Source of the DNA: Thiotrichaceae bacterium
GTDB lineage: Bacteria; Pseudomonadota; Gammaproteobacteria; Beggiatoales; Beggiatoaceae
Assembly (NCBI GenBank): GCA_011391085.1
Contig: JAABRD010000003.1
Span: forward strand, 1 to 64,000
Length of the DNA: 64,000 bases
Direction of reading: 5' to 3'
In this document: positions 1 through 64,000 of the stretch, in pieces
How positions within the stretch are numbered: position 1 is the first letter of the stretch
How the letters are laid out: the number at the start of each line of letters is the position of its first letter
Translations under genes and position numbers: made by a program
Notes under the pieces: generated by a model
What the model saw: the letters and a program-made list of their open reading frames with translations, nothing else
Databases searched by the model: none
What the model was told of the DNA's origin: nothing

Positions 1-70
1 CCCCCGGCCCCTCTCCCAGAGGGAGAGGGGGGAGGGCAAACATATCACCCACTCCAGCATCATTACCAAA
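1..70. repeat. Remnant of a GC-rich palindrome plus element end upstream of kdpC
   Basis: A CCCCTCTCCC / GGGAGAGGGG palindrome is followed by a degenerate copy of the inverted end seen elsewhere as ATCACCCACATTGCATCACTAC. It lies directly upstream of the kdpC ribosome-binding site, so the kdp operon probably carries an element between kdpB (outside the window) and kdpC. Confidence 0.7.
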
Positions 71-85
71 AAAAGGAACCTCACT

Positions 86-655
86 ATGAAAACGTTACTT
101 CGTCCAGCCGTTACTTTATTTTTATTATTCAGTGGTCTCACGGGGATTATCTATCCGTTGCTGGTCACGGGCATTGGCAACCTGATGTTTCCTCAGCAAG
201 TGGCTGGTAGCCTGCTGAAAGTGGGAGATAAATGGGTTGGGTCAAGCCTCATTGGTCAACCTTTCACAGACCCGAAATATTTCTGGGGACGACCGTCGGC
301 TACGGCCCCTTATCCTTACAACGCCTTAGCTTCTGGAGGTTCTAACCTGGGTCCCCTCAATCCGATGTTGCAAGAAGTTATCACGGCTCGAATAAAAGTG
401 CTACGAGAAGTCGACCCTGACAATTCTCGTCCGATTCCTATAGACTTAGTGACTGCTTCCGCCAGTGGTTTGGATCCGCATATCAGCCCAGCCGCGGCGG
501 AATATCAAGTGTCTCGTATTGCACGGTGGCGTAAGTTAGCACCTGCTACGGTACAAAACTTGGTACAACAGTTTATCGAACCTCCACAATGGAGAGTGTT
601 TGGCGAATCACGGGTGAATGTGTTGCGGCTGAATTTGGCACTGGATCAGATGTAA
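86..655 (+). CDS. kdpC: Potassium-transporting ATPase KdpC subunit
   Basis: KdpC is the single-span accessory subunit of the high-affinity KdpFABC potassium pump in the inner membrane. It stabilises the complex and promotes ATP binding by KdpB. The 189-residue length is usual for the family. One N-terminal membrane helix (about residues 7-32, with a GLTGIIYPLLVTGI core) is followed by the typical SSLIGQPF and YFWGRPSAT motifs, and the end motif VNVLRLNLALDQ is also typical. A purine-rich AAAGGAA sits just upstream of the ATG. kdpA and kdpB should lie upstream, outside the window. The downstream neighbour is a kdpD-like sensor, as in many kdp loci, but an element separates the two. Family assignment is secure. 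Confidence 0.95.
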   Translation: MKTLLRPAVTLFLLFSGLTGIIYPLLVTGIGNLMFPQQVAGSLLKVGDKWVGSSLIGQPFTDPKYFWGRPSATAPYPYNALASGGSNLGPLNPMLQEVITARIKVLREVDPDNSRPIPIDLVTASASGLDPHISPAAAEYQVSRIARWRKLAPATVQNLVQQFIEPPQWRVFGESRVNVLRLNLALDQM

Positions 656-656
656 T

Positions 657-697
657 GGTTCAGGAGTCCAAAGCGACGCTTTAGACTCATGAACCAT
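657..697. repeat. Short palindrome of the AGGAGTCCAAAGC type
   Basis: An imperfect inverted repeat around CAGGAGTCCAAAGC begins 2 bp after the kdpC stop. This small palindrome family recurs many times in the window, often right behind genes (near 16.3, 19.9, 24.4, 35.8, 39.6, 52.0 and 62.5 kb). It could act as a transcription end or RNA-stabilising hairpin. Confidence 0.6.
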
Positions 698-740
698 CTT
701 CACCACCTCTTGCATAAGGTGGGTTAAAATACAAAAAACG

Positions 741-901
741 GTAGTGATGCAATGTGGGTGATATTCATGGAGTTGCCCTCACCCCCGGCCCCTCTCCCTA
801 CGGGCGTGGGGAGTGTGGCGGAACCAACGGTTTTCTCCCCTCTCCTTCTGGGAGAGGGGCCGGGGGTGAGGGTAAACATATCACCCACATTGCATCACTA
901 C
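741..901. mobile_element. Miniature inverted-repeat element, GTAGTGATGCAATG family
   Basis: The element begins GTAGTGATGCAATGTGGGTG and ends with the inverse complement CACCCACATTGCATCACTAC. Between the ends are two GC-rich hairpins of the CCCTCACCCCCGGCCCCTC type. No ORF is credible inside. It ends 12 bp before the kdpD start, so it separates kdpC from kdpD and supplies kdpD's 5' untranslated region. Confidence 0.8.
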
Positions 902-913
902 CCAAAAAACAAC

Positions 914-3097
914 ATGAACATGAATAACCATCGCCCCACCCCTGATGAATGGCTGGACAAAATCCAGCAAGAAGAAGCCAAACAACAGCGTGGCCGCTTG
1001 AAAATTTTCTTTGGCAGTTGCGCAGGAGTCGGTAAAACCTTCGCGATGTTGTTAGCCGCCGGTGCGCAACGACAACAGGGTACTGATTTAATAGTTGGAA
1101 TTGTGGAGACCCATGGACGTAGCGAGACGACGGCTTTGTTAGAAGGTTTGGAAGTGTTGCCACTGAAGCAGATTGAATACCGCGGTCGACAACTGCCGGA
1201 GTTCGACTTGGATGCCGCACTGACTCGTCATCCTGCATTGATTTTGATAGATGAATTGGCGCACTCGAATGTCGCCGGTTCGCGTCACCCCAAACGTTGG
1301 CAGGACGTGGAGGAGTTGCTTACCGCCGGTATTGATGTCTATACCACCGTCAATGTTCAACATTTGGAGAGTCTCAATGATATTGTTGGTCAAATTACCG
1401 GGATACGGGTATGGGAGACTGTGCCAGATAAAGTCTTTGAAATGGCCGACGAGGTAATTTTAGTCGACCTTCCCCCTGATGAGTTATTACAGCGGCTCCA
1501 ACAGGGTAAAGTCTATTTACCGCAACAGGCGGAACGTGCCGTACAAAATTTCTTCCGGAAAGGCAACTTGATTGCGTTACGGGAGTTAGCGTTGCGCAGG
1601 ACCGCAGATCGAGTGGATGCCCAGATGCGGGATTATCGGGCCGACCAATCCATTCATCAAGTTTGGCAGGCCAAAGAACGGTTAATGGTTTGCATAGGTC
1701 CTTATGCAGGAGGAGATAAATTGGTGCGCAGTGCAGCACGCTTGGCTACTGTCTTACGGGGTGACTGGTTGGCAGTGTATGTAGAGACTCCAGCCTTGCA
1801 ACGCTTGTCCGCCAGTCGACGCGAGAGTATCCTGAAAACGCTGAAGTTGGCTCAAGAATTGGGCGCGGAAACGACTACCTTAGCGGGTGCAGAGTTAGCA
1901 CCGACTCTCATCAGTTATGCCCACTGTCGGAATGTCACGAAATTAGTTATTGGTAGAACTAAACATCCCTGGTGGTCCAAAATATGGCGTACCCGCCTGG
2001 CTGATGAATTAGCGAATCGTTCACCAGACATCGACGTATATATGGTAAGCCATCCACTCACCACGGCGGCCCAGACCTCCTCCGCTACCACGATAGGTTT
2101 GGAGTTGGAGGACACTATCGAACCATCGATGACAGGCTATGTTTGGGCTACTGCCGCTGTGGTGGGAGTGACGCTGGCGACGGCAGGATTGATTCACTTC
2201 TTTGACTTCACCAATGTCATCATGCTGTACTTACTGGCAGTGGTTCTGGTGTCGGTGCAGTGTGGCCGTGGGGCGGGTATTTTCACCTCCTTTTTAAGCG
2301 TGGCAGCCTTCGACTTTTTTTTTATTCCTCCCAAACTGTCATTTACCGTAGCAGACACTCAATATCTGTTTACTTTTGTAATCATGTTAGTCGTGGCCTT
2401 AATCATCAGCAACCTGACCGCTAACCTACGTTATCAAGCGCGGGGGGCAAATTTTAGGGAACGACGTGCCAGTTTATTATATACACTGAGTAAAGAATTG
2501 TCTTCCGCCCTGACGGTGGCGCAGATTATCCAAATCAGTGTGGAACATCTTCAGGGAGTGTTTCAGGCCAAGGTCGCTTTGCTGTTACCAGATAGTCAGG
2601 AACAGGTTCGGCAACCGGTCGTAACGGAGGGTGAGGAGACTCCGACATTGCGGTTCGACCCTGATTTAGGAATTGCGCAATGGGTCTATGATAATCAGCA
2701 ACCGGCGGGGCTGGGGACGAATACTTTACCAGCTAATCCGACATTGTATCTGCCGTTACGGGCCCCGATGCGTACTCGTGGCGTACTGGCTATGGTGCCA
2801 GCGACTTCACACCAAATTTTTCAACCCGAACAGCAACGTTTGCTGGATACCTTTGCGGCCCAAATTGCACTGGCGTTAGAACGAGTCCATTATGTAGAAA
2901 TCGCCCAAGATGTTTTGGTAAGTATGGAAATCGGGCGGTTCCGCAATTCGTTACTCTCAGCTGGCAGTATTGGAGTAGAAGCTTTCGCCGGTGGCGATGT
3001 TGAAGTAGAGGCTTTCGCCGGTGGCTTTTCCCCTGAGTTTAATTCGGTACCAGCCCCCACCGGCGAAAGCCTCAATGCCATTAAGTTAAGGAATTAA
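914..3097 (+). CDS. kdpD: KdpD-like osmosensor truncated before its kinase domain
   Basis: KdpD is the membrane sensor kinase controlling kdp expression. With the start at the ATG at 914, residues 34-42 form the Walker A motif GSCAGVGKT and LILIDELAHSN the Walker B of the KdpD domain. A universal-stress-protein-like domain, four membrane helices (DUF4118) and a GAF-like domain follow. The protein then reaches the conserved lead-in RNSLLSA, where full-length relatives continue into the phospho-accepting histidine box. Here the frame instead enters a repeat and ends with a non-homologous tail containing VEAFAGG twice. The histidine, catalytic ATPase domain and a kdpE gene are all missing. The longer in-frame start at 752 lies inside the upstream element and is unlikely. 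N-terminus-only KdpD proteins exist in some cyanobacteria, so residual function is possible, but it cannot be a kinase. Confidence 0.85.
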   Translation: MNMNNHRPTPDEWLDKIQQEEAKQQRGRLKIFFGSCAGVGKTFAMLLAAGAQRQQGTDLIVGIVETHGRSETTALLEGLEVLPLKQIEYRGRQLPEFDLDAALTRHPALILIDELAHSNVAGSRHPKRWQDVEELLTAGIDVYTTVNVQHLESLNDIVGQITGIRVWETVPDKVFEMADEVILVDLPPDELLQRLQQGKVYLPQQAERAVQNFFRKGNLIALRELALRRTADRVDAQMRDYRADQSIHQVWQAKERLMVCIGPYAGGDKLVRSAARLATVLRGDWLAVYVETPALQRLSASRRESILKTLKLAQELGAETTTLAGAELAPTLISYAHCRNVTKLVIGRTKHPWWSKIWRTRLADELANRSPDIDVYMVSHPLTTAAQTSSATTIGLELEDTIEPSMTGYVWATAAVVGVTLATAGLIHFFDFTNVIMLYLLAVVLVSVQCGRGAGIFTSFLSVAAFDFFFIPPKLSFTVADTQYLFTFVIMLVVALIISNLTANLRYQARGANFRERRASLLYTLSKELSSALTVAQIIQISVEHLQGVFQAKVALLLPDSQEQVRQPVVTEGEETPTLRFDPDLGIAQWVYDNQQPAGLGTNTLPANPTLYLPLRAPMRTRGVLAMVPATSHQIFQPEQQRLLDTFAAQIALALERVHYVEIAQDVLVSMEIGRFRNSLLSAGSIGVEAFAGGDVEVEAFAGGFSPEFNSVPAPTGESLNAIKLRN

Positions 3098-3250
3098 GAC
3101 ACTGGTGGAGTGGAGGCTTTAGCCGGCTGGCAGTAGGCGTCCCCGTCTTTCCCAACGTGCGGGGTTTGCCTACTGTCAGCCGGCTAAAGCCTCCATTCCA
3201 ACGGTGTTTCCCTTAACTTAATGGCATTGCAACTAAAGCCTCTAGTCCCG
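2962..3250. repeat. Cluster of CTAGAGGCTTTAGCCGG-type palindromes at the kdpD break
   Basis: Several direct and inverted copies of a GTGGAGTAGAGGCTTTCGCCGGTG-like unit are mixed with a GCCATTAAGTTAAGGAAT segment that is also repeated elsewhere. The cluster starts exactly where similarity to KdpD ends. The same family occurs near 13.6, 20.6, 21.8, 44.8, 47.8, 53.9 and 59.9 kb. Confidence 0.8.
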
Positions 3251-3299
3251 CGTTCCCTGCCTCATTTAGATATTGTATTGACATTTATCCCATACTGTA

Positions 3300-3329
3300 T
3301 TGACATCTCACCCCATTTCTTTTTACAAT
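3300..3329 (+). promoter_or_regulatory. Probable sigma70-type promoter of chrA
   Basis: TTGACA at 3300-3305 and TACAAT at 3324-3329 are separated by 18 bp, close to the consensus. The GTATTGACAT sequence holding the -35 box also occurs 22 bp upstream (TTGACA at 3278-3283), a small direct repeat that might be a regulator site. The chrA start is 45 bp downstream. Confidence 0.5.
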
Positions 3330-3374
3330 ACCCACGGTCATTTTTGACCACTTTACAACAAACATCTTTTCAAC

Positions 3375-4781
3375 ATGGTAATTAAACAGATGAACCACCC
3401 TCCCCCTCCACAAACGCCTATCTCATCGGCGTCCCCAGAAGATTCGCCCTCAATGGTTTCCTTTTGGGAATCTTTTGCTTACTGGCTAAAACTAGGCTTT
3501 ATCAGTTTTGGCGGCCCCGCGGGTCAGATTTCCATGATGCACCAAGAACTGGTAGAACGCCGACGTTGGATTTCTGAAAACCGTTTCTTACACGCCTTAA
3601 ATTACTGTATGTTGTTACCAGGTCCAGAAGCTCAACAATTGGCCACCTATATCGGCTGGCTGATGCACGGTATCAAAGGTGGAATCATGGCGGGGATATT
3701 GTTTGTACTCCCTTCTTTACTCATTTTGATTGCCTTGACCTGGATTTATGTCGTCTATGGCAACGTTCCCTTGGTAGCTGGGATTCTCTATGGCATCAAA
3801 CCCGCCGTCACTGCCATTGTGGTGTTCGCAGCGTACCGCATTGGGTCACGGGCACTGAAAAACAATGTCTTATGGGCGTTAGCGGCCCTAGCATTTATTG
3901 CCATCTTTGTCTTCGAAGTTCCCTTTCCGTTCATTGTCTTAGGCGCGGCCATTTTGGGATTCATTGGCGGACGGGTGGCACCAGAAAAATTTCGCATGGG
4001 TGGAGGACATGGGGATGGTGGCCACAAGTCCTATGGTAAAGCGTTGATTGATGACGATACCCCTACGCCAGACCATCTGCGTTTTAAATGGTCACGGACG
4101 CTGGCATTTCTGGTCGTCGGTTTGGTCATCTGGGCTAGCACTTTAGGTCTGTTGATGACTCAATTTGGCTGGGAAGGCGCGTTGACACAAATGGGTTGGT
4201 TCTTTACCAAAGCGGCATTACTCACCTTTGGCGGTGCGTATGCCGTGCTTCCGTATGTCTATCAAGGTGGCGTGGATCATTATCAATGGTTGACGGCCCC
4301 TCAAATGATAGATGGTTTAGCGTTGGGAGAAACGACTCCTGGGCCACTCATTATGATCGTAGCATTTGTTGGCTTCATTGGGGCGTGGACGAAAGCAGTG
4401 TTCGGACCTGAGAGTTTGGCATTAGCAGGTATCTTAGGCGCCACCATTGCAACATTTTATACCTTCCTCCCTTCCTTCCTATTCATCTTTTTAGGCGGAC
4501 CGTTGGTAGAAACGACGCATGGCGATATTAAGTTCACGGCGCCACTGACAGGAATCACCGCCGCAGTCGTCGGTGTCGTATTAAATCTCGCCACCTTTTT
4601 TGCCTACCATGTCCTCTGGCCAATGGGGGTTCAAGGCCAGTTTGAGTGGTTCTCGGCCATCTTGGGAATTGCCGCATTTATTGCCCTGTTCCGCTTCAAA
4701 ATAGGCATCAGTCAAGTTATTGTGGCTTGTGCAGTGGTGGGATTGGGATACAGTTTGATAATTCCATTGATTGTCAAGTAA
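3375..4781 (+). CDS. chrA: Chromate efflux transporter, long-chain CHR family
   Basis: ChrA proteins export chromate across the inner membrane; related proteins may move sulfate. The 468-residue protein has two homologous CHR halves, as expected for the long-chain type. The first half carries the signature FISFGGPAGQISMMHQE followed by LLPGPEAQQL. The second carries LLTFGGAYAVLPYV followed by GETTPGPLIM. About ten hydrophobic segments are present, split by a hydrophilic loop near residues 205-240. An ATG at 3390 is an alternative start. The gene appears to be transcribed alone from a nearby promoter and is followed by a hairpin. The family call is secure; the substrate is inferred from family membership. 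Confidence 0.93.
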   Translation: MVIKQMNHPPPPQTPISSASPEDSPSMVSFWESFAYWLKLGFISFGGPAGQISMMHQELVERRRWISENRFLHALNYCMLLPGPEAQQLATYIGWLMHGIKGGIMAGILFVLPSLLILIALTWIYVVYGNVPLVAGILYGIKPAVTAIVVFAAYRIGSRALKNNVLWALAALAFIAIFVFEVPFPFIVLGAAILGFIGGRVAPEKFRMGGGHGDGGHKSYGKALIDDDTPTPDHLRFKWSRTLAFLVVGLVIWASTLGLLMTQFGWEGALTQMGWFFTKAALLTFGGAYAVLPYVYQGGVDHYQWLTAPQMIDGLALGETTPGPLIMIVAFVGFIGAWTKAVFGPESLALAGILGATIATFYTFLPSFLFIFLGGPLVETTHGDIKFTAPLTGITAAVVGVVLNLATFFAYHVLWPMGVQGQFEWFSAILGIAAFIALFRFKIGISQVIVACAVVGLGYSLIIPLIVK

Positions 4782-4806
4782 ATAACTCCTCTTACGCAAC
4801 TGCACC

Positions 4807-4840
4807 AGAAACTAAGTTTGCTTTACGAAACTTAGTTTCT
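4807..4840. terminator. Terminator-like hairpin after chrA
   Basis: AGAAACTAAGTTT and AAACTTAGTTTCT form a 13-bp stem with an 8-base loop, followed by a short T-rich stretch. The same AGAAACTAAGTTTCT palindrome recurs near 47.28 and 51.28 kb, so it is also a dispersed repeat. Confidence 0.55.
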
Positions 4841-4856
4841 TTAGTACCTATTGATT

Positions 4857-7541
4857 ATGCTTAACCTCAAACCCTCTCCTCAAGTTATCCAAACCGACTA
4901 CACGAAGTTACAGTCTTTAGTCGAATTTAAAGAACGAGTAGGCGAATTGGGGACCGCGTTGATCGGTATTATTACCAAAGAGTTACAAACCAATAAACCC
5001 TTTCAAGAGGCGTTTGAAATATTTAGTAAATTGTGTCGCAGTTCGATTAATCCGAACTTGGCGGACATAGCGATTATTGAGATGTTGGTTCAGCACTTGT
5101 TGACCGAACGGTTATTTCGGACCGTTTTTAACAATCCCGATTTTCGAAAGAAGAATGTCATTGCCAAAGAGATTGAAAAGGTCATTGCGCAATTGACAGC
5201 TAAATCGTTTAGTCGGGATACGTTTCTCAAGAGTCTCGACCATTTTTATCTCGCCATCGAACGGGCCGCCGCGACCATAGAAGACTATCAACGGAAGCAA
5301 GCATTTCTCAATCTTGTTTATGAAAAGTTCTTCCAAGGCTTTGCTGTGAAAATCGCCGATACACACGGCATTGTCTATACGCCACAAGCAATTGTGAACT
5401 TTATGATCAACTCGGTGGAGGAGATGTTGCGACAAGAATTTAATCGAACATTATCCAGTCCTGGGGTACACATTCTCGACCCGTTTGTTGGAACGGGCAA
5501 CTTTATCATGCGGGTGTTACGCGAGATTAACTCGTTGCAATTGGAACACAAATACAAACACGAGTTACATTGCAACGAAGTGATGTTGTTGCCCTATTAC
5601 ATTGCTTGCCTGAATATTGAACAAGCATTTTATGAACAGACTGACAAGTATCTGCCCTTTGATGGAATCTGCTTAGTCGATACGTTTGAATTGGTGGAGG
5701 AGAAGCAACGAGAATTGTTTGTGCCAGCTAATACTCAGCGCGTCTCGCGACAACAGGAGACACCGATCTTTGTGATTCTTGGGAATCCACCCTATAATGT
5801 TGGACAACAACATGAAAACGATAATAATAAAAATCGCAAATATCCTGCTTTAGAAAAACTGGTTGCCGAAAACTATGCGAAGACTTCCAAAGCCACCAAT
5901 AAAAATGCCTTGTCAGATGCGTATGTCAAGGCGTTTCAATGGGCCACTTGGCGCCTGCGCGAGAGTCAGGAAGGAATTGTGGCGTTGGTCACCAATAACG
6001 GTTTTTTAGACGGCATTGCGTTTGATGGAATGCGCAACCACTTGGCCACTCAGTTTGCCAAAATTTATCATCTGAACTTGAAAGGTAACGCCCGCACGTC
6101 TGGCGAACGTAGGAAGCAAGAAGCAGGTAATATTTTCAATGACCAAATTCGCGTTGGGGTGGGAATTACGTTGTTAGTGAAGCAACCTAAACCGGCTAAT
6201 CAGCTTGCCGAAATTTGGATTTATTCCATTGCAGATTACTTAGAAGCCAATGAAAAACAAGATTTTTTGGTAAAGGCTAACAGTTTTCGTCAAATTCCTT
6301 TTCAATTGGCTAAAGTGGATAAAAATCACACCTGGCTAACCGACGGCTTACGTGCTGAATTTGAGAATTTGATACCGTTGGGAACCAAAACTGAGAAGGT
6401 CTCGAAACAAGCTGTGAAAGGCGTCATTTTCAAGAATTATGGACGTGGTGTGGGCACCAGCCGCGATGCCTGGGCTTATCATTTCAATCGGGAGACGCTG
6501 GCTAAGAATATGCGATACACGATTGGAATTTATAATGAACAGGTGAATAAATGGATCGACCAAGAACCGACCCTTCAATGGACTCACGCGGAGGAGAAGC
6601 GTCGGTACATTGATGCCCTAGTGTTATATGATGACACGCAACTCAGTTGGAGTCATACTCTCAAAACCGCTTTGGAACGCAAGCACAAAGCGCAGTTTGC
6701 TGAAGAGAACATCAGACGATCTCTGTATCGTCCCTTTACCAAGAGTTACTTGTTTTTTGACCGCATTATGAATAACGAGGGAGCCATCTTCGGGTCGGTT
6801 TTTCCTACCCCAGCAACTGAAATCGAGAATCGAGTGATTTGCGTCAATGGAATTGGTGGCAAGAAACCGTTGAGTCCCTTGATGGTCAATTGTTTGCCAG
6901 ACTTGGGACTGATTGAAGCGACTCAATGCTTCCCCTTTTATACTTACCATGAAGACGGCACTCATCGTCAAGAAAACCTCACCAATTGGGCGTTGGAAAC
7001 GTTTCAACAACATTATCAAGACTCGAATATCACCAAGTGGGACATTTTCTACTACGTCTATGGCCTGTTGCATCACCCTGACTATCGAGAGAAATACGCA
7101 ATCAATGTGAAACGGGAGTTACCCCGAATCCCTTACGCCCCAGACTTCTGGCCGTTTGCTACCGCAGGTCAACAGTTGGCGGAATTACATGTACACTATG
7201 AGACGCAACCAGAATATCCGTTACAACCAGTCATCAACACACCGTTGCACTGGCGGCTTGAGAAAATGAAGTTGTCAAAAGACCAAACTAGCGTGATTTA
7301 TAACAACTCCTTAACCTTAACTGGGATACCACCTGAGACCTTCGAATATCGCTTAGGCAATCGTTGTGCATTAGACTGGGTGATTGACCAATACCAAGTG
7401 AGTCAAGATAAGCGCAGTGGGATTGTCAATGATCCAAATCAGTTGGAGGACAAACAGTATATTGCGCGTCTGATTGGGCAGGTGGTGACGGTGAGTGTCA
7501 AGACAGTGGAGATTGTCAAGGGGTTGCCGTCGCTTGACTAA
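4857..7541 (+). CDS. DNA adenine methyltransferase, nuclease-less paralogue of a single-chain R-M enzyme
   Basis: This is an N6-adenine DNA methyltransferase with a fused specificity region, of the single-chain type (IIG or ISP-like). Motif I is DPFVGTGNF near residue 208 and catalytic motif IV is NPPY near residue 310. The protein aligns almost end to end with the next gene and shares its MLNLKP start. It lacks about 141 residues (22-162 of the paralogue), exactly the segment holding the PD-(D/E)XK nuclease. The deletion is in frame, joining the first 21 residues to the FKERV helix. The region between motif IV and the C-terminus differs most, so the recognised site probably differs. The expected activity is methylation without cleavage. 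The ATG at 4857 is preferred over a TTG at 4851 because it matches the paralogue. Confidence 0.85.
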   Translation: MLNLKPSPQVIQTDYTKLQSLVEFKERVGELGTALIGIITKELQTNKPFQEAFEIFSKLCRSSINPNLADIAIIEMLVQHLLTERLFRTVFNNPDFRKKNVIAKEIEKVIAQLTAKSFSRDTFLKSLDHFYLAIERAAATIEDYQRKQAFLNLVYEKFFQGFAVKIADTHGIVYTPQAIVNFMINSVEEMLRQEFNRTLSSPGVHILDPFVGTGNFIMRVLREINSLQLEHKYKHELHCNEVMLLPYYIACLNIEQAFYEQTDKYLPFDGICLVDTFELVEEKQRELFVPANTQRVSRQQETPIFVILGNPPYNVGQQHENDNNKNRKYPALEKLVAENYAKTSKATNKNALSDAYVKAFQWATWRLRESQEGIVALVTNNGFLDGIAFDGMRNHLATQFAKIYHLNLKGNARTSGERRKQEAGNIFNDQIRVGVGITLLVKQPKPANQLAEIWIYSIADYLEANEKQDFLVKANSFRQIPFQLAKVDKNHTWLTDGLRAEFENLIPLGTKTEKVSKQAVKGVIFKNYGRGVGTSRDAWAYHFNRETLAKNMRYTIGIYNEQVNKWIDQEPTLQWTHAEEKRRYIDALVLYDDTQLSWSHTLKTALERKHKAQFAEENIRRSLYRPFTKSYLFFDRIMNNEGAIFGSVFPTPATEIENRVICVNGIGGKKPLSPLMVNCLPDLGLIEATQCFPFYTYHEDGTHRQENLTNWALETFQQHYQDSNITKWDIFYYVYGLLHHPDYREKYAINVKRELPRIPYAPDFWPFATAGQQLAELHVHYETQPEYPLQPVINTPLHWRLEKMKLSKDQTSVIYNNSLTLTGIPPETFEYRLGNRCALDWVIDQYQVSQDKRSGIVNDPNQLEDKQYIARLIGQVVTVSVKTVEIVKGLPSLD

Positions 7542-7612
7542 AAACCATCAACCCGCTACACTCACTTCGCGTCCATGAACGTGCGGCTAACAAACTAACG
7601 AAAGAGATTTTT

Positions 7613-10600
7613 ATGCTTAACTTAAAACCGACTCATCGAGTCATTCAAACTTACTACAGTGAATTGCCCAAATTAACTCAGTTAAAGCAAGAACATGAAG
7701 GTGCCGTCGCGCCCCTATTTGCGAGTATTTTGCGTTATAGTGCGGCGCAGACTACTCATTTAGAGTTTGTCGAACAATATCAACTGAAACGCGATGGGAA
7801 ACGTCCTCTGCGGGCCGATGGGGTATTGGTGGATCGGCACACCCAAATCTTAGTCTATGGCGTGTGGGAGGCCAAAGATATAAAAGATAATCTCCCCAAA
7901 GAGGTGGCGAAGAAATTTCAAGATGGGTATCCCAAGGAAAACATTCTGTTTCAAACGCCGCACCGGCTTCAGTTATATCGACATGGCGAATTGATTTATG
8001 ACGCCGACATCAGTCAGTCACCTGCCAAACTGATTGAGGGCGTGGAACACTTTTTTGACTATCAACCGCCTGCGTATCAGCAATGGGAGGAGGCGATGGT
8101 CAAGTTTAAAGAACGAGTGGCCGAGTTGGGAACGGCGTTGGTCGGTATCATTACCAAGGAATTACAGACCAATAAACCGTTTCAAGAAGCGTTTGACAAA
8201 TTTCGGAAACTCTGCCACCATTCGATCAATCCAAATTTGGCCGATGCGGCCATTCTGGAAATGTTGGTACAACATTTGTTGACCGAACGATTATTTCGGA
8301 CCGTGTTTCACAACTCGGACTTTCGGGAGAAGAATGTCATTGCCAAAGAGATTGAGACGGTCATTGCGAAGTTGACCGCGAAATCTTTTAGTCGGGAGGC
8401 GTTTCTCAAGAGTCTCGACCATTTTTACTTGGCCATTGAACAGGCCGCCGCAACCATTGAAGAATATCATCGCAAGCAAGAATTTCTCAATGTCATTTAT
8501 GAGAAGTTCTTCCAAGGCTTTGCCGTCAAAGTGGCCGACACACATGGTATTGTCTATACCCCGCAACCGATTGTCGAGTTTATGGTCAGGTCGGTGGAGG
8601 AGATTTTACAGCAGGAATTTAATCGTTCCCTGTCTAGTCCGGGCGTGCAGATTTTGGATCCGTTTGTGGGTACAGGCAATTTCATTATGCGAGTGCTTCG
8701 GGAAATTAACCCGTTACAATTGGAACACAAGTATCGCGCAGAGTTGCATTGCAATGAGGTGATGTTATTGCCTTATTACATTGCCTGTATGAACATTGAA
8801 CAAGCATTTTATGAACGGACGCGCAAGTATCTGCCCTTTGAAGGGATTTGCATGGTGGATACATTCGAGTTAGTGGAGGAAAAGCAACAAAAATTGTTTG
8901 GCCCGGCCAATACCCAGCGAGTGTTCCGTCAACAGGAAGCGCCCATTTTTGTCATTCTCGGTAACCCACCGTATAACGTCGGTCAACAGAACGAAAATGA
9001 CAATAACAAAAATCGCCACTATCCGACATTGGCGAAGTTGATTGCGGAAACGTATGCGAAGGATTCACGTGCTACCAATAAAAACGCGCTGTCAGATGCG
9101 TATGTCAAGGCGTTTCAATGGGCTACCTGGCGCCTGCGGGATAGCCCAGAAGGAATGGTGGCGTTTGTGACGAATAATGGTTTTTTAGATGGTGTTGCGT
9201 TTGATGGGATGCGAAAACACCTGGCGAACCAGTTTGCCAAAATTTACCATCTCAATTTAAAAGGTAACGCCCGCACCTCTGGTGAACGTAGGCGGCAGGA
9301 AGCGGGCAATATCTTCAATGATCAAATTCGTGTGGGAGTGGGTATTACGTTCTTGGTGAAACAACCAAAACCAGATAACCAACCTGCCGACATTTGGATC
9401 TATTCTATCCCCGATTATTTAGGAGTCAATGATAAACAGGAGTTTTTGGTCAAGGCTAAGAGTTTTAGCCAAGTGCCCTTTCAACTCGCCAATGTGGATA
9501 AGAACTACACTTGGCTGACGGAAGGCTTACACGCTGAGTTTGAGAGTTTTATCCCATTGGGGCTGAAAGCCGAGAAAGCGTCGAAACAGGAAGTTGAGGG
9601 AGTGATTTTCAAAATTTACAGTCGTGGTGTCGCAACCAGCCGCGATGCCTGGGCTTATAACTTCACTCGTGAGACGTTGACCGAAAACATGCAACGCACG
9701 ATAGAGTTTTATAATCAAGAAGTGTTTCGCTGGTCCCGCCGTGGCGAGAAGCCAATCAGGGTAGATGATTTTGTGGTCTATGACGATACCAAACTGAGTT
9801 GGAGTCGCGATTTAAAATTAGATTTGCAACGCGGTAAGTTTGCGGAATTTCAGGAAGACAAAGTGAGAGTCTCTTTATATCGTCCATTTACCAAGTTAAA
9901 TCTATTTTTGGATAGGATGATGAATGAGGAAGTTTATGTGTTCCCTGCCATTTTTCCCATTCCTGTCACCGAAACCGAGAATCGAGTGATTTGTGTCAAT
10001 GGAATTGGCGGCCATAAACCATTGAGTCCATTGATGGTCAATTGTTTGCCAGATTTGGGACTGATTGAAGCGACTCAATGCTTCCCCTTTTACACCTATT
10101 CCGAAGACGGCACTCACCGTCAAGAGAACATTACTGACTGGGCTTTAAAGACGTTTCGCCAACACTATCGGAGTCGCAAACTCACCAAATGGGATATTTT
10201 CTACTACGTCTATGGCCTGTTGCATCATCCTGGTTATCGGGAGAAGTACGCGGCGAATCTGAAACGAGAATTGCCGCGAGTCCCTTATGCCCCCGACTTT
10301 TGGGCCTTTGCCAACGCGGGGCAACAATTAGCGGAACTGCATTTACACTATGAGACGCAACCCGAATATCCGTTGCGGTTAGTGACCAAGGAACCCTTGA
10401 ACTGGCGTGTCGCGAAACTGAAGTTGTCGAAGGACAAGACCCGTTTGAGTTATAACGAGTCCTTGACCTTGACGGGAATCCCTTCGGAAGCGTTTGAGTA
10501 TCGGCTGGGGAATCGGAGTGCGTTAGACTGGGTGATTGACCAATACCAAGTCAGTCAAGATAAGCGCAGTGGGATTGTCAATGATCCAAATCGGTTGGCG

Positions 10601-10693
10601 GACGAACAGTATATTGCGCGTCTGATTGGGCAGGTGGTGACGGTGAGTGTGAAGACGGTGGAGATTGTCAAGGGGTTGCCGGGAATCGAGTAA
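7613..10693 (+). CDS. Single-chain restriction-modification enzyme (nuclease-methyltransferase-specificity)
   Basis: This 1026-residue protein combines cleavage and modification. An N-terminal PD-(D/E)XK nuclease (about 40-135) shows D69 in RADG and E86-x-K88 in VWEAKD. A helical connector (about 160-300) leads to an N6-adenine methyltransferase with DPFVGTGNF at 349 and NPPY at 451. A long C-terminal part resembles the specificity region of type ISP enzymes. No helicase lies between nuclease and methyltransferase, so the layout fits type IIG better than the helicase-bearing LlaGI type. It lies 71 bp behind its nuclease-deleted paralogue on the same strand, probably in one transcript. The TRD-like part (about 620-790) diverges from the paralogue while the flanks are nearly identical, consistent with different target sites. 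The recognition site cannot be read from sequence. Confidence 0.88.
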   Translation: MLNLKPTHRVIQTYYSELPKLTQLKQEHEGAVAPLFASILRYSAAQTTHLEFVEQYQLKRDGKRPLRADGVLVDRHTQILVYGVWEAKDIKDNLPKEVAKKFQDGYPKENILFQTPHRLQLYRHGELIYDADISQSPAKLIEGVEHFFDYQPPAYQQWEEAMVKFKERVAELGTALVGIITKELQTNKPFQEAFDKFRKLCHHSINPNLADAAILEMLVQHLLTERLFRTVFHNSDFREKNVIAKEIETVIAKLTAKSFSREAFLKSLDHFYLAIEQAAATIEEYHRKQEFLNVIYEKFFQGFAVKVADTHGIVYTPQPIVEFMVRSVEEILQQEFNRSLSSPGVQILDPFVGTGNFIMRVLREINPLQLEHKYRAELHCNEVMLLPYYIACMNIEQAFYERTRKYLPFEGICMVDTFELVEEKQQKLFGPANTQRVFRQQEAPIFVILGNPPYNVGQQNENDNNKNRHYPTLAKLIAETYAKDSRATNKNALSDAYVKAFQWATWRLRDSPEGMVAFVTNNGFLDGVAFDGMRKHLANQFAKIYHLNLKGNARTSGERRRQEAGNIFNDQIRVGVGITFLVKQPKPDNQPADIWIYSIPDYLGVNDKQEFLVKAKSFSQVPFQLANVDKNYTWLTEGLHAEFESFIPLGLKAEKASKQEVEGVIFKIYSRGVATSRDAWAYNFTRETLTENMQRTIEFYNQEVFRWSRRGEKPIRVDDFVVYDDTKLSWSRDLKLDLQRGKFAEFQEDKVRVSLYRPFTKLNLFLDRMMNEEVYVFPAIFPIPVTETENRVICVNGIGGHKPLSPLMVNCLPDLGLIEATQCFPFYTYSEDGTHRQENITDWALKTFRQHYRSRKLTKWDIFYYVYGLLHHPGYREKYAANLKRELPRVPYAPDFWAFANAGQQLAELHLHYETQPEYPLRLVTKEPLNWRVAKLKLSKDKTRLSYNESLTLTGIPSEAFEYRLGNRSALDWVIDQYQVSQDKRSGIVNDPNRLADEQYIARLIGQVVTVSVKTVEIVKGLPGIE

Positions 10694-10726
10694 CAGGGTC
10701 AGTGTAGAGTGGGCAAGTATTTATTG

Positions 10727-10977
10727 GTAGTGATGCAATCTGGGTGATATTCATGGAGTTGCCCTCACCCCCGGCCCCTCTCCCTCTGGGAGAGGGGCCG
10801 GGGGTGAGGGTAAACATATCGCCCACGATGCAATCTGGGTGATATTCATGTTACCTTCACCCCCGGCCTCTCTCCCTACGGGCGTGGGGGGAATGGCAGA
10901 ATCCGTGGTTTTCTCCCCTCTCCCTCTGGGAGAGGGGCCGGGGGTGAGGGTAAACATATCACCCACATTGCCTCACG
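10727..10977. mobile_element. Compound inverted-repeat element, GTAGTGATGCAATG family
   Basis: Two elements appear fused. GTAGTGATGCAATCTGGGTG starts the first, an internal junction GCCCACGATGCAATCTGGGTG joins the second, and ACCCACATTGCCTCAC ends it. Each half carries CCCTCACCCCCGGCCCCTC hairpins. It fills the gap between the R-M gene and the convergent gene at 10993. Confidence 0.75.
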
Positions 10978-10992
10978 AACGCTATTTTTAAC

Positions 10993-12984
10993 TTATTTGA
11001 TGGTCTTCTCATCCAGGGAAGGTGTCTTTAGAACCGTAACACCTGGGCCAATCACCACGTCATCAGGAAGACCCTCAGGCGCAATGACAGTGACATAAGA
11101 TAATCGAGTGCCTGGGGTAAATTTAACGTCCGTGAGTTGGGCAGGAGAGTGGCGTTCTCCTTGAATGTTACCCTTTAGTACCCCTCCTTGAATATGAGTG
11201 TTGGCAACCAATCGCACATTCTGAAGAACACTATCGGAGGCTGCCTTAATGGTGCCGCCCACTTTACCACCTTTCAGAATGGCTTGCGGGGCTAATTGGA
11301 TATCTTGAATGATGCCGCCGACTTTGCTGTTGTTAGTGACTTTCCCTTTTAGAAGTCCTCCACTTAGGCGGATTCCGACAAATTCAAAGTTGGCCAAAGT
11401 ACCTCCCTGGTTGGTCAGGGTTCCAGTTATCATTCCACCATCGATACTTCCTTGTGCAGTTAGAACCGAATTGGAAATCAGACCGTGGTTTTCAACAGTG
11501 GTCTTGAAAGTGGATTGGGAAATACTGCCATAATTGATGAGGGGGGAGGACGATACTTCGCTGGTCGTCTTGACGGGGTGGAAGGTAGAACGAGAAATCA
11601 CACCATAGTTTTCGACAGGCACCGTAAATTTTCCTTCCACAATTTGTCCTGTGGATTCAACCGTTATCCCCTGCGTAAAAACATGACCACGGGCGTTGAG
11701 AGAAGCACTTACGGAATGATTGGTGAGTATGGAGGTTGAAGCTGTTGATTCTACAGCAGGAGAATAGGGAAACGACACTGTTTCTTTGGCAGAAGGTGTA
11801 TCAATCGTGCCGCGGTCGGTATCACTTTCTTCGCAAACTATCTCCCTTTCTATATTCTCGCACCCAGCAGGGGGGACTAAGGGGCCTGCCGCTACGTCTC
11901 CCGTTATGATGACGTTACTTCCTTCACAACCGGCCTGCCCATCCATATCCTCGCAAGGTTCTGAGGTAGCTGGTTGTTTTTCTGAGTCTGAGGTAGAAGC
12001 AATTTCCATTTCGGTCTTTGCAGAGTCGGGGCTTAGATTGGTGTCTCCACAAACGGTCTCTCCACCGATCTCTTCGCAAGCATCAGAAATGGGTTCTATG
12101 ATCAAATCGGAATCGAGAACTTGATGGGCATCCCCAGACGATCTGATAGGAGAACGTGTCTGACGAGTCGTGCCATTTTCTTCAGTGGTTGACCAAGTGG
12201 AACAATTGACTGCCACTGTGTAAATCAACCGATTGTCGATTTGCACCAGGCTGGATGCCACGGACTTCGGGGCCTCCACAGTACGAATCCTGGGATGAAA
12301 ATTGGGATAGACGAGATATTGGATACCGTTTTGGGTCATCTTAAAGGTACCATTCGCTTGAAAGACTATTTCTTCCACACCGGCTAATTTCAGTCCTTCC
12401 TCTATAAACGTTTGAGGAGACAGGACGGTGGGATAGACGATTTGCGAAGTGCCGTCGGAATACACCACTTTCTTGCGTTGTAGCAAAGAAGGTGTTGCAC
12501 GGGTATTCTCCTCCAGATCGTGAATCCCCGGTTGTTCGTCGTGGTCCGCCCGTTCAAAATCGCAGAGAGTTTCACCGTCTGCCGTCTTCTTACACACATC
12601 CGTTGGGGCGGGTTTAACAACCTCATCAAACATGACCACTTCTATGATTTTAGCATGACTGCGCAAATCAGAAGTCATCGATAAGAGTATTTCTCCTTGT
12701 TCTCCCACCATGACACACTCGCCACGAGGCACGTCAGATAAATCGGCGAGGTCTTTGGAGGTGGACATCACGGTGAATGGTTGGTCTTGACGGCCAGCAA
12801 TCTCTCGCATATTTTGAGGAGGTGTGCTGGCGTCACTGGTTGACGCAGTGCCTGTGCCATCGGTTAGCGTCGTTGTAGTCGAATCACTGGGCGTCGTCGT
12901 TTGTGCGAAAACCGCAGAGACAGTTCCAATTTCCATACTTAACATGGCGATTTGTATGGCTATAAAAAGTTGTTTATTCTTCAT
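10993..12984 (-). CDS. Large exported protein with C-terminal beta-solenoid-like repeats
   Basis: I do not recognise this 663-residue protein. Residues 1-28 look like a signal peptide ending VSAVFAQ. A Thr/Ser-rich stretch follows, then a region with paired cysteines in C-x(4-6)-G/E-x-x-x-C spacing, repeated about five times (for example CEEIGGETVC, CENIEREIVC). From about residue 420 to 640 there are irregular repeats of the form GxIxxSxF and GGxLKGxVxN, which suggest a right-handed beta-solenoid or polymer-forming fold. It is probably exported to the periplasm or surface. No enzyme motif is visible and it seems to be a single-gene unit. Close relatives might be adhesin-like or structural, but that is speculative. 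Confidence 0.6.
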   Translation of the reverse strand: MKNKQLFIAIQIAMLSMEIGTVSAVFAQTTTPSDSTTTTLTDGTGTASTSDASTPPQNMREIAGRQDQPFTVMSTSKDLADLSDVPRGECVMVGEQGEILLSMTSDLRSHAKIIEVVMFDEVVKPAPTDVCKKTADGETLCDFERADHDEQPGIHDLEENTRATPSLLQRKKVVYSDGTSQIVYPTVLSPQTFIEEGLKLAGVEEIVFQANGTFKMTQNGIQYLVYPNFHPRIRTVEAPKSVASSLVQIDNRLIYTVAVNCSTWSTTEENGTTRQTRSPIRSSGDAHQVLDSDLIIEPISDACEEIGGETVCGDTNLSPDSAKTEMEIASTSDSEKQPATSEPCEDMDGQAGCEGSNVIITGDVAAGPLVPPAGCENIEREIVCEESDTDRGTIDTPSAKETVSFPYSPAVESTASTSILTNHSVSASLNARGHVFTQGITVESTGQIVEGKFTVPVENYGVISRSTFHPVKTTSEVSSSPLINYGSISQSTFKTTVENHGLISNSVLTAQGSIDGGMITGTLTNQGGTLANFEFVGIRLSGGLLKGKVTNNSKVGGIIQDIQLAPQAILKGGKVGGTIKAASDSVLQNVRLVANTHIQGGVLKGNIQGERHSPAQLTDVKFTPGTRLSYVTVIAPEGLPDDVVIGPGVTVLKTPSLDEKTIK

Positions 12985-13091
12985 AAGAATCTCATTAAAA
13001 TAAGATGTTGTATATGTTAATATATATTATAGCAGATGCCACGTTATGATGTTGTCAAATCATAGATGTCCCCTTGTGCGGTTTAACTCTC

Positions 13092-13478
13092 TTAATCGGT
13101 GTTTCTCACCCCAACGGTCCACACTCGAATGGGTAAACCAAAATGATTTATAATAGCGTTGAGACGCATCAAATATTTGCGATCTTTAGGAGATTCGAGA
13201 ATGAGAACGATTCCAGCCTGTCTGTGAGATTCCAGTGCGTAATTCAAACTCTGACCCACTGCCTCGGCCCATTTATCGGCAAATTCCACTTCTACCGCAT
13301 AATGTTCTGTCAGACAATCACAGCGAGTTCGATCGGGAAGGATCACTTCCGGTTGACCATAAATTTCTTGGCACCATTGCATCTGATACCATTTTTCAGG
13401 ATGGTCTCGAGTCGCCAAAACTTGGCAAGAAGTGGTCAATGATAGCCAAAAGGTAAAAGCCATAAATAAGTTTTTCAT
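13092..13478 (-). CDS. Small exported protein with PD-(D/E)XK-like core
   Basis: This 128-residue protein begins with a hydrophobic signal (about residues 3-22) that could be a normal signal peptide or a weak lipobox (TTSC). The mature part contains RTRCDCLTEHYAVEVEFADK: an aspartate (D54) followed by a strand with E63 and E65 and a nearby lysine (K69), and then a helix with AVGQSLNYAL. This order matches nuclease-fold proteins of the PD-(D/E)XK superfamily, although the lysine spacing is not canonical. A second strand GIVLILES follows. An exported member of this fold is unusual; it might act on extracellular DNA or be a non-catalytic relative. It lies between the solenoid-like protein and the acc operon with no clear operon partner. 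Confidence 0.55.
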   Translation of the reverse strand: MKNLFMAFTFWLSLTTSCQVLATRDHPEKWYQMQWCQEIYGQPEVILPDRTRCDCLTEHYAVEVEFADKWAEAVGQSLNYALESHRQAGIVLILESPKDRKYLMRLNAIINHFGLPIRVWTVGVRNTD

Positions 13479-13608
13479 CTGTTTGATACCTCATCGTTGG
13501 CGTAGTGTGCGTCTTACGCATTTATGCCAAATGAATAATACCTTGTGTGCAACGCCTGTTTTGGTGGTGTGATAGACGCACTGAAATTCACGTAAAACCA
13601 TTTCGAAC

Positions 13609-13798
13609 GTTAGAGTAGAGGCTTTCGCCGGTGGAGGTTCGAACGTTGGAGTAGAGGCTTTCGCCGGTGAGAGGCTGAACAGGTGGACTAGAGGCTTTCG
13701 CCGGTGAGAGTTGCCCCAGAGTTACGTGCCAATCCCACCGGCTTCCGCCTCTAGTCCACCAGTGTCTCCACCGGCTTCCGTCTCTAGTCCACCAGTGT
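13609..13798. repeat. CTAGAGGCTTTCGCCGG palindrome cluster
   Basis: Three direct copies of AGTAGAGGCTTTCGCCGGTG are followed by inverted copies CACCGGCTTCCGCCTCTAGT. The cluster could fold into long hairpins. It sits between the accC 3' end and the gene at 13092 and carries no credible gene. Confidence 0.8.
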
Positions 13799-13853
13799 CG
13801 GTTTTCACCATTACCCTTGTAACACGACCAATTTAGTGTTGTCAACCTCTTCC

Positions 13854-15197
13854 CTAACTCATTCCCAACTTCTTCTCCAAATAATGAATATTCGTTCCCC
13901 CCGCCAAAAAATTTGCATCCGTCAACAAACTTTGATGCAAACGAATATTCGTTTTGATCCCATCTATAATCATCTCATCTAAGGCCGTTCTCATTCTGGC
14001 CATAGCCGAGTCACGAGTGTCGCTGTAGGCGATCAGTTTCCCAATCATGGAATCATAATAAGGAGGCACTTGGTAGCCTGTGTAAATATGCGTATCGACC
14101 CGTACCCCTGGGCCGCCTGGGGCATGGTAAAGGCTGATAGAACCAGGGCTGGGAAGAAATGTTTCTGGGTCTTCCGCATTGATTCGACATTCGATGGCAT
14201 GACCTTGAATGTGAATATCTTTCTGTTGATAACTGAGTTTCTCACCAGATGCAATCCGCAGTTGTTCACGAACAATGTCAATTCCCGTCACCTGTTCGGT
14301 GACCGGATGTTCAACTTGCAGGCGCGTGTTCATTTCAATGAAGTAAAATTCACCGTTCTCATAGAGAAATTCAAACGTTCCAGCGCCACGATAGCCAATT
14401 TCAGAACAAGCCTGGGCACAACGTTCCCCAATTTTTTGCCGGAGAGTTTTCGTAATCCCAGGGGCTGGCGCCTCTTCAATGACTTTTTGGTGACGACGTT
14501 GCATAGAACAATCGCGTTCTCCCAAATAAATAGCGTTGCCATGAGAGTCCGCTAAGATTTGAAATTCTATATGGCGCGGGTTCTCCAAATATTTTTCCAT
14601 ATAGATCTGATCGTTGCCAAACGCGGCGGCCGCTTCACTACGGGTAAGAGAAATAGCATTGTGCAAGGACGCTTCACTATGCACCACTCGCATTCCCCGT
14701 CCTCCCCCACCACCGGAGGCTTTGATGATGACGGGGTAACCCAATCGATGGGCAATCTGGAAATTATTTTCCATATCGTCAGACAGGGAACCATCAGAAC
14801 CGGGCACGCATGGAACACCGGCCTTCTTCATAGCCGCAATGGCAGACACTTTATCACCCATCAAGCGAATGGTGTCAGGACGGGGACCGATGAAGATGAA
14901 ACCGCTTTTTTCCACCTGTTCGGCAAAGTCTGCATTTTCTGAAAGAAAGCCGTAACCAGGATGTATAGCGACGGCATCGGTGAGTTCTGCGGCACTGATG
15001 ACGGCAGGAATGTTGAGGTAACTTTGATTGGAGGGAGGCGGGCCGATGCAAACGGACTCATCTGCGAGTCGAACATGTTTAAGGTCGCGGTCCGCGGTCG
15101 AATGCACCGCCACGACATTGATGCCCAATTCTCGGCAGGCACGTAGAATGCGAAGGGCAATTTCTCCTCGATTCGCGATAAGAACTTTCGATAACAT
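13854..15197 (-). CDS. accC: Biotin carboxylase subunit of acetyl-CoA carboxylase
   Basis: AccC carboxylates the biotin on AccB using bicarbonate and ATP, the first step of fatty acid synthesis in the cytoplasm. The 447-residue length is typical. It begins [17 protein letters not shown], a near-invariant start. The ATP-grasp glycine-rich loop [12 protein letters not shown] and the metal and catalytic segment [16 protein letters not shown] are present, as is the C-terminal EGIKTN-like motif (here [10 protein letters not shown]). It is the last gene of an aroQ-accB-accC cluster. Unusually, a repeat element lies between accB and accC, giving about 150 bp of spacer instead of the usual short gap. 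Confidence 0.97.
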
Positions 15198-15228
15198 TTG
15201 ATTTTCCTGAAAAGACTTTGGGGAGATT

Positions 15229-15320
15229 AGAGTGTTTTGCCCTCACCCCCGGCCCCTCTCCCCCTGGGAGAGGGGCCTAAGGTGAGGGAAAGTATATCAC
15301 CCAGATTTCAACACTACCTA
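15229..15320. mobile_element. Partial inverted-repeat element between accB and accC
   Basis: A CCCTCACCCCCGGCCCCTC / GAGAGGGGCC hairpin is followed by TATATCACCCAGATTTCAACACTACC, a degenerate right end of the GTAGTGATGCAATG family. The left end is missing or decayed. Its position inside the acc operon means a strong hairpin in the mRNA. Confidence 0.65.
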
Positions 15321-15350
15321 AATTTCTCCCAAATCTTTGTTCAACGTGGG

Positions 15351-15794
15351 TTATTCAATCACAAATAAGGGTTGTTCATATTCCACAGGCGCCCCGTTAT
15401 CTGCCAAAATCTTGGTGATGGTGCCTGCTTTATCAGAAGTGATTTGGTTAAGAATTTTCATGGCTTCAATCACACATAACGTATCCCCTTCATTGACTTT
15501 TTGTCCCTCTTCCACAAATGGTTTAACCGTAGGCGAAGGGGCGCGATAGAAAGTACCCACCATAGGAGAACGAATAATATGTCCCTTGGGTTTCGTGTCC
15601 ACCTCCGCGGCAAGTGGCGAAGACGGTGGTGCAGACGGCACCATAAAATGAGGTAGCGGTGCCGTCGGCATCGTCACCGTCGTGCTTGGATAACGACTGA
15701 TGCGTACTGAGTCTTCTCCTTCGTGAATTTCTATTTCAGCTATACCGGAGGATTCTATCAGTTGAATGAGTTTTCGGATTTTACGAATGTCCAT
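15351..15794 (-). CDS. accB: Biotin carboxyl carrier protein of acetyl-CoA carboxylase
   Basis: AccB carries the biotin that shuttles CO2 between AccC and the carboxyltransferase. The C-terminal biotinyl domain (about residues 75-147) shows the modified lysine in [10 protein letters not shown], with thumb residues just before it. The N-terminus [20 protein letters not shown] is the family's conserved helix. A Pro/Ala-rich linker joins the two parts. The start is placed at 15794 because this matches family N-termini and has AGAAAGG just upstream; the longer open frame to 16037 overlaps aroQ. The first codons overlap the end of aroQ by 14 bp, pointing to translational coupling. Confidence 0.95.
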
Positions 15795-16242
15795 TGACCT
15801 TTCTCGAAGATAAAATAGAGAGTGCCGCCTGCAATGCCAAGCTATATCCTTGCGCCCCGAGTCCACTGATGACGCCAACTGCAACATCGGAAAAATAGGA
15901 ATGGTGGCGGAACGGTTCGCGGGCGTGTACATTAGAGAGATGTACTTCAATAAATGGAATGGCCACTGCGAGGAGGGCATCGCGCAAAGCGACACTGGTG
16001 TGAGTAAATGCAGCAGGATTGATGATAATAAAATCAATCTGATGAAGACGTGCTGCGTGGATTTGTTCTAACAATTCATGTTCGGCATTACTCTGAAACG
16101 TAGTCAAAGTATGTCCTGCCTTGTGGGCTTGATCTATCAAGTCTTGATTAATATTGGCCAGGGAAGATTTGCCGTAATGTTTCGGTTCTCTGTCACCTAA
16201 TAAATTGAGATTGGGGCCGTGCAGTACAAGTATCTTAAACAT
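15781..16242 (-). CDS. aroQ: 3-dehydroquinate dehydratase, type II
   Basis: AroQ converts 3-dehydroquinate to 3-dehydroshikimate in the shikimate pathway. The 153-residue protein carries the type II signatures: [18 protein letters not shown] near the N-terminus (with the catalytic tyrosine), [30 protein letters not shown] and the active-site [15 protein letters not shown]. The final strand and helix [13 protein letters not shown] is typical. It is the first gene of aroQ-accB-accC, an order well known in gammaproteobacteria, and overlaps accB at its 3' end. Confidence 0.97.
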
Positions 16243-16291
16243 AGAGAAATCGATAACTGGTTAATTTTGGTTATAATAAATGAGTCATAAA

Positions 16292-16326
16292 TTCAGGAGT
16301 CCAAAGCGTAGCTTTGGACTCCTGAA
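16292..16326. repeat. Perfect AGGAGTCCAAAGC palindrome
   Basis: TTCAGGAGTCCAAAGC, a 3-base loop and the inverse complement form a 16-bp perfect stem. It lies between the divergent aroQ and kinase genes. The same unit recurs widely in the window. Confidence 0.75.
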
Positions 16327-16402
16327 CCATCACCGTTCAAAAACAAATTAAACTTTGATAAAATCATAAACAACCCTTAGCTAACACCAACAAGTAAATA
16401 AC

Positions 16403-19081
16403 ATGACAGCAACTTTTCCACAATTTGACATAATGTGTATTCATTGCTTGCAAAACAAGGGCCGTGCAAATGCGCTATGTCCGCATTGTGGCTATGATGA
16501 ACATAAACATCAAAACCATCCGTTATACCTGAAACCCAGGACCTTGTTGAAAAATCAATATATGGTGGGTCAAGTTTTAGGGCAAGGTGGCTTTGGCATC
16601 ACGTATGTTGGCTTCGATCAGTGGTTGCAAAAAAAAGTAGCTATCAAAGAATATTTACCTTCGGCCCTGGCTACCCGTGATTTTTTGACCTCTTTTATTT
16701 TACCACTTAAAAAACATGAAGATGCGTTTAATCACGGATTACAATTGTTCATTAATGAGGCCCGACATTTGGCCAAATTTGACCACCCTCATATTGTCCG
16801 TGTTATTAACTTTTTTGAAGAAAATCAAACGGGTTATATGGTCATGGACTATCTAGCAGGCGACAGTCCAGAATATATTTTAGCACAACAGGGCGGACGT
16901 TTGCCGGCGGCGGCGGCGGTAGCCATTCTGTTGCCTATTTTGGAAGCGTTAACAGAAATTCATAGTCATCATCTGTATCATTGTGATATATCTGCGCAAA
17001 ACATACGAATTTTGCCGACGGGGGGGCCGATTTTAATTGATTTTGGCGCGGCCCGACACATTGTCGGCGAACAAAGTCGTACTTTAGATTTAGTGCTTAA
17101 ACATGGCTATTCACCGTTAGAACAATATTCTGGAAAAGGCAAAATTGGACCGTGGACCGACATTTACGCCTGTGGGGCCCTGTTATATTTAATGGTGACA
17201 GGTTCCCTGCCACCTGCCGCAACGGACCGCTTTTGCGAAGATACGTTGACCGCACCCGTGGAAATAACAGGGGTGAATATTTCCGTGAATCTTAGCCAGG
17301 TCATCATGCAAGCCTTGGCAATTCGCTTAGAAGAACGTTTTCAAACCGTTTCAGAGTTTAAAGTAGCCTTGGAAGGGCCAACACAGGCAAGCCTCAAAAC
17401 CGTCCATTTCACTCCTCTGGTAAAGACCGAACCCTCTGTAGTGGCGAAAAAATCTCGTCCCCTAATCTGGGTGATGGGCATTTTTTTAAGCATCGGTTTA
17501 GTCACATTCCTAATTTGGATAAAAGAAAATTTGCTACCACCTGTCACTGCGCCTTTACTGAAACAAGCTGAAACGCAGTGGACCGGCGGAAAATGGGTGA
17601 CCCCTGTGGGAGATAATGCGTATGAAACGTATCAACATATTCTTCAAATCGCCCCAGACAATGTAGAAGCCCAAGCGGGTATTATGAAAGTGGCAGACCA
17701 TTTTTATCAAGTAGCGCAACAGGCTTTGGAAAAAAGCAATCTGACCGACAGTTTAAAACAAGTGAAGCAAGGATTACAAGTGGCGCCTCGTCATGTCAAG
17801 TTACTTAGCTTAGAAAAAGAGTTATTAACCTCCTTAGCAGAACAACAACGTGCCCAACAAGTGTCGCAATTGCTTGACCAAGCCGCACATCATTTAGCCA
17901 AGTTAGAATTGACCGAAACGGTGACAGTTTATCAAGAAGTGTTAAAAATAGACCCCCCTAATCCGTCGGCCCAAACGGGTCTGCAACAAGTGGCAGAGAA
18001 GTATGAAAGGTTAGCAACCCAGCCGGGAGAAGATGTCACAAACCGTTTAGCCTGGGTGGCAAAAGGACTCGCGGCAGTACCGTTGCACCAAGGTTTATTA
18101 TCGTTAAAGCGAGTCTTGGAAGAGAAAAGAGTAGCCTCTCAACGTGAGAAGGAGGAGAAGTTGGCTAAACAACGTCACTTGTCCAATCTATTAAATCAGG
18201 CACCACAACAATTGCAAGCCTTGCATCTGACAGAACCTGCGGGAGACAACGCTTATGAGACATATCAACAGGTGTTAAAGTTGGTACCAGATAATCAAGA
18301 AGCTAACAGGGGATTAGTCCAAATTGCTGACGAATATGAACGATTAGCACGTATCAAACGAGAGAGTCTGCAAAACAATTTAGCTTTAATTGACAAAGGG
18401 TTAGACGTGTCACCGACTCATGCAGGACTACTTGCGCTACGTCACACGTTGACACAACCTAAACCAGTGGTGAAACAAGCACCTCCTTGGCCAGTACCTC
18501 GCGAACCTTCTCTCTCAGGTGATAAGATGCCTCCGCGGACGGTGGTGCCCTCTGTGCCCAAAGAAGTACAACCGACGGCGTCCAGTTCTTCCGTGGTCAC
18601 TGTGGAAACGATACCCAAACCGCGAGACAAACAAATTTCTTCGGAAAAACCACCAGTGGCGAAGTTTAACCCTGAGAAAACTTCTCCATTGCCTACTGCC
18701 ACTTCTCAATTCTCTGCTACTGAAGATAAGTTGTATAAAAAATTAATTCTTGCCAAACAATTGCTGGAAGAACAGCAATTGGAAAAAGCGGTAGAAACTT
18801 ATCAACAGGTGTTAAAAGAAGCACCTGACAATCGAGAAGCCCGCTTGGGATTACAACAAGTGACCCGGACTTATGAACAATTAGCACGACAACAAGTTCA
18901 ACAACAAAATTGGTCGCAAAGTTTATCTTTTATCGACAAAGGATTAACCACTTCTCCAGGCGATGTCAGTTTGTTATCTTTACAACAAGAAGTGAATCGG
19001 TTGAGACAAGAGAAAACACCTCCTCCCCCACCAAAAGAGGCGAAACCGTCATCAAATATTATTTTTACGCCGTCATTTTAA
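16403..19081 (+). CDS. Membrane Ser/Thr protein kinase with zinc ribbon and TPR-like outer repeats
   Basis: This 892-residue eukaryotic-type kinase starts with a zinc ribbon (C12, C15, C26, C29). The kinase domain covers about residues 53-325: glycine loop GQGGFG (60-65), K82 in VAIKE, HCD at 193-195 in place of HRD, N200, and DFG at 213-215. Loss of the HRD arginine suggests regulation independent of activation-loop phosphorylation. One membrane helix lies at about 354-373. The outer part holds at least four repeats of the AYETYQxxLxxxPDNxEAxxG type (about 395, 515, 610 and 790), TPR-like and probably periplasmic, separated by a Pro-rich linker near 700-760. This architecture suggests a receptor kinase sensing an envelope ligand or protein. 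The gene is alone; the outer-membrane protein downstream may be co-transcribed (81 bp gap). Confidence 0.88.
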   Translation: MTATFPQFDIMCIHCLQNKGRANALCPHCGYDEHKHQNHPLYLKPRTLLKNQYMVGQVLGQGGFGITYVGFDQWLQKKVAIKEYLPSALATRDFLTSFILPLKKHEDAFNHGLQLFINEARHLAKFDHPHIVRVINFFEENQTGYMVMDYLAGDSPEYILAQQGGRLPAAAAVAILLPILEALTEIHSHHLYHCDISAQNIRILPTGGPILIDFGAARHIVGEQSRTLDLVLKHGYSPLEQYSGKGKIGPWTDIYACGALLYLMVTGSLPPAATDRFCEDTLTAPVEITGVNISVNLSQVIMQALAIRLEERFQTVSEFKVALEGPTQASLKTVHFTPLVKTEPSVVAKKSRPLIWVMGIFLSIGLVTFLIWIKENLLPPVTAPLLKQAETQWTGGKWVTPVGDNAYETYQHILQIAPDNVEAQAGIMKVADHFYQVAQQALEKSNLTDSLKQVKQGLQVAPRHVKLLSLEKELLTSLAEQQRAQQVSQLLDQAAHHLAKLELTETVTVYQEVLKIDPPNPSAQTGLQQVAEKYERLATQPGEDVTNRLAWVAKGLAAVPLHQGLLSLKRVLEEKRVASQREKEEKLAKQRHLSNLLNQAPQQLQALHLTEPAGDNAYETYQQVLKLVPDNQEANRGLVQIADEYERLARIKRESLQNNLALIDKGLDVSPTHAGLLALRHTLTQPKPVVKQAPPWPVPREPSLSGDKMPPRTVVPSVPKEVQPTASSSSVVTVETIPKPRDKQISSEKPPVAKFNPEKTSPLPTATSQFSATEDKLYKKLILAKQLLEEQQLEKAVETYQQVLKEAPDNREARLGLQQVTRTYEQLARQQVQQQNWSQSLSFIDKGLTTSPGDVSLLSLQQEVNRLRQEKTPPPPPKEAKPSSNIIFTPSF

Positions 19082-19162
19082 CGAGAGATAGTAGGGAGGG
19101 ACGGACAAAGCTATGCTTTGAACTTCTGTGTTGGACTCCTGTTTTAAATTTTTGAGAATATT

Positions 19163-19888
19163 ATGAAAAAAATTATCAGTCGTTTTATTATCCTAACAGT
19201 TTTTCTCTTTGGTACACCACTCACCTTTGCAGAAGGAGACATTTTGATTATTCCCAACCTCTTTTTCTCCTCCAGACTGTTTGAATATTCAGTTTATACA
19301 GGTGGTGTCAATGGCACGATTAACTCATTAGGAGGCAGTGTGACTGCCGTTTATCAACCCATTTACCTGGATTTATCGGGCGAAACCAACATCGTGGCCA
19401 GTGAAGAATCCACCACGAACTTGTTATCTACCAATAAAGTCGCCTTTGACCGTAGCGATTTCACGGCCACACTGGGTTATGCAATAGATAACTCGATCAG
19501 CGTGTTTGGCGGATACAAATATGGAAAATCGACCATCACGGCCCTTTCACCTTCCCCTTACGAGGGTGCCAAAATCAGTTTAGAAGGGAAAGGATTATTT
19601 CTGGGGGCCGGCGGACGTTGGGGAGTGAAAGATTGGGGCTTTTTATCTTTCAGTGCTGCCTATGCGAAGATGGTGACTTTTTATAAAGACCTGGCTTTGG
19701 GAACCGCGGAAGGAGATGCTTCAGGAACCAGTTTAGTCATTCAATGGAAGTCAGCCCTCACCGAAAATCTTTATTATGATGTGTCACTGATACGCCATGA
19801 CTATTACTATGAAAACTTTGACAAATTTGACTGGGACATTTCGGAACAGATTTTTTCCTCTCGAATTGGAATGTCGTATCGTTTTTAG
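19163..19888 (+). CDS. Probable outer-membrane beta-barrel protein
   Basis: I do not recognise a named family. The 241-residue protein has a clear signal peptide (about residues 1-23, ending LTFAEG). Alternating hydrophobic strands and glycine-rich turns follow (VFGGYKYGKSTI, GLFLGAGGRWGVKDWGFLSF). It ends SSRIGMSYRF, with the C-terminal phenylalanine expected of a protein inserted by the Bam machinery. About ten strands can be guessed. It lies 81 bp behind the Ser/Thr kinase on the same strand and could share its transcript. A link between the two is possible but not shown. Confidence 0.65.
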   Translation: MKKIISRFIILTVFLFGTPLTFAEGDILIIPNLFFSSRLFEYSVYTGGVNGTINSLGGSVTAVYQPIYLDLSGETNIVASEESTTNLLSTNKVAFDRSDFTATLGYAIDNSISVFGGYKYGKSTITALSPSPYEGAKISLEGKGLFLGAGGRWGVKDWGFLSFSAAYAKMVTFYKDLALGTAEGDASGTSLVIQWKSALTENLYYDVSLIRHDYYYENFDKFDWDISEQIFSSRIGMSYRF

Positions 19889-19912
19889 CAGGTAGCGGAT
19901 GATGAACAGCCG

Positions 19913-19943
19913 CTGGAGTCCCAAAACGTATTTTGGGACTCCA
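19913..19943. repeat. GGAGTCCCAAAACG palindrome
   Basis: GGAGTCCCAAAACGT and ACGTATTTTGGGACTCC form a hairpin behind the beta-barrel gene, similar to those at 24.4 kb. It could end transcription of the kinase/barrel unit. Confidence 0.6.
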
Positions 19944-19994
19944 ATTTTGGAACTCCGTGAGTTTGCGTCGGGGCCCCAACCAGATGATTGCCCA

Positions 19995-20522
19995 TTAACT
20001 CTTTTCCAACTCCTGAATCAAGGGCAAAATTTTTTCCTGTAATAATTCCTCAAACAACGGTCCCGTATGTTTGTAACGCACCACTCCTTGCTTATCAATC
20101 ACAAACGTTTCTGGTGTACCAGTCACCCCCCAATCCATCCCCACGTGCCCTGTTTCATCGAAGCCGTTGGCCGCATAAGGATTGCCAGTGCGTTCTAAGA
20201 CAGCTTTGGCGTCGGCGATTTTGTCTTTATAATTAAGACCGTAAATCGTCACTTTCTGTTGTTGGGCGAGTGCCATTAACAACGGGTGTTCTTGACGACA
20301 AGTGACACACCAGGAAGCCCAAACATTGAGGAGAGAAACTTTCCCTAAAAAATCTTTGTCACTCAAAGTTTGAGACGGAATTTGCAATTGTGGTAACGTA
20401 AAGGTCGGTGCAGGTTTGTTCAAGCGAGTGGTGCCTATATCCCGCGGATTGAGAGTTAAACCAATAGCTAAGAAAACGGCGAGTATAGCAAATAGACTGA
20501 GGGGGAGGAGGTAGCGTAACAT
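19995..20522 (-). CDS. ccmG: Thiol:disulfide interchange protein CcmG/DsbE
   Basis: CcmG is a membrane-tethered periplasmic thioredoxin-like protein that reduces apocytochrome c haem-binding cysteines during cytochrome c maturation. The 175-residue protein has an N-terminal membrane anchor (about 5-24), the redox motif WCVTC in WASWCVTCRQEH, and the cis-proline loop GVTGTPETFVID. The segment NYKDKIADAKAVLERTGNPY is typical of this subfamily. No other ccm gene is adjacent, although CcmG is usually encoded within a ccm operon. A tandem repeat array lies directly upstream. Confidence 0.93.
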   Translation of the reverse strand: MLRYLLPLSLFAILAVFLAIGLTLNPRDIGTTRLNKPAPTFTLPQLQIPSQTLSDKDFLGKVSLLNVWASWCVTCRQEHPLLMALAQQQKVTIYGLNYKDKIADAKAVLERTGNPYAANGFDETGHVGMDWGVTGTPETFVIDKQGVVRYKHTGPLFEELLQEKILPLIQELEKS

Positions 20523-20565
20523 TGATGAATATGTAGGTAGTGGGTAGTGGATAGTGGATAGTGAT

Positions 20566-20764
20566 GCGGGACTAGAGGCTTCAGCCGGAGTGGTGCGGGA
20601 CTAGAGGCTTCAGCCGGAGTGGTGCGGGACTAGAGGCTTCAGCCGGAGTGGTGCGGGACTAGAGGCTTCAGCCGGAGTGGTGCGGGACTAGAGGCTTCAG
20701 CCGGAGTGGTGCGGGACTAGAGGCTTCAGCCGGAGTGGTGCGGGACTAGAGGCTTCAGCCGGAG
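20566..20764. repeat. 29-bp tandem array, seven copies
   Basis: The unit GCGGGACTAGAGGCTTCAGC plus CGGAGTGGT is repeated head to tail from 20566, with starts every 29 bp (20595, 20624, 20653, 20682, 20711, 20740). The first six copies look identical and the last is cut short. It is an expanded form of the dispersed CTAGAGGCTTCAGCCGG palindrome arm. Confidence 0.9.
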
Positions 20765-20796
20765 GATTAGTCCTAACTTTAATCACATGCCATCAC

Positions 20797-20925
20797 CCAC
20801 CGGCTTCCGCCTCAATGCCATTAAGTTAAGGAATATTCATCCTATGTAGGGAGGGTGGATTAAGCGTTAGCGTATCCACCCTACCATTAACTTAATGGAG
20901 GCGTAAGCCTCTAGTCCGGCGCATC
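20797..20925. repeat. Nested palindromes
   Basis: The outer arms are CACCGGCTTCCGCCTC and GAGGCGTAAGCCTCTAGTCCGG. Inside are GCCATTAAGTTAA and its inverse TTAACTTAATGG. The centre is a copy of the GTAGGG...GGTGGATTAAGCG / CGTATCCACCCTAC hairpin. Three repeat families are stacked inside each other, between ccmG and the Sel1 gene. Confidence 0.7.
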
Positions 20926-20939
20926 TTGTGTGAAGCCAG

Positions 20940-21740
20940 TCACTTCTGTTCCTTAGACTGGTCAGCCTTCTCTTGTTCCTGAATTTGCACCAATTGTTGT
21001 AATGTACTGACAGTCAACGCATGACCCTGTTCGGCGGCTTTGCGAAACCATTTTTCCGCTTCGGTTAGGTCTCGTTCAACACCCTCACCCTTGAAATACA
21101 GAACTCCCAGATTATATTGGGCATCATCTAAACCCTTCTCGGCGGCTTTGCGAAACCATTTTTCGGCGTCTGTCAAACTGTGGGTGACTCCTTCGCCTTT
21201 GTAATACATCAATCCCAAGTTATCTTGGGCCTGAAGTTGTCCTTGTTCGGCAGCCTTTTGATACCAATGGGCCGCTTCGGTGAAACTCTTGGTGACCCCC
21301 AGACCATGATAATACGTCAATCCCAAATTATATTGGGCATCTTTATGACCCTGTTCAGCAGCTTTGCGAAACCAGTGGGCTGCTTGACTGACATCTTTTG
21401 CGACCCCCTCGTTTTGAAGATAGCGCAAACCTAAACTCAACTGGGCTTCGGCATGTTCTTGGGTTGCCGCTTGTTGGTACCATTTCGCGGCTTCCATAAA
21501 GTTTTGTTCCACCCCTTTGCCAGTTCGATACATCTCACCCAATTGATATTGGGCTTCTGGATCACCTTGTTGGGCTTCTTTCTGATAAATGGTTATTGCT
21601 TCCTCAAATTTACCCTGGTCATACAGTGCTTGCGCCTGTTGCAAGGGAGAGGTTTCGGAGGCGTTGACAGTTGTCTGGGAGAGACCGAGAGTCAATGTCA
21701 AGGCCATGCTAAATAAAGAGAGTGATTTATGAAATTGCAT
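20940..21740 (-). CDS. Exported Sel1-repeat protein
   Basis: Sel1-type TPR repeats form helical solenoids used for protein-protein contacts. After a signal peptide (residues 1-27, ending TVNA-SE), the 266-residue protein holds about six Sel1-type repeats of roughly 36 residues. Examples carry the motifs AAKWYQQAATQEHAEAQLSL, AAHWFRKAAEQGHKDAQYNL and AEKWFRKAAEKGLDDAQYNL. Residues 30-60 form a related TPR (LYDQGKFEEAITIYQKEAQ). A hydrophilic Gln/Lys-rich tail ends the protein. It is probably periplasmic. It stands alone between two repeat clusters. The partner cannot be predicted. Confidence 0.85.
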   Translation of the reverse strand: MQFHKSLSLFSMALTLTLGLSQTTVNASETSPLQQAQALYDQGKFEEAITIYQKEAQQGDPEAQYQLGEMYRTGKGVEQNFMEAAKWYQQAATQEHAEAQLSLGLRYLQNEGVAKDVSQAAHWFRKAAEQGHKDAQYNLGLTYYHGLGVTKSFTEAAHWYQKAAEQGQLQAQDNLGLMYYKGEGVTHSLTDAEKWFRKAAEKGLDDAQYNLGVLYFKGEGVERDLTEAEKWFRKAAEQGHALTVSTLQQLVQIQEQEKADQSKEQK

Positions 21741-21811
21741 AGTGTGTTCTCAAAAAATAAATGATTCTGGAAGAAATTAAGTTTCTCACTAATGGAAATT
21801 AAAATTCCGTC

Positions 21812-22060
21812 GGTGTGGAGGCTTTAGCCGCAATGCCATTAAGTTAAGAAAAAAGGTCCCCCCGAAATGAATCGCCAGGTGGACTAGAGGCTTTAGCCGG
21901 AGGGTGCAGAACAGATATTGAAATCACCGTGCCCCCCTCCGGCTGAAGCCTCTAGTCCACCGTTATTTTAATTTTTTGGCCATTTTAATTATTCAACTTA
22001 AATTAATGATATTGCGGATAAAGCCTCCATTCTAAAGTCTCCACCGGCATTTTTCTCAAC
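21812..22060. repeat. Palindrome cluster between the Sel1 and RNA ligase genes
   Basis: This stretch holds GTGGAGGCTTTAGCCGCAATG, GCCATTAAGTTAAG, and an inverted pair GTGGACTAGAGGCTTTAGCC / GGCTGAAGCCTCTAGTCCAC. The remainder is AT-rich decayed repeat sequence. No gene is seen. Confidence 0.7.
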
Positions 22061-22071
22061 TTGATGATATT

Positions 22072-23130
22072 TTAAAAATCCGTTTTTGCTAAATACACCG
22101 GTGACCGTTGTTTTAACACCAAACGTCCACCTAACACAGTTGAAGTCATCTCCTGCATAGGCTTAATGACAATCCCTTCGCGAATAGTTTTAGCTATCAG
22201 ACTGTCACCATTGCTGGCATTTTTTAACGTTTGACCATTTAACCAGTCTTGTAAGATGACGTTGTAAGCAATGGTAGGCACTAACCTGTTGGTGAACCCA
22301 AATTGTTCTGCGAGACTGAACAGTCGGGTGACTTCCACATAATTCATATTCATCAGTATATCAAAAATGAACACTTGATGGTCCTTTAAACGATACAAAT
22401 TATTTTGAATCTTCGGCCCCAATAATTCACCGCGCAAAGTCAGTTGAGTCACATTCAGAGAACGTAACATATTCTTGGCCAGGTCAATTAATCCTTGTTT
22501 CCTTGCCACTCGCCAAAAATCATGTTCTTTGCCTTCCACTTCGATAATTGAATAGTTGCGTTGATTGACAAAAATATGACCATCCTTTTGTACGGTGACA
22601 GAAAAATGAGTGCCTTCCAATTTTTCTGAAATCCAGACAGGGACTTCTAAAATATCTTTGACGACCTCCATGAATCGGTCACAACCTTCAATATCATAGG
22701 CGGAGACGCCATGAGGAAGTGGGATTAATTTACCATCTAAACAAGTAATTGGTTCTGGTTCATACTTAGTGACACCCAATACTTCTGTCAAATTTAATTG
22801 CAACAGTTCCGCACCCGCTGGCAACCATTCCTGTATGTCAGACACTTTACAAACTAGCCCCTGAGAAATTTCGCCACGTAATCTGACGGTCTTCACTCGG
22901 TTTTTTTGGGGTCCCGACAGGCGGCCTACCAGCCCCAGCTTTTCTATCAAGGGTGCCGGCAATAAACTATCAATCGGAAAATAAATGACGGGTTCACCGA
23001 CTTGATAAACTTCTTTAAGAATGACAAATTGGTAATCCAACCCTTCCACTTTGGCCAAAGCGAGTCTATCCGCATTCGTGTGAGGTATAATTTCAGCGAT
23101 GTTTCTTAATTCTACGGCAAATGTACTCAT
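22072..23130 (-). CDS. ATP-dependent RNA ligase, DRB0094/Rnl5-like
   Basis: RNA ligases of this family seal RNA nicks through a lysyl-AMP intermediate. The 352-residue protein (from the ATG at 23130, chosen because MSTFAVELRNIAEI begins the conserved part) has an N-terminal OB-like module (about 1-140). The adenylation domain follows, with the nucleotidyltransferase motif KLEGTHFSV, where the lysine is the expected AMP acceptor. Further motifs include TLRGELLGPKIQNN and HQVFIFDI, and near the C-terminus EGIVIKPMQE with the motif V lysine. This matches the Deinococcus-type ligase with a leading OB fold. It is divergent from anmK across 129 bp of AT-rich repeats. Its role (RNA repair or tRNA repair after nuclease attack) is inference. 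Confidence 0.8.
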   Translation of the reverse strand: MSTFAVELRNIAEIIPHTNADRLALAKVEGLDYQFVILKEVYQVGEPVIYFPIDSLLPAPLIEKLGLVGRLSGPQKNRVKTVRLRGEISQGLVCKVSDIQEWLPAGAELLQLNLTEVLGVTKYEPEPITCLDGKLIPLPHGVSAYDIEGCDRFMEVVKDILEVPVWISEKLEGTHFSVTVQKDGHIFVNQRNYSIIEVEGKEHDFWRVARKQGLIDLAKNMLRSLNVTQLTLRGELLGPKIQNNLYRLKDHQVFIFDILMNMNYVEVTRLFSLAEQFGFTNRLVPTIAYNVILQDWLNGQTLKNASNGDSLIAKTIREGIVIKPMQEMTSTVLGGRLVLKQRSPVYLAKTDF

Positions 23131-23259
23131 GGGTAATGAATAATGAATAATGTCGTTTACTATTATAGAGTCTTCACAGCAAAATACAAGAGGCGTCATT
23201 TTTAATGAATAATGAGTTATTATCATCCATTATCCATTATCCATTATTCATTATTCATT

Positions 23260-24369
23260 ATGTGTTTATACCTCGGTCTCATGTCCGGCACCAGCGTGGA
23301 TGCTATTGATGTCGCTTTAGTCGAATTTTCCACTTCAAATAAAGTCATCGTTCACGCCACCCATAGTCACCCTTGGCCCTTGCCATTGCGGGAAGCGTTT
23401 TTGTCTATGAGTCAACACACTCGTGGCCAGAGTTCATTGCATGAAGTGGCTACCTTAGATGTGCAAGCAGGTGAACTATTTGCGCAAGCAACGTTGACTT
23501 TGTTGGAAAAATCTCAGATACCTCGCACGAAAATCAAAGCGATAGGCAGTCCTGGTCAAACGTTATATCATCATCCTGATGGCCATCCTCCCTACACCTG
23601 GCAACTTGGGGACCCCAATGTGATTGCGCAACTGACAGGGATTCCCACCGTGGCAGATTTTCGCAGACGAGATATGGCCGCAGGAGGACAAGGGGCGCCT
23701 CTCACGCCCGCGTTTCATGCCGCGATGTGGCGAAATACTTTAGAAAATCGCATCGTTCTCAACATTGGCGGGATTGCCAACATTACCGTTCTACCTGCCA
23801 ATCCGCAACTTCCTGTGATCGGTTTTGACACAGGACCTGGCAATGCACTGCTAGATGCCCATGCGTTTCAACATTTGCACACGCGGCGAGATGAAAACGG
23901 GAACTGGGCTGCCCGTGGTCAGGTGCAATCCTCTTTGTTAACTTCTCTACTGACTGACCCCTATTTCACTCGCTTGGCCCCGAAAAGCACAGGACGAGAT
24001 TATTTCAATCTGACTTGGTTAAATCAACATCTCTCTTCCCTCTCCTCTCCTCCTTCACCCGTCGATATTCAAACCACCTTGGGTCAACTCACGATTGACA
24101 GTATTGCCCAAGCCGTGTTGCCTTATACGCCACAACGACTGTTAGTTTGCGGAGGAGGGGTTCACAATCCACTCTTGATGGCTGGACTAGCGAAAGGTTT
24201 ACCGGAATGCGTGGTGGAATCGATTCAATCTTATGGGATAGACCCAGATTGGGTAGAAGCCGTCAGCTTTGCTTGGTTTGCCAAACAACGATTGGAACAT
24301 CAGACCAGCAATTTACCTTCGGTCACAGGGGCAAGACAAGCCGTGGTGTTGGGTGCAATTTATTTATAA
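23260..24369 (+). CDS. anmK: Anhydro-N-acetylmuramic acid kinase
   Basis: AnmK phosphorylates and opens 1,6-anhydro-MurNAc released during cell-wall turnover, allowing its recycling to GlcNAc-6-P. The protein starts MCLYLGLMSGTSVDAIDVAL, the family's hallmark N-terminal phosphate-binding motif, so the ATG at 23260 is preferred to the longer frame from 23212, whose extra residues derive from a TTATCCATTATTCAT repeat. Further signatures are GSPGQTLYHHP, VADFRRRDMAAGGQGAPLTP, NIGGIANITVL, GFDTGPGNALLD and VCGGGVHNPLL. The 369-residue length is normal. It appears to be a single-gene unit. Confidence 0.95.
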   Translation: MCLYLGLMSGTSVDAIDVALVEFSTSNKVIVHATHSHPWPLPLREAFLSMSQHTRGQSSLHEVATLDVQAGELFAQATLTLLEKSQIPRTKIKAIGSPGQTLYHHPDGHPPYTWQLGDPNVIAQLTGIPTVADFRRRDMAAGGQGAPLTPAFHAAMWRNTLENRIVLNIGGIANITVLPANPQLPVIGFDTGPGNALLDAHAFQHLHTRRDENGNWAARGQVQSSLLTSLLTDPYFTRLAPKSTGRDYFNLTWLNQHLSSLSSPPSPVDIQTTLGQLTIDSIAQAVLPYTPQRLLVCGGGVHNPLLMAGLAKGLPECVVESIQSYGIDPDWVEAVSFAWFAKQRLEHQTSNLPSVTGARQAVVLGAIYL

Positions 24370-24397
24370 TATAGTAGAATAGAAGTTTCAACTGGTG

Positions 24398-24490
24398 GAG
24401 TCCAAAACACGTTTTGGACCACCGTTGCCCAAAACGTGTTTTGGGACTCCGACGGTGAGATGCCCAAAACGTGTTTTGGGACTCCAATCT
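24398..24490. repeat. Tandem AAAACGTGTTTTGGGACTCC palindromes
   Basis: Three copies of a GGAGTCCAAAACACGTTTTGG-like palindrome lie between anmK and the toxin pseudogene. Each unit is itself an inverted repeat around ACGT. They may end transcription of anmK. Confidence 0.65.
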
Positions 24491-24492
24491 TT

Positions 24493-25102
24493 TCAGTTTT
24501 CTCCCAGCCGTAAAGCTATTTCGTCAATCAACGTTTGAGAATACCAAATCTTTTGAGTCTTCATTGCCATAGCTAACTCTTTAAAAGACATAATCAGCCC
24601 TTTTCGTTTGGCTTCTGCTAATACCCCAAGCGTTCCCTTGACGGTTAACCCCAAGTATTCGGCAATATTCCTAGCCATACGGTCATCTAACAATACCAAA
24701 GGTGACTGTATTTTAAGCGCATTTAAAATAACATGTCGTTCCCCGTAGTCTCACTGAAACAGAAGATGATTGGTTGGACCCGCATCATTAGGCACTACCG
24801 AAATCCAATCTAACTGGGTCAACTCAGGCACATAGATTTTTCCGCCTTGGTCAATTTCTTCAACCACGGCTTGCGGTACCATAATGGACGTGTAAAGCCT
24901 CGGTAGCAGTTCCAGTTTATCAATAGCTGCAAGGGCAATCAACGGCGTGGTAAGTAGTGAAGCAGAAATTTTCTGGTATAATGACGCCCTTACCCTCACC
25001 CCCGGCCCCTCTCCCTCTGGGAGAGGGGCCGGGGGTGAGGGCGACGATTGAAAATACCGTAAAATTTCTGCTTCGGTACTTATTACAGATGACGGGTCTC
25101 AT
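24493..25102 (-). pseudogene. DUF3368 PIN-like toxin broken by an element and a nonsense codon
   Basis: DUF3368 proteins are PIN-fold ribonuclease toxins paired with UPF0175 antitoxins. Here the reading frame starts at 25102 with MRPVIC and is then interrupted by an inverted-repeat element. Removing 24953-25082 joins the codons exactly into the PIN motif CNTTPLIALAAIDKLELL. The frame then runs to an in-frame TGA at 24751-24753 and continues in the same frame with DYGERHVILNAL and VLLDDRMARNIAEYLGL, ending at 24493 with the typical C-terminal helix. So there are two separate lesions. The start overlaps the upstream antitoxin stop by 4 bp (ATGA), as in intact pairs. No functional toxin can be made without read-through and excision. 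Confidence 0.85.
24951..25082. mobile_element. Inverted-repeat element with TAAGTA...GAAGCAGAAATTTT ends
   Basis: The ends TAAGTAGTGAAGCAGAAATTTT and, on the other strand, TAAGTACCGAAGCAGAAATTTT form terminal inverted repeats. TA stands at both ends, consistent with TA target duplication. The core is a CCCTCACCCCCGGCCCCTC hairpin. A second copy (47094-47273) carries a longer hairpin core. Confidence 0.85.
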
Positions 25103-25359
25103 GGAGTTAATTCTCTTCTCAGTTCATCTTCACTATACGGCAAAATATCCATTCGGCGTTGCCCACATTCCAATATAAACGCGATTTTGGACATACCGGC
25201 CAATTTAGCGGCGTTGCCTGTCGAAAGTCGTCCTTCGGCAAACCATTTAAAGGCCAGGCTTTGACGCATTTTTTGTATGAGTTGTTCATCTGTGATGCTG
25301 ATTGAGAGGAGGATTTCCCAAGGTAAGGGGATTTTAATTTCACGAATGGCGGTTGACAT
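25099..25359 (-). CDS. UPF0175-family antitoxin
   Basis: UPF0175 proteins are short DNA-binding antitoxins usually encoded just before a DUF3368/PIN toxin. The 86-residue protein shows the family pattern: an N-terminal strand region, then QKMRQSLAFKWFAEGRLSTGNAAKLAGMSKIAFI, with a helix-turn-helix-like GNAAKLAGMS, and an acidic C-terminal segment YSEDELRREL that would bind the toxin. It overlaps the toxin start by 4 bp. The toxin is inactivated, so this is now an orphan antitoxin. It looks intact, with no internal stop. Confidence 0.8.
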   Translation of the reverse strand: MSTAIREIKIPLPWEILLSISITDEQLIQKMRQSLAFKWFAEGRLSTGNAAKLAGMSKIAFILECGQRRMDILPYSEDELRRELTP

Positions 25360-25371
25360 AATAATGGGTTT

Positions 25372-25500
25372 TTAGGTAGCGATAGAATTAACTGAGGCAA
25401 ACGTATAAGGTCGAATGTCTTTAGACAATTTCCCTTGAAGACGGTCCTTGGCCACCTCTAGGTCATAGTGAGTTTGTAAATTCATCCAAACCTCTTCTTC
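25372..25500 (-). pseudogene. C-terminal fragment of a HigA antitoxin gene
   Basis: The minus strand encodes EEVWMNLQTHYDLEVAKDRL and on to DIRPYTF before a TAA stop. It is nearly identical to the last 42 residues of the intact HigA at 26521. The N-terminal two thirds are missing; at 25500 the sequence switches to a CAGGAATCCAAAGCG repeat arm. It is probably left by a local duplication of the higBA locus followed by repeat-linked deletion. Confidence 0.8.
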
Positions 25501-25559
25501 TCAGGAATCCAAAGCGTTAACTTGGTTTGATTGTCCACGACTGTCTTACGGGGGATTTC

Positions 25560-26228
25560 TCAATTCGTTTTATCGCTGACAAAACGGGTTATAATCCCTT
25601 TCAGAATTTTCAAAATCGTCTCCGACTCCAGTTTTTCTACATATTCTCTGGAATATTCCAATTGCATCACCGGTCTATCGGTATCCATTCCTTCAATTTC
25701 CGCACGCACAAACTTCCAAACATCGGCAATCGTGTAACAACCGAAGATTTCTTGCTTTGGTTGACTATCATGTTCCCAATTGAGATGGGCCGCGGCCAAC
25801 AGTTGTCCATATAGTTGAAACACCGGGTTTTGGTTTTCTACTCCTTTTTTAGTTTCCACGATGACCAAATAAGGCGATTCGATTCTGCCAACCACCACTT
25901 TTCCTAAGACACCGTCGGCAATCCCATCAACTTCAAATTGACGATAATGTGCCTGTAAGGGCACCGCGGCCCAGGCGCGAATGGCACCTCGTTCAGCTAA
26001 CAACAACAAGGGATAAATACCTCTGGCCCAGATGGTAGCCTCATTCATCAAATGCGTATCCTCATTCCAGAGATGCGATTGAATATCTTGTAGTTGTCGC
26101 AACTCTTGGTCATTCAAAGAGATGGAATCGACCAGCGTCCATGGATAGGATGCAATCGTTCCTTCTTGAAGTTGAACGACGGTTTTTAAGTCTGCTAAAG
26201 AGATTTTTGATAGGATTAATTTTTCCAT
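25560..26228 (-). CDS. PD-(D/E)XK-like protein of unknown role
   Basis: I do not recognise a named family for this 222-residue cytoplasmic protein. The central part reads DGIADGVLGKVVVG, then ESPYLVIVETKKGVE, then FQLYGQLLAAA. An aspartate, a strand with E-x-K (ETK), and a following helix with Q-x-x-x-Q is the arrangement seen in PD-(D/E)XK nuclease-fold proteins. Both termini are helical. It lies among TA genes on the same strand, downstream of higBA and an interrupted small ORF. It may be a nuclease or an inactive relative; similar single-domain proteins are frequent in cyanobacteria and filamentous sulfur bacteria, from general knowledge. Confidence 0.55.
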   Translation of the reverse strand: MEKLILSKISLADLKTVVQLQEGTIASYPWTLVDSISLNDQELRQLQDIQSHLWNEDTHLMNEATIWARGIYPLLLLAERGAIRAWAAVPLQAHYRQFEVDGIADGVLGKVVVGRIESPYLVIVETKKGVENQNPVFQLYGQLLAAAHLNWEHDSQPKQEIFGCYTIADVWKFVRAEIEGMDTDRPVMQLEYSREYVEKLESETILKILKGIITRFVSDKTN

Positions 26229-26245
26229 GATGTTATCACCTTATT

Positions 26246-26479
26246 TCATTTGGTAACACGCTTCTGGCAACACGCTTCTTTACGTCGTTGCCAAGTCTCA
26301 TAAATGCCTTTCCAACGACTAAAATCCGCACGAGTCTCGTCATACTCATCATACCGGGCAAGTTTACCAGACCTGAGTGCGGCGTAAAAATCTTCACTGA
26401 GGACACCATATTTTTCTTCCCACAGGGTCAGTCGGCGTTCCAGTCATTTCATGTCAATGACTAATTCGTAAATTTCCAT
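26246..26479 (-). pseudogene. Small helical protein gene with an in-frame TGA
   Basis: From an ATG at 26479 the frame encodes MEIYELVIDMK, a TGA codon at 26444-26446, then 65 residues to a TGA at 26246: LERRLTLWEEKYGVLSEDFY and on through FSRWKGIYETWQRRK. The pattern (leading helix, KYG-x-x-SEDFY, W-x-x-x-YE) resembles small coiled antitoxin-like proteins encoded next to toxin genes. Good conservation of character after the stop argues for a recent nonsense mutation. Initiation after the stop is possible but no strong start is visible. The gene sits between HigA and the PD-(D/E)XK-like gene. Confidence 0.55.
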
Positions 26480-26520
26480 GAGAGTTTCTCCTACAGAGTA
26501 TTGAGAAAATCAATAATTGG

Positions 26521-26844
26521 TTAACAGGCAACGACAGAATCAACAGGAGTAAATGTGTAAGGTCGAATGTCTTTAGACAATTTCCCTTGAAGACGGTCCT
26601 TGGCCACCTCTAAGTCAAAGTGAGTTTGTAAGTTCATCCAAACCTCTTCAGAGGTACCAAAGAACTGTGCCAGGCGGAGGGCAAGGTCTGCTGTGATGGG
26701 TCGTTTGCCACGCACAATTTCATTAATCTTGCGGGCCGAGACCTGGAGACCGTTAGCCAGTTTCGCTTGACTGAGGTGCATCGGTTTTAAAAAGTCTTCC
26801 AGTAACACTTCGCCGGGGTGAATGGGGGCAAATTTTTTCTTCAT
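26521..26844 (-). CDS. higA: HigA-family antitoxin
   Basis: HigA neutralises the ribosome-dependent mRNase HigB and represses their shared operon. The 107-residue protein begins with the family signature IHPGEVLLEDFLKPM, followed by the XRE-type helix-turn-helix LSQAKLANGLQVSARKINEI and VRGKRPITADLALRLAQFFG. The C-terminal half (EEVWMNLQTHFDLEVAKD) is typical. It follows higB by 12 bp on the same strand, the standard higBA order. The pair seems intact. Confidence 0.93.
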   Translation of the reverse strand: MKKKFAPIHPGEVLLEDFLKPMHLSQAKLANGLQVSARKINEIVRGKRPITADLALRLAQFFGTSEEVWMNLQTHFDLEVAKDRLQGKLSKDIRPYTFTPVDSVVAC

Positions 26845-26856
26845 AGCGAGATTCCT

Positions 26857-27138
26857 TTAGTGATAATCAACTATTTCGACGTGATCAGCGTGACCCTGAT
26901 GCCATTCAAAACAAATTCGCCATTGGTCGTTAATGCGAATACTGTGCTGACCTTGACGGTTTCCGACTAATTGTTCTAAACGGTTGGCAGGCGGTATGAG
27001 TAAATCTTTAAGGTCTTTAGCAGAGTTTAAGTAGCCCAATTTACGTAAAGCCACCTTTTGAATACGTTGAGGTAGTTTAAGGGACTGTTGTCGACGAAAA
27101 ATGGTTTCTGTTTCTTTGCACTTGAAAGTTTTAATCAT
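26857..27138 (-). CDS. higB: HigB-family mRNA interferase toxin
   Basis: HigB-type toxins of the RelE superfamily cut mRNA in the ribosomal A site. The 93-residue protein is full length. It starts MIKTFKCKETETIF and contains RLEQLVGNRQGQHSIRINDQ followed by WRICFEW, the HigB core strand region with basic catalytic residues, and ends HVEIVDYH as many family members do. The order toxin-antitoxin and the 12-bp gap to higA support the call. This is the only TA pair in the window with both genes apparently complete. Confidence 0.93.
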   Translation of the reverse strand: MIKTFKCKETETIFRRQQSLKLPQRIQKVALRKLGYLNSAKDLKDLLIPPANRLEQLVGNRQGQHSIRINDQWRICFEWHQGHADHVEIVDYH

Positions 27139-27210
27139 GAAGATGAGGCGATAATCTCTAAATAGGCATTTTCATATATATAGTGATATTCCTATTCATT
27201 TGTTCCTTTC

Positions 27211-27286
27211 GTAGGGTGGATTAAGCGAAGCGTATCCACCAAATTCTATAACCCGTGGTGGATACGCTTCGCTTAATCCACCCTAC
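27211..27286. repeat. GTAGGGTGGATTAAGCGAAG palindrome
   Basis: Two 30-bp arms, GTAGGGTGGATTAAGCGAAG plus CGTATCCACC and the inverse complement, flank a 16-bp centre. This is the basic form of the REP-like family that is tandemly amplified at 33.7-34.1 kb beside a RAYT gene. Confidence 0.8.
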
Positions 27287-27381
27287 TTTCTCAGTCCCGC
27301 CAAATCCCAAATAAAGGCGTATGGGCAGTCTCAAGTTCCTGTGTATTTGACGGTGGCATGAATCGTAACTCCACTGATGAT

Positions 27382-27954
27382 TCAATCTTGTTTATTTTTC
27401 TTTGATGGACTGGTAGAAGGAAAAGGTCCGACACGAAAATTAATATCAACATATTCACTTTCCCCAACATGAATTGCATGGGCATGTATCTCAACTACTT
27501 TAGCAGAATGTATATTGACAATGGTTACTGTATTTAGAGGTGGACTTGCAGTATTTGAAGATTGAACAATACTTGAAGATTGAATAATACTTGAAGATTG
27601 ACCTGTATTTGAAGATTGACCAACTTGAGAAGGTTGCGTTTTCTTATATCCCATTTTCTCTGCCAATAACCTAAAATTTCGCCAATTCCCAATTCCTTCA
27701 TTTGCCTGACCCGCGATGGCAGCCATGTAAGGATATAAAGTTTTTGCCAAATCCACATGAACCCCTTTAGGACTTTTCCTAAGCACTTTGGCGATTTGAT
27801 TGGGACTGTAACCACACAGTAAGCCACGCAAATGAAGTTTTTCCATGGGACTGAGTGGTCTGCCTTTGTTATTGGCTAGGTCTTGATAGAGACGGTCTAG
27901 GTCCCAATCGACTTGGGCGGCGGTGAAACGGGTGTCAATGTATTCGTCGGTCAT
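27382..27954 (-). CDS. HTH-domain protein with variable tail, copy A
   Basis: This 190-residue protein is a paralogue of the gene at 28259. The shared N-terminus (about residues 1-85) has a WDLDRLYQDL helix, then LSPMEKLHLRGLLCGYSPNQ followed by IAKVLRKSPKGVHVDLAKTL, a LuxR/sigma-like helix-turn-helix of the type that often starts multidomain signalling or NTPase proteins in cyanobacteria and filamentous bacteria. Here it is free-standing. Residues 110-140 contain repeated QSS units (QSSNTG, QSSSII, QSSSIV, QSSNTA), then a beta-rich tail (TVTIVNIHSAKVVEIHAHAI). The tails of the two copies are unrelated at first sight. Function is unknown; a DNA-binding or adaptor role is inference. Confidence 0.6.
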   Translation of the reverse strand: MTDEYIDTRFTAAQVDWDLDRLYQDLANNKGRPLSPMEKLHLRGLLCGYSPNQIAKVLRKSPKGVHVDLAKTLYPYMAAIAGQANEGIGNWRNFRLLAEKMGYKKTQPSQVGQSSNTGQSSSIIQSSSIVQSSNTASPPLNTVTIVNIHSAKVVEIHAHAIHVGESEYVDINFRVGPFPSTSPSKKNKQD

Positions 27955-28019
27955 GGTTGGGAATTAAGGTGTGCTAGTGGGGTTTAGAGGTTGCTAGTGA
28001 AAGGCTAGTGTAATGGGAT

Positions 28020-28235
28020 TCAGACTCCCTGATTGATTGAACGTAGGAGTCTCTCCAAAATGTCATTCGCCCGTTTCATATCTTGACGCAAAAATTCTAT
28101 CTCGGATGCGGTCAACGCCCTGACCACTCTTGATGAGATAGCGGGCTTCTGATTCGGTGAGACAATTAAATCCGTAACCGAAGGTTTCAAACTATTTGAC
28201 TTCAAATGTTTCATAGTTAAATAAGTGGTGTTCAT
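28020..28235 (-). CDS. Small hypothetical protein between the HTH paralogues
   Basis: This 71-residue ORF lies between the two HTH genes on the same strand. Its C-terminal half SEIEFLRQDMKRANDILERL is a strong amphipathic helix; the N-terminal half is polar and unstructured in appearance. No clear Shine-Dalgarno sequence precedes the ATG. Position and helix quality favour a real gene, perhaps an oligomerising partner, but similarity to a known family was not recognised. Confidence 0.4.
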   Translation of the reverse strand: MNTTYLTMKHLKSNSLKPSVTDLIVSPNQKPAISSRVVRALTASEIEFLRQDMKRANDILERLLRSINQGV

Positions 28236-28258
28236 TCATTTATTGTGATAGTGACAGC

Positions 28259-28777
28259 CTACTCTTTTCTGGGAAACTTTGAGGAAACTGGAGTCACCAA
28301 CAGGCTAAATTTAACGTCCATGACAACTCCATTTTCCTCAAAGTGTATCTTTTCGATACAGATATTTTCAATACTAAATTTTTCTATACAGATTTTACCA
28401 ATATTAATGCTTGAAATATCAAAAACTGTTGCACCTTGTGGTAATTGAAAAGGAGAAGGTATTTTCTTATACCCCCCCTCCTCTGCCCATTTCCGAAAAT
28501 TTCGCCAATCTTCCATATCTTTATCAACTTTATCGACAACTCCTTTGAGATAAGGATATAACGTTTTTGCCAAATCCACATGTAACCCTTTGGCGTTCTT
28601 ACGCAAAATTTTGGCGATTGTAGTTGGACTATGACCACAAAGTAAGCCACGAAGGTGAAGTTTTTCCATCGGACTCAGTGGCTTACCTTTGATATTGGCT
28701 AGGTCTTGATAGAGACGGTCTAAATCCCATTCAGTTTGGGCCGAAGTGAAGCGGGTGTCAATGTGTTCGTCGGTCAT
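28259..28777 (-). CDS. HTH-domain protein with variable tail, copy B
   Basis: The first 85 residues are about 75 percent identical by eye to the paralogue at 27382: TDEHIDTRFTSAQTEWDLDR, then SPMEKLHLRGLLCGHSPTT, IAKILRKNAKGLHVDLAKTL. After about residue 110 the proteins diverge. This tail is a row of short strands with an I-x-I-E-K rhythm (NIGKICIEKFSIENICIEKI), possibly a small solenoid. Its start is 228 bp from the divergent caspase operon, so a shared control region is likely. The short promoter-proximal stretches (TGGTTGGG, GTGCTAGTGGGGTTTAG) are also conserved between the two paralogues, showing that the whole gene unit was duplicated. Confidence 0.6.
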   Translation of the reverse strand: MTDEHIDTRFTSAQTEWDLDRLYQDLANIKGKPLSPMEKLHLRGLLCGHSPTTIAKILRKNAKGLHVDLAKTLYPYLKGVVDKVDKDMEDWRNFRKWAEEGGYKKIPSPFQLPQGATVFDISSINIGKICIEKFSIENICIEKIHFEENGVVMDVKFSLLVTPVSSKFPRKE

Positions 28778-29004
28778 GGTTGGGGATAAGGTGTGCTAGT
28801 GGGGTTTAGGGGTTGCTAATCAAATCCTAGTGTAAAGTCGCTAGTGATGGATAGGATACTGTTGGAAATTATTCATTTTACAATAAAGTCATGCTGACTA
28901 AATACCACATGCGGGAATGATATTGCATTTTAAAAGCGCAAGTCAAACCGCTTAATTGTGTGGTTTAGTTTAAGCATTACATTTACTATTTTAGGAGAAA
29001 ATCA

Positions 29005-29844
29005 ATGCGAAGTGAACATTTCTTTTTTATTTTAGGCATGTCGTTACTCCTCATGTCTGCTTGTAGTGCCCAACCGTCTGGTTCAGAGGGTGGCATGTCA
29101 TCTAAACCGGTGCCCCTGCTGGATGCCCAACCAGCACCTTCGACTACAGGGTCTGTGGACGGAAAAACTGCACAAGAACCAGCAGTTTTTTCTAATACTA
29201 CCACTCCGCTACCGCCGGCTGAAAATCAGCCATCACCAACGTCCCCGGTGCCGCCACCTCAAAAGACTGCCCCGGACCCGGCAGTACAAAAGTCGCCCCC
29301 TCGTGCGTCAATGGGGGAGGCTGTGCCACGTCCACCTGTTGGTAGTGAAGAAACTCAACCTGCGGAAAACCAACCCCGACCACAACCTTGCGAGGGAATG
29401 GCCGCTGATGCAGTGTCTCCGCGTGTTCAAGATTTCCTCACTTGTAAAGTGATTCAAATATTGGCAAAACCTGATCTGGTGCAGAGTTTCAGGGTTAAAC
29501 CTGATTCCGATCTTTCAGTTCCTGAAGATCAAAGATTGGGGAATTATCCGATAGTACCCAATGGTGAGGGGGCTAAACCAAGTGCCGAACAGCTAAAGGA
29601 ACTCCAATCCATACTTTTTTCCGATAAAAGTTATGTCTTTGGTGCTGAAAAACGGTGTTTTTTCCGTCCGGAAATGGGATTGCATTTTGTCAAAGGACGG
29701 GATGCGGTAGAGGTGTTATTCTCTTTTGAATGTGATTTGTGGTTATTCATCCACAAAGGTGAAGAAAAACCAAAACTGGAAGATTTCGATCCAGTGCGTA
29801 AACAACTGAAGGATTTGCATAAATCCTTATTCCCAACGTTATAA
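29005..29844 (+). CDS. Proline-rich lipoprotein, first gene of the caspase operon
   Basis: A lipoprotein signal with lipobox LMSAC (cysteine at about residue 20) indicates attachment to the envelope. Residues 25-130 are a low-complexity Pro/Thr/Gln linker that could span the periplasm or peptidoglycan. The C-terminal domain (about 135-279) contains CFFRPEMGLHFVKGRDAVEV followed by LFSFECDLWLFIH, with two cysteines that may pair. I do not recognise a named family. AGGAG precedes the ATG. It is followed by two exported caspase-like genes with gaps of 48 and 87 bp, then another lipoprotein, so a shared envelope function is likely. It could be an anchor, substrate or inhibitor of the proteases. 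Confidence 0.65.
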   Translation: MRSEHFFFILGMSLLLMSACSAQPSGSEGGMSSKPVPLLDAQPAPSTTGSVDGKTAQEPAVFSNTTTPLPPAENQPSPTSPVPPPQKTAPDPAVQKSPPRASMGEAVPRPPVGSEETQPAENQPRPQPCEGMAADAVSPRVQDFLTCKVIQILAKPDLVQSFRVKPDSDLSVPEDQRLGNYPIVPNGEGAKPSAEQLKELQSILFSDKSYVFGAEKRCFFRPEMGLHFVKGRDAVEVLFSFECDLWLFIHKGEEKPKLEDFDPVRKQLKDLHKSLFPTL

Positions 29845-29892
29845 CACGCCCACTCAACGTTAACTTTATCAACAATTTGTCAAGAGGTAATT

Positions 29893-30909
29893 ATGTGTAC
29901 TCAGAACAAAAAGGGTAGCTTTTTGGGGCTACTGGTATTGGTAGGGATGTTTGTTTTCCCTACTTTCTCTTTGGCTGCTACGCTTCACGCCATTCTCGTT
30001 AGTGATACTAACGATGCAAGTATTGGCACAAGTGTACAAGTGGACCAGAAAAAATTGCAAGGTTTGATGAAAAGTATTTCAGAATATACGGGAATAACCT
30101 TGAGTCCTCATTATGTTAGTGGTAATCAACTGAACCGTGCCAATGTGGAACTGGCAATCAACAGTGTTTCTAATGTTGGTTCAGATGACGTGATTTTCTT
30201 CTTTTGGAGTGGTCACGGGTTTAATGACGAGAGTTCAAGTTCAAGATCAAAATATCCCACAATGCATCTTGGTAATTGGCAAAATACACTGGGATTAGAA
30301 TCCGTTGCAAACATGCTTAAACAGAAAAAGCCACGTTTGCTAATTGTCATTGGGGACACTTGTAACAAGCCGATGGGAGGTTCCAGAGGAGAGGAAATAG
30401 CGAGAGGCGAAAAGGACGAAAACTACAAGGAACTTTTCTTAAACTATCGTGGCACCATTCTGGCGTCCAGTTCCATAACAGGGCAGTATTCGTATGGAAA
30501 CACCCAAACGGGTGGACTTTACACCAGTGCCTTTCTAAACAGTTTAAGCAAAGAATTGGCTTCCAGTGGTACACCAAGTTGGAAAACGCTGATGGGACGT
30601 GCGAATACGCCTATTAACGTGGGTTCTGGCGTAGTTCAACAGCCCCAATTTGACATAACTGATGGGGGTGGAACAATCGATGGGGGTGGAACAACTGGTG
30701 ATCATGATGATTGTAGAGTGGTAGATGAAACGGGACGACAACGGATTTGTGGCGCCCCAGCACCACCAAGACCTGAACCACCAAATCCGCCTAGGGAAGA
30801 TAACGGTAAATGCGTAGAAGATTCCTACTACAAGGATAAAGCAACAAAACAAGAGTGTTGTAAAACGGAAGGTGGAGGGAAAAAGTGTTGGGATGATTGG
30901 GAATCCTAA
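29893..30909 (+). CDS. Exported caspase-like (C14) protein 1
   Basis: The 338-residue protein has a signal peptide (about residues 8-29, FPTFSLAAT). The mature N-terminal domain has the caspase/metacaspase p20 layout: first strand LHAILVSDTNDASIG, a helix, the catalytic histidine H108 in FFFWSGHGF, and the catalytic cysteine C157 in LIVIGDTCNK. ASSSITGQYSYGN and YTSAFLNSL correspond to later substrate-pocket and helix elements. After about residue 255 a Gly/Pro-rich linker leads to a cysteine-rich tail (CRVVDET, ICGAP, CVEDSY, ECCKTEGGGKKCW). It is predicted to work in the periplasm or outside the cell. Gene order places it second in a four-gene operon. Confidence 0.78.
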   Translation: MCTQNKKGSFLGLLVLVGMFVFPTFSLAATLHAILVSDTNDASIGTSVQVDQKKLQGLMKSISEYTGITLSPHYVSGNQLNRANVELAINSVSNVGSDDVIFFFWSGHGFNDESSSSRSKYPTMHLGNWQNTLGLESVANMLKQKKPRLLIVIGDTCNKPMGGSRGEEIARGEKDENYKELFLNYRGTILASSSITGQYSYGNTQTGGLYTSAFLNSLSKELASSGTPSWKTLMGRANTPINVGSGVVQQPQFDITDGGGTIDGGGTTGDHDDCRVVDETGRQRICGAPAPPRPEPPNPPREDNGKCVEDSYYKDKATKQECCKTEGGGKKCWDDWES

Positions 30910-30996
30910 GTAACAAGGACGTGGAACTATGAAGGAGGGGGAATGTGTTCTGTAGATTCCCCCTTTTTACAAATACACTGAAGAGGATAAACACCA

Positions 30997-31962
30997 ATGT
31001 ATCGGAAAAAGGCTTTTCTGTTCGTGACTTGGTCATTACTATGGGTGATTGTACCCTCGCCGATGGCCGATACACTTCATACGGTCGTCGTCGCAAATAC
31101 AAGTGATTGGCAAACTGGCACGAGTTTCAGTAAAGATTTAAGCCGTATAAAGGAATTGGCAAACGCTATCTCTCGACACACACAGCTAACGCTCAAACTT
31201 TACGAAATTTCAGGTAATCATCTGACTCGTAATAAAGTCACTTCTACCTTAGAAAAACTCTCGGTGGAATCAAATGATGTGGTCATTTTTCATTATGCGG
31301 GTCACGGTGGACGTGCTTCAAACAAATCAAGTCCTTGGCCATCTATGGACATCGATGGAGGTCCTTTAGATTTAGACAAGGTTAGAATCACGCTAGAAAA
31401 CAAGAAACCACGATTTCTTATCATTTTAGCAGACACCTGTAATAAATTCGATGATTCCCTTAGCCCCGTTTGGAGTAGAGGAGGCAGTTCAAGCAGAGGC
31501 ACCCCCTCATCTGAAAGTTATCGCCAGCTATTTTTAAATTATCGGGGTCATGTCTTTGCCTTTGGCGCCAAACCAGGACAGTCTTCTTGGGGAAATTCTG
31601 AACACGGCGGTTTTTTCACTGAGGCTTTTTTAAATAGCCTAAATAAAGACCTGGCCTCCGCTAATCCCAATTGGCATACCATTTTGAAACGGGCTGAGGC
31701 CCCTATTGAAATCAACAATACTGTACAAAATCCTCAATCTAAAGTGAACATTCAACCTGCCAAAGAGGGTGTTGTTCAACCGACCGAGGATGCCTGTTAT
31801 TACTTTTACAAACCAGGAGGCGTACTTTGCTGTCGAAGTTCGAGTGGAACAACATGCGAACAATCTAAGATTACAGAGGAAGAATGTCCGGCCGGCGGAT
31901 GGTTTATGAAACCAGGCGGGGTTTTGTGTTGCCGACGCCCCACTGGAATTACCTGTCGATAG
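30997..31962 (+). CDS. Exported caspase-like (C14) protein 2
   Basis: This 321-residue protein is a paralogue of the preceding gene with the same domain order. A signal peptide (about residues 5-24, ending PMADT) precedes LHTVVVANTSDWQTGTSF. The dyad is H103 in FHYAGHGG and C148 in IILADTCNK. The helix FFTEAFLNSLNKDLAS matches YTSAFLNSLSKELAS of copy 1. The tail differs: two repeats of KPGGVLCCR followed by a short TG/SGTTC motif, giving about eight cysteines, probably disulfide-bonded. A GAGGA sequence precedes the ATG. The paired but diverged copies suggest different substrates or a heteromeric or cascade arrangement (inference). Confidence 0.78.
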   Translation: MYRKKAFLFVTWSLLWVIVPSPMADTLHTVVVANTSDWQTGTSFSKDLSRIKELANAISRHTQLTLKLYEISGNHLTRNKVTSTLEKLSVESNDVVIFHYAGHGGRASNKSSPWPSMDIDGGPLDLDKVRITLENKKPRFLIILADTCNKFDDSLSPVWSRGGSSSRGTPSSESYRQLFLNYRGHVFAFGAKPGQSSWGNSEHGGFFTEAFLNSLNKDLASANPNWHTILKRAEAPIEINNTVQNPQSKVNIQPAKEGVVQPTEDACYYFYKPGGVLCCRSSSGTTCEQSKITEEECPAGGWFMKPGGVLCCRRPTGITCR

Positions 31963-32026
31963 AGGCAAACATTTGATTCTGTTACTGTTGATTTTCTCCA
32001 TTTTTTTACCATGAAGAGGAACTAAT

Positions 32027-32497
32027 ATGAACCCCAAATTTTTCAACTGTTTGGTTATTGTGAGTTTGTTATTCTTTTTAGGAGGTTGTGCCCCTGGTAC
32101 GATGCCTTCTAAACAGACTGGAGGTGCCGCACTCGGAGGTGTTATAGGAGGTGCCCTTGGCACACAAGTTGGAGGAGGTAAAGGGCAAACCGCTGCTATT
32201 GTAGTAGGAACGTTAATAGGTGCGTTACTTGGCAGTTCAATAGGCGCAACAATGGACCAAGTGGACCAAATGAAGGTATCTCAAAGTTTAGAAACCAAAC
32301 CTTCAGGCTATGCTACCAATTGGACAAATCCTAACACCAAAATTGGCTATCAGGTAGTGCCCACCCAAACTTTCCAAGACAACAACGGTCAATGGTGTCG
32401 TAATTTTGAAACGGTAGCCATTGTTGAAGGAAAACCAGAAACAGTACAAGGTACGGCTTGCCGCCAATCGAATGGTTATTGGCAGTTGATACACTAA
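32027..32497 (+). CDS. 17-kDa surface-antigen-like lipoprotein with glycine zipper
   Basis: The signal peptide ends in lipobox FLGGC (cysteine about residue 21). Residues 30-80 are a glycine zipper (GGAALGGVIGGALGTQVGGG, then GTLIGALLGSSIGATMD), as in the rickettsial 17-kDa antigen and related outer-membrane lipoproteins, which insert or oligomerise in the outer membrane. The C-terminal part has W-C-R and GTACR cysteines that could pair. It closes the four-gene operon and is followed by a good terminator. A role as the outer-membrane pore or anchor for the exported caspases is inference from position only. Confidence 0.8.
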   Translation: MNPKFFNCLVIVSLLFFLGGCAPGTMPSKQTGGAALGGVIGGALGTQVGGGKGQTAAIVVGTLIGALLGSSIGATMDQVDQMKVSQSLETKPSGYATNWTNPNTKIGYQVVPTQTFQDNNGQWCRNFETVAIVEGKPETVQGTACRQSNGYWQLIH

Positions 32498-32521
32498 TGT
32501 TAATATGCCTTGCCTCCCACA

Positions 32522-32562
32522 GACCTCGAAGGTCCCCCAAACCTTCGAGGTCTTTTCATTTT
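32522..32562 (+). terminator. Rho-independent terminator of the caspase operon
   Basis: GACCTCGAAGGT and ACCTTCGAGGTC form a perfect 12-bp GC-rich stem with a short C/A loop, directly followed by TTTTCATTTT. It starts 24 bp after the last stop codon. Confidence 0.85.
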
Positions 32563-32675
32563 CCTCCCCCCTTGCTTCCCACCTAAAAATTTGCCAAACT
32601 ATCACCATGTACTTTGAAATCGTTGGCAACATTCCTTGACAAATTTTCTCTCTCTCTGCTATTCTCAAGGTCAAC

Positions 32676-32816
32676 ATGAAGTCAAAACCCAACTTTAGCC
32701 TGATTTATGGCCCACAGGTCAAACATCACTTGCAGACCATTGAAAAAAGATATTATCCTTTGATATACAAAACGATTGAAGAACAATTGCGGCTTGAACC
32801 AGCCGTAGAAACGAGG
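32676..32816 (+). pseudogene. RelE-like toxin gene cut by an element
   Basis: From the ATG at 32676 the frame reads MKSKPNFSLIYGPQVKHHLQ, TIEKRYYPLIYKTIEEQL, RLEPAVETR, the first half of a RelE/ParE-like toxin, in which TR is normally followed by NRKPL. Exactly there the GTAGTGATGCAATG element begins and the frame stops a few codons later. The second half of the toxin is not found after the element; the antitoxin gene starts instead. The lesion thus combines insertion and loss of about 40 codons. Confidence 0.75.
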
Positions 32817-32931
32817 GTAGTGATGCAATGTGGGTGATAACAGAGGTACTAGCTGATTGTAATTTTGGCCAGACCTCCGAGGTCTCGAAGACCTCGGAGG
32901 TCTAGGGTTATCACCCACATTGCATCACTAC
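32817..32931. mobile_element. GTAGTGATGCAATG element with a different cargo hairpin
   Basis: It starts GTAGTGATGCAATGTGGGTG and ends CACCCACATTGCATCACTAC (perfect inverted ends, extending to GATAAC/GTTATC). The centre is GACCTCCGAGGTCTCGAAGACCTCGGAGGTC, a palindrome not found in the other copies. It lies between a truncated toxin and its antitoxin. Confidence 0.9.
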
Positions 32932-32937
32932 CTAATT

Positions 32938-33198
32938 ATGAAAAAAGTAGCCGTTGTTGAAATTCAAGCACAATTCAATAGATACTTGAAAGATTGTCAA
33001 GAAGGTCCCGTCGTTATCACTTTGAGTGGTAAACCCATAGCCGTGTTGTTAGCCACTCCTGATGAGGAAGAATTAGAACGACTGTTACTGTCTTACTCCC
33101 CTAAATTCCAAGCTATCTTAACCTCTGCCAAACAACAAATCACAGACGGTCAAGGTATTCCACATGAAGAATTTTGGCGAGAATGGTTAACTCCTTGA
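32938..33198 (+). CDS. Phd/YefM-family antitoxin
   Basis: This 86-residue antitoxin shows the Phd/YefM pattern: KKVAVVEIQAQFNRYLKDCQ, then GPVVITLSGKPIAVLLAT, and a charged helical tail (YSPKFQAILTSAKQQI, then GIPHEEFWREW) that would wrap the toxin. The ATG at 32938 is preferred to a TTG at 32920, which lies in the element's right end. The element is only 6 bp upstream, so it must supply or have replaced the promoter and ribosome site. The upstream RelE-like toxin is truncated, leaving an orphan antitoxin. Confidence 0.85.
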   Translation: MKKVAVVEIQAQFNRYLKDCQEGPVVITLSGKPIAVLLATPDEEELERLLLSYSPKFQAILTSAKQQITDGQGIPHEEFWREWLTP

Positions 33199-33259
33199 GG
33201 GCCAGATATCGAAGAATTTTGACGGCTTTGAGGTCTTTTCATCTTTTAGATTAAACCTA

Positions 33260-33505
33260 ATGAAACTGAATCTCATCTCCTTTGCCATTTGCACCTCTAA
33301 CCCAGATTGTGAAGATTTACAACTCTTGAAAATTTATTCCATCTTACCAGACCACACCGCGGCCACTGAAGGTTATTTAAGAGTGATCGATGACTCCGGC
33401 GAAGATTATTTATATCCAGATGATTATTTTATGGTCATCGAATGGTCACCGGTGGTAGGACCGAGATTATTAGCGGTTTCGGAAAGTCGGTTAGCGGTTT
33501 CCTAG
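33260..33505 (+). CDS. Small acidic hypothetical protein
   Basis: This 81-residue protein has a regular pattern of strands and the segment YLRVIDDSGEDYLYPDDYFM, which recurs in small conserved proteins encoded beside TA modules in cyanobacteria and similar genomes (general recollection). The last residues SESRLAVS come from a GTTTCGGAAAGTCGGTTAGC duplication and look like a degenerate extension. Function unknown. It follows the antitoxin on the same strand. Confidence 0.5.
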   Translation: MKLNLISFAICTSNPDCEDLQLLKIYSILPDHTAATEGYLRVIDDSGEDYLYPDDYFMVIEWSPVVGPRLLAVSESRLAVS

Positions 33506-33519
33506 AGAATTTCCTTACC

Positions 33520-33654
33520 ATGAACCTGAAAGAGTTTGCCCAATACCTTCAAAACCAATTTTTTGACGAAGAACTTCATAAAGTTCGGCGCCACAGTTTG
33601 GAAAGACTTTTAGACAGTGAACTTGTCATGGAAAAGGCCAGACTTAAACCATAA
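33520..33654 (+). CDS. 44-residue hypothetical ORF, possibly a fragment
   Basis: From the ATG at 33520 the frame encodes MNLKEFAQYLQNQFFDEELH followed by a basic/acidic helix ending EKARLKP. Composition is protein-like and helical. It ends 3 bp before the 49-bp repeat array, so it may be a gene truncated by the array. No family recognised. Confidence 0.35.
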   Translation: MNLKEFAQYLQNQFFDEELHKVRRHSLERLLDSELVMEKARLKP

Positions 33655-33657
33655 ATC

Positions 33658-34132
33658 GTAGGGTGGATTAAGCGAAGCGTATCCACCGAGTTCCTGTAGA
33701 GTTCCTGTAGGGTGGATTAAGCGAAGCGTATCCACCGAGTTCCTGTAGAGTTCCTGTAGGGTGGATTAAGCGAAGCGTATCCACCGAGTTCCTGTAGAGT
33801 TCCTGTAGGGTGGATTAAGCGAAGCGTATCCACCGAGTTCCTGTAGAGTTCCTGTAGGGTGGATTAAGCGAAGCGTATCCACCGAGTTCCTGTAGAGTTC
33901 CGGTAGGGTGGATTAAGCGAAGCGTATCCACCGAGTTCCTGTAGAGTTCCTGTAGGGTGGATTAAGCGAAGCGTATCCACCGAGTTCCTGTAGAGTTCCT
34001 GTAGGGTGGATTAAGCGAAGCGTATCCACCAAACGGAACGGAACTCGGTGGATACGCTTCGCTTAATCCACCCTACAGTATCCACCAAACGGAACGGAAC
34101 TCGGTGGATACGCTTCGCTTAATCCACCCTAC
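33658..34132. repeat. 49-bp tandem array of REP-like units ending in inverted copies
   Basis: Eight direct copies of a 49-bp unit start at 33658, 33707, 33756, 33805, 33854, 33903, 33952 and 34001. Each holds GTAGGGTGGATTAAGCGAAG, CGTATCCACC and GAGTTCCTGTAGAGTTCCT. Copies differ at single bases (one CCGG instead of CCTG near 33901). After the eighth come two inverted copies (near 34046-34074 and 34102-34131) separated by an AAACGGAACGGAACTC repeat. The whole could fold into very long hairpins. It adjoins a RAYT gene. Confidence 0.92.
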
Positions 34133-34157
34133 AATTAGATAATCTATTCCTCTACAT

Positions 34158-34674
34158 TTAAACGTCACCAGTTTCAATCTCTAAAATTGGAACTTCTAAA
34201 CTTCCCCATTGCTTCTGATACCATCCTTTAGCCACCGCCCGCGAAAATGAACTATATGGCCAATCCAGGGGACCTGTTACATATCCATGTTTGACCGGAT
34301 TATAATGAATATAATCTAAATGTTTTTCCCAATCTTCCTCATTATGAATTAGGTGTTCCCAAAAACGTCGTTGCCAAACCTCTTTCTCATGTCGGTCATT
34401 AACCAGGGTTTCGATGCCAATTGAAAAATATCTTTTCAACAGGTGCCAACGTCCAGAAAAATCCGTATCCCCTGCTGGTAATTGCCAAAGGCAATGCAGA
34501 TGATCTGGGAGAACAACGATTGCGTCTATAGTAAAAGGTTGTTTAGACATTGTATAACGAAATGCTTCTCTTAATCGTGAGATATTTGCGATTAGCAAAG
34601 GTTTTCGTTGATAAGTGACTACCGTAAAGAAATAGCAACAACCAGGGGCAATAAAGTCGACGGTATTGACTCAT
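34158..34674 (-). pseudogene. RAYT (REP-associated tyrosine transposase), frameshifted
   Basis: RAYTs are single-domain Y1/IS200-like transposases that recognise REP palindromes. The main frame (from about residue 10) shows VLPDHLHCLWQLP with the HxH metal motif, the WQRRFWEHLI segment, and YIHYNPVKHGYV holding the expected catalytic tyrosine region. The N-terminus continues upstream in another frame: MSQYRR from 34674, then FIAPGCCYFFTVVTYQRKPL if one base near 34656 is removed. A single-base insertion therefore separates the start from the body. A shorter protein could start at 34598 but would lack the first strand. REP-like arrays flank it on both sides. Calling it non-autonomous or inactive is inference. 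Confidence 0.82.
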
Positions 34675-34733
34675 AAAATTTGGTCATCTTGAAAGGTTCC
34701 ATGTTATAAACAAAGAGTTTAGTTTGTCAATTT

Positions 34734-34824
34734 GTAGGGTGGATTAAGCGAAGCGTATCCACCAACTTTCTTGTAGTTACTTGTAGATGGAATTGGTGGA
34801 TACGCTACGCTTAATCCACCCTAC
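34734..34824. repeat. GTAGGGTGGATTAAGCGAAG palindrome upstream of RAYT
   Basis: The arms GTAGGGTGGATTAAGCGAAG...CCACC and GGTGGATACGCTACGCTTAA...CCCTAC flank a TTCTTGTAGTTACTTGTAGA centre. With the array at 33.7-34.1 kb it brackets the RAYT gene. Confidence 0.8.
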
Positions 34825-34911
34825 TCGATGGTTCCATTGTGCTTGATAATAAATAAGGTCAAGTTTATCATTTGGTGAAGGTCAAATCAAATTTTTAAAG
34901 GAATCCTCATC

Positions 34912-35352
34912 ATGTCTTATTTACCCCAAACCACTCTCTTAGGCCCCCTCAAACTCCTTGAGATATATGAATTTTACGACCTACCGAGATTATTTTTATG
35001 TCACCATCGATCTGGTCAACACTATCTGGCTTTATCGGTAGAAGAAAACGACTCTTCTCATCTCTGGTTATATGTGGCATTGTCTAAACCACGGTTACAT
35101 CGGTTACGTACCGGCCAACTTGAGTTGCGAGATGCCTATATCAAAGCCGAAGAGGGCCGAGTGTTTAAAGTCATCACCGGTTCTGCCACTTCACTGGATA
35201 CCGTCGAAAGTATCTCATGTCAACATTTGCCTGCGGAATGGTTGCCCCTTGCTGGTGAATATTTATCCGCCAGTCTGCTATCTCCAAAGGAGATTTCACT
35301 TGACTATCGCAGGGGCGAGAGAGAGATGACAGGAGTGGCGTTGCCGGTTTAA
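34912..35352 (+). CDS. Hypothetical protein, DUF6575-like
   Basis: This 146-residue cytoplasmic protein has LLEIYEFYDLPRLFLCHHRS, then HYLALSVEENDSSHLWLYVA and LSKPRLHRLRTGQLELRDAY, a pattern I associate with small proteins of the DUF6575 type found in accessory regions. It has no membrane segment and no catalytic motif. An AAAGGA sequence lies 8 bp upstream of the ATG. It seems to be a single-gene unit. Family name is tentative. Confidence 0.5.
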   Translation: MSYLPQTTLLGPLKLLEIYEFYDLPRLFLCHHRSGQHYLALSVEENDSSHLWLYVALSKPRLHRLRTGQLELRDAYIKAEEGRVFKVITGSATSLDTVESISCQHLPAEWLPLAGEYLSASLLSPKEISLDYRRGEREMTGVALPV

Positions 35353-35398
35353 AGGATGACCAGATATCGAAGAGTTTTGCCGGCTTCGAGGTCGGAAA

Positions 35399-35710
35399 CT
35401 ATCCTCCATTCTCCTCAAACATCTTTCTAACCTGTTCACTTCCGACCCGCCCTTTTGTCTTATCTCGGAATCGGGAACGTTTAGTCACTTCCGCAAATTT
35501 GGGATTCAGATTCGCCGACAACGTTTCTAAATCTATTGGTGCCTCCACAGGCACTAGCACGGCTACCGGTTTACCATGAGTGGTTGTCGCCATTATCCCT
35601 TCTTTCACCAGTCCATCAGTATGGTGGGACAAACTTAGAGTGGCCTCAGTTTTTGAACATGTTCTTATAATTTTGTATCTCTCCGCTGGAACGCATCTTC
35701 GCTTCCGCAT
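35399..35710 (-). CDS. Antitoxin-like (Phd-type) protein, probably degraded at the N-terminus
   Basis: The segment TEATLSLSHHTDGLVKEGIM, then TTTHGKPVAVLVPVEAP, matches the first domain of Phd-like antitoxins, and LNPKFAEVTKRSRFRD resembles the toxin-binding helix. The first 20 residues (MRKRRCVPAERYKIIRTCSK) do not fit the family and overlap short CCGCTGGA repeats, so the true start may be lost or at an alternative codon. No toxin gene is next to it. It may be a remnant or another orphan antitoxin. Confidence 0.5.
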   Translation of the reverse strand: MRKRRCVPAERYKIIRTCSKTEATLSLSHHTDGLVKEGIMATTTHGKPVAVLVPVEAPIDLETLSANLNPKFAEVTKRSRFRDKTKGRVGSEQVRKMFEENGG

Positions 35711-35767
35711 GTCCGCTGGAGCACAAATTATGATGCCTTGGAGTCAGTTAAGAAACAGTCTGTAAAA

Positions 35768-35818
35768 TCCAGAAGTCCAAAGCACAACTTTGTTAAAGCT
35801 ACGCTTTGGACTTCTGAA
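35768..35818. repeat. AGAAGTCCAAAGC palindrome after ispB
   Basis: CCAGAAGTCCAAAGCACAAC and the partly inverse GCTACGCTTTGGACTTCTG flank a short centre. It begins just behind the ispB stop (17 bp) and could terminate transcription. Confidence 0.6.
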
Positions 35819-35834
35819 TGATTATTTGAATGAT

Positions 35835-36803
35835 TCAATAATTCCGGTGCATCGAAAATTGCGCCAACGCATACAATGCCTCTTTGTAAGGCGACTCTGG
35901 CAATTTTGCTAATGTTGCCTCAGCCAAATCTATTTCTTGTTGGGCAACCTGTTTGGCATAAATGAGTGCTTCAGTGGAATGAATTGCCGTAATCACTTCG
36001 GTGAGGTGTTCTCTACCACCTTGCAAAATGGCTTCTCGTAAAACTTGTTGTTGAGTCGGCGAACCTTCTCGTAGCGCGTAAATAATTGGCAACGTGGGTT
36101 TTCCTTCGGCCAAATCATCGCCGACATTTTTGCCCATCTCTTCAGAGTTGGCACTGTAATCTAAAATGTCATCAACCAGTTGAAAAGCGGTTCCCAAGTG
36201 AACGCCATAAGTGGCTATTGCTTGTTCATAAGACGGTGGTTGTTGGCTAATCACTGCACCTAACTGGGCGGCGGCTTCAAATAGCTTGGCGGTTTTGGAA
36301 CGAATCACTTGCAAATACTCTTGTTCTGTCGTATTGGGTTCATGACAGTTCAAGAGTTGCAACACTTCACCTTCGGCAATGACATTGGTCGCCGACGCTA
36401 AAATTTCCATGACTCGCATATTTTGTACTTCTACCATCATTTCAAAAGCCCGTGAGTAGAGAAAATCTCCGACTAAGACACTGGCTTCATTTCCCCAAAT
36501 GCTGTTGGCCGTTTGCTTACCACGTCGTAATTCAGAAACGTCCACAACGTCATCATGTAACAAAGTGGCGGTATGAATAAACTCTACGACAGTAGCCAAA
36601 TCAATATGGTGGGTGCCTTGATAGCCAAAGGCACGCGCACTTAATAGCAATAACATGGGGCGCAAGCGTTTCCCGCCACTATGTATGATATAGTGACCCA
36701 GTTGATTGACGAGGGCGACTTGGGAATGTAAACGTTTACGAATCAAAGCATTGACGGCTTGCATGTCGTCGTTGATTAAGGATTGGAGAGTTGCAATATC
36801 CAT
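35835..36803 (-). CDS. ispB: Octaprenyl (long-chain polyprenyl) diphosphate synthase
   Basis: IspB extends farnesyl diphosphate with isopentenyl units to give the quinone side chain. The protein (322 residues from the ATG at 36803) has the GGKRLRPMLLLL motif, the first aspartate-rich motif LLHDDVVD and the second LVDDILDYS, with FQL just before it, and the GKNVGDDLAEGKPTLP segment typical of long-chain synthases. The start is taken at MDIATLQSLINDDM, which matches homologues; the longer frame to 36833 adds unrelated residues. An essential housekeeping gene, here alone. Confidence 0.95.
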   Translation of the reverse strand: MDIATLQSLINDDMQAVNALIRKRLHSQVALVNQLGHYIIHSGGKRLRPMLLLLSARAFGYQGTHHIDLATVVEFIHTATLLHDDVVDVSELRRGKQTANSIWGNEASVLVGDFLYSRAFEMMVEVQNMRVMEILASATNVIAEGEVLQLLNCHEPNTTEQEYLQVIRSKTAKLFEAAAQLGAVISQQPPSYEQAIATYGVHLGTAFQLVDDILDYSANSEEMGKNVGDDLAEGKPTLPIIYALREGSPTQQQVLREAILQGGREHLTEVITAIHSTEALIYAKQVAQQEIDLAEATLAKLPESPYKEALYALAQFSMHRNY

Positions 36804-36904
36804 TATGTTTCTGGAACACTTTAAAGGGTGCATATCTGCGTGGCACCCTGGTATAATATTTCGTGGAAGTTCTGTGGACTCGTGGACTCGTACAAAGCTG
36901 ACGG

Positions 36905-37032
36905 GTAGTGATGCAATGTGGGTGATTTTCTTGGTAGGGGCAACCCTGGTGGTTGCCCGCGTGGATAGTCATTGTTGCCCACCTTGGGCAACCACCATGG
37001 TTTGCCTCTACACTACCCACATTGCATCACCA
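36905..37032. mobile_element. GTAGTGATGCAATG element with GGTTGCCC cargo
   Basis: The ends are GTAGTGATGCAATGTGGGTG and CCCACATTGCATCACCAC. The cargo is a palindrome GGGGCAACCCTGGTGGTTGCCC...GGGCAACCACCATGGTTTGCCTC. This cargo differs from all other copies in the window. It separates ispB from the convergent-side glycosyltransferase. Confidence 0.85.
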
Positions 37033-37069
37033 CCAGTTGACGCTTTGGATTCCTGGGTAGGTTCGGCAT

Positions 37070-38047
37070 TCAGTGAATTGCCTGTTTGCCAAAACGGGTG
37101 TTGACTAAAATATGGTACGCTAGAGAAACTCTTCCCCAAATCTTTTTGAGTGGGGGGTCTTTGCGAAATAGCAAAATTTTTTTCAAAGTTCGAACCGTGG
37201 CCAGAAGTATAATCAAGAGGAAATCTGCCAATACATACAACCAGTTATAATTCTTTCGGAAGTAGATAAATTCGCTTTCCAGATTGTACTTTTCGGTCAT
37301 TTGGCCCTTTTCTGTGACCTCCGTGAGTTTGGCACTGTTGGCGCCGCCCAGATGAATGACATCATTGGGATAGTAATAGACTTTCCAACCTTGACGTTTA
37401 ATCCGCAAACATACGTCGGAGTCATCAAAGTACATGAAAAAATCGTCGCGTAAAAAAAAGTCCAAACTATCTATGATCTGTTTGCGAGTGAACAGGTAAC
37501 AGCCGGGGACCCAGTCACATTCAATGATGCGAGTATGATCTTGGGTCATGTCATCAATGCCATGGAATCCTGGAATACGGTTGTTAACCAGTCCGGTTTG
37601 GGTTAAAAAAAATTTCCAAGGAGTAGGAAAGTAGCGGGCGGAAGGTTGCATGGTGCCATCTCTGACGATAAGACGACAACCTAAGACGCCACATTCAGGA
37701 TGTGGTTCCATGAAATCGTAGCTTTGTTGGAGGGAGTCCGTTCCAACAAACGCATCTGCATTTAACAACAGAATGTATTTTCCGCGGGTTTTAGGATAGG
37801 CTAAATTATTGGCACGAGTGAAGCCCAAATTGGTGGGACTTTCAATCAGAACGGTGTCGGGAAATTTTTCTTTGATCATTTCCACGGTGCCGTCGGTAGA
37901 ACCATTGTCAACATAAATAATTTCTTTGTGTAAGCGGTCCTGGGAACGTTTCACGGCAATTATACATTCTTCCACGAGTTCTTTGATGCTACAAGCAACG
38001 ACGATGATAGATAGATCGAGGGGTGGGGTTGGGGTAGTAGAAGACAT
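37070..38047 (-). CDS. Glycosyltransferase, family 2
   Basis: This GT-A fold glycosyltransferase probably adds a sugar (rhamnose is typical of this subfamily) to a surface polysaccharide. From the ATG at 38047 it starts with a short Pro-rich leader, then LSIIVVACSIKELVEECI, VDNGSTDGTVEMIKEKFP and LLNADAFVG, where the DxD-like NAD is the metal/nucleotide site. DDSDVCLRIKRQGWKVYYYP is the acceptor-domain motif. A C-terminal hydrophobic stretch (WLYVLADFLLIILLATV) anchors it to the membrane. The longer frame to 38161 starts inside intergenic repeats. It is next to rfbC and the exopolysaccharide export genes. Confidence 0.88.
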   Translation of the reverse strand: MSSTTPTPPLDLSIIVVACSIKELVEECIIAVKRSQDRLHKEIIYVDNGSTDGTVEMIKEKFPDTVLIESPTNLGFTRANNLAYPKTRGKYILLLNADAFVGTDSLQQSYDFMEPHPECGVLGCRLIVRDGTMQPSARYFPTPWKFFLTQTGLVNNRIPGFHGIDDMTQDHTRIIECDWVPGCYLFTRKQIIDSLDFFLRDDFFMYFDDSDVCLRIKRQGWKVYYYPNDVIHLGGANSAKLTEVTEKGQMTEKYNLESEFIYFRKNYNWLYVLADFLLIILLATVRTLKKILLFRKDPPLKKIWGRVSLAYHILVNTRFGKQAIH

Positions 38048-38248
38048 GAAGGGAGTTCTCCTCAAAAAAGTTCTGTTATCAAGAAATGGTAGTGATGCAA
38101 TGTGGGCTTGAACTGAGATGTTTATGATGAATGTGATGTTTATGATGAGAATGATAGGCAATGAAAAAATAAGTACACTTCCACAACCTTATCCCTTATT
38201 CTCAACACACATCACAGTTCACCTTGCACAAAAACAAAAATGACGTTT
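38048..38248. other. Intergenic region with a single element end
   Basis: It contains GTAGTGATGCAATGTGGG at 38090-38107 without a matching right end nearby, then AT-rich sequence with ATGATGTTTATGATGA repeats. No gene is seen. Confidence 0.5.
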
Positions 38249-38354
38249 TATACTGCATAGCTTAACAAATTGAGTTTTGTTCGCTACGAGGGATAACACC
38301 CCTGCGAAGGGTGTTATCCCTGTCAAAGTTCAGATTGTGAAGCTATGCAGTATA
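38249..38354. mobile_element. Inverted-repeat element with TATACTGCATAGCTT ends
   Basis: A perfect 15-bp terminal inverted repeat TATACTGCATAGCTT stands at 38249 and, inverted, at 38340-38354. The ends are TA, consistent with TA target duplication. The centre is a strong palindrome GGGATAACACCC / GGGTGTTATCCC. It lies just downstream of rfbC and could also act as its terminator. Only this copy was seen. Confidence 0.8.
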
Positions 38355-38376
38355 TCAAGTTCCGAAATATCTTGCA

Positions 38377-39030
38377 TTAACCAGAATATTTAAACTGATC
38401 ATACAAAAAATGGTTAGAACGTTGATCGGCCAACCAGTCTTTTAGTTGAAAACCGTTTTTATCCTTATCCGTCATTAACAAGTTGCTAGAAGACACTACC
38501 GCATCAAATTCCCTTTTTAAGGTAGAGTCACACAATGACCAATCTAAATCAGTGGCGATAGGTGAAATGCCCGCCTCACACCCTGGGCTATATTCACCTG
38601 AACAAAAATATTCAATCATGGATTCTTCCGTGAAAAAATTGCCGTGGGCAAAGCCGGGCGGCACCCAAATCCATTCGCTGTAATCTGCCTGGGTATCGAC
38701 AGGCATGTCATAGGCAATGATTTTACCCAGCGTAGGGGAACCTTTACGAATGTCTAAGACGAGGTCAACCATTCTACCAACCAGGGTTCTCACAAATTTG
38801 CCCATGTATGGATTCCACTGAAAATGCAAGCCTCGGACTACACCTGGTTTAGATCGGCTTTCATTAGCTTGCAAAAATTCCACACCTTTCATAAAATCGG
38901 TTTGTGGATGATTGAATAAACTGCTTTTTCGAAAAGACTCCGTAAAATAACCGCGGTGGTCACAAAAACGTCCGAACCGAACAACTTTTATGGAGGGAAT
39001 GGCTAATGACTTGCTTTCAATGATTTTCAT
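38377..39030 (-). CDS. rfbC: dTDP-4-dehydrorhamnose 3,5-epimerase-like protein
   Basis: RfbC epimerises dTDP-4-dehydro-6-deoxyglucose at C3 and C5 on the way to dTDP-L-rhamnose. The cupin core shows FGRFCDHRGYFTESFRK, QANESRSKPGVVRGLHFQ with the catalytic histidine, VDLVLDIRKGSPTLGK, and the active-site region WIWVPPGFAHGNFF with IEYFCSGEYSP (conserved tyrosine). The 217-residue length is somewhat above the usual 180-190, with a longer C-terminal tail. rfbA, rfbB and rfbD are not in the window. A relative with a different NDP-sugar substrate cannot be excluded. Confidence 0.88.
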   Translation of the reverse strand: MKIIESKSLAIPSIKVVRFGRFCDHRGYFTESFRKSSLFNHPQTDFMKGVEFLQANESRSKPGVVRGLHFQWNPYMGKFVRTLVGRMVDLVLDIRKGSPTLGKIIAYDMPVDTQADYSEWIWVPPGFAHGNFFTEESMIEYFCSGEYSPGCEAGISPIATDLDWSLCDSTLKREFDAVVSSSNLLMTDKDKNGFQLKDWLADQRSNHFLYDQFKYSG

Positions 39031-39723
39031 AAATGCTAAATGGTAGAAAAACAGGCTAATAAAAAGGTAGAATATTTTAAGTTGATCTGCTTGTCAACTC
39101 TCCGTCAAAAAAATTTAACAGGTTTCCCCAAAATTATAGACTAGGACCTACGCAAATCAACTTTCATAAACCTTCGTAGTTTAGGAATGCTAAATAACTT
39201 ATTTCTTTAAAATCATATAATTAATAAAATAACTATATAACTATTATTATATATTTAGCCCCTGCAACGGGTTGTAAGAAACGGAGTTTTTTGATAAACA
39301 TCATGTTTATAATGCTATCATACAAAAATCAAATTCAAAAATTGAATTATAACAAGGTTAAATTAGCACGTTTATTGCCAAGCTAATGTTTCAATCAAAT
39401 CAGTTGATATTCACGCTAAATTAGTGTTAATTATTTTGAAAATGTGAGTGAACTTTGACAATTTTTAAAAGATAGTCAATTTTTTCAGTACCTTGCGTGG
39501 GAATAATCTAAATTCGTAGTCATTTAACAGTGGTAATAATTTAGGAGTTCAAAACAAGAGATTCAGGAGTCCAAAGCGTAGCTTTGTGCGTGATCCAGAC
39601 AAAGCTACGTTTTGGACTCCTGGAGTTAAGACAATGATAATTGAAAGACACGATAGCAACTCACTAACGATTTGATTATTAAAAAAATATCTTCTGGAAG
39701 TATTGGATAAAGGATTTAATATT
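39031..39723. other. AT-rich intergenic region before the exopolysaccharide genes
   Basis: No gene is seen in these 690 bp. The stretch near 39190-39250 is very AT-rich (ATATAATTAATAAAATAACT) and probably holds promoters or regulator sites for the divergent rfbC and STAS genes. A CAGGAGTCCAAAGCGTAGC palindrome lies at 39563-39622. No strong consensus promoter could be assigned. Confidence 0.5.
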
Positions 39724-40080
39724 ATGGAATTGACTTTTCGTTCACTTAAAGATATACAAGTTGTCACGCTATCAGGTAGCCTAACCAGTATAGATGCGCC
39801 CTCGGTACGACAACAACTCAATGAAATCATCATGAAGCACTCGCCTTACCTAATACTTGATTTATCTCATTTAAACTTCATTGATGCCCGTGGCTTGTCG
39901 GTCTTTGTTTCTGCACTCAAGAAAGCACAACAATACCAAGGAGAAGTGTTATTACTCAACCCTACTCCTGTGGTGCGTGCCTTGATTGAATTGACTCGCC
40001 TACAACAAACTCTCAGTATTTATGCAGATGAAGCCGCGGCTATTGCCCACTGTACGCAATCCATCAATCAAGCTACTTAG
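39724..40080 (+). CDS. STAS-domain protein (anti-sigma-factor-antagonist type)
   Basis: STAS proteins act as phosphorylatable switches toward anti-sigma or partner kinases. From the ATG at 39724, MELTFRSLKDIQVVTLSG begins the domain; YLILDLSHLNFIDARGLSVF holds the conserved loop, with the aspartate-alanine pair where the phosphorylated serine usually sits (DSSGL in SpoIIAA; here DARGL). So the usual phospho-serine is replaced by alanine-arginine, which would make it non-phosphorylatable there. It precedes the polysaccharide export genes by 20 bp on the same strand, so it may regulate or be regulated with them. An ATG at 39703 is the alternative start. Confidence 0.85.
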   Translation: MELTFRSLKDIQVVTLSGSLTSIDAPSVRQQLNEIIMKHSPYLILDLSHLNFIDARGLSVFVSALKKAQQYQGEVLLLNPTPVVRALIELTRLQQTLSIYADEAAAIAHCTQSINQAT

Positions 40081-40100
40081 GAAGTGAATCAGACCATAAT

Positions 40101-41261
40101 ATGATTGAACAAACGATTTACCCTCATCACTCTTTCCCGTTGATAAAGATAGGACTCCTTTTGAGTTTGCTAACAGGTTGCACCTCTGCCCCTTTATCTC
40201 CCCAATTGGTATTACCGGCGGCGCGTCCTGACATTCGTACCACACCGTCCAACTCGTTGGCAGAGTTTCAAACCGCGATCAAGATGGAAGACGAAAAAAA
40301 TTATCATTTGGGAGAAGGTGACGAAATTACTATCGACGTCTGGGGACATGCGGAACTGTCAGGAAAACACGTCATTGGTCCTGACGGCAAAATCACCTTA
40401 CCCCTGGTCGGCCCCCTCCGCGTCACAGGCCTCTCGCGTGAACAGGCAGCCCAAACGGTTAATACTACCTTGGGGCCATATTATTTGGGTCTCTCCACTA
40501 CGGTTAAGGTAGAACGCTACGCTTCCAACCGTATCCTAGTATTGGGGCGTGTCAATCGACCTGGCGAGGTGCAATTTGGAATGACCTCACCCTCGTTACT
40601 GGAAGCCATTTCATTGGCCGGGGGGGTTGCAGATGCCCCTGGTTTAGAAGGCGGTCAAAGCCTACCGTTTACCCGTTGTGCCATCTTTCGCGGACGAGAC
40701 CAAATTGTTTGGATTGAATTAGAACCTTTGTTTACCGGCCAAGACCTCTCTGTCAATCTCAAATTACAACGCAACGATATAGTCTATGTTCCCCAATTGG
40801 AAGAACAATTGGTCTATGTGTTAGGAGAAGTGCATCGTCCTGGTGCCTACCGTCTGACCCCCAACATGTCTTTCCTAGAAGCCCTTGCCAAAGCCGGTGG
40901 ACCTACCATAGATGCGGCCCCCAACCGGATTAACCTCATTCGTCCCACCAAGGGAATTAATCAATCTCTGGCCCTGCGTGACCTCATTACACCACGTCAA
41001 AAAATTAACGTCGCCGTTCAAGAAGGTGACATTATTTATGTCCCCACTAACACGATTGCTAAACTGAATTATGCCATACAATTTTTGACGCCCTTTACCA
41101 CGATGCTAAGAATGTACGCTGATATTGAATCGATTCGGGCGGATCGACAAAATCGCCAATTGGATCAACAAGAGGAACAACTTAAAGCAGAAGAGGCTAA
41201 AATTGAAATGGAAAAGGCGGCCATTGAAAAAGACAAAGAAACCAATTCTGGCTTAGAATAA
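40101..41261 (+). CDS. Polysaccharide export outer-membrane protein, Wza-like
   Basis: Wza-type lipoproteins form the outer-membrane channel for capsule or exopolysaccharide. The signal ends in lipobox LLTGC (about residue 27). The Poly_export domain starts YHLGEGDEITIDVWGHAELS and GPDGKITLPLVGPLRVTGLS. Two SLBB domains follow (ILVLGRVNRPGEVQF and VYVLGEVHRPGAYRL). After a hydrophobic segment near 320 there is a long charged coiled coil (LDQQEEQLKAEEAKIEMEKA) not found in E. coli Wza. It lies 20 bp from the STAS gene and 20 bp from the Wzc-like gene, forming an operon. Confidence 0.92.
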   Translation: MIEQTIYPHHSFPLIKIGLLLSLLTGCTSAPLSPQLVLPAARPDIRTTPSNSLAEFQTAIKMEDEKNYHLGEGDEITIDVWGHAELSGKHVIGPDGKITLPLVGPLRVTGLSREQAAQTVNTTLGPYYLGLSTTVKVERYASNRILVLGRVNRPGEVQFGMTSPSLLEAISLAGGVADAPGLEGGQSLPFTRCAIFRGRDQIVWIELEPLFTGQDLSVNLKLQRNDIVYVPQLEEQLVYVLGEVHRPGAYRLTPNMSFLEALAKAGGPTIDAAPNRINLIRPTKGINQSLALRDLITPRQKINVAVQEGDIIYVPTNTIAKLNYAIQFLTPFTTMLRMYADIESIRADRQNRQLDQQEEQLKAEEAKIEMEKAAIEKDKETNSGLE

Positions 41262-41281
41262 CTCCAACAATCTCAACTTTC

Positions 41282-43414
41282 ATGCAAACTTCCACAACTA
41301 CAGTTGCAACCGTAGCCGATGGGCAAACTATTCCGACAGGACGTTTCAAGCCCCTGGTCAGTCTCAAAAGCCACAAATGGTTGGCCCTGTTCATTTTTAT
41401 TGTTATCACTCTGGCCGGTATTCCCGTGGCCATTCTCAAAGGTAAAGTCACTTATACTACGATGGCCACCCTCCTGGTGTCTCCCCAATTTGTTCCTAAC
41501 TTGGACGCGGAAAAGGGCATGGACCTAGATCGGAATAACTATCAACTGTATATAGAACAACAACGTAGTATGATCACCCGTCAAGATGTTTTGCAAGAAG
41601 CTTTGCAACGTCCTGAAATCCGTTCCCTCTGGTTACGTGCTGAGGAAACCGAAGAGGACAGCGTGGCGCGGCTGGCCAGTTCCCTCATGGTGGGTAACAA
41701 ACGTGGAAGCCCCTTTATCAGTGTAGCCATCACCGACGCCCTTGAAGAAGGATTAGATGTGATTCTGAATAAACTCATGGAAGTGTATTTGAAAAAATCT
41801 CAAGAAGAAAATCTCTATGGCAGTGGTGAACGCATTGAAGTTCTTCAACAACGCCGCGATGAATTATTGGAACTGATTTCGCAACGTCAAAAATTGCGTG
41901 GCCAAATTGCCGATGAACTGGGGGTCACCACGTTCAAAGAAGATAACTTAAATCCTTATGATAATATCTTGATTGAAAGCACTCAAATTCAATTACAAGC
42001 ACGCCGTACTCGAGTGGAGGCAGAAACACGCTTACAAGTCCTTACTCAGGGTAATCCCGGTGACACATTACTGGATACCCAGGTACGCGAAATGGTGGCC
42101 AATGATTCTTTCCTGAAAAGTTTTGAAGCGAAACTGATTGAACAAAAAACCAATCTCACGACCCAAATTCTGGGTCTGACTTCAAAACATCCCACCCGTC
42201 AACAAATCGAACAAGAAATTGCCAAAATTGATCATGACCTCCAACAAGCAACCGCAGAATTGACTGAAGAAATCCGCACTCGCCTCCTCCAACAACAACA
42301 AGGTGAAGTAGAGAAGGCCCGGCGTTTGGAAGAGGCTTTGTCTGAAGAAATCAAAAAACAACGTGCCCAAGCTAATCGTTATTCAACTTTGTATAATCAA
42401 GCCCTCATCTTCAACAAAGAGATCGAACGGGCCTATAAACAACTAGACAAAATTGATGAACGGATGGATTTTCTCACGATGGAATCCACTGCACCAGGCT
42501 TTGTTCGCCTAGATACACCTGCTAGTCACCCCTTACCTAGCGGAGGACGTAAAAAAATCCTCCTCATCTTCATTGTTCTTGCCCTGGGTTTGGGAACTAC
42601 CATACCCATTTTGATTGACATGCTAGATCGCCGTCTGCGGACCCCAGGTGAAATTCACAAAATTCTCGGTTTTGCACCGATGGCATGGATTTTAGAACGT
42701 ATCAATCCTAGTACCGAACAACTGGCCCAGGACCATTTACGTCGTCTGGCCCTCACCCTGGCAAGAGAATGGCAAACCCATCACACCAGTTATTTTGTTC
42801 TCACTGCTGTCAAACCTGGGGGAGGGACGACCACCCTGACTTTAGAATTGGCCAATATCTTTAGTCATCTGGGTATACGTGCGTTAGCAATGGAACTCAA
42901 TGCGTTCAAACCTGACCCGCGTTACCAAAATGCTACCTCCTCTGCGGCTGGGTTGACCACTTTGTTGCACCCCACTACACCGCGGAGTCTGGCCCCTGAA
43001 ACGCTGGTTCTGCCGGCCACCGAAACTCTCCCGGCCCGTTTGCCGATTGGACCTACACCCCATCGACACCTTACCACTCATGGTAAACTTCCCACGTTAC
43101 TTGACCAGTTACATACCCGCTATGACTTGATTTTGATGGATACGCCACCTATTTTACTGTCAGCAGATGCGGAACTGTTAGGAGAGATTGCGGGGGGCGT
43201 CTTATTAGTCATCGAAGCGGGTCAAATTACCCCAGGTGAACTCAAACGTGCGGCCCATTTGTTAGAACGTTTGAATCCACCCGTCGTCGGCGCCCTCCTC
43301 AACCGTGTCAAAGTTTATGAGGGAGGAGGCTATTTTGCTGATCTGTTGAAAGAACATCACACTGGTGCCAAACTGCCACCCAGTTGGATTTCGCGTTTAC
43401 TGTGGGGCAGTTGA
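41282..43414 (+). CDS. Wzc-like chain-length/BY-kinase-type protein with degenerate nucleotide site
   Basis: This 710-residue inner-membrane protein partners Wza in polysaccharide assembly. A first membrane helix (about 37-57) and a second (about 420-442) flank a large periplasmic region with long coiled coils (about 185-395). The cytoplasmic part (from about 490) has the BY-kinase fold. However, the Walker A reads KPGGGTTTLTLELA, lacking the usual lysine of GEGKST, and the A' motif is LAMELN instead of VDxD. The Walker B LILMDTPP is kept. There is no C-terminal tyrosine cluster. It may therefore not autophosphorylate and may act as a chain-length regulator only (inference). Confidence 0.88.
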   Translation: MQTSTTTVATVADGQTIPTGRFKPLVSLKSHKWLALFIFIVITLAGIPVAILKGKVTYTTMATLLVSPQFVPNLDAEKGMDLDRNNYQLYIEQQRSMITRQDVLQEALQRPEIRSLWLRAEETEEDSVARLASSLMVGNKRGSPFISVAITDALEEGLDVILNKLMEVYLKKSQEENLYGSGERIEVLQQRRDELLELISQRQKLRGQIADELGVTTFKEDNLNPYDNILIESTQIQLQARRTRVEAETRLQVLTQGNPGDTLLDTQVREMVANDSFLKSFEAKLIEQKTNLTTQILGLTSKHPTRQQIEQEIAKIDHDLQQATAELTEEIRTRLLQQQQGEVEKARRLEEALSEEIKKQRAQANRYSTLYNQALIFNKEIERAYKQLDKIDERMDFLTMESTAPGFVRLDTPASHPLPSGGRKKILLIFIVLALGLGTTIPILIDMLDRRLRTPGEIHKILGFAPMAWILERINPSTEQLAQDHLRRLALTLAREWQTHHTSYFVLTAVKPGGGTTTLTLELANIFSHLGIRALAMELNAFKPDPRYQNATSSAAGLTTLLHPTTPRSLAPETLVLPATETLPARLPIGPTPHRHLTTHGKLPTLLDQLHTRYDLILMDTPPILLSADAELLGEIAGGVLLVIEAGQITPGELKRAAHLLERLNPPVVGALLNRVKVYEGGGYFADLLKEHHTGAKLPPSWISRLLWGS

Positions 43415-43424
43415 CCGAACATCG

Positions 43425-43678
43425 GTAGGGTGGATTTCGCTGCGCGTATCCACCTGACGGACCGCCTACTTTTCTGGGTAGTGATGCAATCTGAGTGAAA
43501 TATTGAGAGGTTTCTCTTCGGTCTGGAACTCTGATTGAGATGATTAAATGAGGACTCTGAAAGGAGGCTTGACTAATCAGAGTCCATCTGAAAATCATTC
43601 TAATCAAAGTTCAGACAGAGAACCCACATTGCATCACTACCCCTTTCTGGTGGATACGCTTCGCTTAATCCACCCTAC
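43425..43678. repeat. REP-like palindrome split by an inserted element
   Basis: A left arm GTAGGGTGGATTTCGCTGCG...CCACC (43425) and a right arm GGTGGATACGCTTCGCTTAA...CCCTAC (ending 43678) belong to the GTAGGGTGGATTAAGCG family. The element at 43478-43640 occupies the loop between them. Confidence 0.75.
43478..43640. mobile_element. GTAGTGATGCAATG element with AACTCTGATT cargo
   Basis: The ends are GTAGTGATGCAATCTGAGTG and ACCCACATTGCATCACTAC. The cargo is an inverted repeat GGTCTGGAACTCTGATTGAG ... CTAATCAAAGTTCAGAC. The same cargo is present inside the element at 53357 and without these ends at 51740. Confidence 0.85.
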
Positions 43679-43732
43679 ATGTGAGTCACCTTGTCTATCA
43701 TTATTCATTAACTCATTATTCACTAACCCATT

Positions 43733-44731
43733 ATGTCCCCCCAACTCTCAGTTGTCATCATTGGACGCAACGAAGGACAACGCTTGGTCGATTGTATTCA
43801 ATCGGTTCAAGCGATGAACTATCCAACCGCTGAAATGGAAATTATCTACGTGGATTCTGACTCCACCGACGGCAGTCCGCAACGTGCGCAAGCCTTAGGA
43901 GTGCGTGTCGAAATTGTTCACCCGCAACGACCAGCGGCTGCCATTGGACGCAATGCCGGCTGGCGAGTTGCCAAAGCCCCGTTCATATTATTTTTGGACG
44001 GTGATACTCTTCTACATCCCGACTTTGTCAAAGTTGCTTTGCAACAATTTCAAGACCATCCTGAACTTGCTATTGTCTGGGGTCATCGTCGTGAATCACC
44101 TCCATACGCTTCCATCTATCAACGGTTCCTAGATTTAGATTGGATCTATCCCCCTGGCTTGACCCAGTTTTGTGGAGGAGATGCCCTGATGCGCCGGCAA
44201 GTTTTAGAAGAAGTGAATGGTTATAATCCTCTCCTGATTGCCGGCGAAGAACCAGAAATGTGTGCCCGGATTCGGGCCCGCGGCTACACGATTTTACATA
44301 TAGACCACCCAATGACGTTACATGATTTGGCCATTACGCGCTGGACTTCATATTGGCGGCGGGCGACTCGAACAGGACATGCGTATGCAGAAATTTTCAA
44401 CCTGTTACGCAACACTGCTACTCCCTTATGGCAACGAGAGACCCGCAAAAATTTTCTTCATGCCAACGTCCTGTTAGATATACTCCTTGTCGGCCTCGTT
44501 CTCACTTTCTGGTTGCCCTCTCTCTGGCCACTGTTTCTCAGTCTAATCCTCTTAACTCTATTCTGTCTGCGCAGTGCTTGGAAGGCGCGTTGGAAATCGA
44601 ACGACTGGTTGACCTTGCTACTCTATGGAGTGCATAGCCAATTCCAACATATCCCCATCGCCTTTGGACAATTGTCTTATTATTATCATCGCTGGCTGGG
44701 AGAAAGGCAACGGTTAATTGAATATAAGTGA
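43733..44731 (+). CDS. Glycosyltransferase, family 2, membrane-anchored
   Basis: The protein starts MSPQLSVVIIGRNEGQRLVD, a typical GT2 N-terminus. VDSDSTDGSPQRAQALGV and LFLDGDTLLHPDF (DxD-like DGD metal site) follow; FCGGDALMRRQVLEEVNGYN and AGEEPEMCARIRARGYTI belong to the acceptor region. A C-terminal hydrophobic pair (about 245-285) anchors it in the membrane. It probably extends the exopolysaccharide exported by the Wza/Wzc-like pair just upstream. Repeats separate it from that operon, so it may have its own promoter. Confidence 0.88.
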   Translation: MSPQLSVVIIGRNEGQRLVDCIQSVQAMNYPTAEMEIIYVDSDSTDGSPQRAQALGVRVEIVHPQRPAAAIGRNAGWRVAKAPFILFLDGDTLLHPDFVKVALQQFQDHPELAIVWGHRRESPPYASIYQRFLDLDWIYPPGLTQFCGGDALMRRQVLEEVNGYNPLLIAGEEPEMCARIRARGYTILHIDHPMTLHDLAITRWTSYWRRATRTGHAYAEIFNLLRNTATPLWQRETRKNFLHANVLLDILLVGLVLTFWLPSLWPLFLSLILLTLFCLRSAWKARWKSNDWLTLLLYGVHSQFQHIPIAFGQLSYYYHRWLGERQRLIEYK

Positions 44732-44776
44732 GAGAGTTAGCGGGTTTAGTGGAGAGTGGAGAACGAAAAAATCAGG

Positions 44777-44838
44777 GTGGACTAGAGGCTTCAGCCGGTG
44801 GCAGGGGCACAACCACCGGCTAAAGCCTCTAGTCCGGC
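44777..44838. repeat. CTAGAGGCTTCAGCCGG palindrome
   Basis: GTGGACTAGAGGCTTCAGCC and GGCTAAAGCCTCTAGTCC form a hairpin between convergent genes. It is followed by short tandem ATCCACTATCCACT repeats near 44864-44887. Confidence 0.75.
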
Positions 44839-44882
44839 ATATATTGATTCTCCGCTATCCGTTATCCACTATCCACTATCCA

Positions 44883-45383
44883 CTATTTCTTCGGCTTCAC
44901 TCGCGCTGGCACCCCCACCGCAATACTGTTGCTAGGCACATCCTCAATCACTACGGCGTTGGCCCCTATCGCTACATCATCACCGATTTGAATGGGCCCC
45001 AGAATCTTGGCACCTGCCCCAATATCTACTCGATTCCCTATCGTAGGGGACCCACGGTGACCAGTGTGTCTTAAACCTACTGTCACCCCATTTCGAATGA
45101 CCACGTCATCCCCAAATACAGCATCTCCGCTGACTATAATATCACCAAAATGCTCAATCTTGAAACGTCGTCCCACTTTCGCTTCACAAGGTAATTCAAT
45201 ACTGGTTAGAATCTGAATCAGTAGAAATAATATCTTATACAGAAGCGAAAATGGCATTCGTAACCATCTCGATTTGATGGTGTAACGCCACTGTCCAAGA
45301 CGATATACGACCATCACCCAAAAACCTTGACGACTGAGGTCACGGTGATAAGTTTGCCAATCTTCACGTAAATTTTCAAACAT
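44883..45383 (-). CDS. Serine acetyltransferase-like hexapeptide protein
   Basis: The 166-residue protein begins with a helical segment (DWQTYHRDLSRQGFWVMVVY) and a hydrophobic stretch, then a left-handed beta-helix of hexapeptide repeats: GRRFKIEHFGDIIVSGDAVF, GDDVVIRNGVTVGLRHTGHR, DIGAGAKILGPIQIGDDVAI and GANAVVIEDVPSNSIAVGVP. This matches short serine O-acetyltransferases, often found in exopolysaccharide clusters as sugar acetyltransferases (EpsC/CysE-like). Given the neighbouring glycosyltransferases, acetylation of the polysaccharide is as likely as cysteine biosynthesis. Substrate undecided. Confidence 0.8.
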   Translation of the reverse strand: MFENLREDWQTYHRDLSRQGFWVMVVYRLGQWRYTIKSRWLRMPFSLLYKILFLLIQILTSIELPCEAKVGRRFKIEHFGDIIVSGDAVFGDDVVIRNGVTVGLRHTGHRGSPTIGNRVDIGAGAKILGPIQIGDDVAIGANAVVIEDVPSNSIAVGVPARVKPKK

Positions 45384-45401
45384 AATGATTTATCAATTTT
45401 C

Positions 45402-45455
45402 GATAGTGATGCAATACTACCCACTATCCGCTATCCACTATCCACTATCCACTAT
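45402..45455. repeat. Element scar plus ATCCACT tandem repeats
   Basis: GATAGTGATGCAATACTACC looks like the two outer ends of the GTAGTGATGCAATG family joined without cargo. It is followed by CTATCCACTATCCACTATCC tandem repeats. Confidence 0.5.
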
Positions 45456-45457
45456 AT

Positions 45458-46240
45458 TTATATATCACTAAACATCAAGGCCGTCAACATAAAATCTAAC
45501 GCCAACGTTGCTAACGACGAATGTACCACCGTGCGCGTCGTCGCCCGGCTAATTCCTTCCGAAGTGGGAACGCAGTCATAGCCTTCAAACACGGCTATCC
45601 AAGTGACCACAAAACCAAATACCAGGCTTTTGAGGATACCATTGAAGACATCTTCCATAAATTCGGTTTTGTCTTGCATTTGTGACCAAAATGAACCAGC
45701 GTCAATGCCTAACAATTCCACCACCACCAAATGTCCTCCCAAAATCCCCACAGCACTGAAAATCGTTGCTAACACCGGCATGGCTAGAACGCCTGCCACA
45801 AAGCGCGGTGCAACCACTCGTCCCAGTGGATTGACGGCCATCATTTCCATCGCTGATAACTGTTCCGTCGTTTTCATTAACCCAATTTCTGCTGTCAAGG
45901 CGGAACCGGCCCGACCTGCATATAGAAGGGAGGTGAGAACGGGTCCTAATTCGCGGACGAGGGATAACGCGACCACTACGCCTAGCATATCGGTTGCACC
46001 AAAATTTACCAATGTGTTGTATCCTTGCAGACCTAATACCATGCCTACAAACAAGCCAGACACTAAAATGATGGTCAAGGAGAGAACTCCCACTGAGTAA
46101 ATTTGGTAAATCACTAAATAGGGACGTAAGAGAAGACCGGGAACGCCTGCTAAAACGTGCATGAGGAACAGCGAAGCACGGCCTAAGCGTTCAAAGACGG
46201 TTAAGATGGTATGACCTAAATGTTGCAATTGAGTTAACAT
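45458..46240 (-). CDS. mlaE: MlaE-family lipid ABC transporter permease
   Basis: MlaE is the permease of the Mla system that moves phospholipids between inner membrane and periplasm. The 260-residue protein has an amphipathic N-terminus and five to six hydrophobic segments, with the family signatures VGMVLGLQGYNTLVNFGATD, LVRELGPVLTSLLYAGRAGS, ALTAEIGLMKTTEQLSAMEM and MAVNPLGRVVAPRFVAG. It overlaps the ATPase gene by 7 bp, so both are translated together. The substrate-binding MlaD and the periplasmic MlaC are not encoded next to it. Confidence 0.93.
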   Translation of the reverse strand: MLTQLQHLGHTILTVFERLGRASLFLMHVLAGVPGLLLRPYLVIYQIYSVGVLSLTIILVSGLFVGMVLGLQGYNTLVNFGATDMLGVVVALSLVRELGPVLTSLLYAGRAGSALTAEIGLMKTTEQLSAMEMMAVNPLGRVVAPRFVAGVLAMPVLATIFSAVGILGGHLVVVELLGIDAGSFWSQMQDKTEFMEDVFNGILKSLVFGFVVTWIAVFEGYDCVPTSEGISRATTRTVVHSSLATLALDFMLTALMFSDI

Positions 46241-47055
46241 GGGCGTTCACCTAATAAATCGGTAGCGTAATCTGAAGCAGGATAGTGAAACGGCACGGGG
46301 CCATCGGATTCGGCATTCATAAATTGCTTAACCCACGGTGAAGCCGTCGTTTTCAATTCCGCGGGGGTGCCATGACCCATCACTTTCCCATTGGAGATAA
46401 TATAAATGAAGTCTGCAATTTGGGAAGTTTCATGCACATCGTGAGACACAATGATACTGGTCAATCCCAGCGCATCATTGATGGTACGAATCAAGCGCAC
46501 GAGGACGCCCATTGAAATGGGGTCTTGTCCGGTAAACGGTTCATCATACATAATCATCATCGGGTCTAACACCATCGCCCGCGCTAAAGCCACTCGACGG
46601 GCCATGCCGCCAGACAATTGGTGGGTTAACAACTCTCGTGCCCCCCGTAAACCGACGGTGTGCAGTTTCATTAACACGAGATGACGAATCAAGGAATCTG
46701 GTAACGTCGTATGTTCTCGCAATGGAAACGCCACGTTTTCAAATACGGTAAGGTCGGTCAATAACGCCCCACTTTGAAACAACATCCCCATGCGTTTTCG
46801 CAAGAGATACAGTTCCTTAGTCGACAGTGTCGGGACGTTCTGACCATCCACTGCAATCGTCCCCGCTTCGGGTTTCAATTGTCCTCCAATCAAGCGGAGA
46901 AGCGTCGTTTTGCCAGTGCCACTGGGGCCCATAATAGCGGTGATGTTGCCGCGTGGAATATCTAAATTAACTTGATCAAAAATCCGTCGCGTACCACGAG
47001 TGAAGCAAAGGTCGCGGATTTGAACAAGGGTTTGAGTATTGTTAAGTGGATTCAT
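46234..47055 (-). CDS. mlaF: MlaF-family lipid ABC transporter ATPase
   Basis: MlaF drives the Mla lipid transporter. The 273-residue protein has Walker A GPSGTGKTTLL, Q-loop MLFQSGAL, the ABC signature HQLSGGMARRVALARAM, Walker B MIMYDEPFTGQDP and the switch histidine IIVSHDVHE. The C-terminal extension (WVKQFMNAESDGPVPFHYPA) is typical of MlaF. It is the first gene of a two-gene mlaF-mlaE unit. Its start codon lies 38 bp from a repeat element, with short GGAAAATGGAAAATGG repeats directly upstream. Confidence 0.94.
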   Translation of the reverse strand: MNPLNNTQTLVQIRDLCFTRGTRRIFDQVNLDIPRGNITAIMGPSGTGKTTLLRLIGGQLKPEAGTIAVDGQNVPTLSTKELYLLRKRMGMLFQSGALLTDLTVFENVAFPLREHTTLPDSLIRHLVLMKLHTVGLRGARELLTHQLSGGMARRVALARAMVLDPMMIMYDEPFTGQDPISMGVLVRLIRTINDALGLTSIIVSHDVHETSQIADFIYIISNGKVMGHGTPAELKTTASPWVKQFMNAESDGPVPFHYPASDYATDLLGERPC

Positions 47056-47093
47056 TGAACAAAGGAAAATGGAAAATGGAAAATGGAAAATGG

Positions 47094-47273
47094 TAAGTAC
47101 CGAAGCAGAAATTTTACAGTATTTTCAATCGTCGCCCTCACCCCCGGCCCCTCTCCCAGAGGGAGAGGGGAGACCGGCAACCTCAGTGGTTTTCTCCCCA
47201 CGCCCGTAGGGAGAGGGGCCGGGGGTGAGGGTAAGGGCGTCATTATACCAGAAAATTTCTGCTTCACTATTTA
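47094..47273. mobile_element. Second copy of the TAAGTA...GAAGCAGAAATTTT element
   Basis: TAAGTACCGAAGCAGAAATT at the left and the inverse of TAAATAGTGAAGCAGAAATT at the right form the inverted ends, flanked by TA. The core contains two CCCTCACCCCCGGCCCCTC-type hairpins (one more than the copy at 24951). It lies upstream of mlaF and so may carry or displace its promoter. Confidence 0.85.
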
Positions 47274-47275
47274 GT

Positions 47276-47310
47276 AAGAAACTAAGTTTCTTCAAGAAAC
47301 TTAGTTTCTG
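47276..47310. repeat. AGAAACTAAGTTTCT palindrome
   Basis: AAGAAACTAAGTTTCT, a short spacer and AGAAACTTAGTTTCT lie between the element and an orphan higA. The same palindrome follows chrA (4807) and occurs at 51278. Confidence 0.65.
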
Positions 47311-47340
47311 TGGTGCAGTAACTGAAAGACATTGAGGCTG

Positions 47341-47643
47341 TTACCGGTGGTGGCAAATCTCTTTTTCTATTTGTGGAAGAAGTTCCTCCATAGCCACGTC
47401 AAGATCATAATCCAATTGTAATCCCAACCAAAACTGGGCCGACATTCCAAAATAATGCGCTAAACGTAATGCGGTATCCACGGTCAGGCGACGTTTACCT
47501 GAAACAATCTCATGGACACGACGTACAGGCACTTGAATTCCTCGTGCTAACCGCGCTTGACTGAGACTCATCGGTTTCAAAAATTCTTCTAGGAGAACCT
47601 CTCCTGGATGAATGGGCTGTAATCTTTTTGACTGGTTTATCAT
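47341..47643 (-). CDS. higA: HigA-family antitoxin (orphan)
   Basis: The 100-residue protein has the HigA signature IHPGEVLLEEFLKPM, the helix-turn-helix SLSQARLARGIQVPVRRVHE and IVSGKRRLTVDTALRLAHYFG, and the typical C-terminus FWLGLQLDYDLDVAMEE. It is a paralogue of HigA at 26521 with clear divergence. The upstream higB is reduced to its last 33 codons, so this antitoxin is an orphan. The coding frame itself is intact. Confidence 0.92.
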   Translation of the reverse strand: MINQSKRLQPIHPGEVLLEEFLKPMSLSQARLARGIQVPVRRVHEIVSGKRRLTVDTALRLAHYFGMSAQFWLGLQLDYDLDVAMEELLPQIEKEICHHR

Positions 47644-47655
47644 GATTTAGGTACC

Positions 47656-47757
47656 TTAATGATAATCAACAATTTCTACCTTATAGGCATCACCGTCATG
47701 CCATTCAAAACAAATCCGCCATTGATTATTAATACGAATACTCCGATGATGTGTGCC
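47656..47757 (-). pseudogene. C-terminal fragment of higB
   Basis: The minus strand encodes THHRSIRINNQWRICFEWHD followed by GDAYKVEIVDYH and a TAA stop, matching the last third of HigB (compare the intact HigB at 26857). At 47757 the sequence changes directly into a CTAGAGGCTTTAGCCGG repeat, and the first 60 codons are absent. The fragment ends 12 bp before higA, the expected spacing. Confidence 0.85.
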
Positions 47758-47889
47758 CGACTAGAGGCTTTAGCCGGAGAGGACAGGGCATTAGAACTAA
47801 AACAGCGGTGGACTAGAGGCTTCAGCCGGGGGCCGTTCCCGGCCATTTAATTCTGTTCTGCCCCCACCGGCTGAAGCCTCTAGTCCACC
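47758..47889. repeat. CTAGAGGCTTTAGCCGG cluster replacing the start of higB
   Basis: It contains GACTAGAGGCTTTAGCCGGA, then GTGGACTAGAGGCTTCAGCC and the inverse GGCTGAAGCCTCTAGTCCAC. It joins the higB fragment directly on one side and the NTPase gene stop on the other. Confidence 0.8.
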
Positions 47890-47897
47890 AATATTTA

Positions 47898-50800
47898 CTA
47901 TATTCCCTCTTCTTTCACCCTTCGTATATCCCACCGCCACGCAATCCAACGGCGATACAAGGGCACAGAGAAACGATACGTCAGTTCCATTTTGTCTAAA
48001 ATCTCCTCCTCCACCAGCCGTTGCACAATGTCTGCGACCTGTTTGCGCTGGGGCAGTTCTAAACGGGCTTCGGTCATTTTCCGTAGCAACCCTTCAAAAT
48101 CGATTTGGGGATAAGCGTCGTCCAGACACCAGGCCAAGGTGGAGAGGACGCGATGAGTGGCGGCGTCGTTATTTTTCCAATGGTCTTTAAATGCGGCATT
48201 GTCTTCTCCCTTGACCAACGTGTCAACGGCTTGTTCAAAGTCGTTGTAATTAACATAATTGCTACGCGGTTTGCCACTTCTGAAGGTGTGATTGAACTGG
48301 TCAATGACGTTGGCGCCAATACTTTGCAACAATAATGGTTGGCCACGAGTCCAAGTGTAGGCCGTCTCTAACACGTAGGGGTCAAATTCTAACAGGTCCT
48401 TGGCTGGTTTTTGCAGTAATTCTTGTGACTCCCCTTTAGATAAGTAACTGACCGTTTTAAATTGGGCGGTGTTGAATAAAATGGAGGAGTAATCCCAAGC
48501 CGTGCGTTGCAGGGCGTGCGTGCCGCAAAATAGTAGCAAAATGGGATACTCATGGCCTTGCATCATGCTACGGAGGAAATCGGGGAGGCGGTCTCCTAAG
48601 CGTCCCGCCGGGATTTTTTCGGCTTCATCTAGCAACAGGAGGACACGTCGACCTGCTAGGGGTGTGGTGAGTGAGGCGAGGAATTGTTTGAAATCGACAT
48701 ACGGTTCTTGACGGTCCAGGGAAGGTGGCGTCAAGGAGAGTGCCGCGGCCATTTTTTGGCTGGTCGTGGTTAAGAAATCGTATTCGGAAGTGATACCTTG
48801 CACATCAATGAACAGTGGCATCAATGGCACTGGGTCGGCCACAGCCCGTTGAATTTTATGCAATAAACTGGTCTTCCCAATGCGACGTTGGCCAATTAAC
48901 ACGAGGGTCGGTTTGCTGTCAGGTTGCCGCCACCGATTCAGTAGCCAGGCGAGTAAGTCACCGCGTCCGACAAAGGTGCGGTCAGCGTTGATACCTGCGC
49001 CTGTCTCATAGGGTTGGTAGTCAAGTTCTTGATAAGCGTGACCCGCTTCGGCAACGGTTAAGTCACAACTAAAGGGTTGTTTAAAGACGCGGTCCGTAGA
49101 ATAGTTGAATGCTTGTAATTCTCCCCGAATCACATAACGTTGCGCCTGGTCAATCTGATATTCTAGGCGTAATTCAGTCTGCCGGTTGCCTTCTAGCAAA
49201 GGGTGTCTCACTTGTTTAGAAGTCCAAAAAATCCCGTCGGTGTCTTGCACTTCCACACATATCGATTTGGCTATCACGGTGCTGATATTTTGGACTCGCA
49301 CGGTCACGGTTTGGCGACCCACTAATAAGCTGGTTTGGGGGAAGTTAAGGGTTAACCGTAACTGGTCCTTAGCCTGCGCGGCTTCTTGGTCTAACACGGT
49401 TTGCCAGTGTGTCACCAATTCTTGACCTATGGCTTGCCAATAAGCAGATAACCCTTCTTTCTTTTGCCATTGCCACTGTACCCATAAACTGTCCAACACG
49501 GCTTTTTGTTTCTTCAAAACTTCTCGACGGGCTTCTAGGGTTTGTAATTGCGTGTAATCTGTTAAACCGCGCACGACAGGGGCCAAGTCTTGTAAAATCT
49601 GGCTACCACCAGCTAACCAAGTAGTCGCAAAGGTGGCTATTTTGTCAGAAGAGAGGGCGGGTAAGGCCAATATCTCATCTACCGTTTGCACTTGTGCATA
49701 GTGTTTGAGAAGGGTTAAGAATGATTGAAAATTGTCGTAGCCTTGATAATGGGTACAAGCCTGTAATTGTTGTTGGGCGTAGTCAATTCTGGCCGATAAG
49801 GGGGCTTGACGAGTGGCTTTGAAAGGGGCTAACCATTCTAGCTGTTGTGATTTAAACCCTAAATTGCCAAGCAGAGTTTTTTGAGGAGAGGTTTCCTCCT
49901 TTGGAAAATTATCTACCAAAATAACTAATGGTTGTTCGTCCTCTTTCTCTTGCAGTTTGGTCAACACGGCCACAGCACGTCCTATCTCACCGGTGAGACT
50001 GAAAGGAAGCAATGTGGCAGAATTGGTTTGGATGGCAATCTCTCCACAAAACACTACGGCTGTGTCTGGATGAGTGGCTAATTGTTTAGCGGCTTGAGTG
50101 GAGGCATGCCCTTGGAGAGTCCAGTCTTGGAGGATACGAATGGCTGTCAAGGCGGTCTTGACATCGTGTTGTTTGGCTAGGTTAACCAAATAGGAAGACA
50201 ATTTGGGCAAGGGATAAGCAAAAGTTTGCCAACGGAAGGGGATTGTCAGTTGAAAACCTTCTTCTGTGAATGAATGAACTTGACTCTCACGATATTGCCA
50301 GAAGGCTATTAATGCGGTGAAGGGATAGAAAAAGAAGCCGGTCCAAATGAAAGGGGCAATGGCAAAATAGATAGACAATATCTTGAGTTTCTCGCTGAGT
50401 GAAGAAGGGTCGAGGGTGCCCAGAGTCGTGCCTAAAGCTAAGAGGAGGAAAAGGAGATAGAAGATTTGCAAAAAGTTGGCTTGACCTGTTAGACGGTTGT
50501 TTGACCACTCATTAACAAAACCAGTAATTATTTCCATCCCTAAAGAAATAACTAAGGTGATTCCCCATAAGTGAGTTTGTTCAATAGGAACGGACGAAAA
50601 AAAGGCGAAACCGACTAGGGGGAAACCGATAACCCAAGTCATTGCGAGTCCCGTCTTACTTCCCTGTTCTAACCATGAACCACTTTTAGCAAGCCTCCAA
50701 ATTAGGAACAAAAGGAGAGTAAGAATGTCAATAGTTGCCAATAAATAGGAAAGAGTAGTTAAATTTAACCATAAGCCTAAGAAGATGCCAAGTGTACCCA

Positions 50801-51188
50801 TGAATAACAAATACGCACCCGCATCCGCACCCGTACCCGCAACCACAACCGCAACCACAACCGCAACCACACCCACACCCGCACCCGCACCCGCACCCGC
50901 AAACGCAAACGCACCCGCAACCACAACCGCAACCACAAACGCAAACGCAAACGCAAACGCAACCACCATCATCATTATCCAAATACTATTAACATCACCA
51001 TTTCCTAACCAAAGCACCGTCCCTATTAATGCGCCCCATAAACTCCCTCCTAACAAGGCGGCAAACAATTCGGCCCATTGGTTATCGGCGTTGATTCTTC
51101 TTTTGATTGTCACGGGCCGCAACCAAAATTCCAGAGGCCATAGCCAGGCATGACGGAGGAGGTGAGAGAGGAATTGAGAGGGGGTCAT
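47898..51188 (-). CDS. Large membrane protein with C-terminal STAND/AAA-type NTPase
   Basis: The 1096-residue protein has an N-terminal membrane region (about 1-310, roughly eight helices), one stretch of which (about 73-125) is made of Ala-Phe, Ala-Gly and Ala-Val dipeptides encoded by a hexanucleotide repeat. A soluble middle part (330-690) contains helical and beta-sandwich-like segments. The NTPase domain has Walker A GQRRIGKTSLL near residue 765 and Walker B VLLLLDEAEKI near 850, followed by a sensor-like FCGTHALQ and a winged-helix-like C-terminus. This NTPase type resembles those of STAND signalling and defence proteins. A smaller relative is encoded at 52025. I do not know its function; an envelope-linked sensor or defence ATPase is inference. 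Confidence 0.75.
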   Translation of the reverse strand: MTPSQFLSHLLRHAWLWPLEFWLRPVTIKRRINADNQWAELFAALLGGSLWGALIGTVLWLGNGDVNSIWIMMMVVAFAFAFAFVVAVVVAGAFAFAGAGAGAGVGVVAVVVAVVVAGTGADAGAYLLFMGTLGIFLGLWLNLTTLSYLLATIDILTLLLFLIWRLAKSGSWLEQGSKTGLAMTWVIGFPLVGFAFFSSVPIEQTHLWGITLVISLGMEIITGFVNEWSNNRLTGQANFLQIFYLLFLLLALGTTLGTLDPSSLSEKLKILSIYFAIAPFIWTGFFFYPFTALIAFWQYRESQVHSFTEEGFQLTIPFRWQTFAYPLPKLSSYLVNLAKQHDVKTALTAIRILQDWTLQGHASTQAAKQLATHPDTAVVFCGEIAIQTNSATLLPFSLTGEIGRAVAVLTKLQEKEDEQPLVILVDNFPKEETSPQKTLLGNLGFKSQQLEWLAPFKATRQAPLSARIDYAQQQLQACTHYQGYDNFQSFLTLLKHYAQVQTVDEILALPALSSDKIATFATTWLAGGSQILQDLAPVVRGLTDYTQLQTLEARREVLKKQKAVLDSLWVQWQWQKKEGLSAYWQAIGQELVTHWQTVLDQEAAQAKDQLRLTLNFPQTSLLVGRQTVTVRVQNISTVIAKSICVEVQDTDGIFWTSKQVRHPLLEGNRQTELRLEYQIDQAQRYVIRGELQAFNYSTDRVFKQPFSCDLTVAEAGHAYQELDYQPYETGAGINADRTFVGRGDLLAWLLNRWRQPDSKPTLVLIGQRRIGKTSLLHKIQRAVADPVPLMPLFIDVQGITSEYDFLTTTSQKMAAALSLTPPSLDRQEPYVDFKQFLASLTTPLAGRRVLLLLDEAEKIPAGRLGDRLPDFLRSMMQGHEYPILLLFCGTHALQRTAWDYSSILFNTAQFKTVSYLSKGESQELLQKPAKDLLEFDPYVLETAYTWTRGQPLLLQSIGANVIDQFNHTFRSGKPRSNYVNYNDFEQAVDTLVKGEDNAAFKDHWKNNDAATHRVLSTLAWCLDDAYPQIDFEGLLRKMTEARLELPQRKQVADIVQRLVEEEILDKMELTYRFSVPLYRRWIAWRWDIRRVKEEGI
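50814..50972. repeat. Hexanucleotide repeat inside the NTPase gene
   Basis: On the plus strand about 26 consecutive 6-bp units of the form (CCCGCA / ACCGCA / AACGCA / ACCACA) run through this stretch, including runs such as AACGCAAACGCAAACGCA. Because the unit is 6 bp, changes in copy number add or remove dipeptides in frame. It encodes a hydrophobic, membrane-like stretch. Confidence 0.92.
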
Positions 51189-51362
51189 GGGAATTGTGAT
51201 GTCTGTGATATAGTTTGGTGGTTGTCTGAATCAGAATTTGCAGAATTTTAGAATTTTCAGAATGAGTCGTGCCGCGAGAAACTAAGTTTCTTTTATATAG
51301 TGATACTCAATTGTATTTGTTGACAGTTTGAAATGCAATATAGAATTATGTCAAGAAAATTC
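51189..51362. other. Short AT-rich intergenic region
   Basis: It contains an AGAAACTAAGTTTCT palindrome (near 51278) and AT-rich sequence. No gene is visible apart from the hicA remnant that follows. Confidence 0.5.
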
Positions 51363-51427
51363 GGTAATGAAGTCTTGCCACTAGCACAATTAATAATATT
51401 CTTAAACAAGCAGGTTTAAAGCCATGA
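51363..51427 (+). pseudogene. hicA remnant
   Basis: The frame ending at 51425-51427 reads SLATSTINNILKQAGLKP followed by TGA, the standard C-terminus of HicA mRNA interferases (TLNxILKQAGLK). The preceding GNEV is in another frame, and no HicA N-terminus (including the catalytic histidine) is found upstream. The TGA overlaps the hicB ATG by 2 bp, the usual hicAB arrangement. Confidence 0.7.
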
Positions 51428-51633
51428 AATATCTTTTCATCATCGAACCCACTAGCACGGGTTATTCCGCTTATTCACCGGACTTAGAAGGTTGTATCAC
51501 CACGGGGGCAACCCTGGAAACAGTGAAAAACAATATGCAAGAAGCCATAGAATTTCATCTCGCCGGCTTGCGGGTCGAAGGGTACGATATTCCCCAACCA
51601 CGTTGTCTGTCGTCTTATGTAGAAATTGGTTAA
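51424..51633 (+). CDS. hicB: HicB-family antitoxin
   Basis: HicB neutralises the RNA-cutting toxin HicA. The 69-residue protein has the partial RNase-H-like fold of HicB: YLFIIEPTSTGYSAYSPDLE, GCITTGATLETVKNNMQEAI and EFHLAGLRVEGYDIPQPR. This is the short form without a separate DNA-binding domain. Its partner hicA is reduced to a 3' fragment just upstream, so it is now an orphan antitoxin. Confidence 0.88.
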   Translation: MKYLFIIEPTSTGYSAYSPDLEGCITTGATLETVKNNMQEAIEFHLAGLRVEGYDIPQPRCLSSYVEIG

Positions 51634-51643
51634 GTGTAGTTAC

Positions 51644-51732
51644 CCTCGTTCCCACGCGCCAGCGTGGGAATGCCGTACCGACGCGCCAGCGTCGCGACCC
51701 CGACGTTCCCACGCCGGCGCGTGGGAACGAGA
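51644..51732. repeat. CTCGTTCCCACGCGCCAGCG palindrome
   Basis: CTCGTTCCCACGCGCCAGCG and CGCCGGCGCGTGGGAACGAG form the outer stem, with an inner GACGCGCCAGCGTC palindrome. This is a high-GC dispersed repeat type distinct from the others in the window. It lies 11 bp behind hicB and may end its transcript. Confidence 0.85.
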
Positions 51733-51739
51733 GTGGACT

Positions 51740-51836
51740 GTCTGAACTCTGATTAGAATGATTTTCAGATGAACTATGATTAGTAAAACCTCCTTATCAG
51801 AGTCCTCATTTAATCCTCTCAATCAGAGTTCCAGAC
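51740..51836. repeat. Free copy of the AACTCTGATTAGAATG cargo
   Basis: GTCTGAACTCTGATTAGAAT at the left and AATCAGAGTTCCAGAC at the right form an imperfect inverted repeat. Closely similar sequences are the cargoes of the elements at 43478 and 53357, but here the GTAGTGATGCAATG ends are missing. Confidence 0.8.
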
Positions 51837-51945
51837 CGACGCGAAACCGTGCGATTCCTGACTTCCCGTTTTTTCGTTACCTACCGTTACCTACGCACCC
51901 GTGTAGAATGGAGAGTTATCCAGACGCTGATTCCAATTTCAGCGG

Positions 51946-52000
51946 TTTTGGAGTACGGAATTTATTCCGTTTCAGTCGGAATAAATTCCGTACTCCAAAA
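51946..52000. repeat. Perfect 24-bp palindrome GGAGTACGGAATTTATTCCG
   Basis: TTTTGGAGTACGGAATTTATTCCG (24 bp) and its perfect inverse complement are separated by a 7-base loop. It lies just behind the NTPase gene at 52025 and may terminate it. Confidence 0.75.
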
Positions 52001-52024
52001 GCTATAAACATTACCTGTACAAAG

Positions 52025-53287
52025 CTACGCTTTGGACTCCTGAGTCAATTCCAAAATCAGTTTAGCAAAGTATTTAGAAAACACCTGCCGTTGTTCATCT
52101 AACAAACCACGATGTTGTAACTCACTGATTTGCCAATTATCTTGAGTCAACACATGACCTTGGGCGACTTGCAATAACACTTGTTGGGCGTCCTCCGACT
52201 GATGTTCCCATAAATCTCGATATTGCCCCCGCAGGGCTTGTTCAATGTTGTAACGATTGACCTCCGATTTGGAATAACGGGCATCCCAATAGGTCGCGGC
52301 TACAATTTGAATAAAAGCGGGATGATAACCGGCATAGTGAAAAATCTCCTTCGCGCTTTTGAAACCAGGTCCTAAACTAAGTTGCATGGGTTCTTGAATT
52401 AACTCCTTAGCCTCCGTTTTAGACAATAGTCCCAACGTGGGGGAGTGGCCAAAAATATTATGAAACTTAGATTCGTCAATTTTACCCTGTTGACAGATGT
52501 CAGAGACCGTGGAACGACTGGCTAACACATAACCAAATTGGTATTCAGGTTGATAACCGAGAACCCGAAGTTGGCTGAAAAAGGAGGTGTTAAAATGGGC
52601 ATTTCCTGTCATTTTATCAAATTCATCTATCAACAAGACGAAACGATAACCTTTCTGGGCATACTGGCGGATAAAATCACGAAGCCCCTCATAATTATAA
52701 ACAGGAGGAGGAGTCACCCGTAACGCTTCTGCTATCGCTTGCTGAAGGGAACTGAAAAATTGCGCTTGGCTGTCTTCACCCAATTTCCATTCTTGGGCAG
52801 TGGCATAAATACTGACCAAATCAGGTTCTGCGGCGAGGGCTTGATAAATTTGATTTAGCAATGACGATTTACCAATCCGACGTTCGCCTAAAATGTTGAC
52901 ATTGGCAGGCTTGTTGGAACGTAACCGGTTCAAAATATCTTTCCATTCGTTATCTCTGCCATAAAACACGGACGAGTTACCAGGTAACGCGGTGCCAGCA
53001 CAATATGGATTTTGCCCTAATTGAATTTGTTGCAGACGTTGGTCTTGGGGCAAGAAACCGGGGTGGGTTGGGTGGCCGAGTTGGGTGATAAAACGGCGAG
53101 TGGGGGGCGGGTCATTGACCAACATATCCGGTTGTTTTGTTAAACGGCGGTCACGAAGATAGAAATATAGGGACAATAATCCAGCAATAGTGCCGATAAT
53201 GGTTATTATGGCCGCAATCGCAATGCCTGGTTTGTTATTGAAAAATTCTATTAGGGCGTCCGATAAAGTAGTGAAAAAATCGAACAT
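52025..53287 (-). CDS. Membrane-anchored STAND/AAA-type NTPase
   Basis: The 420-residue protein has one N-terminal membrane helix (about 20-43: IAIAAIITIIGTIAGLLSLY). A Pro-rich linker follows, then VFYGRDNEWKDIL, Walker A GERRIGKSSLLNQI (about 136-149) and Walker B FVLLIDEFDKM (about 217), with an ASRSTVSDIC sensor-like strand and a winged-helix-like C-terminus. It is a smaller relative of the NTPase at 47898. Its last codons (ELTQESKA) and stop lie inside a CAGGAGTCCAAAGCGTAGC repeat, so the repeat has supplied the C-terminus. It is probably a single gene. Role unknown; membrane-tethered NTPases of this kind occur in defence and signalling contexts. Confidence 0.75.
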   Translation of the reverse strand: MFDFFTTLSDALIEFFNNKPGIAIAAIITIIGTIAGLLSLYFYLRDRRLTKQPDMLVNDPPPTRRFITQLGHPTHPGFLPQDQRLQQIQLGQNPYCAGTALPGNSSVFYGRDNEWKDILNRLRSNKPANVNILGERRIGKSSLLNQIYQALAAEPDLVSIYATAQEWKLGEDSQAQFFSSLQQAIAEALRVTPPPVYNYEGLRDFIRQYAQKGYRFVLLIDEFDKMTGNAHFNTSFFSQLRVLGYQPEYQFGYVLASRSTVSDICQQGKIDESKFHNIFGHSPTLGLLSKTEAKELIQEPMQLSLGPGFKSAKEIFHYAGYHPAFIQIVAATYWDARYSKSEVNRYNIEQALRGQYRDLWEHQSEDAQQVLLQVAQGHVLTQDNWQISELQHRGLLDEQRQVFSKYFAKLILELTQESKA

Positions 53288-53356
53288 GATAAAAATCCTC
53301 TGTGTAAAATAAGATAGACTTGTGCAAAGCTACGCTTTGGACCCTTTCAGAATTTG

Positions 53357-53518
53357 GTAGTGATGCAATGTGGGTGAAAGGTCTGAACTCTGATTAGAAT
53401 GATTTTCAGATGGACTATGATTAGTCAAGCCTCCTTTCATAGCCCTCATTTAATCATCTAAATCAAAGTTCAAGACGAAGAGAAACCGCACGATATTTCA
53501 CCCAGATTGCATCACTAC
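53357..53518. mobile_element. GTAGTGATGCAATG element with AACTCTGATT cargo
   Basis: The ends are GTAGTGATGCAATGTGGGTG and CACCCAGATTGCATCACTAC; the cargo GTCTGAACTCTGATTAGAAT ... AATCAAAGTTCAAGAC is nearly the same as at 51740. It lies upstream of the NTPase gene, together with a lone CAAAGCTACGCTTTGGACC arm. Confidence 0.88.
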
Positions 53519-53578
53519 CCAGAATTTGAAGAATCTGAACCAGGAATCCAAAGCGTAGTTTTGTCTCTAAAGATACGT

Positions 53579-53869
53579 TCATGTATTTTCCTGCAACCAA
53601 CGATTTATCCCATCTTCTGTTTCCTTCGAAGAATCTACCAAGTCCCATTTTTGATTAATGTCTAGGTATTCTTTCTCATTAATTGGAAACGTTTGCAACC
53701 GGGGGGTATCGCAAAGAGGACAAACGTCAGAGGAGAATAACGGCGGGCGTTTCGTGTTAACCCACTGGTCAGGGACGTCTCGTTCCCAACTGACCTTGAT
53801 GACCATGTCGCAACTTAAACATTCGGTTTTGTAAAAACGCGGTTGCCTGCGTAAAAAGTGGCCGGGCAT
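53579..53869 (-). CDS. Small zinc-ribbon hypothetical protein
   Basis: This 96-residue protein has two CxxC pairs (CLSCDMV and CPLCDTP) about 30 residues apart, forming a probable zinc ribbon, with a preceding basic segment LRRQPRFYKTE. The second half is acidic and helical. No family recognised. It lies between the NTPase and cas6 genes on the same strand and is separated from both by repeats. Confidence 0.5.
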   Translation of the reverse strand: MPGHFLRRQPRFYKTECLSCDMVIKVSWERDVPDQWVNTKRPPLFSSDVCPLCDTPRLQTFPINEKEYLDINQKWDLVDSSKETEDGINRWLQENT

Positions 53870-53892
53870 ATATGTTTACCTCTCAATTACGT

Positions 53893-53990
53893 GGTGGACT
53901 AGAGACTAATGCTGGTGATGTGCTACTTTCACCGGCTAAAGCCTCCACTCCGCTAAAGCCTCCACTCCGCTAAAGCCTCTACTCCGGTAT
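53893..53990. repeat. CTAGAGAC/TAAAGCCTC repeat cluster
   Basis: A GTGGACTAGAGACTAATGCTGG arm is followed by three inverted arms of the form GGCTAAAGCCTCCACTCC. It directly follows the cas6 stop. Confidence 0.7.
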
Positions 53991-53993
53991 TCA

Positions 53994-54680
53994 TTATTCA
54001 TTCTCCCCCTGCTTTACCGCCTTAATATCCTTCTGTGGCACAAACAATCCACATCCTCTCTGTCTCTCAGGTCCTAATCCGTGTTGCTGTAACAAGATGG
54101 AATCTTGAGGTTTGAGGTCTGCTACCATCACACTGCGCGTCCATAACTCCCCTTCAGGGAATTGAAAGGTCGCCGTTTTTCCACAGAGTGCCTTGCGACA
54201 CGCAATTCCCTTCTGTTGTAACTGTGTCACCATTCTTTGTAAAAAGTCCTCTTCCTCTTCTTGAGGAGACATGACGACATATCGCGCCAATAAGGCTGGC
54301 ATTCCGACCAAGGGGCGTTCGGATAGCTTCCCTACTTGTAGGGCATGGCCAGCCACGTCCAAGGCCATGCCAGTCAACGCTTGTGCGTCTGGGAGGCGAT
54401 GGTGAGGGAGGCGCAACATCAACTTCGTGCGTCTGGAAAAGTACAATAAACTGTCTGGGCCACTGGGACGTTGCCAACCATGGCCTGATTCTCCTCCATG
54501 AATCAAATGCAACCCTGCCAAGGGTTCGGTGGAAAACCACGGGAGTGCTTGTTGAATCGCGGTGGATAAGGTATACGCATGGTCCACGGGTAAGCAACGA
54601 CAAGTCATCTCGTAAGCCACGTCCATGACGGTTTGCTTCGTCAAGGTATTCGGTTGCTGTTCTTCTTCTTGCCACAACAT
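53994..54680 (-). CDS. cas6: CRISPR-associated Cas6, Cmx6 (type I-MYXAN) family
   Basis: Cas6 proteins cut CRISPR precursor RNA within the repeat. The 228-residue protein matches the Cmx6 pattern by eye: VMDVAYEMTCRCLPVDHAYT, STAIQQALPWF, SRRTKLMLRLPHHRL and, near the C-terminus (about 200-214), the glycine-rich loop GLGPERQRGCGLFVP with the GxGx(5)GxG spacing typical of Cas6 RNA-binding loops. CGKTATFQFPEGELWTRSVM is the middle strand region. No CRISPR array or other cas gene is visible within this window. It starts 1 bp after the stop of a 59-residue ORF, so the two are translationally coupled. It may serve a distant array, or be a repurposed RNA-processing nuclease. Confidence 0.75.
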   Translation of the reverse strand: MLWQEEEQQPNTLTKQTVMDVAYEMTCRCLPVDHAYTLSTAIQQALPWFSTEPLAGLHLIHGGESGHGWQRPSGPDSLLYFSRRTKLMLRLPHHRLPDAQALTGMALDVAGHALQVGKLSERPLVGMPALLARYVVMSPQEEEEDFLQRMVTQLQQKGIACRKALCGKTATFQFPEGELWTRSVMVADLKPQDSILLQQHGLGPERQRGCGLFVPQKDIKAVKQGENE

Positions 54681-54681
54681 A

Positions 54682-54861
54682 TTAATAAAATGCTCCTTCT
54701 AAACGGTCTTCCCAGTTGTCTGGTGTATCAGGAAACGGCGGACGCACATCCATTCGGAAAAAACGTTCGCCAGTCTGTTTGGCCTGTTCTACTAATGTTA
54801 CTAGCTGTTCAAACGATTCTAATTCGTAATGTTCTATGAGAATGTCACTTAAATATAACAT
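54682..54861 (-). CDS. 59-residue protein coupled to cas6
   Basis: From an ATG at 54861 the frame encodes MLYLSDILIEHYELESFEQL, then VTLVEQAKQTGERFFRMDVR, then PPFPDTPDNWEDRLEGAFY and TAA. It is too short for usual ORF cut-offs but has protein-like composition: an N-terminal helix and a proline/acidic tail. Its stop is 1 bp upstream of the cas6 start codon. It might be a Cas-associated accessory or regulator; no family recognised. Confidence 0.6.
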   Translation of the reverse strand: MLYLSDILIEHYELESFEQLVTLVEQAKQTGERFFRMDVRPPFPDTPDNWEDRLEGAFY

Positions 54862-54991
54862 AATAATTAATCATTCAGCAATTCAGGAGTCCAAAGCTGT
54901 GTGTTGGTAAAAGATAAAGTTGCACTTTGTCATTTACTATACTACATGTTATCATAATAGTCCAATTCAATTCCAGAGACATTCATCAAAC
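54862..54991. other. Divergent intergenic region between cas6 unit and membrane gene
   Basis: It carries one AATTCAGGAGTCCAAAGC repeat arm (near 54881-54898) and AT-rich sequence. It likely holds the promoters of both divergent units, but no clear consensus was found. Confidence 0.4.
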
Positions 54992-55342
54992 ATGCACCAC
55001 TCATTATCTTATATCATTCATTTTTTCCGAGACCTTCTCATCATTTTTTGCGCAGCTTTTGGCGTGAGGATACTGGAGAAGGCCATTGGATGGCTTAACT
55101 CTATTTTGGGCACATCGTCATCTGACCATTCGTCAATACCTTCTTATCTGCACATTGACATCGTGGCCGCCATCGTAACTGTGTTAGACACGGTAGCGAT
55201 TGTGACCATTAGCATCATTGGCATTTCCACCGTGATGAAGGCTTGGCAAGAACATCACTGGTGGCAGCAACATCACCCAATCCCTTGTGAACATCCAGAA
55301 TGCCCATATAATGACTCTCACACTCCCAAAACCAAAGGTTAG
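54992..55342 (+). CDS. Small membrane protein with C-terminal Cys/His segment
   Basis: From the ATG at 54992 the 116-residue protein has two hydrophobic segments (RDLLIIFCAAFGVRILEKAI and IVAAIVTVLDTVAIVTISII). A cytosolic tail follows with HHWWQQHHPIPCEHPECPYN, which could bind a metal ion. An earlier frame start at 54920 lies in unlikely sequence. The next gene on the same strand begins 12 bp later and also combines membrane helices with a cysteine ribbon. No family recognised. Confidence 0.55.
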   Translation: MHHSLSYIIHFFRDLLIIFCAAFGVRILEKAIGWLNSILGTSSSDHSSIPSYLHIDIVAAIVTVLDTVAIVTISIIGISTVMKAWQEHHWWQQHHPIPCEHPECPYNDSHTPKTKG

Positions 55343-55354
55343 ACTACAACTCTT

Positions 55355-55903
55355 ATGTCCAAAATCATCCCATTTTCCTTCAACTCTCTGACTCTCTGGT
55401 TAATCACGAATCTGTTGATGGCCAGTTTCTTGTGCTTCATTCCCATTGTCTGGGCCGATGCCTTGACGGAACAGACGTTGTCGCAAGGTCTCATTCTGGC
55501 TACGATTTTTTTAGTGCCATCCGAACTATACCGCCAATTCAAGGCGAACATCGATGCCTATCTAGCCAAACAGGTTTTTTCAACCACGGGCAATCGGTCA
55601 CTGTTTACCAGAATCCCTTTTCCTTCTTTCCAGCGTCCCCATCCCGATTTGGTCCTGGCTTATCGTGGTGGACATCAAGGTCCTGCAAATTCAAAGTCGC
55701 CCAAAACGGTGAAATTCAAACTGCAATGTTGGAAATGTGGTGCGGAGTTCCCTTATCTTTATACCCCAGACCTGTCCGATAAGTCGGGTTCTGTGGTGTT
55801 AAACGTGACCAAGATTTGCCCAATGTGTCATGCGACTTGTCAGTTGACCGTGCCTTCAGACCAGTTGTATTTGCGGCGGTTTAAGACACAGGCGCCTGCG
55901 TGA
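55355..55903 (+). CDS. Membrane protein with zinc-ribbon domain
   Basis: The 182-residue protein has two hydrophobic segments near the N-terminus (LTLWLITNLLMASFLCFIPI and LSQGLILATIFLVPSELYRQ) and a cytosolic ribbon with CWKCGAEF and CPMCHATC pairs. Together with the preceding gene it makes a two-gene unit. Its stop overlaps a GACAAAGCGACGCTTTGGAC palindrome. The function is unknown. Confidence 0.55.
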   Translation: MSKIIPFSFNSLTLWLITNLLMASFLCFIPIVWADALTEQTLSQGLILATIFLVPSELYRQFKANIDAYLAKQVFSTTGNRSLFTRIPFPSFQRPHPDLVLAYRGGHQGPANSKSPKTVKFKLQCWKCGAEFPYLYTPDLSDKSGSVVLNVTKICPMCHATCQLTVPSDQLYLRRFKTQAPA

Positions 55904-55989
55904 CAAAGCGACGCTTTGGACTCCAGGTCAACGGGGGTCCAAATTTTTTTTCACAGTTGGATTCCGACATCGTAAAGGAGATTTATAAA

Positions 55990-56196
55990 ATGACTACCCT
56001 TGCCCCTAAAATTCCAGTAGAAGAGAGGGCGGGACTAGAGGCTTTAGCCAGATCAGGTGGGACATTATTGGCTGGTGGTCCATCGACCAGTGACCTAATT
56101 ATTGAGGAAAGTAACCGCCGTAAGTCGGGAGTTGAGGACAAACGTCCATTGGTTTGTCCACTACCTCTTTATCACGACAGTAATTCTAAAGTGTGA
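55990..56196 (+). CDS. Small hypothetical protein containing a repeat-derived segment
   Basis: From the ATG at 55990, with AAAGGAG 9 bp upstream, the frame encodes 68 residues: MTTLAPKIPVEERAGLEALA, then RSGGTLLAGGPSTSDLIIEE, then SNRRKSGVEDKRPLVCPLPL and YHDSNSKV. The RAGLEALARSGG segment is the translation of the dispersed CTAGAGGCTTTAGCC repeat. The good ribosome site suggests a real gene, perhaps antitoxin-like, into which the repeat was inserted in frame. Family not recognised. Confidence 0.45.
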   Translation: MTTLAPKIPVEERAGLEALARSGGTLLAGGPSTSDLIIEESNRRKSGVEDKRPLVCPLPLYHDSNSKV

Positions 56197-56207
56197 GAAA
56201 AAAATAG

Positions 56208-56298
56208 GCAGTGATGCAATCTAACTGATAAGAAGTACCATGACTGACAGACCATAGAGAATCTGCCAATCCTTCTATCACCCAGATTGCATCACTAC
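56208..56298. mobile_element. Short GTAGTGATGCAATG-family element
   Basis: GCAGTGATGCAATCTAACTG at the left and CACCCAGATTGCATCACTAC at the right bound only about 50 bp of non-hairpin cargo. It lies between the small ORF and the PP2C gene. Confidence 0.75.
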
Positions 56299-56306
56299 CC
56301 TCATCC

Positions 56307-57119
56307 TCATTGCCACCACTTTTGCAACCTCTGCCACAACCCCAGCGCAGGCTTTGACACTTCCAATGGACGCACCAAAATTACCGAGATATTATCCTCT
56401 CCGCCTTTTTCATTAGCCACTTCAATTAATTTCTCCGCGGCCTGGCCCAGCGCATGAGAATATTGATTGATGATTGCTTGCATCTCCTTGTCTTCAAGCA
56501 TGTCATTTAGACCATCTGAACACAATAAATAAATATCCCCTGCCACGACATCCCGTTCCTGAATATCTACGGTCACTTTACTCCCTACCCCCAAAGCACG
56601 GGTCACTAAATTCTTATTAGGTGAACGACGGGCTTGGTCGGGGGTGTAAAATCCGCAATCGATTAACTCTTGGCGTACCGAATGGTCCTTGGTCAATTGA
56701 GTCAATTGAGTTCCCCGTAACCGATACATGCGCGAGTCACCGACATGGGCAATGCTGACCTGGTTGTCATGAAACAGCGCGGTGACAACGGTGGTGCCCA
56801 TCCCGTGATAATAGGCTTCTCGTTCGGCGGTCTCATAAATTAACAAATTTGCTTTCTCAACGGCTTGTTCAAGCCACACGGTGGTATAGTGATAATGGCG
56901 ATGATGGTCACGCCTATAACGAACCGTCTTTTTTAGCGTCTTATTCAATTCCTCTTTGATGGTGTCCACTGCCAATTGACTGGCGACTTCACCGGCTTGA
57001 TACCCTCCCATCCCGTCGGCAAGGACTACCAGTCCTAAGACTTTATCACTGGCGAGACTGTCTTCATTATGGTCACGGACTCGTCCCGTATCGGTGTTAC
57101 ATACAATTTCTATGGACAT
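56307..57119 (-). CDS. PP2C-type Ser/Thr protein phosphatase
   Basis: PP2C phosphatases remove phosphate from Ser/Thr with two metal ions. The 270-residue protein has all the core motifs: DTGRVRDHNEDSL, LADGMGGYQAGEVASQ, AHVGDSRMYRLRGTQLTQLT, KDHSVRQELID, NLVTRALGVG, LLCSDGLNDML and GEDNISVILVRP. It overlaps the end of the CHASE2-kinase gene by 10 bp, so kinase and phosphatase are co-expressed and probably act on the same targets. The tail (LWQRLQKWW) is basic and aromatic and could touch the membrane. Confidence 0.93.
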   Translation of the reverse strand: MSIEIVCNTDTGRVRDHNEDSLASDKVLGLVVLADGMGGYQAGEVASQLAVDTIKEELNKTLKKTVRYRRDHHRHYHYTTVWLEQAVEKANLLIYETAEREAYYHGMGTTVVTALFHDNQVSIAHVGDSRMYRLRGTQLTQLTKDHSVRQELIDCGFYTPDQARRSPNKNLVTRALGVGSKVTVDIQERDVVAGDIYLLCSDGLNDMLEDKEMQAIINQYSHALGQAAEKLIEVANEKGGEDNISVILVRPLEVSKPALGLWQRLQKWWQ

Positions 57120-59740
57120 AACTGGACCTCTCCTCGTGTTTGACAGTCACGCAAGGCTTTGGCAAATTCACAACCGGTTTGAAACCGCGCCAGTTTGTCT
57201 TTTTGCAAAGCTTTATCCACAGTCTGTTTTAGGCATGATGTTATATCGGTGCGCACCGTTTGAATATCAATATGCGATTCATTGACGATTTTAAACATTA
57301 ACGTGGCCAACGTGTCCGCCTGAAAAGGCAGTTGGCCTGACAGTAATTGATATAACATAACCCCTAAAGAAAATAAATCTGTGCGTCCGTCGAGTTCTTG
57401 ACCCTCCAATTGTTCTGGGGACATATATGAAGGTGTGCCTAAAATAATTCCTGTTTTCGTTTTATTGGTGTCTTCGGTAATTCTGGCAATTCCAAAGTCT
57501 GTGATTTTAATTTGTTCCGTGACTGGATTATACATGATATTGGCAGGTTTTATATCTCGATGCACCACGCTTTGTTTAGAGGCATAGTCTAAGGCTTCTG
57601 CAATATCAATGATAATTTTGATGACGGTTGTAATCGGTAACAAATTTTCCGCCCTTGTATAAGGCTCCAAATTTCCTCCTTTAACATATTCCATTGCCAT
57701 GTAAGCTAAGTCTTGTTCCTCACCAGCATCGTAAATAGAAATAATATTGGGTTGTTTTAACCTACCAGCCGCCGTCGCCTCCCGGAAGAAACGGGCAGTG
57801 GCTTCTTCTAATTCTTCGGCGTCAAATTCTTGCGATAAAGCTAATGTCTTAATCGCCACCAAGCGGTCTAATTTGTAATCTCGTCCTAAATATACCACTG
57901 TCATCGCCCCTTTCCCTAACACTCTTTCTATTTGATAGCGTCCAATCAGCGGTTTTTCGCCACTGTCGTCACTTAACCATTCATCTAGCCACATCGCCCG
58001 ACTGCGCAGTTTGGGTTTGCGTAAATTTCCTAGTTGCCGCAACCGTTGTTCGATATCACGAAAGTCTGGATTTTGGCCAATCATGTAGCGATACACGGCC
58101 CGGGCCCGCCGAAATTGACGTTTTCTTTCATAATCCAAGGCTAAATTGTAAAGCAATCCGAGAATCGAGTCGTCTGGTGGACATAGCCGAAATTTTTCAT
58201 AAGCCATGTCTAACTGCCCCTGTCCTTGAAATGCCAGTCCCAATAAGCGATTACTTTCGACGGCATCGGGGTGTAACCGTAAGGCTTCTTGATAGGCTAC
58301 CCAGGTACGTTTTACCCATAATACCAGATGGCCACCTAGCAAGAGTAAAACTCCTGGCATAATTTGTGCCAAAAAATGGTTTTTCATGAGATTAATTTGA
58401 ATTATTATCAATACACTTAGCCATACACCACTGCATATCAAGGCTGGTCGCATTCGTAATGGTGGCAACCAGAGACAAAGGTAAATCAGTGTCAGGAATA
58501 TTAAACTGATTTCGATTCCTATTAGCCATTGGGGGCGACTAAAGAAATCGTGATTTAATAGACTGGCCACTTGATGGGCTAACACTGTCACTGCGGGCAT
58601 GGGACCTACAGGGGTGTCTTGCAACACGCTATAAGGTTTTGCCGTCATCCCGACTAAAACAATTTTATCTTGATAAGAGTGGGGCGCCACTTGGCCGGTC
58701 AACACGTCAGCTATCGAGTCTATTTGTAAGGCGGATGGTTGATAAAAGAACGGTTGCATTTGCAAATTAGCATCGGTGTTAATTCGCAACTCGCCTAAAC
58801 GTATCCCTTTGCCTAGCCGCACTTCTATATCAGTCTTTTCTAAACGCAGATTTTTAGCCACTAGCCATAATGCTAATGAGGGAAGATACATATCGTTATA
58901 TTTGACTACTAAAGGCATGTAGCGTGCATTTAAGGGCCGATATAGATTGACATAACCCATTCCCAACACACTTTTACCTAAACTTTCAAGAGGTGGGTTG
59001 ACACGATGAATTTTGAATAACGGTGGTGAATTTTTTTCAAAATGGTCACTGATGACTTTCAGACTGTATTTTGAGACATATTCTGGTAACTGAGGTGCTA
59101 ATTTAGGTGAGACTTCTTCTAACAATTCAGGCATCCCTAATATCACATTATCAAATTTTTTCAAACTGTTTGCGAATTTTTCGTCAGGATTCAGAAAACT
59201 TGTTTCTCCTTCGCGATATTTTGAAAAAATAAGGAACATTTCATATAATTTTGAAAAAATGGGCGAATGTTTATAAAATTCGATAAACTGCCTAATTGTT
59301 GTCCTCTCATTCATAGACCGTCCTTGTAATTTACTCATCTCTGATACCCTCTGTTTAAATTCTGCAATTTCTTCAAGAAACCACTCCTTGGGGAAAGCTG
59401 TCAAAAAATTGTCCATTTCAACAGGTTTCTCAAATTGTTGGGCTTGACTAAAATCCAATGTCATTCCCACAACTTTACTATGAGGTGCGACCAAGTCAAT
59501 TAATGTTGCATACATTGACCGCGACCAGGGCCAATCGCCCAATTTAGCCAGACTTTTATCATCAATGGCAATAACAGCCACTTGTTGCCCCATATCGTGA
59601 GGCATCGCCCGGATCACCCAATCATTTGCGAGATTTTCTATGGGTGATAAAACATTAAACCAGGTTGCTATTAGCAGGGTTCCGCCAACGGCTAAACCGA
59701 TTAAACTATCACTTCCCAAAATATTTTCTAAAGAGACCAT
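57110..59740 (-). CDS. CHASE2 receptor-type Ser/Thr protein kinase
   Basis: This 876-residue membrane kinase has an N-terminal helix, then a CHASE2 sensor domain (about 45-390) with AVIAIDDKSLAKLGDWPWSR at its start and the end motif YQDKIVLVGMTAKPYSVLQD, predicted outside the cytoplasm. Two or three membrane helices (about 400-475) follow. A TPR-like segment (about 485-570) precedes the kinase domain (about 600-870): glycine loop VLGKGAMTVVYLG, K in VAIKTLAL, VVHRDIKPANIM, ITDFGIARI and GTPSYMSPEQL. It keeps all catalytic residues (HRD, DFG). The PP2C partner overlaps its 3' end. The signal sensed is unknown. Confidence 0.93.
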   Translation of the reverse strand: MVSLENILGSDSLIGLAVGGTLLIATWFNVLSPIENLANDWVIRAMPHDMGQQVAVIAIDDKSLAKLGDWPWSRSMYATLIDLVAPHSKVVGMTLDFSQAQQFEKPVEMDNFLTAFPKEWFLEEIAEFKQRVSEMSKLQGRSMNERTTIRQFIEFYKHSPIFSKLYEMFLIFSKYREGETSFLNPDEKFANSLKKFDNVILGMPELLEEVSPKLAPQLPEYVSKYSLKVISDHFEKNSPPLFKIHRVNPPLESLGKSVLGMGYVNLYRPLNARYMPLVVKYNDMYLPSLALWLVAKNLRLEKTDIEVRLGKGIRLGELRINTDANLQMQPFFYQPSALQIDSIADVLTGQVAPHSYQDKIVLVGMTAKPYSVLQDTPVGPMPAVTVLAHQVASLLNHDFFSRPQWLIGIEISLIFLTLIYLCLWLPPLRMRPALICSGVWLSVLIIIQINLMKNHFLAQIMPGVLLLLGGHLVLWVKRTWVAYQEALRLHPDAVESNRLLGLAFQGQGQLDMAYEKFRLCPPDDSILGLLYNLALDYERKRQFRRARAVYRYMIGQNPDFRDIEQRLRQLGNLRKPKLRSRAMWLDEWLSDDSGEKPLIGRYQIERVLGKGAMTVVYLGRDYKLDRLVAIKTLALSQEFDAEELEEATARFFREATAAGRLKQPNIISIYDAGEEQDLAYMAMEYVKGGNLEPYTRAENLLPITTVIKIIIDIAEALDYASKQSVVHRDIKPANIMYNPVTEQIKITDFGIARITEDTNKTKTGIILGTPSYMSPEQLEGQELDGRTDLFSLGVMLYQLLSGQLPFQADTLATLMFKIVNESHIDIQTVRTDITSCLKQTVDKALQKDKLARFQTGCEFAKALRDCQTRGEVQLCP

Positions 59741-60046
59741 TTGTGAATGAATAATGAATAATGAATAGTGAATAATTTAAAGGGGTTGTCAGCACAATGT
59801 ATGCCAAATAGCGGATAGCGGAGAGTGAATAACGGATAGCAAAGAACAAATTCTGCTGGACTAGAGGCTTTAGCTGCAATGCCATTCAGTTAAGGAATTG
59901 AAGTGGTGAAACAATTAAAATAGCGGTGGACTAGAGGCTTTAGCCGGTGGGGCAGAACAGAATTGAAATCGCCGTGCCCCCCACCGGCTAAAGCCTCTAG
60001 TCCACCCTGTTTTTTTCACTATCCACTATCCACTATCCACTATCCA
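59741..60046. repeat. Repeat cluster upstream of the CHASE2 kinase
   Basis: It contains TGAATAATGAATAATGAATA repeats, two direct CTAGAGGCTTTAGC copies with GCCATTCAGTTAAGGAATTG, and an inverted GGCTAAAGCCTCTAGTCCAC. ATCCACTATCCACT tandem repeats follow (60018-60068). No gene is seen. Confidence 0.7.
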
Positions 60047-60757
60047 CTAAAGTCCACTATCCACTATCCGCCGCGTCTTATTCTCAGGGACACTGATGAC
60101 CTCCGTTTTAATCGGCGTCTCTCCTTCGGTCTCATACGAAAACACCGTCGTCACCGACACTTCCTCCCCATCTGGTGAAGGCGATTGGGTTTTCATTTGT
60201 ATCAATCGGCCAGCTTCATCGTAGTCATAAGTGGTGTAAGAAACCAACACCTCTTTGCGCGAAAACCACACTCGATTCATTTGCGTAGCCATTTCGGGAA
60301 TACTGGCCACAATGCCTGCGGCTAAACCGCCCACGGTGGTTATCAAAGGGACGGTCATAATGACCAGTAATCCTTCTCCAACAGTGCGGCTTGAGGGTTC
60401 CAAATCCATCACCGTTTGCAAACCCACGGCAATTCCTGTTCCAGTCCATTCAAAAATAATGGCCAACGGTGCCTTTAGAGTCGCCGTCTCATTGTCAACA
60501 ATTGCAATTTGAAAGGTTCTGATGGGCTTGTTGGCCACGAAATCGACTAAAAAGAATTGTTCTCCTAACTTCGTGGGCCGCTTTTCTAAGGCGTTTGAAA
60601 AGACTGGACGCCCCACCTTGTCAAAGGTTAAATTTTTGAACATCTGAGTCGTGAATTCGCCCGTACCTTGATAATCAGATAGATTGACGGTTTGGGTTGC
60701 ACAACTGGTTATCAGCAATAGGGAAACGAACGTAACTATCCAAGTTTTTCTTACCAT
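60047..60757 (-). CDS. Hypothetical lipoprotein
   Basis: The 236-residue protein has a signal ending in a lipobox-like LLITSC (cysteine about residue 19). A hydrophobic glycine-rich segment (VIMTVPLITTVGGLAAGIVA, about 131-152) could insert in a membrane. The C-terminal part has YDYDEAGRLIQMKTQSPSPD, reminiscent of an RHS/YD-type strand motif, and VSVTTVFSYETEGETP. Function unknown. It is a single-gene unit, and its last codons overlap ATCCACTATCC repeats. Confidence 0.55.
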   Translation of the reverse strand: MVRKTWIVTFVSLLLITSCATQTVNLSDYQGTGEFTTQMFKNLTFDKVGRPVFSNALEKRPTKLGEQFFLVDFVANKPIRTFQIAIVDNETATLKAPLAIIFEWTGTGIAVGLQTVMDLEPSSRTVGEGLLVIMTVPLITTVGGLAAGIVASIPEMATQMNRVWFSRKEVLVSYTTYDYDEAGRLIQMKTQSPSPDGEEVSVTTVFSYETEGETPIKTEVISVPENKTRRIVDSGL

Positions 60758-60797
60758 AGTGTCACCTCCTCAGTAGTGAATGATAAAGAGTAAATTA

Positions 60798-60955
60798 GTA
60801 GTGATGCAATGTGGGTGATAGACACTTCCCCCCACCCCCAGCCCCTCCCCCTACAGGCGTGGGGAGAACGGCGGTACCCGTGGTTTTCACCCCTCTCCCC
60901 CTGGGAGAGGGGCCGGGGGAGAGGGTAAACATATCACAAAGAATTGCATCACTAC
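60798..60955. mobile_element. GTAGTGATGCAATG element with GC-rich hairpin cargo
   Basis: GTAGTGATGCAATGTGGGTG begins the element and ATATCACAAAGAATTGCATCACTAC ends it, the right end being changed in its centre. The cargo is the CCCCTCCCCC / GGGAGAGGGGCCGGGGG hairpin, as at 741 and 10727. It lies upstream of the lipoprotein gene. Confidence 0.85.
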
Positions 60956-61049
60956 CAGTAAATTTGACCATCTTTAGTATAGACTGGCTTTGTCACAAAA
61001 ATCAAATGCGACACCTCCCCCCGCGGGATTAGAGGCGTTAGTAGGGTAC

Positions 61050-61104
61050 GTTCCACGCACTGATTAGGGGTGGTTCTAAAATGGTGCGTAGGACGCACCC
61101 TACC
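61050..61104. repeat. GTAGGGTACGTTCCACGCAC palindrome
   Basis: GTAGGGTACGTTCCACGCAC and GTGCGTAGGACGCACCCTAC are partly inverse and form a weak hairpin behind the WD40 gene. Confidence 0.55.
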
Positions 61105-61145
61105 TTGGTTAACCGAGCATTCATCTATCACGTTCATCACATTCA

Positions 61146-62492
61146 TTACAATTTCCACAATTTAATCGTTTTGTCATAACTAGCCGACGCCAACGTATGC
61201 CCATTTGGACTATAGGCCAGGGCCGCTATTCGGCTCCGATGTCCAAACAGAGTGTGTAACAAATTGCCCGTATGGGCATCCCAAAGTTTGATGGTACTGC
61301 CCGTTTCCTCCGTATGACCAGAAGCTAAGTTGTTTCCATCTGGACTATAAGCTAAAGAATACACCGAGCCATGACCCTCGATAGTGCGTATCTCTCTACC
61401 TTTTTGCACATCCCAAAATTTCATGGTGCAGTCATAACTAACAGAGACTAATGTGTTTCCGTCAGGACTATAAGATAAGCCTAACACACCACTACCATGG
61501 CCTGTTAAGGTGCGTAAATGTTCACCTGTACTCACTTTCCAAAGTTTGATAGTCTTATCTCGACTGGCAGATGCCAATGTCTGTTCATCTGGACTATAGG
61601 CAACATGAAATACCCAATCAGTATGCCCTCTCAGAGTGCTAAGTTTCGTACCCGTGAAGTTGTCCCAAATTTGAACCAAATTATCTTTACTGGCGGAGGC
61701 AAAAGTGCGTCCATCATAGCTATAAACCACGGAAAAGACTTCGGTTTTAGCCATTTGCCCGCCCTGTTTGAGAACAAAAACATTTTTACCAGTTTTCGTG
61801 TTCCACAGTCTTATCGTATTATCTCTGCTGGCCGAAGCCAAAGTACCTCCTCTGGGATTAAAATCCACTGAAAAAAGCCAATCATTATGTCCTTCGCGAT
61901 GACCTTTTTTAGACTCCACCTTATCTTCGACCATGGTACGCAGTAACTGACCTGTTTGGGGATCCCAACATTTTATGGTGGTATCGAAACTAGCAGACGC
62001 GAGAGTTCCGCCATCAGGACTGTAAGCCACTGAAACAACCCAATCTTGATGCCCTTGTAACGTGTATAATAAATTATCACTGTCAGGAGATGGCGGCGGT
62101 TCTGCCAATGTGTTAGACGGCGCCAGTTTAGGTGTGGACACGACAGGAGGAGACGCTTCATTGGTTGAGGTTTGAAAGGAGAGGGTCACATCTAATACGG
62201 TTCCCCAAGTTTGGACGGCCCATTCAGCAAGACTTTTATCGATTCCTAAATTATCATAGAGCCGCCGCACCAACCGGCTATATACCGTTTCCAAAGGTAA
62301 ACCAGTGGGTGGATTTAATAATTCTTTCGTGACACCTTCTCGAATTGCATTGATAAGAATGGAAACTTCCCGTTTGTAGTCGTCGCCACATTTATCTCGG
62401 AGGAAGGATTCACAACGTTTATGGTCTTGAGACGCGGAAAAGCCATGTAGTTTAGTAAAATCTTTTAAAGTTTGAATCAGGTAAGTTGGCAT
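61146..62492 (-). CDS. WD40-repeat protein with N-terminal helical domain
   Basis: The 448-residue protein ends in seven WD40 repeats that should close into a seven-bladed propeller: examples are HQDWVVSVAYSPDGGTLASA, HTDWVFHVAYSPDEQTLASA and HRSRIAALAYSPNGHTLASA. The last repeat ends SYDKTIKLWKL. The N-terminal 110 residues are helical, with KDFTKLHGFSASQDHKRCES and KSLAEWAVQTWGTVLDV; this AxWAVxTW motif domain is common at the N-termini of signalling and NTPase-linked proteins in cyanobacteria and filamentous bacteria (general recollection). No membrane segment. It may be a sensor or scaffold. No operon partner. Confidence 0.88.
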   Translation of the reverse strand: MPTYLIQTLKDFTKLHGFSASQDHKRCESFLRDKCGDDYKREVSILINAIREGVTKELLNPPTGLPLETVYSRLVRRLYDNLGIDKSLAEWAVQTWGTVLDVTLSFQTSTNEASPPVVSTPKLAPSNTLAEPPPSPDSDNLLYTLQGHQDWVVSVAYSPDGGTLASASFDTTIKCWDPQTGQLLRTMVEDKVESKKGHREGHNDWLFSVDFNPRGGTLASASRDNTIRLWNTKTGKNVFVLKQGGQMAKTEVFSVVYSYDGRTFASASKDNLVQIWDNFTGTKLSTLRGHTDWVFHVAYSPDEQTLASASRDKTIKLWKVSTGEHLRTLTGHGSGVLGLSYSPDGNTLVSVSYDCTMKFWDVQKGREIRTIEGHGSVYSLAYSPDGNNLASGHTEETGSTIKLWDAHTGNLLHTLFGHRSRIAALAYSPNGHTLASASYDKTIKLWKL

Positions 62493-62975
62493 AATATTTA
62501 TCCCTTGTATTCTATTCCAAGAATCAGGAGTCTAAAGTGTCGCTTTGTCCGGGACAAGGCTAACGCTTTGGAACCCTGAATAATTGTTTGTTACAACGGT
62601 GACATGCAAACATGGAACCATTTATGATTAAATATAGAGTGGGCCAAGTATAACGCAGTAAACGTAGGGTGGGCCAGTGTTTATCAGCCCACCTAACTAA
62701 CCTACCCCCAGGTGGTGGGCAACGATAAACCTGTTGCCCACCCTACTTGGCTAGGAGAATCAGATGACCTCAAATCAATCTCAACAACTGACAATTAGTC
62801 AGTAGTCAGTAGGGTGGGAAACAGGTTTATCGTTGCCCACCACTTCGCCGATTTAAGTTAGAAGGTGGGCAAATAAACACTTGCCCACCCTACCTGGACT
62901 GCTTAGAAAATTTAGGTGGTGTTCAGCGGTGCGGTTTTTCTGAAAAACGACAAGAGTTGTAGGTTAGAAAAGAGA
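62493..62975. repeat. Repeat-rich gap upstream of the WD40 gene
   Basis: It holds an AGGAGTCTAAAGTGTCGC/AACGCTTTGGAACCC palindrome (62525-62575) and two copies of a GTAGGGTGGGC hairpin type: 62667-62753 (GTAGGGTGGGCCAGTGTTTA ... GTTGCCCACCCTAC) and 62810-62892 (GTAGGGTGGGAAACAGG ... CACTTGCCCACCCTAC). The two share GGTTTATCGTTGCCCACC in opposite orientation. No gene is seen. Confidence 0.75.
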
Positions 62976-63199
62976 GTAGTGAAGCGATGTATAGTGATAT
63001 TCTAAATTTGTACCTTATCCTCTGGAGCGCAATAAGAATTATTGCGCGGTTTCGCGCCGACGCTACGCGGGCACACGGCGCAATAATTCTTATTGCGCTC
63101 CAGAAGAAATGGTACAGGTTCGAAGGAATATTACTATAGGTGATAGAAATATCAGGACTGGTAGCCCTTCCTTACCCATCATCCATATTGCTTCACTAC
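62976..63199. repeat. Triple nested inverted repeat
   Basis: The outer ends GTAGTGAAGCGATGT and ATATTGCTTCACTAC are a variant of the GTAGTGATGCAATG family. Next inside, ATAGTGATATTCTAAATTTG pairs imperfectly with GAAGGAATATTACTAT. Innermost, CTGGAGCGCAATAAGAATTA pairs perfectly with TAATTCTTATTGCGCTCCAG around a GC-rich centre. No ORF is credible. Confidence 0.85.
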
Positions 63200-63207
63200 C
63201 CAAAAGT

Positions 63208-64000
63208 TTATGGTACGGTAAAAGTCACCGTCACCGCCTGATGTTGAGTCATTGTTATAGGACAATTAGATTGATTGGGTTGACAAGTAACCACATCCCA
63301 GGTAATCTGAGTCGCAGATTCTTCTGTAGAGGTTGCAGTTAATGTAACAGTTGCACCTTCGGGATATTCTGTGATGCCACATTTTTCCTCACAAGTTTGG
63401 TCATTGATGCTGATATTACCTTTTCCAATTTTGGTGACGAACAACGCAAATTTCTTGTCAGCCGTGGTCGTTGGCGCGGAAGTCTCAAAGGCCGCGGCAA
63501 CCACTTTATGGGTGTCGATGGTGAGGTCACAGGTGTTACCCCCGGTAGCATGTTGGCAGTCTCCACCCCAGGTTACCTTAGAATTTGCGGAAGTCGCCGT
63601 GAGGGTGACGGTCGTATGAAGAGGAAATTTAGCCGTGCAGTTTTCGCCACAGTCCAGAGGAAAAGGAGGTCCGCTATCGACACCAGTGTGTTTGCCGGTC
63701 ACGGTGCCGTCACCCGTTTTGAGAATTTTCAATTCGCCATCCAGGCCACACGCACTGGGATTTTCACGGCAGTTATTCACTTCCATTAACCCAAAAAACC
63801 GCATTGCCCACTGCTTGTCCAGGCCGTAATCTAACGGATTGTTATAGCATCCTTCTTTGATGCCGTTGATTTTTTGATCTGTCAGTTCGGTGATGCCAAA
63901 CACGGTGATGGCATGTTCTCTGCTGAAATCACAGTAGTCCACAGGATTTTCACGACAAGCATTACAGCCTGGTTCGTAAATACCCGAAAGTCCTGCCAAC
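63208..64000 (-). CDS. Exported-type repeat protein, 3' part only
   Basis: The gene runs off the right edge; at least 263 residues of its C-terminus are present. The end holds two bacterial-repeat (beta-grasp/Ig-like) domains: about CGENCTAKFPLHTTVTLTAT with VTWGGDC, and CEEKCGITEYPEGATVTLTA with ITWDVVTC, each with paired cysteines, and ends AVTVTFTVP. The preceding part is cysteine-containing, with three ACRENP/GCYNNP/NCRENP-like units of about 30 residues. Such proteins are usually secreted or surface-attached. The N-terminus and any signal peptide lie outside the window. Confidence 0.7.
   Translation of the reverse strand, partial: LAGLSGIYEPGCNACRENPVDYCDFSREHAITVFGITELTDQKINGIKEGCYNNPLDYGLDKQWAMRFFGLMEVNNCRENPSACGLDGELKILKTGDGTVTGKHTGVDSGPPFPLDCGENCTAKFPLHTTVTLTATSANSKVTWGGDCQHATGGNTCDLTIDTHKVVAAAFETSAPTTTADKKFALFVTKIGKGNISINDQTCEEKCGITEYPEGATVTLTATSTEESATQITWDVVTCQPNQSNCPITMTQHQAVTVTFTVP

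Follow-up and report, generated by a model that had tools for sequence, protein, structure and literature searches.

Organization of the four-gene set

Could the four genes on one strand at positions 29005–32497 (+) of the window (the whole 64,000-nt stretch of DNA that was analysed) encode a proteolytic system that acts outside the cytoplasm, as a preliminary description of this DNA had proposed? A putative extracytoplasmic proteolytic system is still the best reading, supported by the caspase fold computed for caspase A, the catalytic dyads, the signal-like N-termini, and an operon-like gene order. The roles first suggested for it (colony behaviour, filament-end cell death or contact-dependent killing) gained no specific support. 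In its specific form, we think it reasonably probable from the sequence that the operon encodes two exported, self-processing, Arg-specific caspase-family peptidases and a dedicated partner.

The same-strand arrangement with short gaps was borne out by the open reading frames, which are separated by 48, 87 and 64 bases. Gene 1, the partner gene (29005–29844, +; 279 aa), has a signal sequence, a lipobox-like LMSAC (Cys20), a Pro-rich linker and a conserved C-terminal domain. Caspase A (29893–30909, +; 338 aa) and caspase B (30997–31962, +; 321 aa) each have a signal sequence and a C14 domain, followed by one and two 4-Cys tail modules, respectively. Gene 4 (32027–32497, +; 156 aa) encodes a glycine-zipper lipoprotein whose C-terminal domain resembles the 17 kDa surface antigen.

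A hairpin followed by a T run (30932–30968, +) lies between the caspase genes as a possible terminator or attenuator (the stretch 30910–30996 folds at -22.4 kcal/mol, with a z of just -1.5), and because of it a single unbroken transcript is not certain. The "perfect terminator" placed after gene 4 exists as a perfect 13-pair hairpin with T-rich tail (32521–32553, +; z -6.4), but it belongs to a dispersed inverted-repeat family with 11 places in this genome when as many as 3 mismatches are allowed. The window held no RNA family at gathering scores, and no tRNA was found in it. The operon DNA matched none of 72,556 plasmid records (blastn), and no relative of caspase A was detected in 50,697 phage records (tblastn, E 1e-5); a mobile or phage origin was rejected on these results.

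Caspase fold and catalytic dyads

The two middle proteins, 39% identical to one another, score 53.5 and 54.3 bits against PF00656 (Pfam C14; cut-off 21.4), and the dyads previously assigned to them, H108/C157 in caspase A and H103/C148 in caspase B, were found where they had been placed. The model of caspase A has a caspase fold (Z 19.9 to caspase-9 over 196 residues, rmsd 2.7; Z 18.5 to MALT1), its residues 26–260 aligning with caspase-9 156–397, i.e., with both halves of the enzyme. The best PDB sequence matches of the caspase profile were metacaspases (E 1e-5), with a weak match to caspase-3 p12 chains (E about 0.1); an orthocaspase of the p20-only type would lack a p10 half. An alignment of 27 sequences from several phyla shows no variation at the His, the Cys or the D-x-C-N motif. 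The caspase scan of the named genomes matched at least 80 loci, 43 of those 80 being examined. By a simple motif count, as was also used for the tails, the dyad is retained in 37 of 40 subfamily proteins, and two caspases in the second operon position (L161 and L162, in genomes G014 and G035) are without it.

One other genus has the four genes in this arrangement as well, and both caspases have their orthologs there (genome G013; support 98 and 100). Neither of the findings named in advance as refuting the proposal, a model without the caspase fold or four genes that are neighbours in no relative, was obtained. The distribution is patchy, since among the five genomes of that genus the caspases or partner occur in G013 alone. 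These supports come from a quick tree of 78 rows that gave long-branch warnings, which omits 3 near-duplicates; of the 12 ordinary C14 rows, 5 were lost because their match was too short.

Export

Both caspases have the signal-like N-termini attributed to them, as judged by a crude rule that 30/40 subfamily proteins and 27/35 proteins from other phyla also satisfy, against a background of 14/39 window ORFs of at least 150 aa. The script rejects any Asn, Gln or charge within the 11-residue core, and consequently misses signals visible by eye (e.g., L075, L170 and L171). Predicted export does not set the pair apart, as had been supposed: 6/7 subfamily proteins of this genome are positive and so are 11/12 of its ordinary C14 proteins, which weakens the premise that export is unusual. 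N-terminal helices or OmpA neighbours were noted for prokaryotic caspase homologues in 2012 (PMC3501461). Both caspases would work in the periplasm or at the outer-membrane face.

A probable maturation linker

The caspases would be made as single chains that most likely cut after a basic residue (Arg). Metacaspases have an acidic specificity residue in the pocket for Arg or Lys; D155 aligns with the family Asp. The invariant D51 is not claimed as the exact equivalent of the metacaspase pocket residue, the MAFFT alignment being offset by three.

In caspase A the linker after D-T-C-N (30367–30423, +), a low-confidence loop in the model, carries R165-G166 and R171-G172 and is the proposed self-cleavage site; that of caspase B (31444–31518, +) carries R161-G162 and R167-G168. 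Arg-Gly occurs in 18 of 37 subfamily linkers (and is absent from 19), with 26 occurrences compared to 5.7 expected, a number reached by none of 5000 shuffles, whereas the reversed pair Gly-Arg occurs 7 times in the same linkers against the same expectation. After thinning to less than 50% identity, 13 of 26 linkers retained Arg-Gly (3.9 expected). In the caspase B ortholog, Arg is followed by Ser. Kin from other phyla gave no clear enrichment (6/29 linkers, p 0.19; 8 occurrences vs 4.2, p 0.04), and ordinary C14 linkers from within the family showed some excess (11 vs 4.5, p 0.0008), but in only 5/16 linkers. An Arg-specific enzyme that cleaves itself should show such an Arg-Gly enrichment after the catalytic Cys, and the linker is likely to be a maturation site, although as a sign of specificity the bias is indirect. 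The enzymes would then mature by a self-cut in this linker, which joins one half of the caspase fold to the other.

A shared 4-Cys tail

The cysteine-rich tails had been described as differing between the caspases. This did not hold: both carry the same module (C..CC..C), in one copy in caspase A (30811–30897, +; E 1.1e-7; model strands 307–333, pLDDT about 90) and two copies in caspase B (31795–31863, +, E 2.3e-9; and 31885–31959, +, E 2.6e-11), and the idea of two distinct domains was rejected for one shared module. All 15 tail-module matches with E < 1e-5 in the 42 genomes searched were on C14 proteins. The tail would be part of this system; it probably contains disulfide bonds and probably serves as a docking tag. 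One trypsin-C14 protein with a 4-Cys tail has Ser in place of the catalytic Cys.

The partner gene and the lipoprotein

Gene 1 had no match in Pfam or NCBIfam, and nothing better than E 0.11 was obtained for 13 partner proteins against Pfam. Against PDB sequences there were six matches, none better than E 0.11 and five of which were to ribosomal L24e proteins; these were taken as chance. The conserved partner domain (29431–29838, +) contains two invariant Cys (C218 and C243). Of 42 genomes of the order, 9 contain a match to its profile, which gave just one weak partial match elsewhere in the sample; all 9 lie among the 13 genomes with a strong caspase-subfamily match. At 12 of 13 partner loci a subfamily caspase of the exported type comes next along the strand, and the 13th locus is cut by a contig end. 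The domain was modelled with only 3 sequences (best pLDDT 85.8; the other four models 70, 52, 43 and 40). The fold of this model is like that of a Clostridium perfringens putative lipoprotein, 4r7r (Z 9.4, 116/122 residues, rmsd 3.7), at 9% identity. We know of no caspase partner for 4r7r. Matches to KwaB (Z about 4) and Polo-box (Z about 3) were dismissed as common arrangements. The gene 1 product would be devoted to the tailed caspase, as its scaffold, chaperone or activity switch, and may bind the tail.

The view that two dedicated lipoproteins flank the caspases stands within the window, where LMSAC (gene 1) and LGGC (gene 4) are both present, and does not generalize: by eye, a lipobox-like Cys is found in 4 of 13 partner proteins (window, L155, L160 and L162), is ambiguous in 2 (L009 and L154) and is absent from 7, and "two lipoproteins" was therefore rejected as a rule. 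Identification of gene 4 as a glycine-zipper lipoprotein was upheld, with PF16998 (17kDa_Anti_2, 32.7 vs cut-off 26.6) and PF05433 (Rick_17kDa_Anti, 27.9 vs 24.2) both exceeded. The gene was found at just 2 of 13 partner loci; a homologue lies downstream of the caspases at L155. Its product would be an envelope lipoprotein, accessory rather than core.

Barrels and serpins at sister loci

Subfamily caspases elsewhere are fused to DUF4384, OmpA or barrel domains; caspases joined to an outer-membrane-type barrel were seen in three genomes, an OmpA domain accompanying one of them, and at one sister locus a related barrel is encoded by a separate gene. Serpins lie less than 3 kb from subfamily caspases in 3 of 17 instances compared to 0.06 expected, a figure that represents three cases and a random-placement model that ignores contig breaks. 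All 22 readable serpin reactive loops (of 39 match rows, the rest being fragments, without a locus, or outside the pattern) carry Arg or Lys, then Gly or Ser. Serpins are present in 26/42 genomes and strong caspases in half that number (13/42), and G015 and G035 have subfamily caspases and no serpin match. With the same protease family fused to a barrel and lying next to a serpin in sister loci, inhibitors probably restrain the caspases.

Alternative explanations

Clostripain and the gingipains are secreted degradative peptidases, and it is possible, if unlikely, that the caspases are likewise plain secreted enzymes, released from the cell or placed on its surface and digesting proteins for food or competition, with the partner and lipoprotein aiding only export or anchoring. 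The signal-like N-termini, the fusions pointing outside the cell and the widely kept dyad would all fit such enzymes, but a lineage-restricted partner gene fixed upstream of the caspase, the maturation-like linker and the serpins nearby in three loci suggest regulation over bulk digestion.

It is quite improbable that the proteins are non-proteolytic binding proteins, with a fold and dyad merely inherited, that form scaffolds together with the partner: L161 and L162 without the motif, and the tailed trypsin-C14 protein with Ser, would suit this, but the dyad count and the invariance of His, Cys and D-x-C-N across phyla argue against it.

Caspases act in known defence systems, whose caspase effectors are cytoplasmic, but an anti-phage or abortive-infection role, with caspases of the envelope killing the cell upon infection, is likewise quite improbable, since the weak PADLOC caspase-model matches (E 0.0027 and 0.00031) and a nearby HigA antitoxin gene are countered by the predicted export, by the absence of any PADLOC model that fits the four genes together (gene 1 reached E 0.79 at best, and gene 4 had no match), by the empty phage and plasmid searches, and by scores of 19.2 and 19.1 bits, compared to a cut-off of 140, for the EACC1-associated caspase (NCBIfam NF047832).

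Significance and comparison with known systems

For the exported, regulated peptidases that we prefer, we infer activity, specificity, self-processing, serpin inhibition and biological role from sequence. Going further, we offer tentatively, and with more doubt than conviction, a Beggiatoa-like envelope caspase-serpin system: exported, tail-tagged, Arg-specific zymogens, a lineage-specific partner, barrel versions, and serpin loops copying the caspase maturation site. If true, it would be a bacterial counterpart, outside the cytoplasm, of the protease-and-serpin control of animals and plants. An exported C14 subfamily is set apart by a fixed partner gene, a tail that the searched genomes show on C14 proteins alone, a probable site of maturation and a possible natural inhibitor. 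Any of these allows a direct bench test of the function and control of bacterial caspase homologues, and the question about these homologues moves outward from the cytoplasm to the envelope, in bacteria that are among the largest. In our literature search, chiefly outside subscription journals, no report turned up of an operon for exported caspases that has this partner, a 4-Cys tail or a serpin.

The EACC1-associated family has a caspase domain in common with the operon proteins, at a weak match far below the cut-off. With bacterial C14 homologues (orthocaspases, or prokaryotic metacaspases) they have in common the C14 domain, the His/Cys dyad and the D-x-C motif, and they appear to differ in a model matching both fold halves, and differ in the Asn of D-x-C-N, signal-like N-termini, the 4-Cys tail and the dedicated partner gene. 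Characterised non-animal C14 enzymes reportedly cut after Arg/Lys, and orthocaspases reportedly self-process (PMC5756287). Thiomargarita nelsonii, of the same group of giant sulfur bacteria, likewise has many C14 genes; its 59 PF00656 genes were reported as the largest bacterial C14 count known at the time, with roles poorly understood, and the available portion of that report (PMC4853749) does not describe export, operons, partner, tails or serpins. The sister loci resemble the plant metacaspase-serpin pairs, AtSerpin1 with AtMC1 and AtMC9 (PMC10609998), where likewise a basic-loop serpin stands beside a C14 family cutting after Arg/Lys; unlike the plant pairs, caspase and serpin here are bacterial, both are predicted to be exported, and it is at sister loci, not within the window, that they meet.

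Organization of the operon and identity of its genes

Four forward-strand ORFs lie within 29005-32497 of the window, separated by gaps of 48, 87 and 64 bases: a partner gene (gene 1, 29005-29844), caspase A (29893-30909), caspase B (30997-31962) and a lipoprotein combining a glycine zipper with a 17 kDa surface-antigen domain (gene 4, 32027-32497). Gene 1 had no match in Pfam or NCBIfam; caspases A and B matched Pfam Peptidase_C14 at 53.5 and 54.3 bits (cut-off 21.4) and were 39% identical over 254 columns. The dyads H108/C157 (caspase A) and H103/C148 (caspase B) of the preliminary description were found as claimed, and the caspase fold proposed there was borne out by a caspase A model built on a 27-sequence alignment (mean pLDDT 83; 206 of 338 residues at ≥90), which aligned with caspase-9 at Z 19.9 (196 residues, rmsd 2.7) and with MALT1 at Z 18.5 (189 residues). 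Metacaspases were the top matches (E 1e-5, around the SGHG motif) when the PDB was searched by sequence with the caspase profile. D51, H108, D155, C157 and N158 were among the residues invariant in the 27 aligned sequences. As judged from alignment, an Asn directly following the catalytic Cys (D-x-C-N) distinguishes the exported-type C14 proteins akin to caspases A and B (the subfamily) from the source genome's ordinary C14 proteins, where D-x-C-R was found in 6/6 aligned.

The inverted repeat following gene 4 (32521-32553), described earlier as a perfect terminator, folds strongly (z -6.4) but belongs to a dispersed family of the GACCTCGAAGGT kind found at 11 places in the source genome at ≤3 mismatches; a further repeat of this kind lies at 32872-32902. 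A hairpin with a T run separates the caspase A and B genes (30932-30968). Upstream of the operon on the minus strand, 27382-27954 and 28259-28777 encode two similar proteins with near-identical N-terminal halves, helix-turn-helix-like by eye and without a match in Pfam and NCBIfam; beyond them is a HigA antitoxin gene (26521-27138, minus strand, NCBIfam TIGR02607) beside a small ORF which, from its appearance, we take to be HigB-like.

Conservation and descent

The same gene order, sought in relatives, was recovered in G013, a genome of another genus, where contig C386 carries partner, caspase A, caspase B and a gene-4 homologue whose surface-antigen domain scored 23.6 bits, just below the cut-off of 26.6, and whose sequence gave no glycine-zipper match. 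The four-gene observation is real, and better supported than could be known at first reading. The partner domain, which is the C-terminal half of gene 1, occurred at 12 places in 9/42 genomes of the order; outside the family there was a single weak partial match in the class sample of 369 genomes (G242, E 4e-9, 83 positions) and none in the phylum sample of 398. Thirteen partner loci were read (the 12 places and one Thiomargarita record, L076), and in 12 of them the next same-strand gene was a subfamily caspase, with the ORF ending prematurely in L154 and L156; the thirteenth (G030:C256) runs off its contig. Six positions, two of them Cys, were invariant among the 13 partner sequences. The best of five partner models (pLDDT 85.8, the others 70 to 40) resembled the C. 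perfringens lipoprotein 4r7r at Z 9.4. Gene 4 appears accessory, since its single-sequence profile matched in none of the partner loci besides the window and that of G013.

Profile A3, built from the seven subfamily copies of the source genome (two each in the window, C62 and C48, one in C130), matched at E ≤1e-10 in 16/42 genomes of the order, every one from a single family. Thirteen of the 16 matched strongly (best E ≤1.5e-53), and these included all nine partner-bearing genomes; the operon system is conserved in part of the family. In the class sample, two of 369 genomes matched at 1e-20, both from the source's own family. Named genomes among the matches listed were Thiomargarita, Marithrix and Parabeggiatoa, and more distant kin among them came from Spirochaetota, Chlamydiota, Rhodospirillales, Planctomycetes and many Bacteroidota. 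In the tree, the subfamily split from seven same-genome ordinary C14 proteins with SH-aLRT 99, and caspases A and B each paired with a different G013 copy (support 98 and 100), which implies either that the A/B duplication predates the split of the two genera or that the operon was transferred as a unit. Transfer is a possibility, as caspases and partner are both missing from four further genomes of G013's genus.

Export had been presented as a special trait of the pair; scored by a crude rule, signal-like N-termini were present in 11/12 C14 proteins of the source genome outside the subfamily and 6/7 inside, so that export is itself ordinary there.

The cysteine tail and the linker

The Cys-rich tails, formerly called different, are one shared C-x(n)-CC-x(n)-C module, single in caspase A and double in caspase B. 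In caspase A it is predicted to be a small, confident three-strand unit (residues 307-333). A 28-position tail profile run over 42 genomes gave 15 matches at E <1e-5, 15/15 on C14 proteins (14 of them subfamily), and five weaker matches at E 0.01 to 0.1; a simple motif found the tail in 13/40 subfamily proteins. The one match beyond the subfamily was a lipoprotein-like protein (L211:3164-4873, contig G030:C141) joining a trypsin-like domain, an ordinary C14 domain in which Ser stands in place of the Cys, and the tail. By these matches the module marks the caspase system.

Caspases are synthesised as one chain and then cut between the two halves. The loop after D-x-C-N was modelled in caspase A at pLDDT <50 (residues 160-170). 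Among the 37/40 subfamily proteins with readable linkers, 18 contained Arg-Gly. There were 26 occurrences, where shuffling within each linker predicts 5.7, and this number was reached in 0/5000 shuffles; Gly-Arg stayed at background (7 vs 5.7). The excess persisted after thinning to <50% identity (13/26 vs 3.9) and <45% (8/20 vs 2.8), and outside the linkers Arg-Gly and Gly-Arg were about equal (49 vs 53 in 14,331 residues). The bias was weak in kin from other phyla, with Arg-Gly in 6/29 linkers (p 0.19) and 8 occurrences in all (p 0.04), and mixed in ordinary C14 linkers of the source's own family (5/16, p 0.33; 11 occurrences, p 0.0008), and so is perhaps not subfamily-specific. We regard the linker bias as established and infer cleavage at the linker: caspase A would cut itself after R165/R171 and caspase B after R161/R167, these being, on sequence grounds, the likely points.

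Serpins and barrels in sister loci

C48 of the source genome (L010) and the Thiomargarita locus L078 (sharing a contig with G014:C23) carry, in the same order, a tailed caspase, a C14 protein, a caspase fused to an outer-membrane-type barrel (L010:6437-8347; L078:7926-9683) and a serpin lipoprotein; in C48 a more ordinary C14 lipoprotein sits between two subfamily copies. The two barrels are 43% identical, and the Pfam barrel model matched only weakly (E 0.05). A separate barrel-like gene after the C62 caspases (L212:7931-8797) is related to them (34%, 2e-16), and a caspase-OmpA-barrel-like protein, with OmpA in between, lies at a contig edge in G015 (L164:173-2425). In two genera, second caspase copies at the equivalent place in the operon (L161:3931-5160, L162:8063-9292) lack the dyad motif and are possibly pseudo-enzymes. 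A Cys-rich repeat protein follows the C130 caspase genes (L011:195-2270); in the Thiomargarita record L076, that place is taken by a protein whose N-terminus is similar (L076:6020-7774).

Serpins occurred in 26/42 genomes of the order; G015 and G035 have caspases and gave no serpin match. In genomes with strong subfamily matches, 3/17 serpins lay ≤3 kb from a subfamily caspase against 0.06 expected (Poisson p 4e-5). In all 22 reactive loops readable by pattern, Gly or Ser came directly after a basic residue: Arg-Gly in 17, Lys-Gly in 2 and Arg-Ser in 3. The adjoining serpins have loops SRGRS (L010:9253-10548 and L078:9705-10982, both with lipoprotein-like N-termini by eye) and PKG (L165:10237-11634). 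The barrel fusions beside the SRGRS serpins contain SRGEG and SRGRG in their own linkers, and the third neighbour pair has PKG and IKG; among the tailed caspases of the two barrel loci, the C48 linker has SRG and that of L078 lacks Arg-Gly. With three loci, this likeness is suggestive only. By hinge count in serpin numbering, the Arg of SRGRS presumably lies at P2 or P1' and not exactly at P1.

Relation to known systems

Within the literature searched, no description of the partner, the 4-Cys tail or caspase-serpin loci was found. Related elements appear in earlier reports: 59 C14 genes in T. nelsonii (PMC4853749); among prokaryotic caspase homologues, N-terminal helices in some, possibly signal peptides, and OmpA in 14 operons (PMC3501461); and Beggiatoa among bacteria with chordate-like serpins (PMC8233489). 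Characterised non-animal C14 enzymes are reported to favour Arg/Lys before the cut and orthocaspases to self-process (PMC5756287), and plant serpins are reported to be metacaspase inhibitors (PMC10609998).
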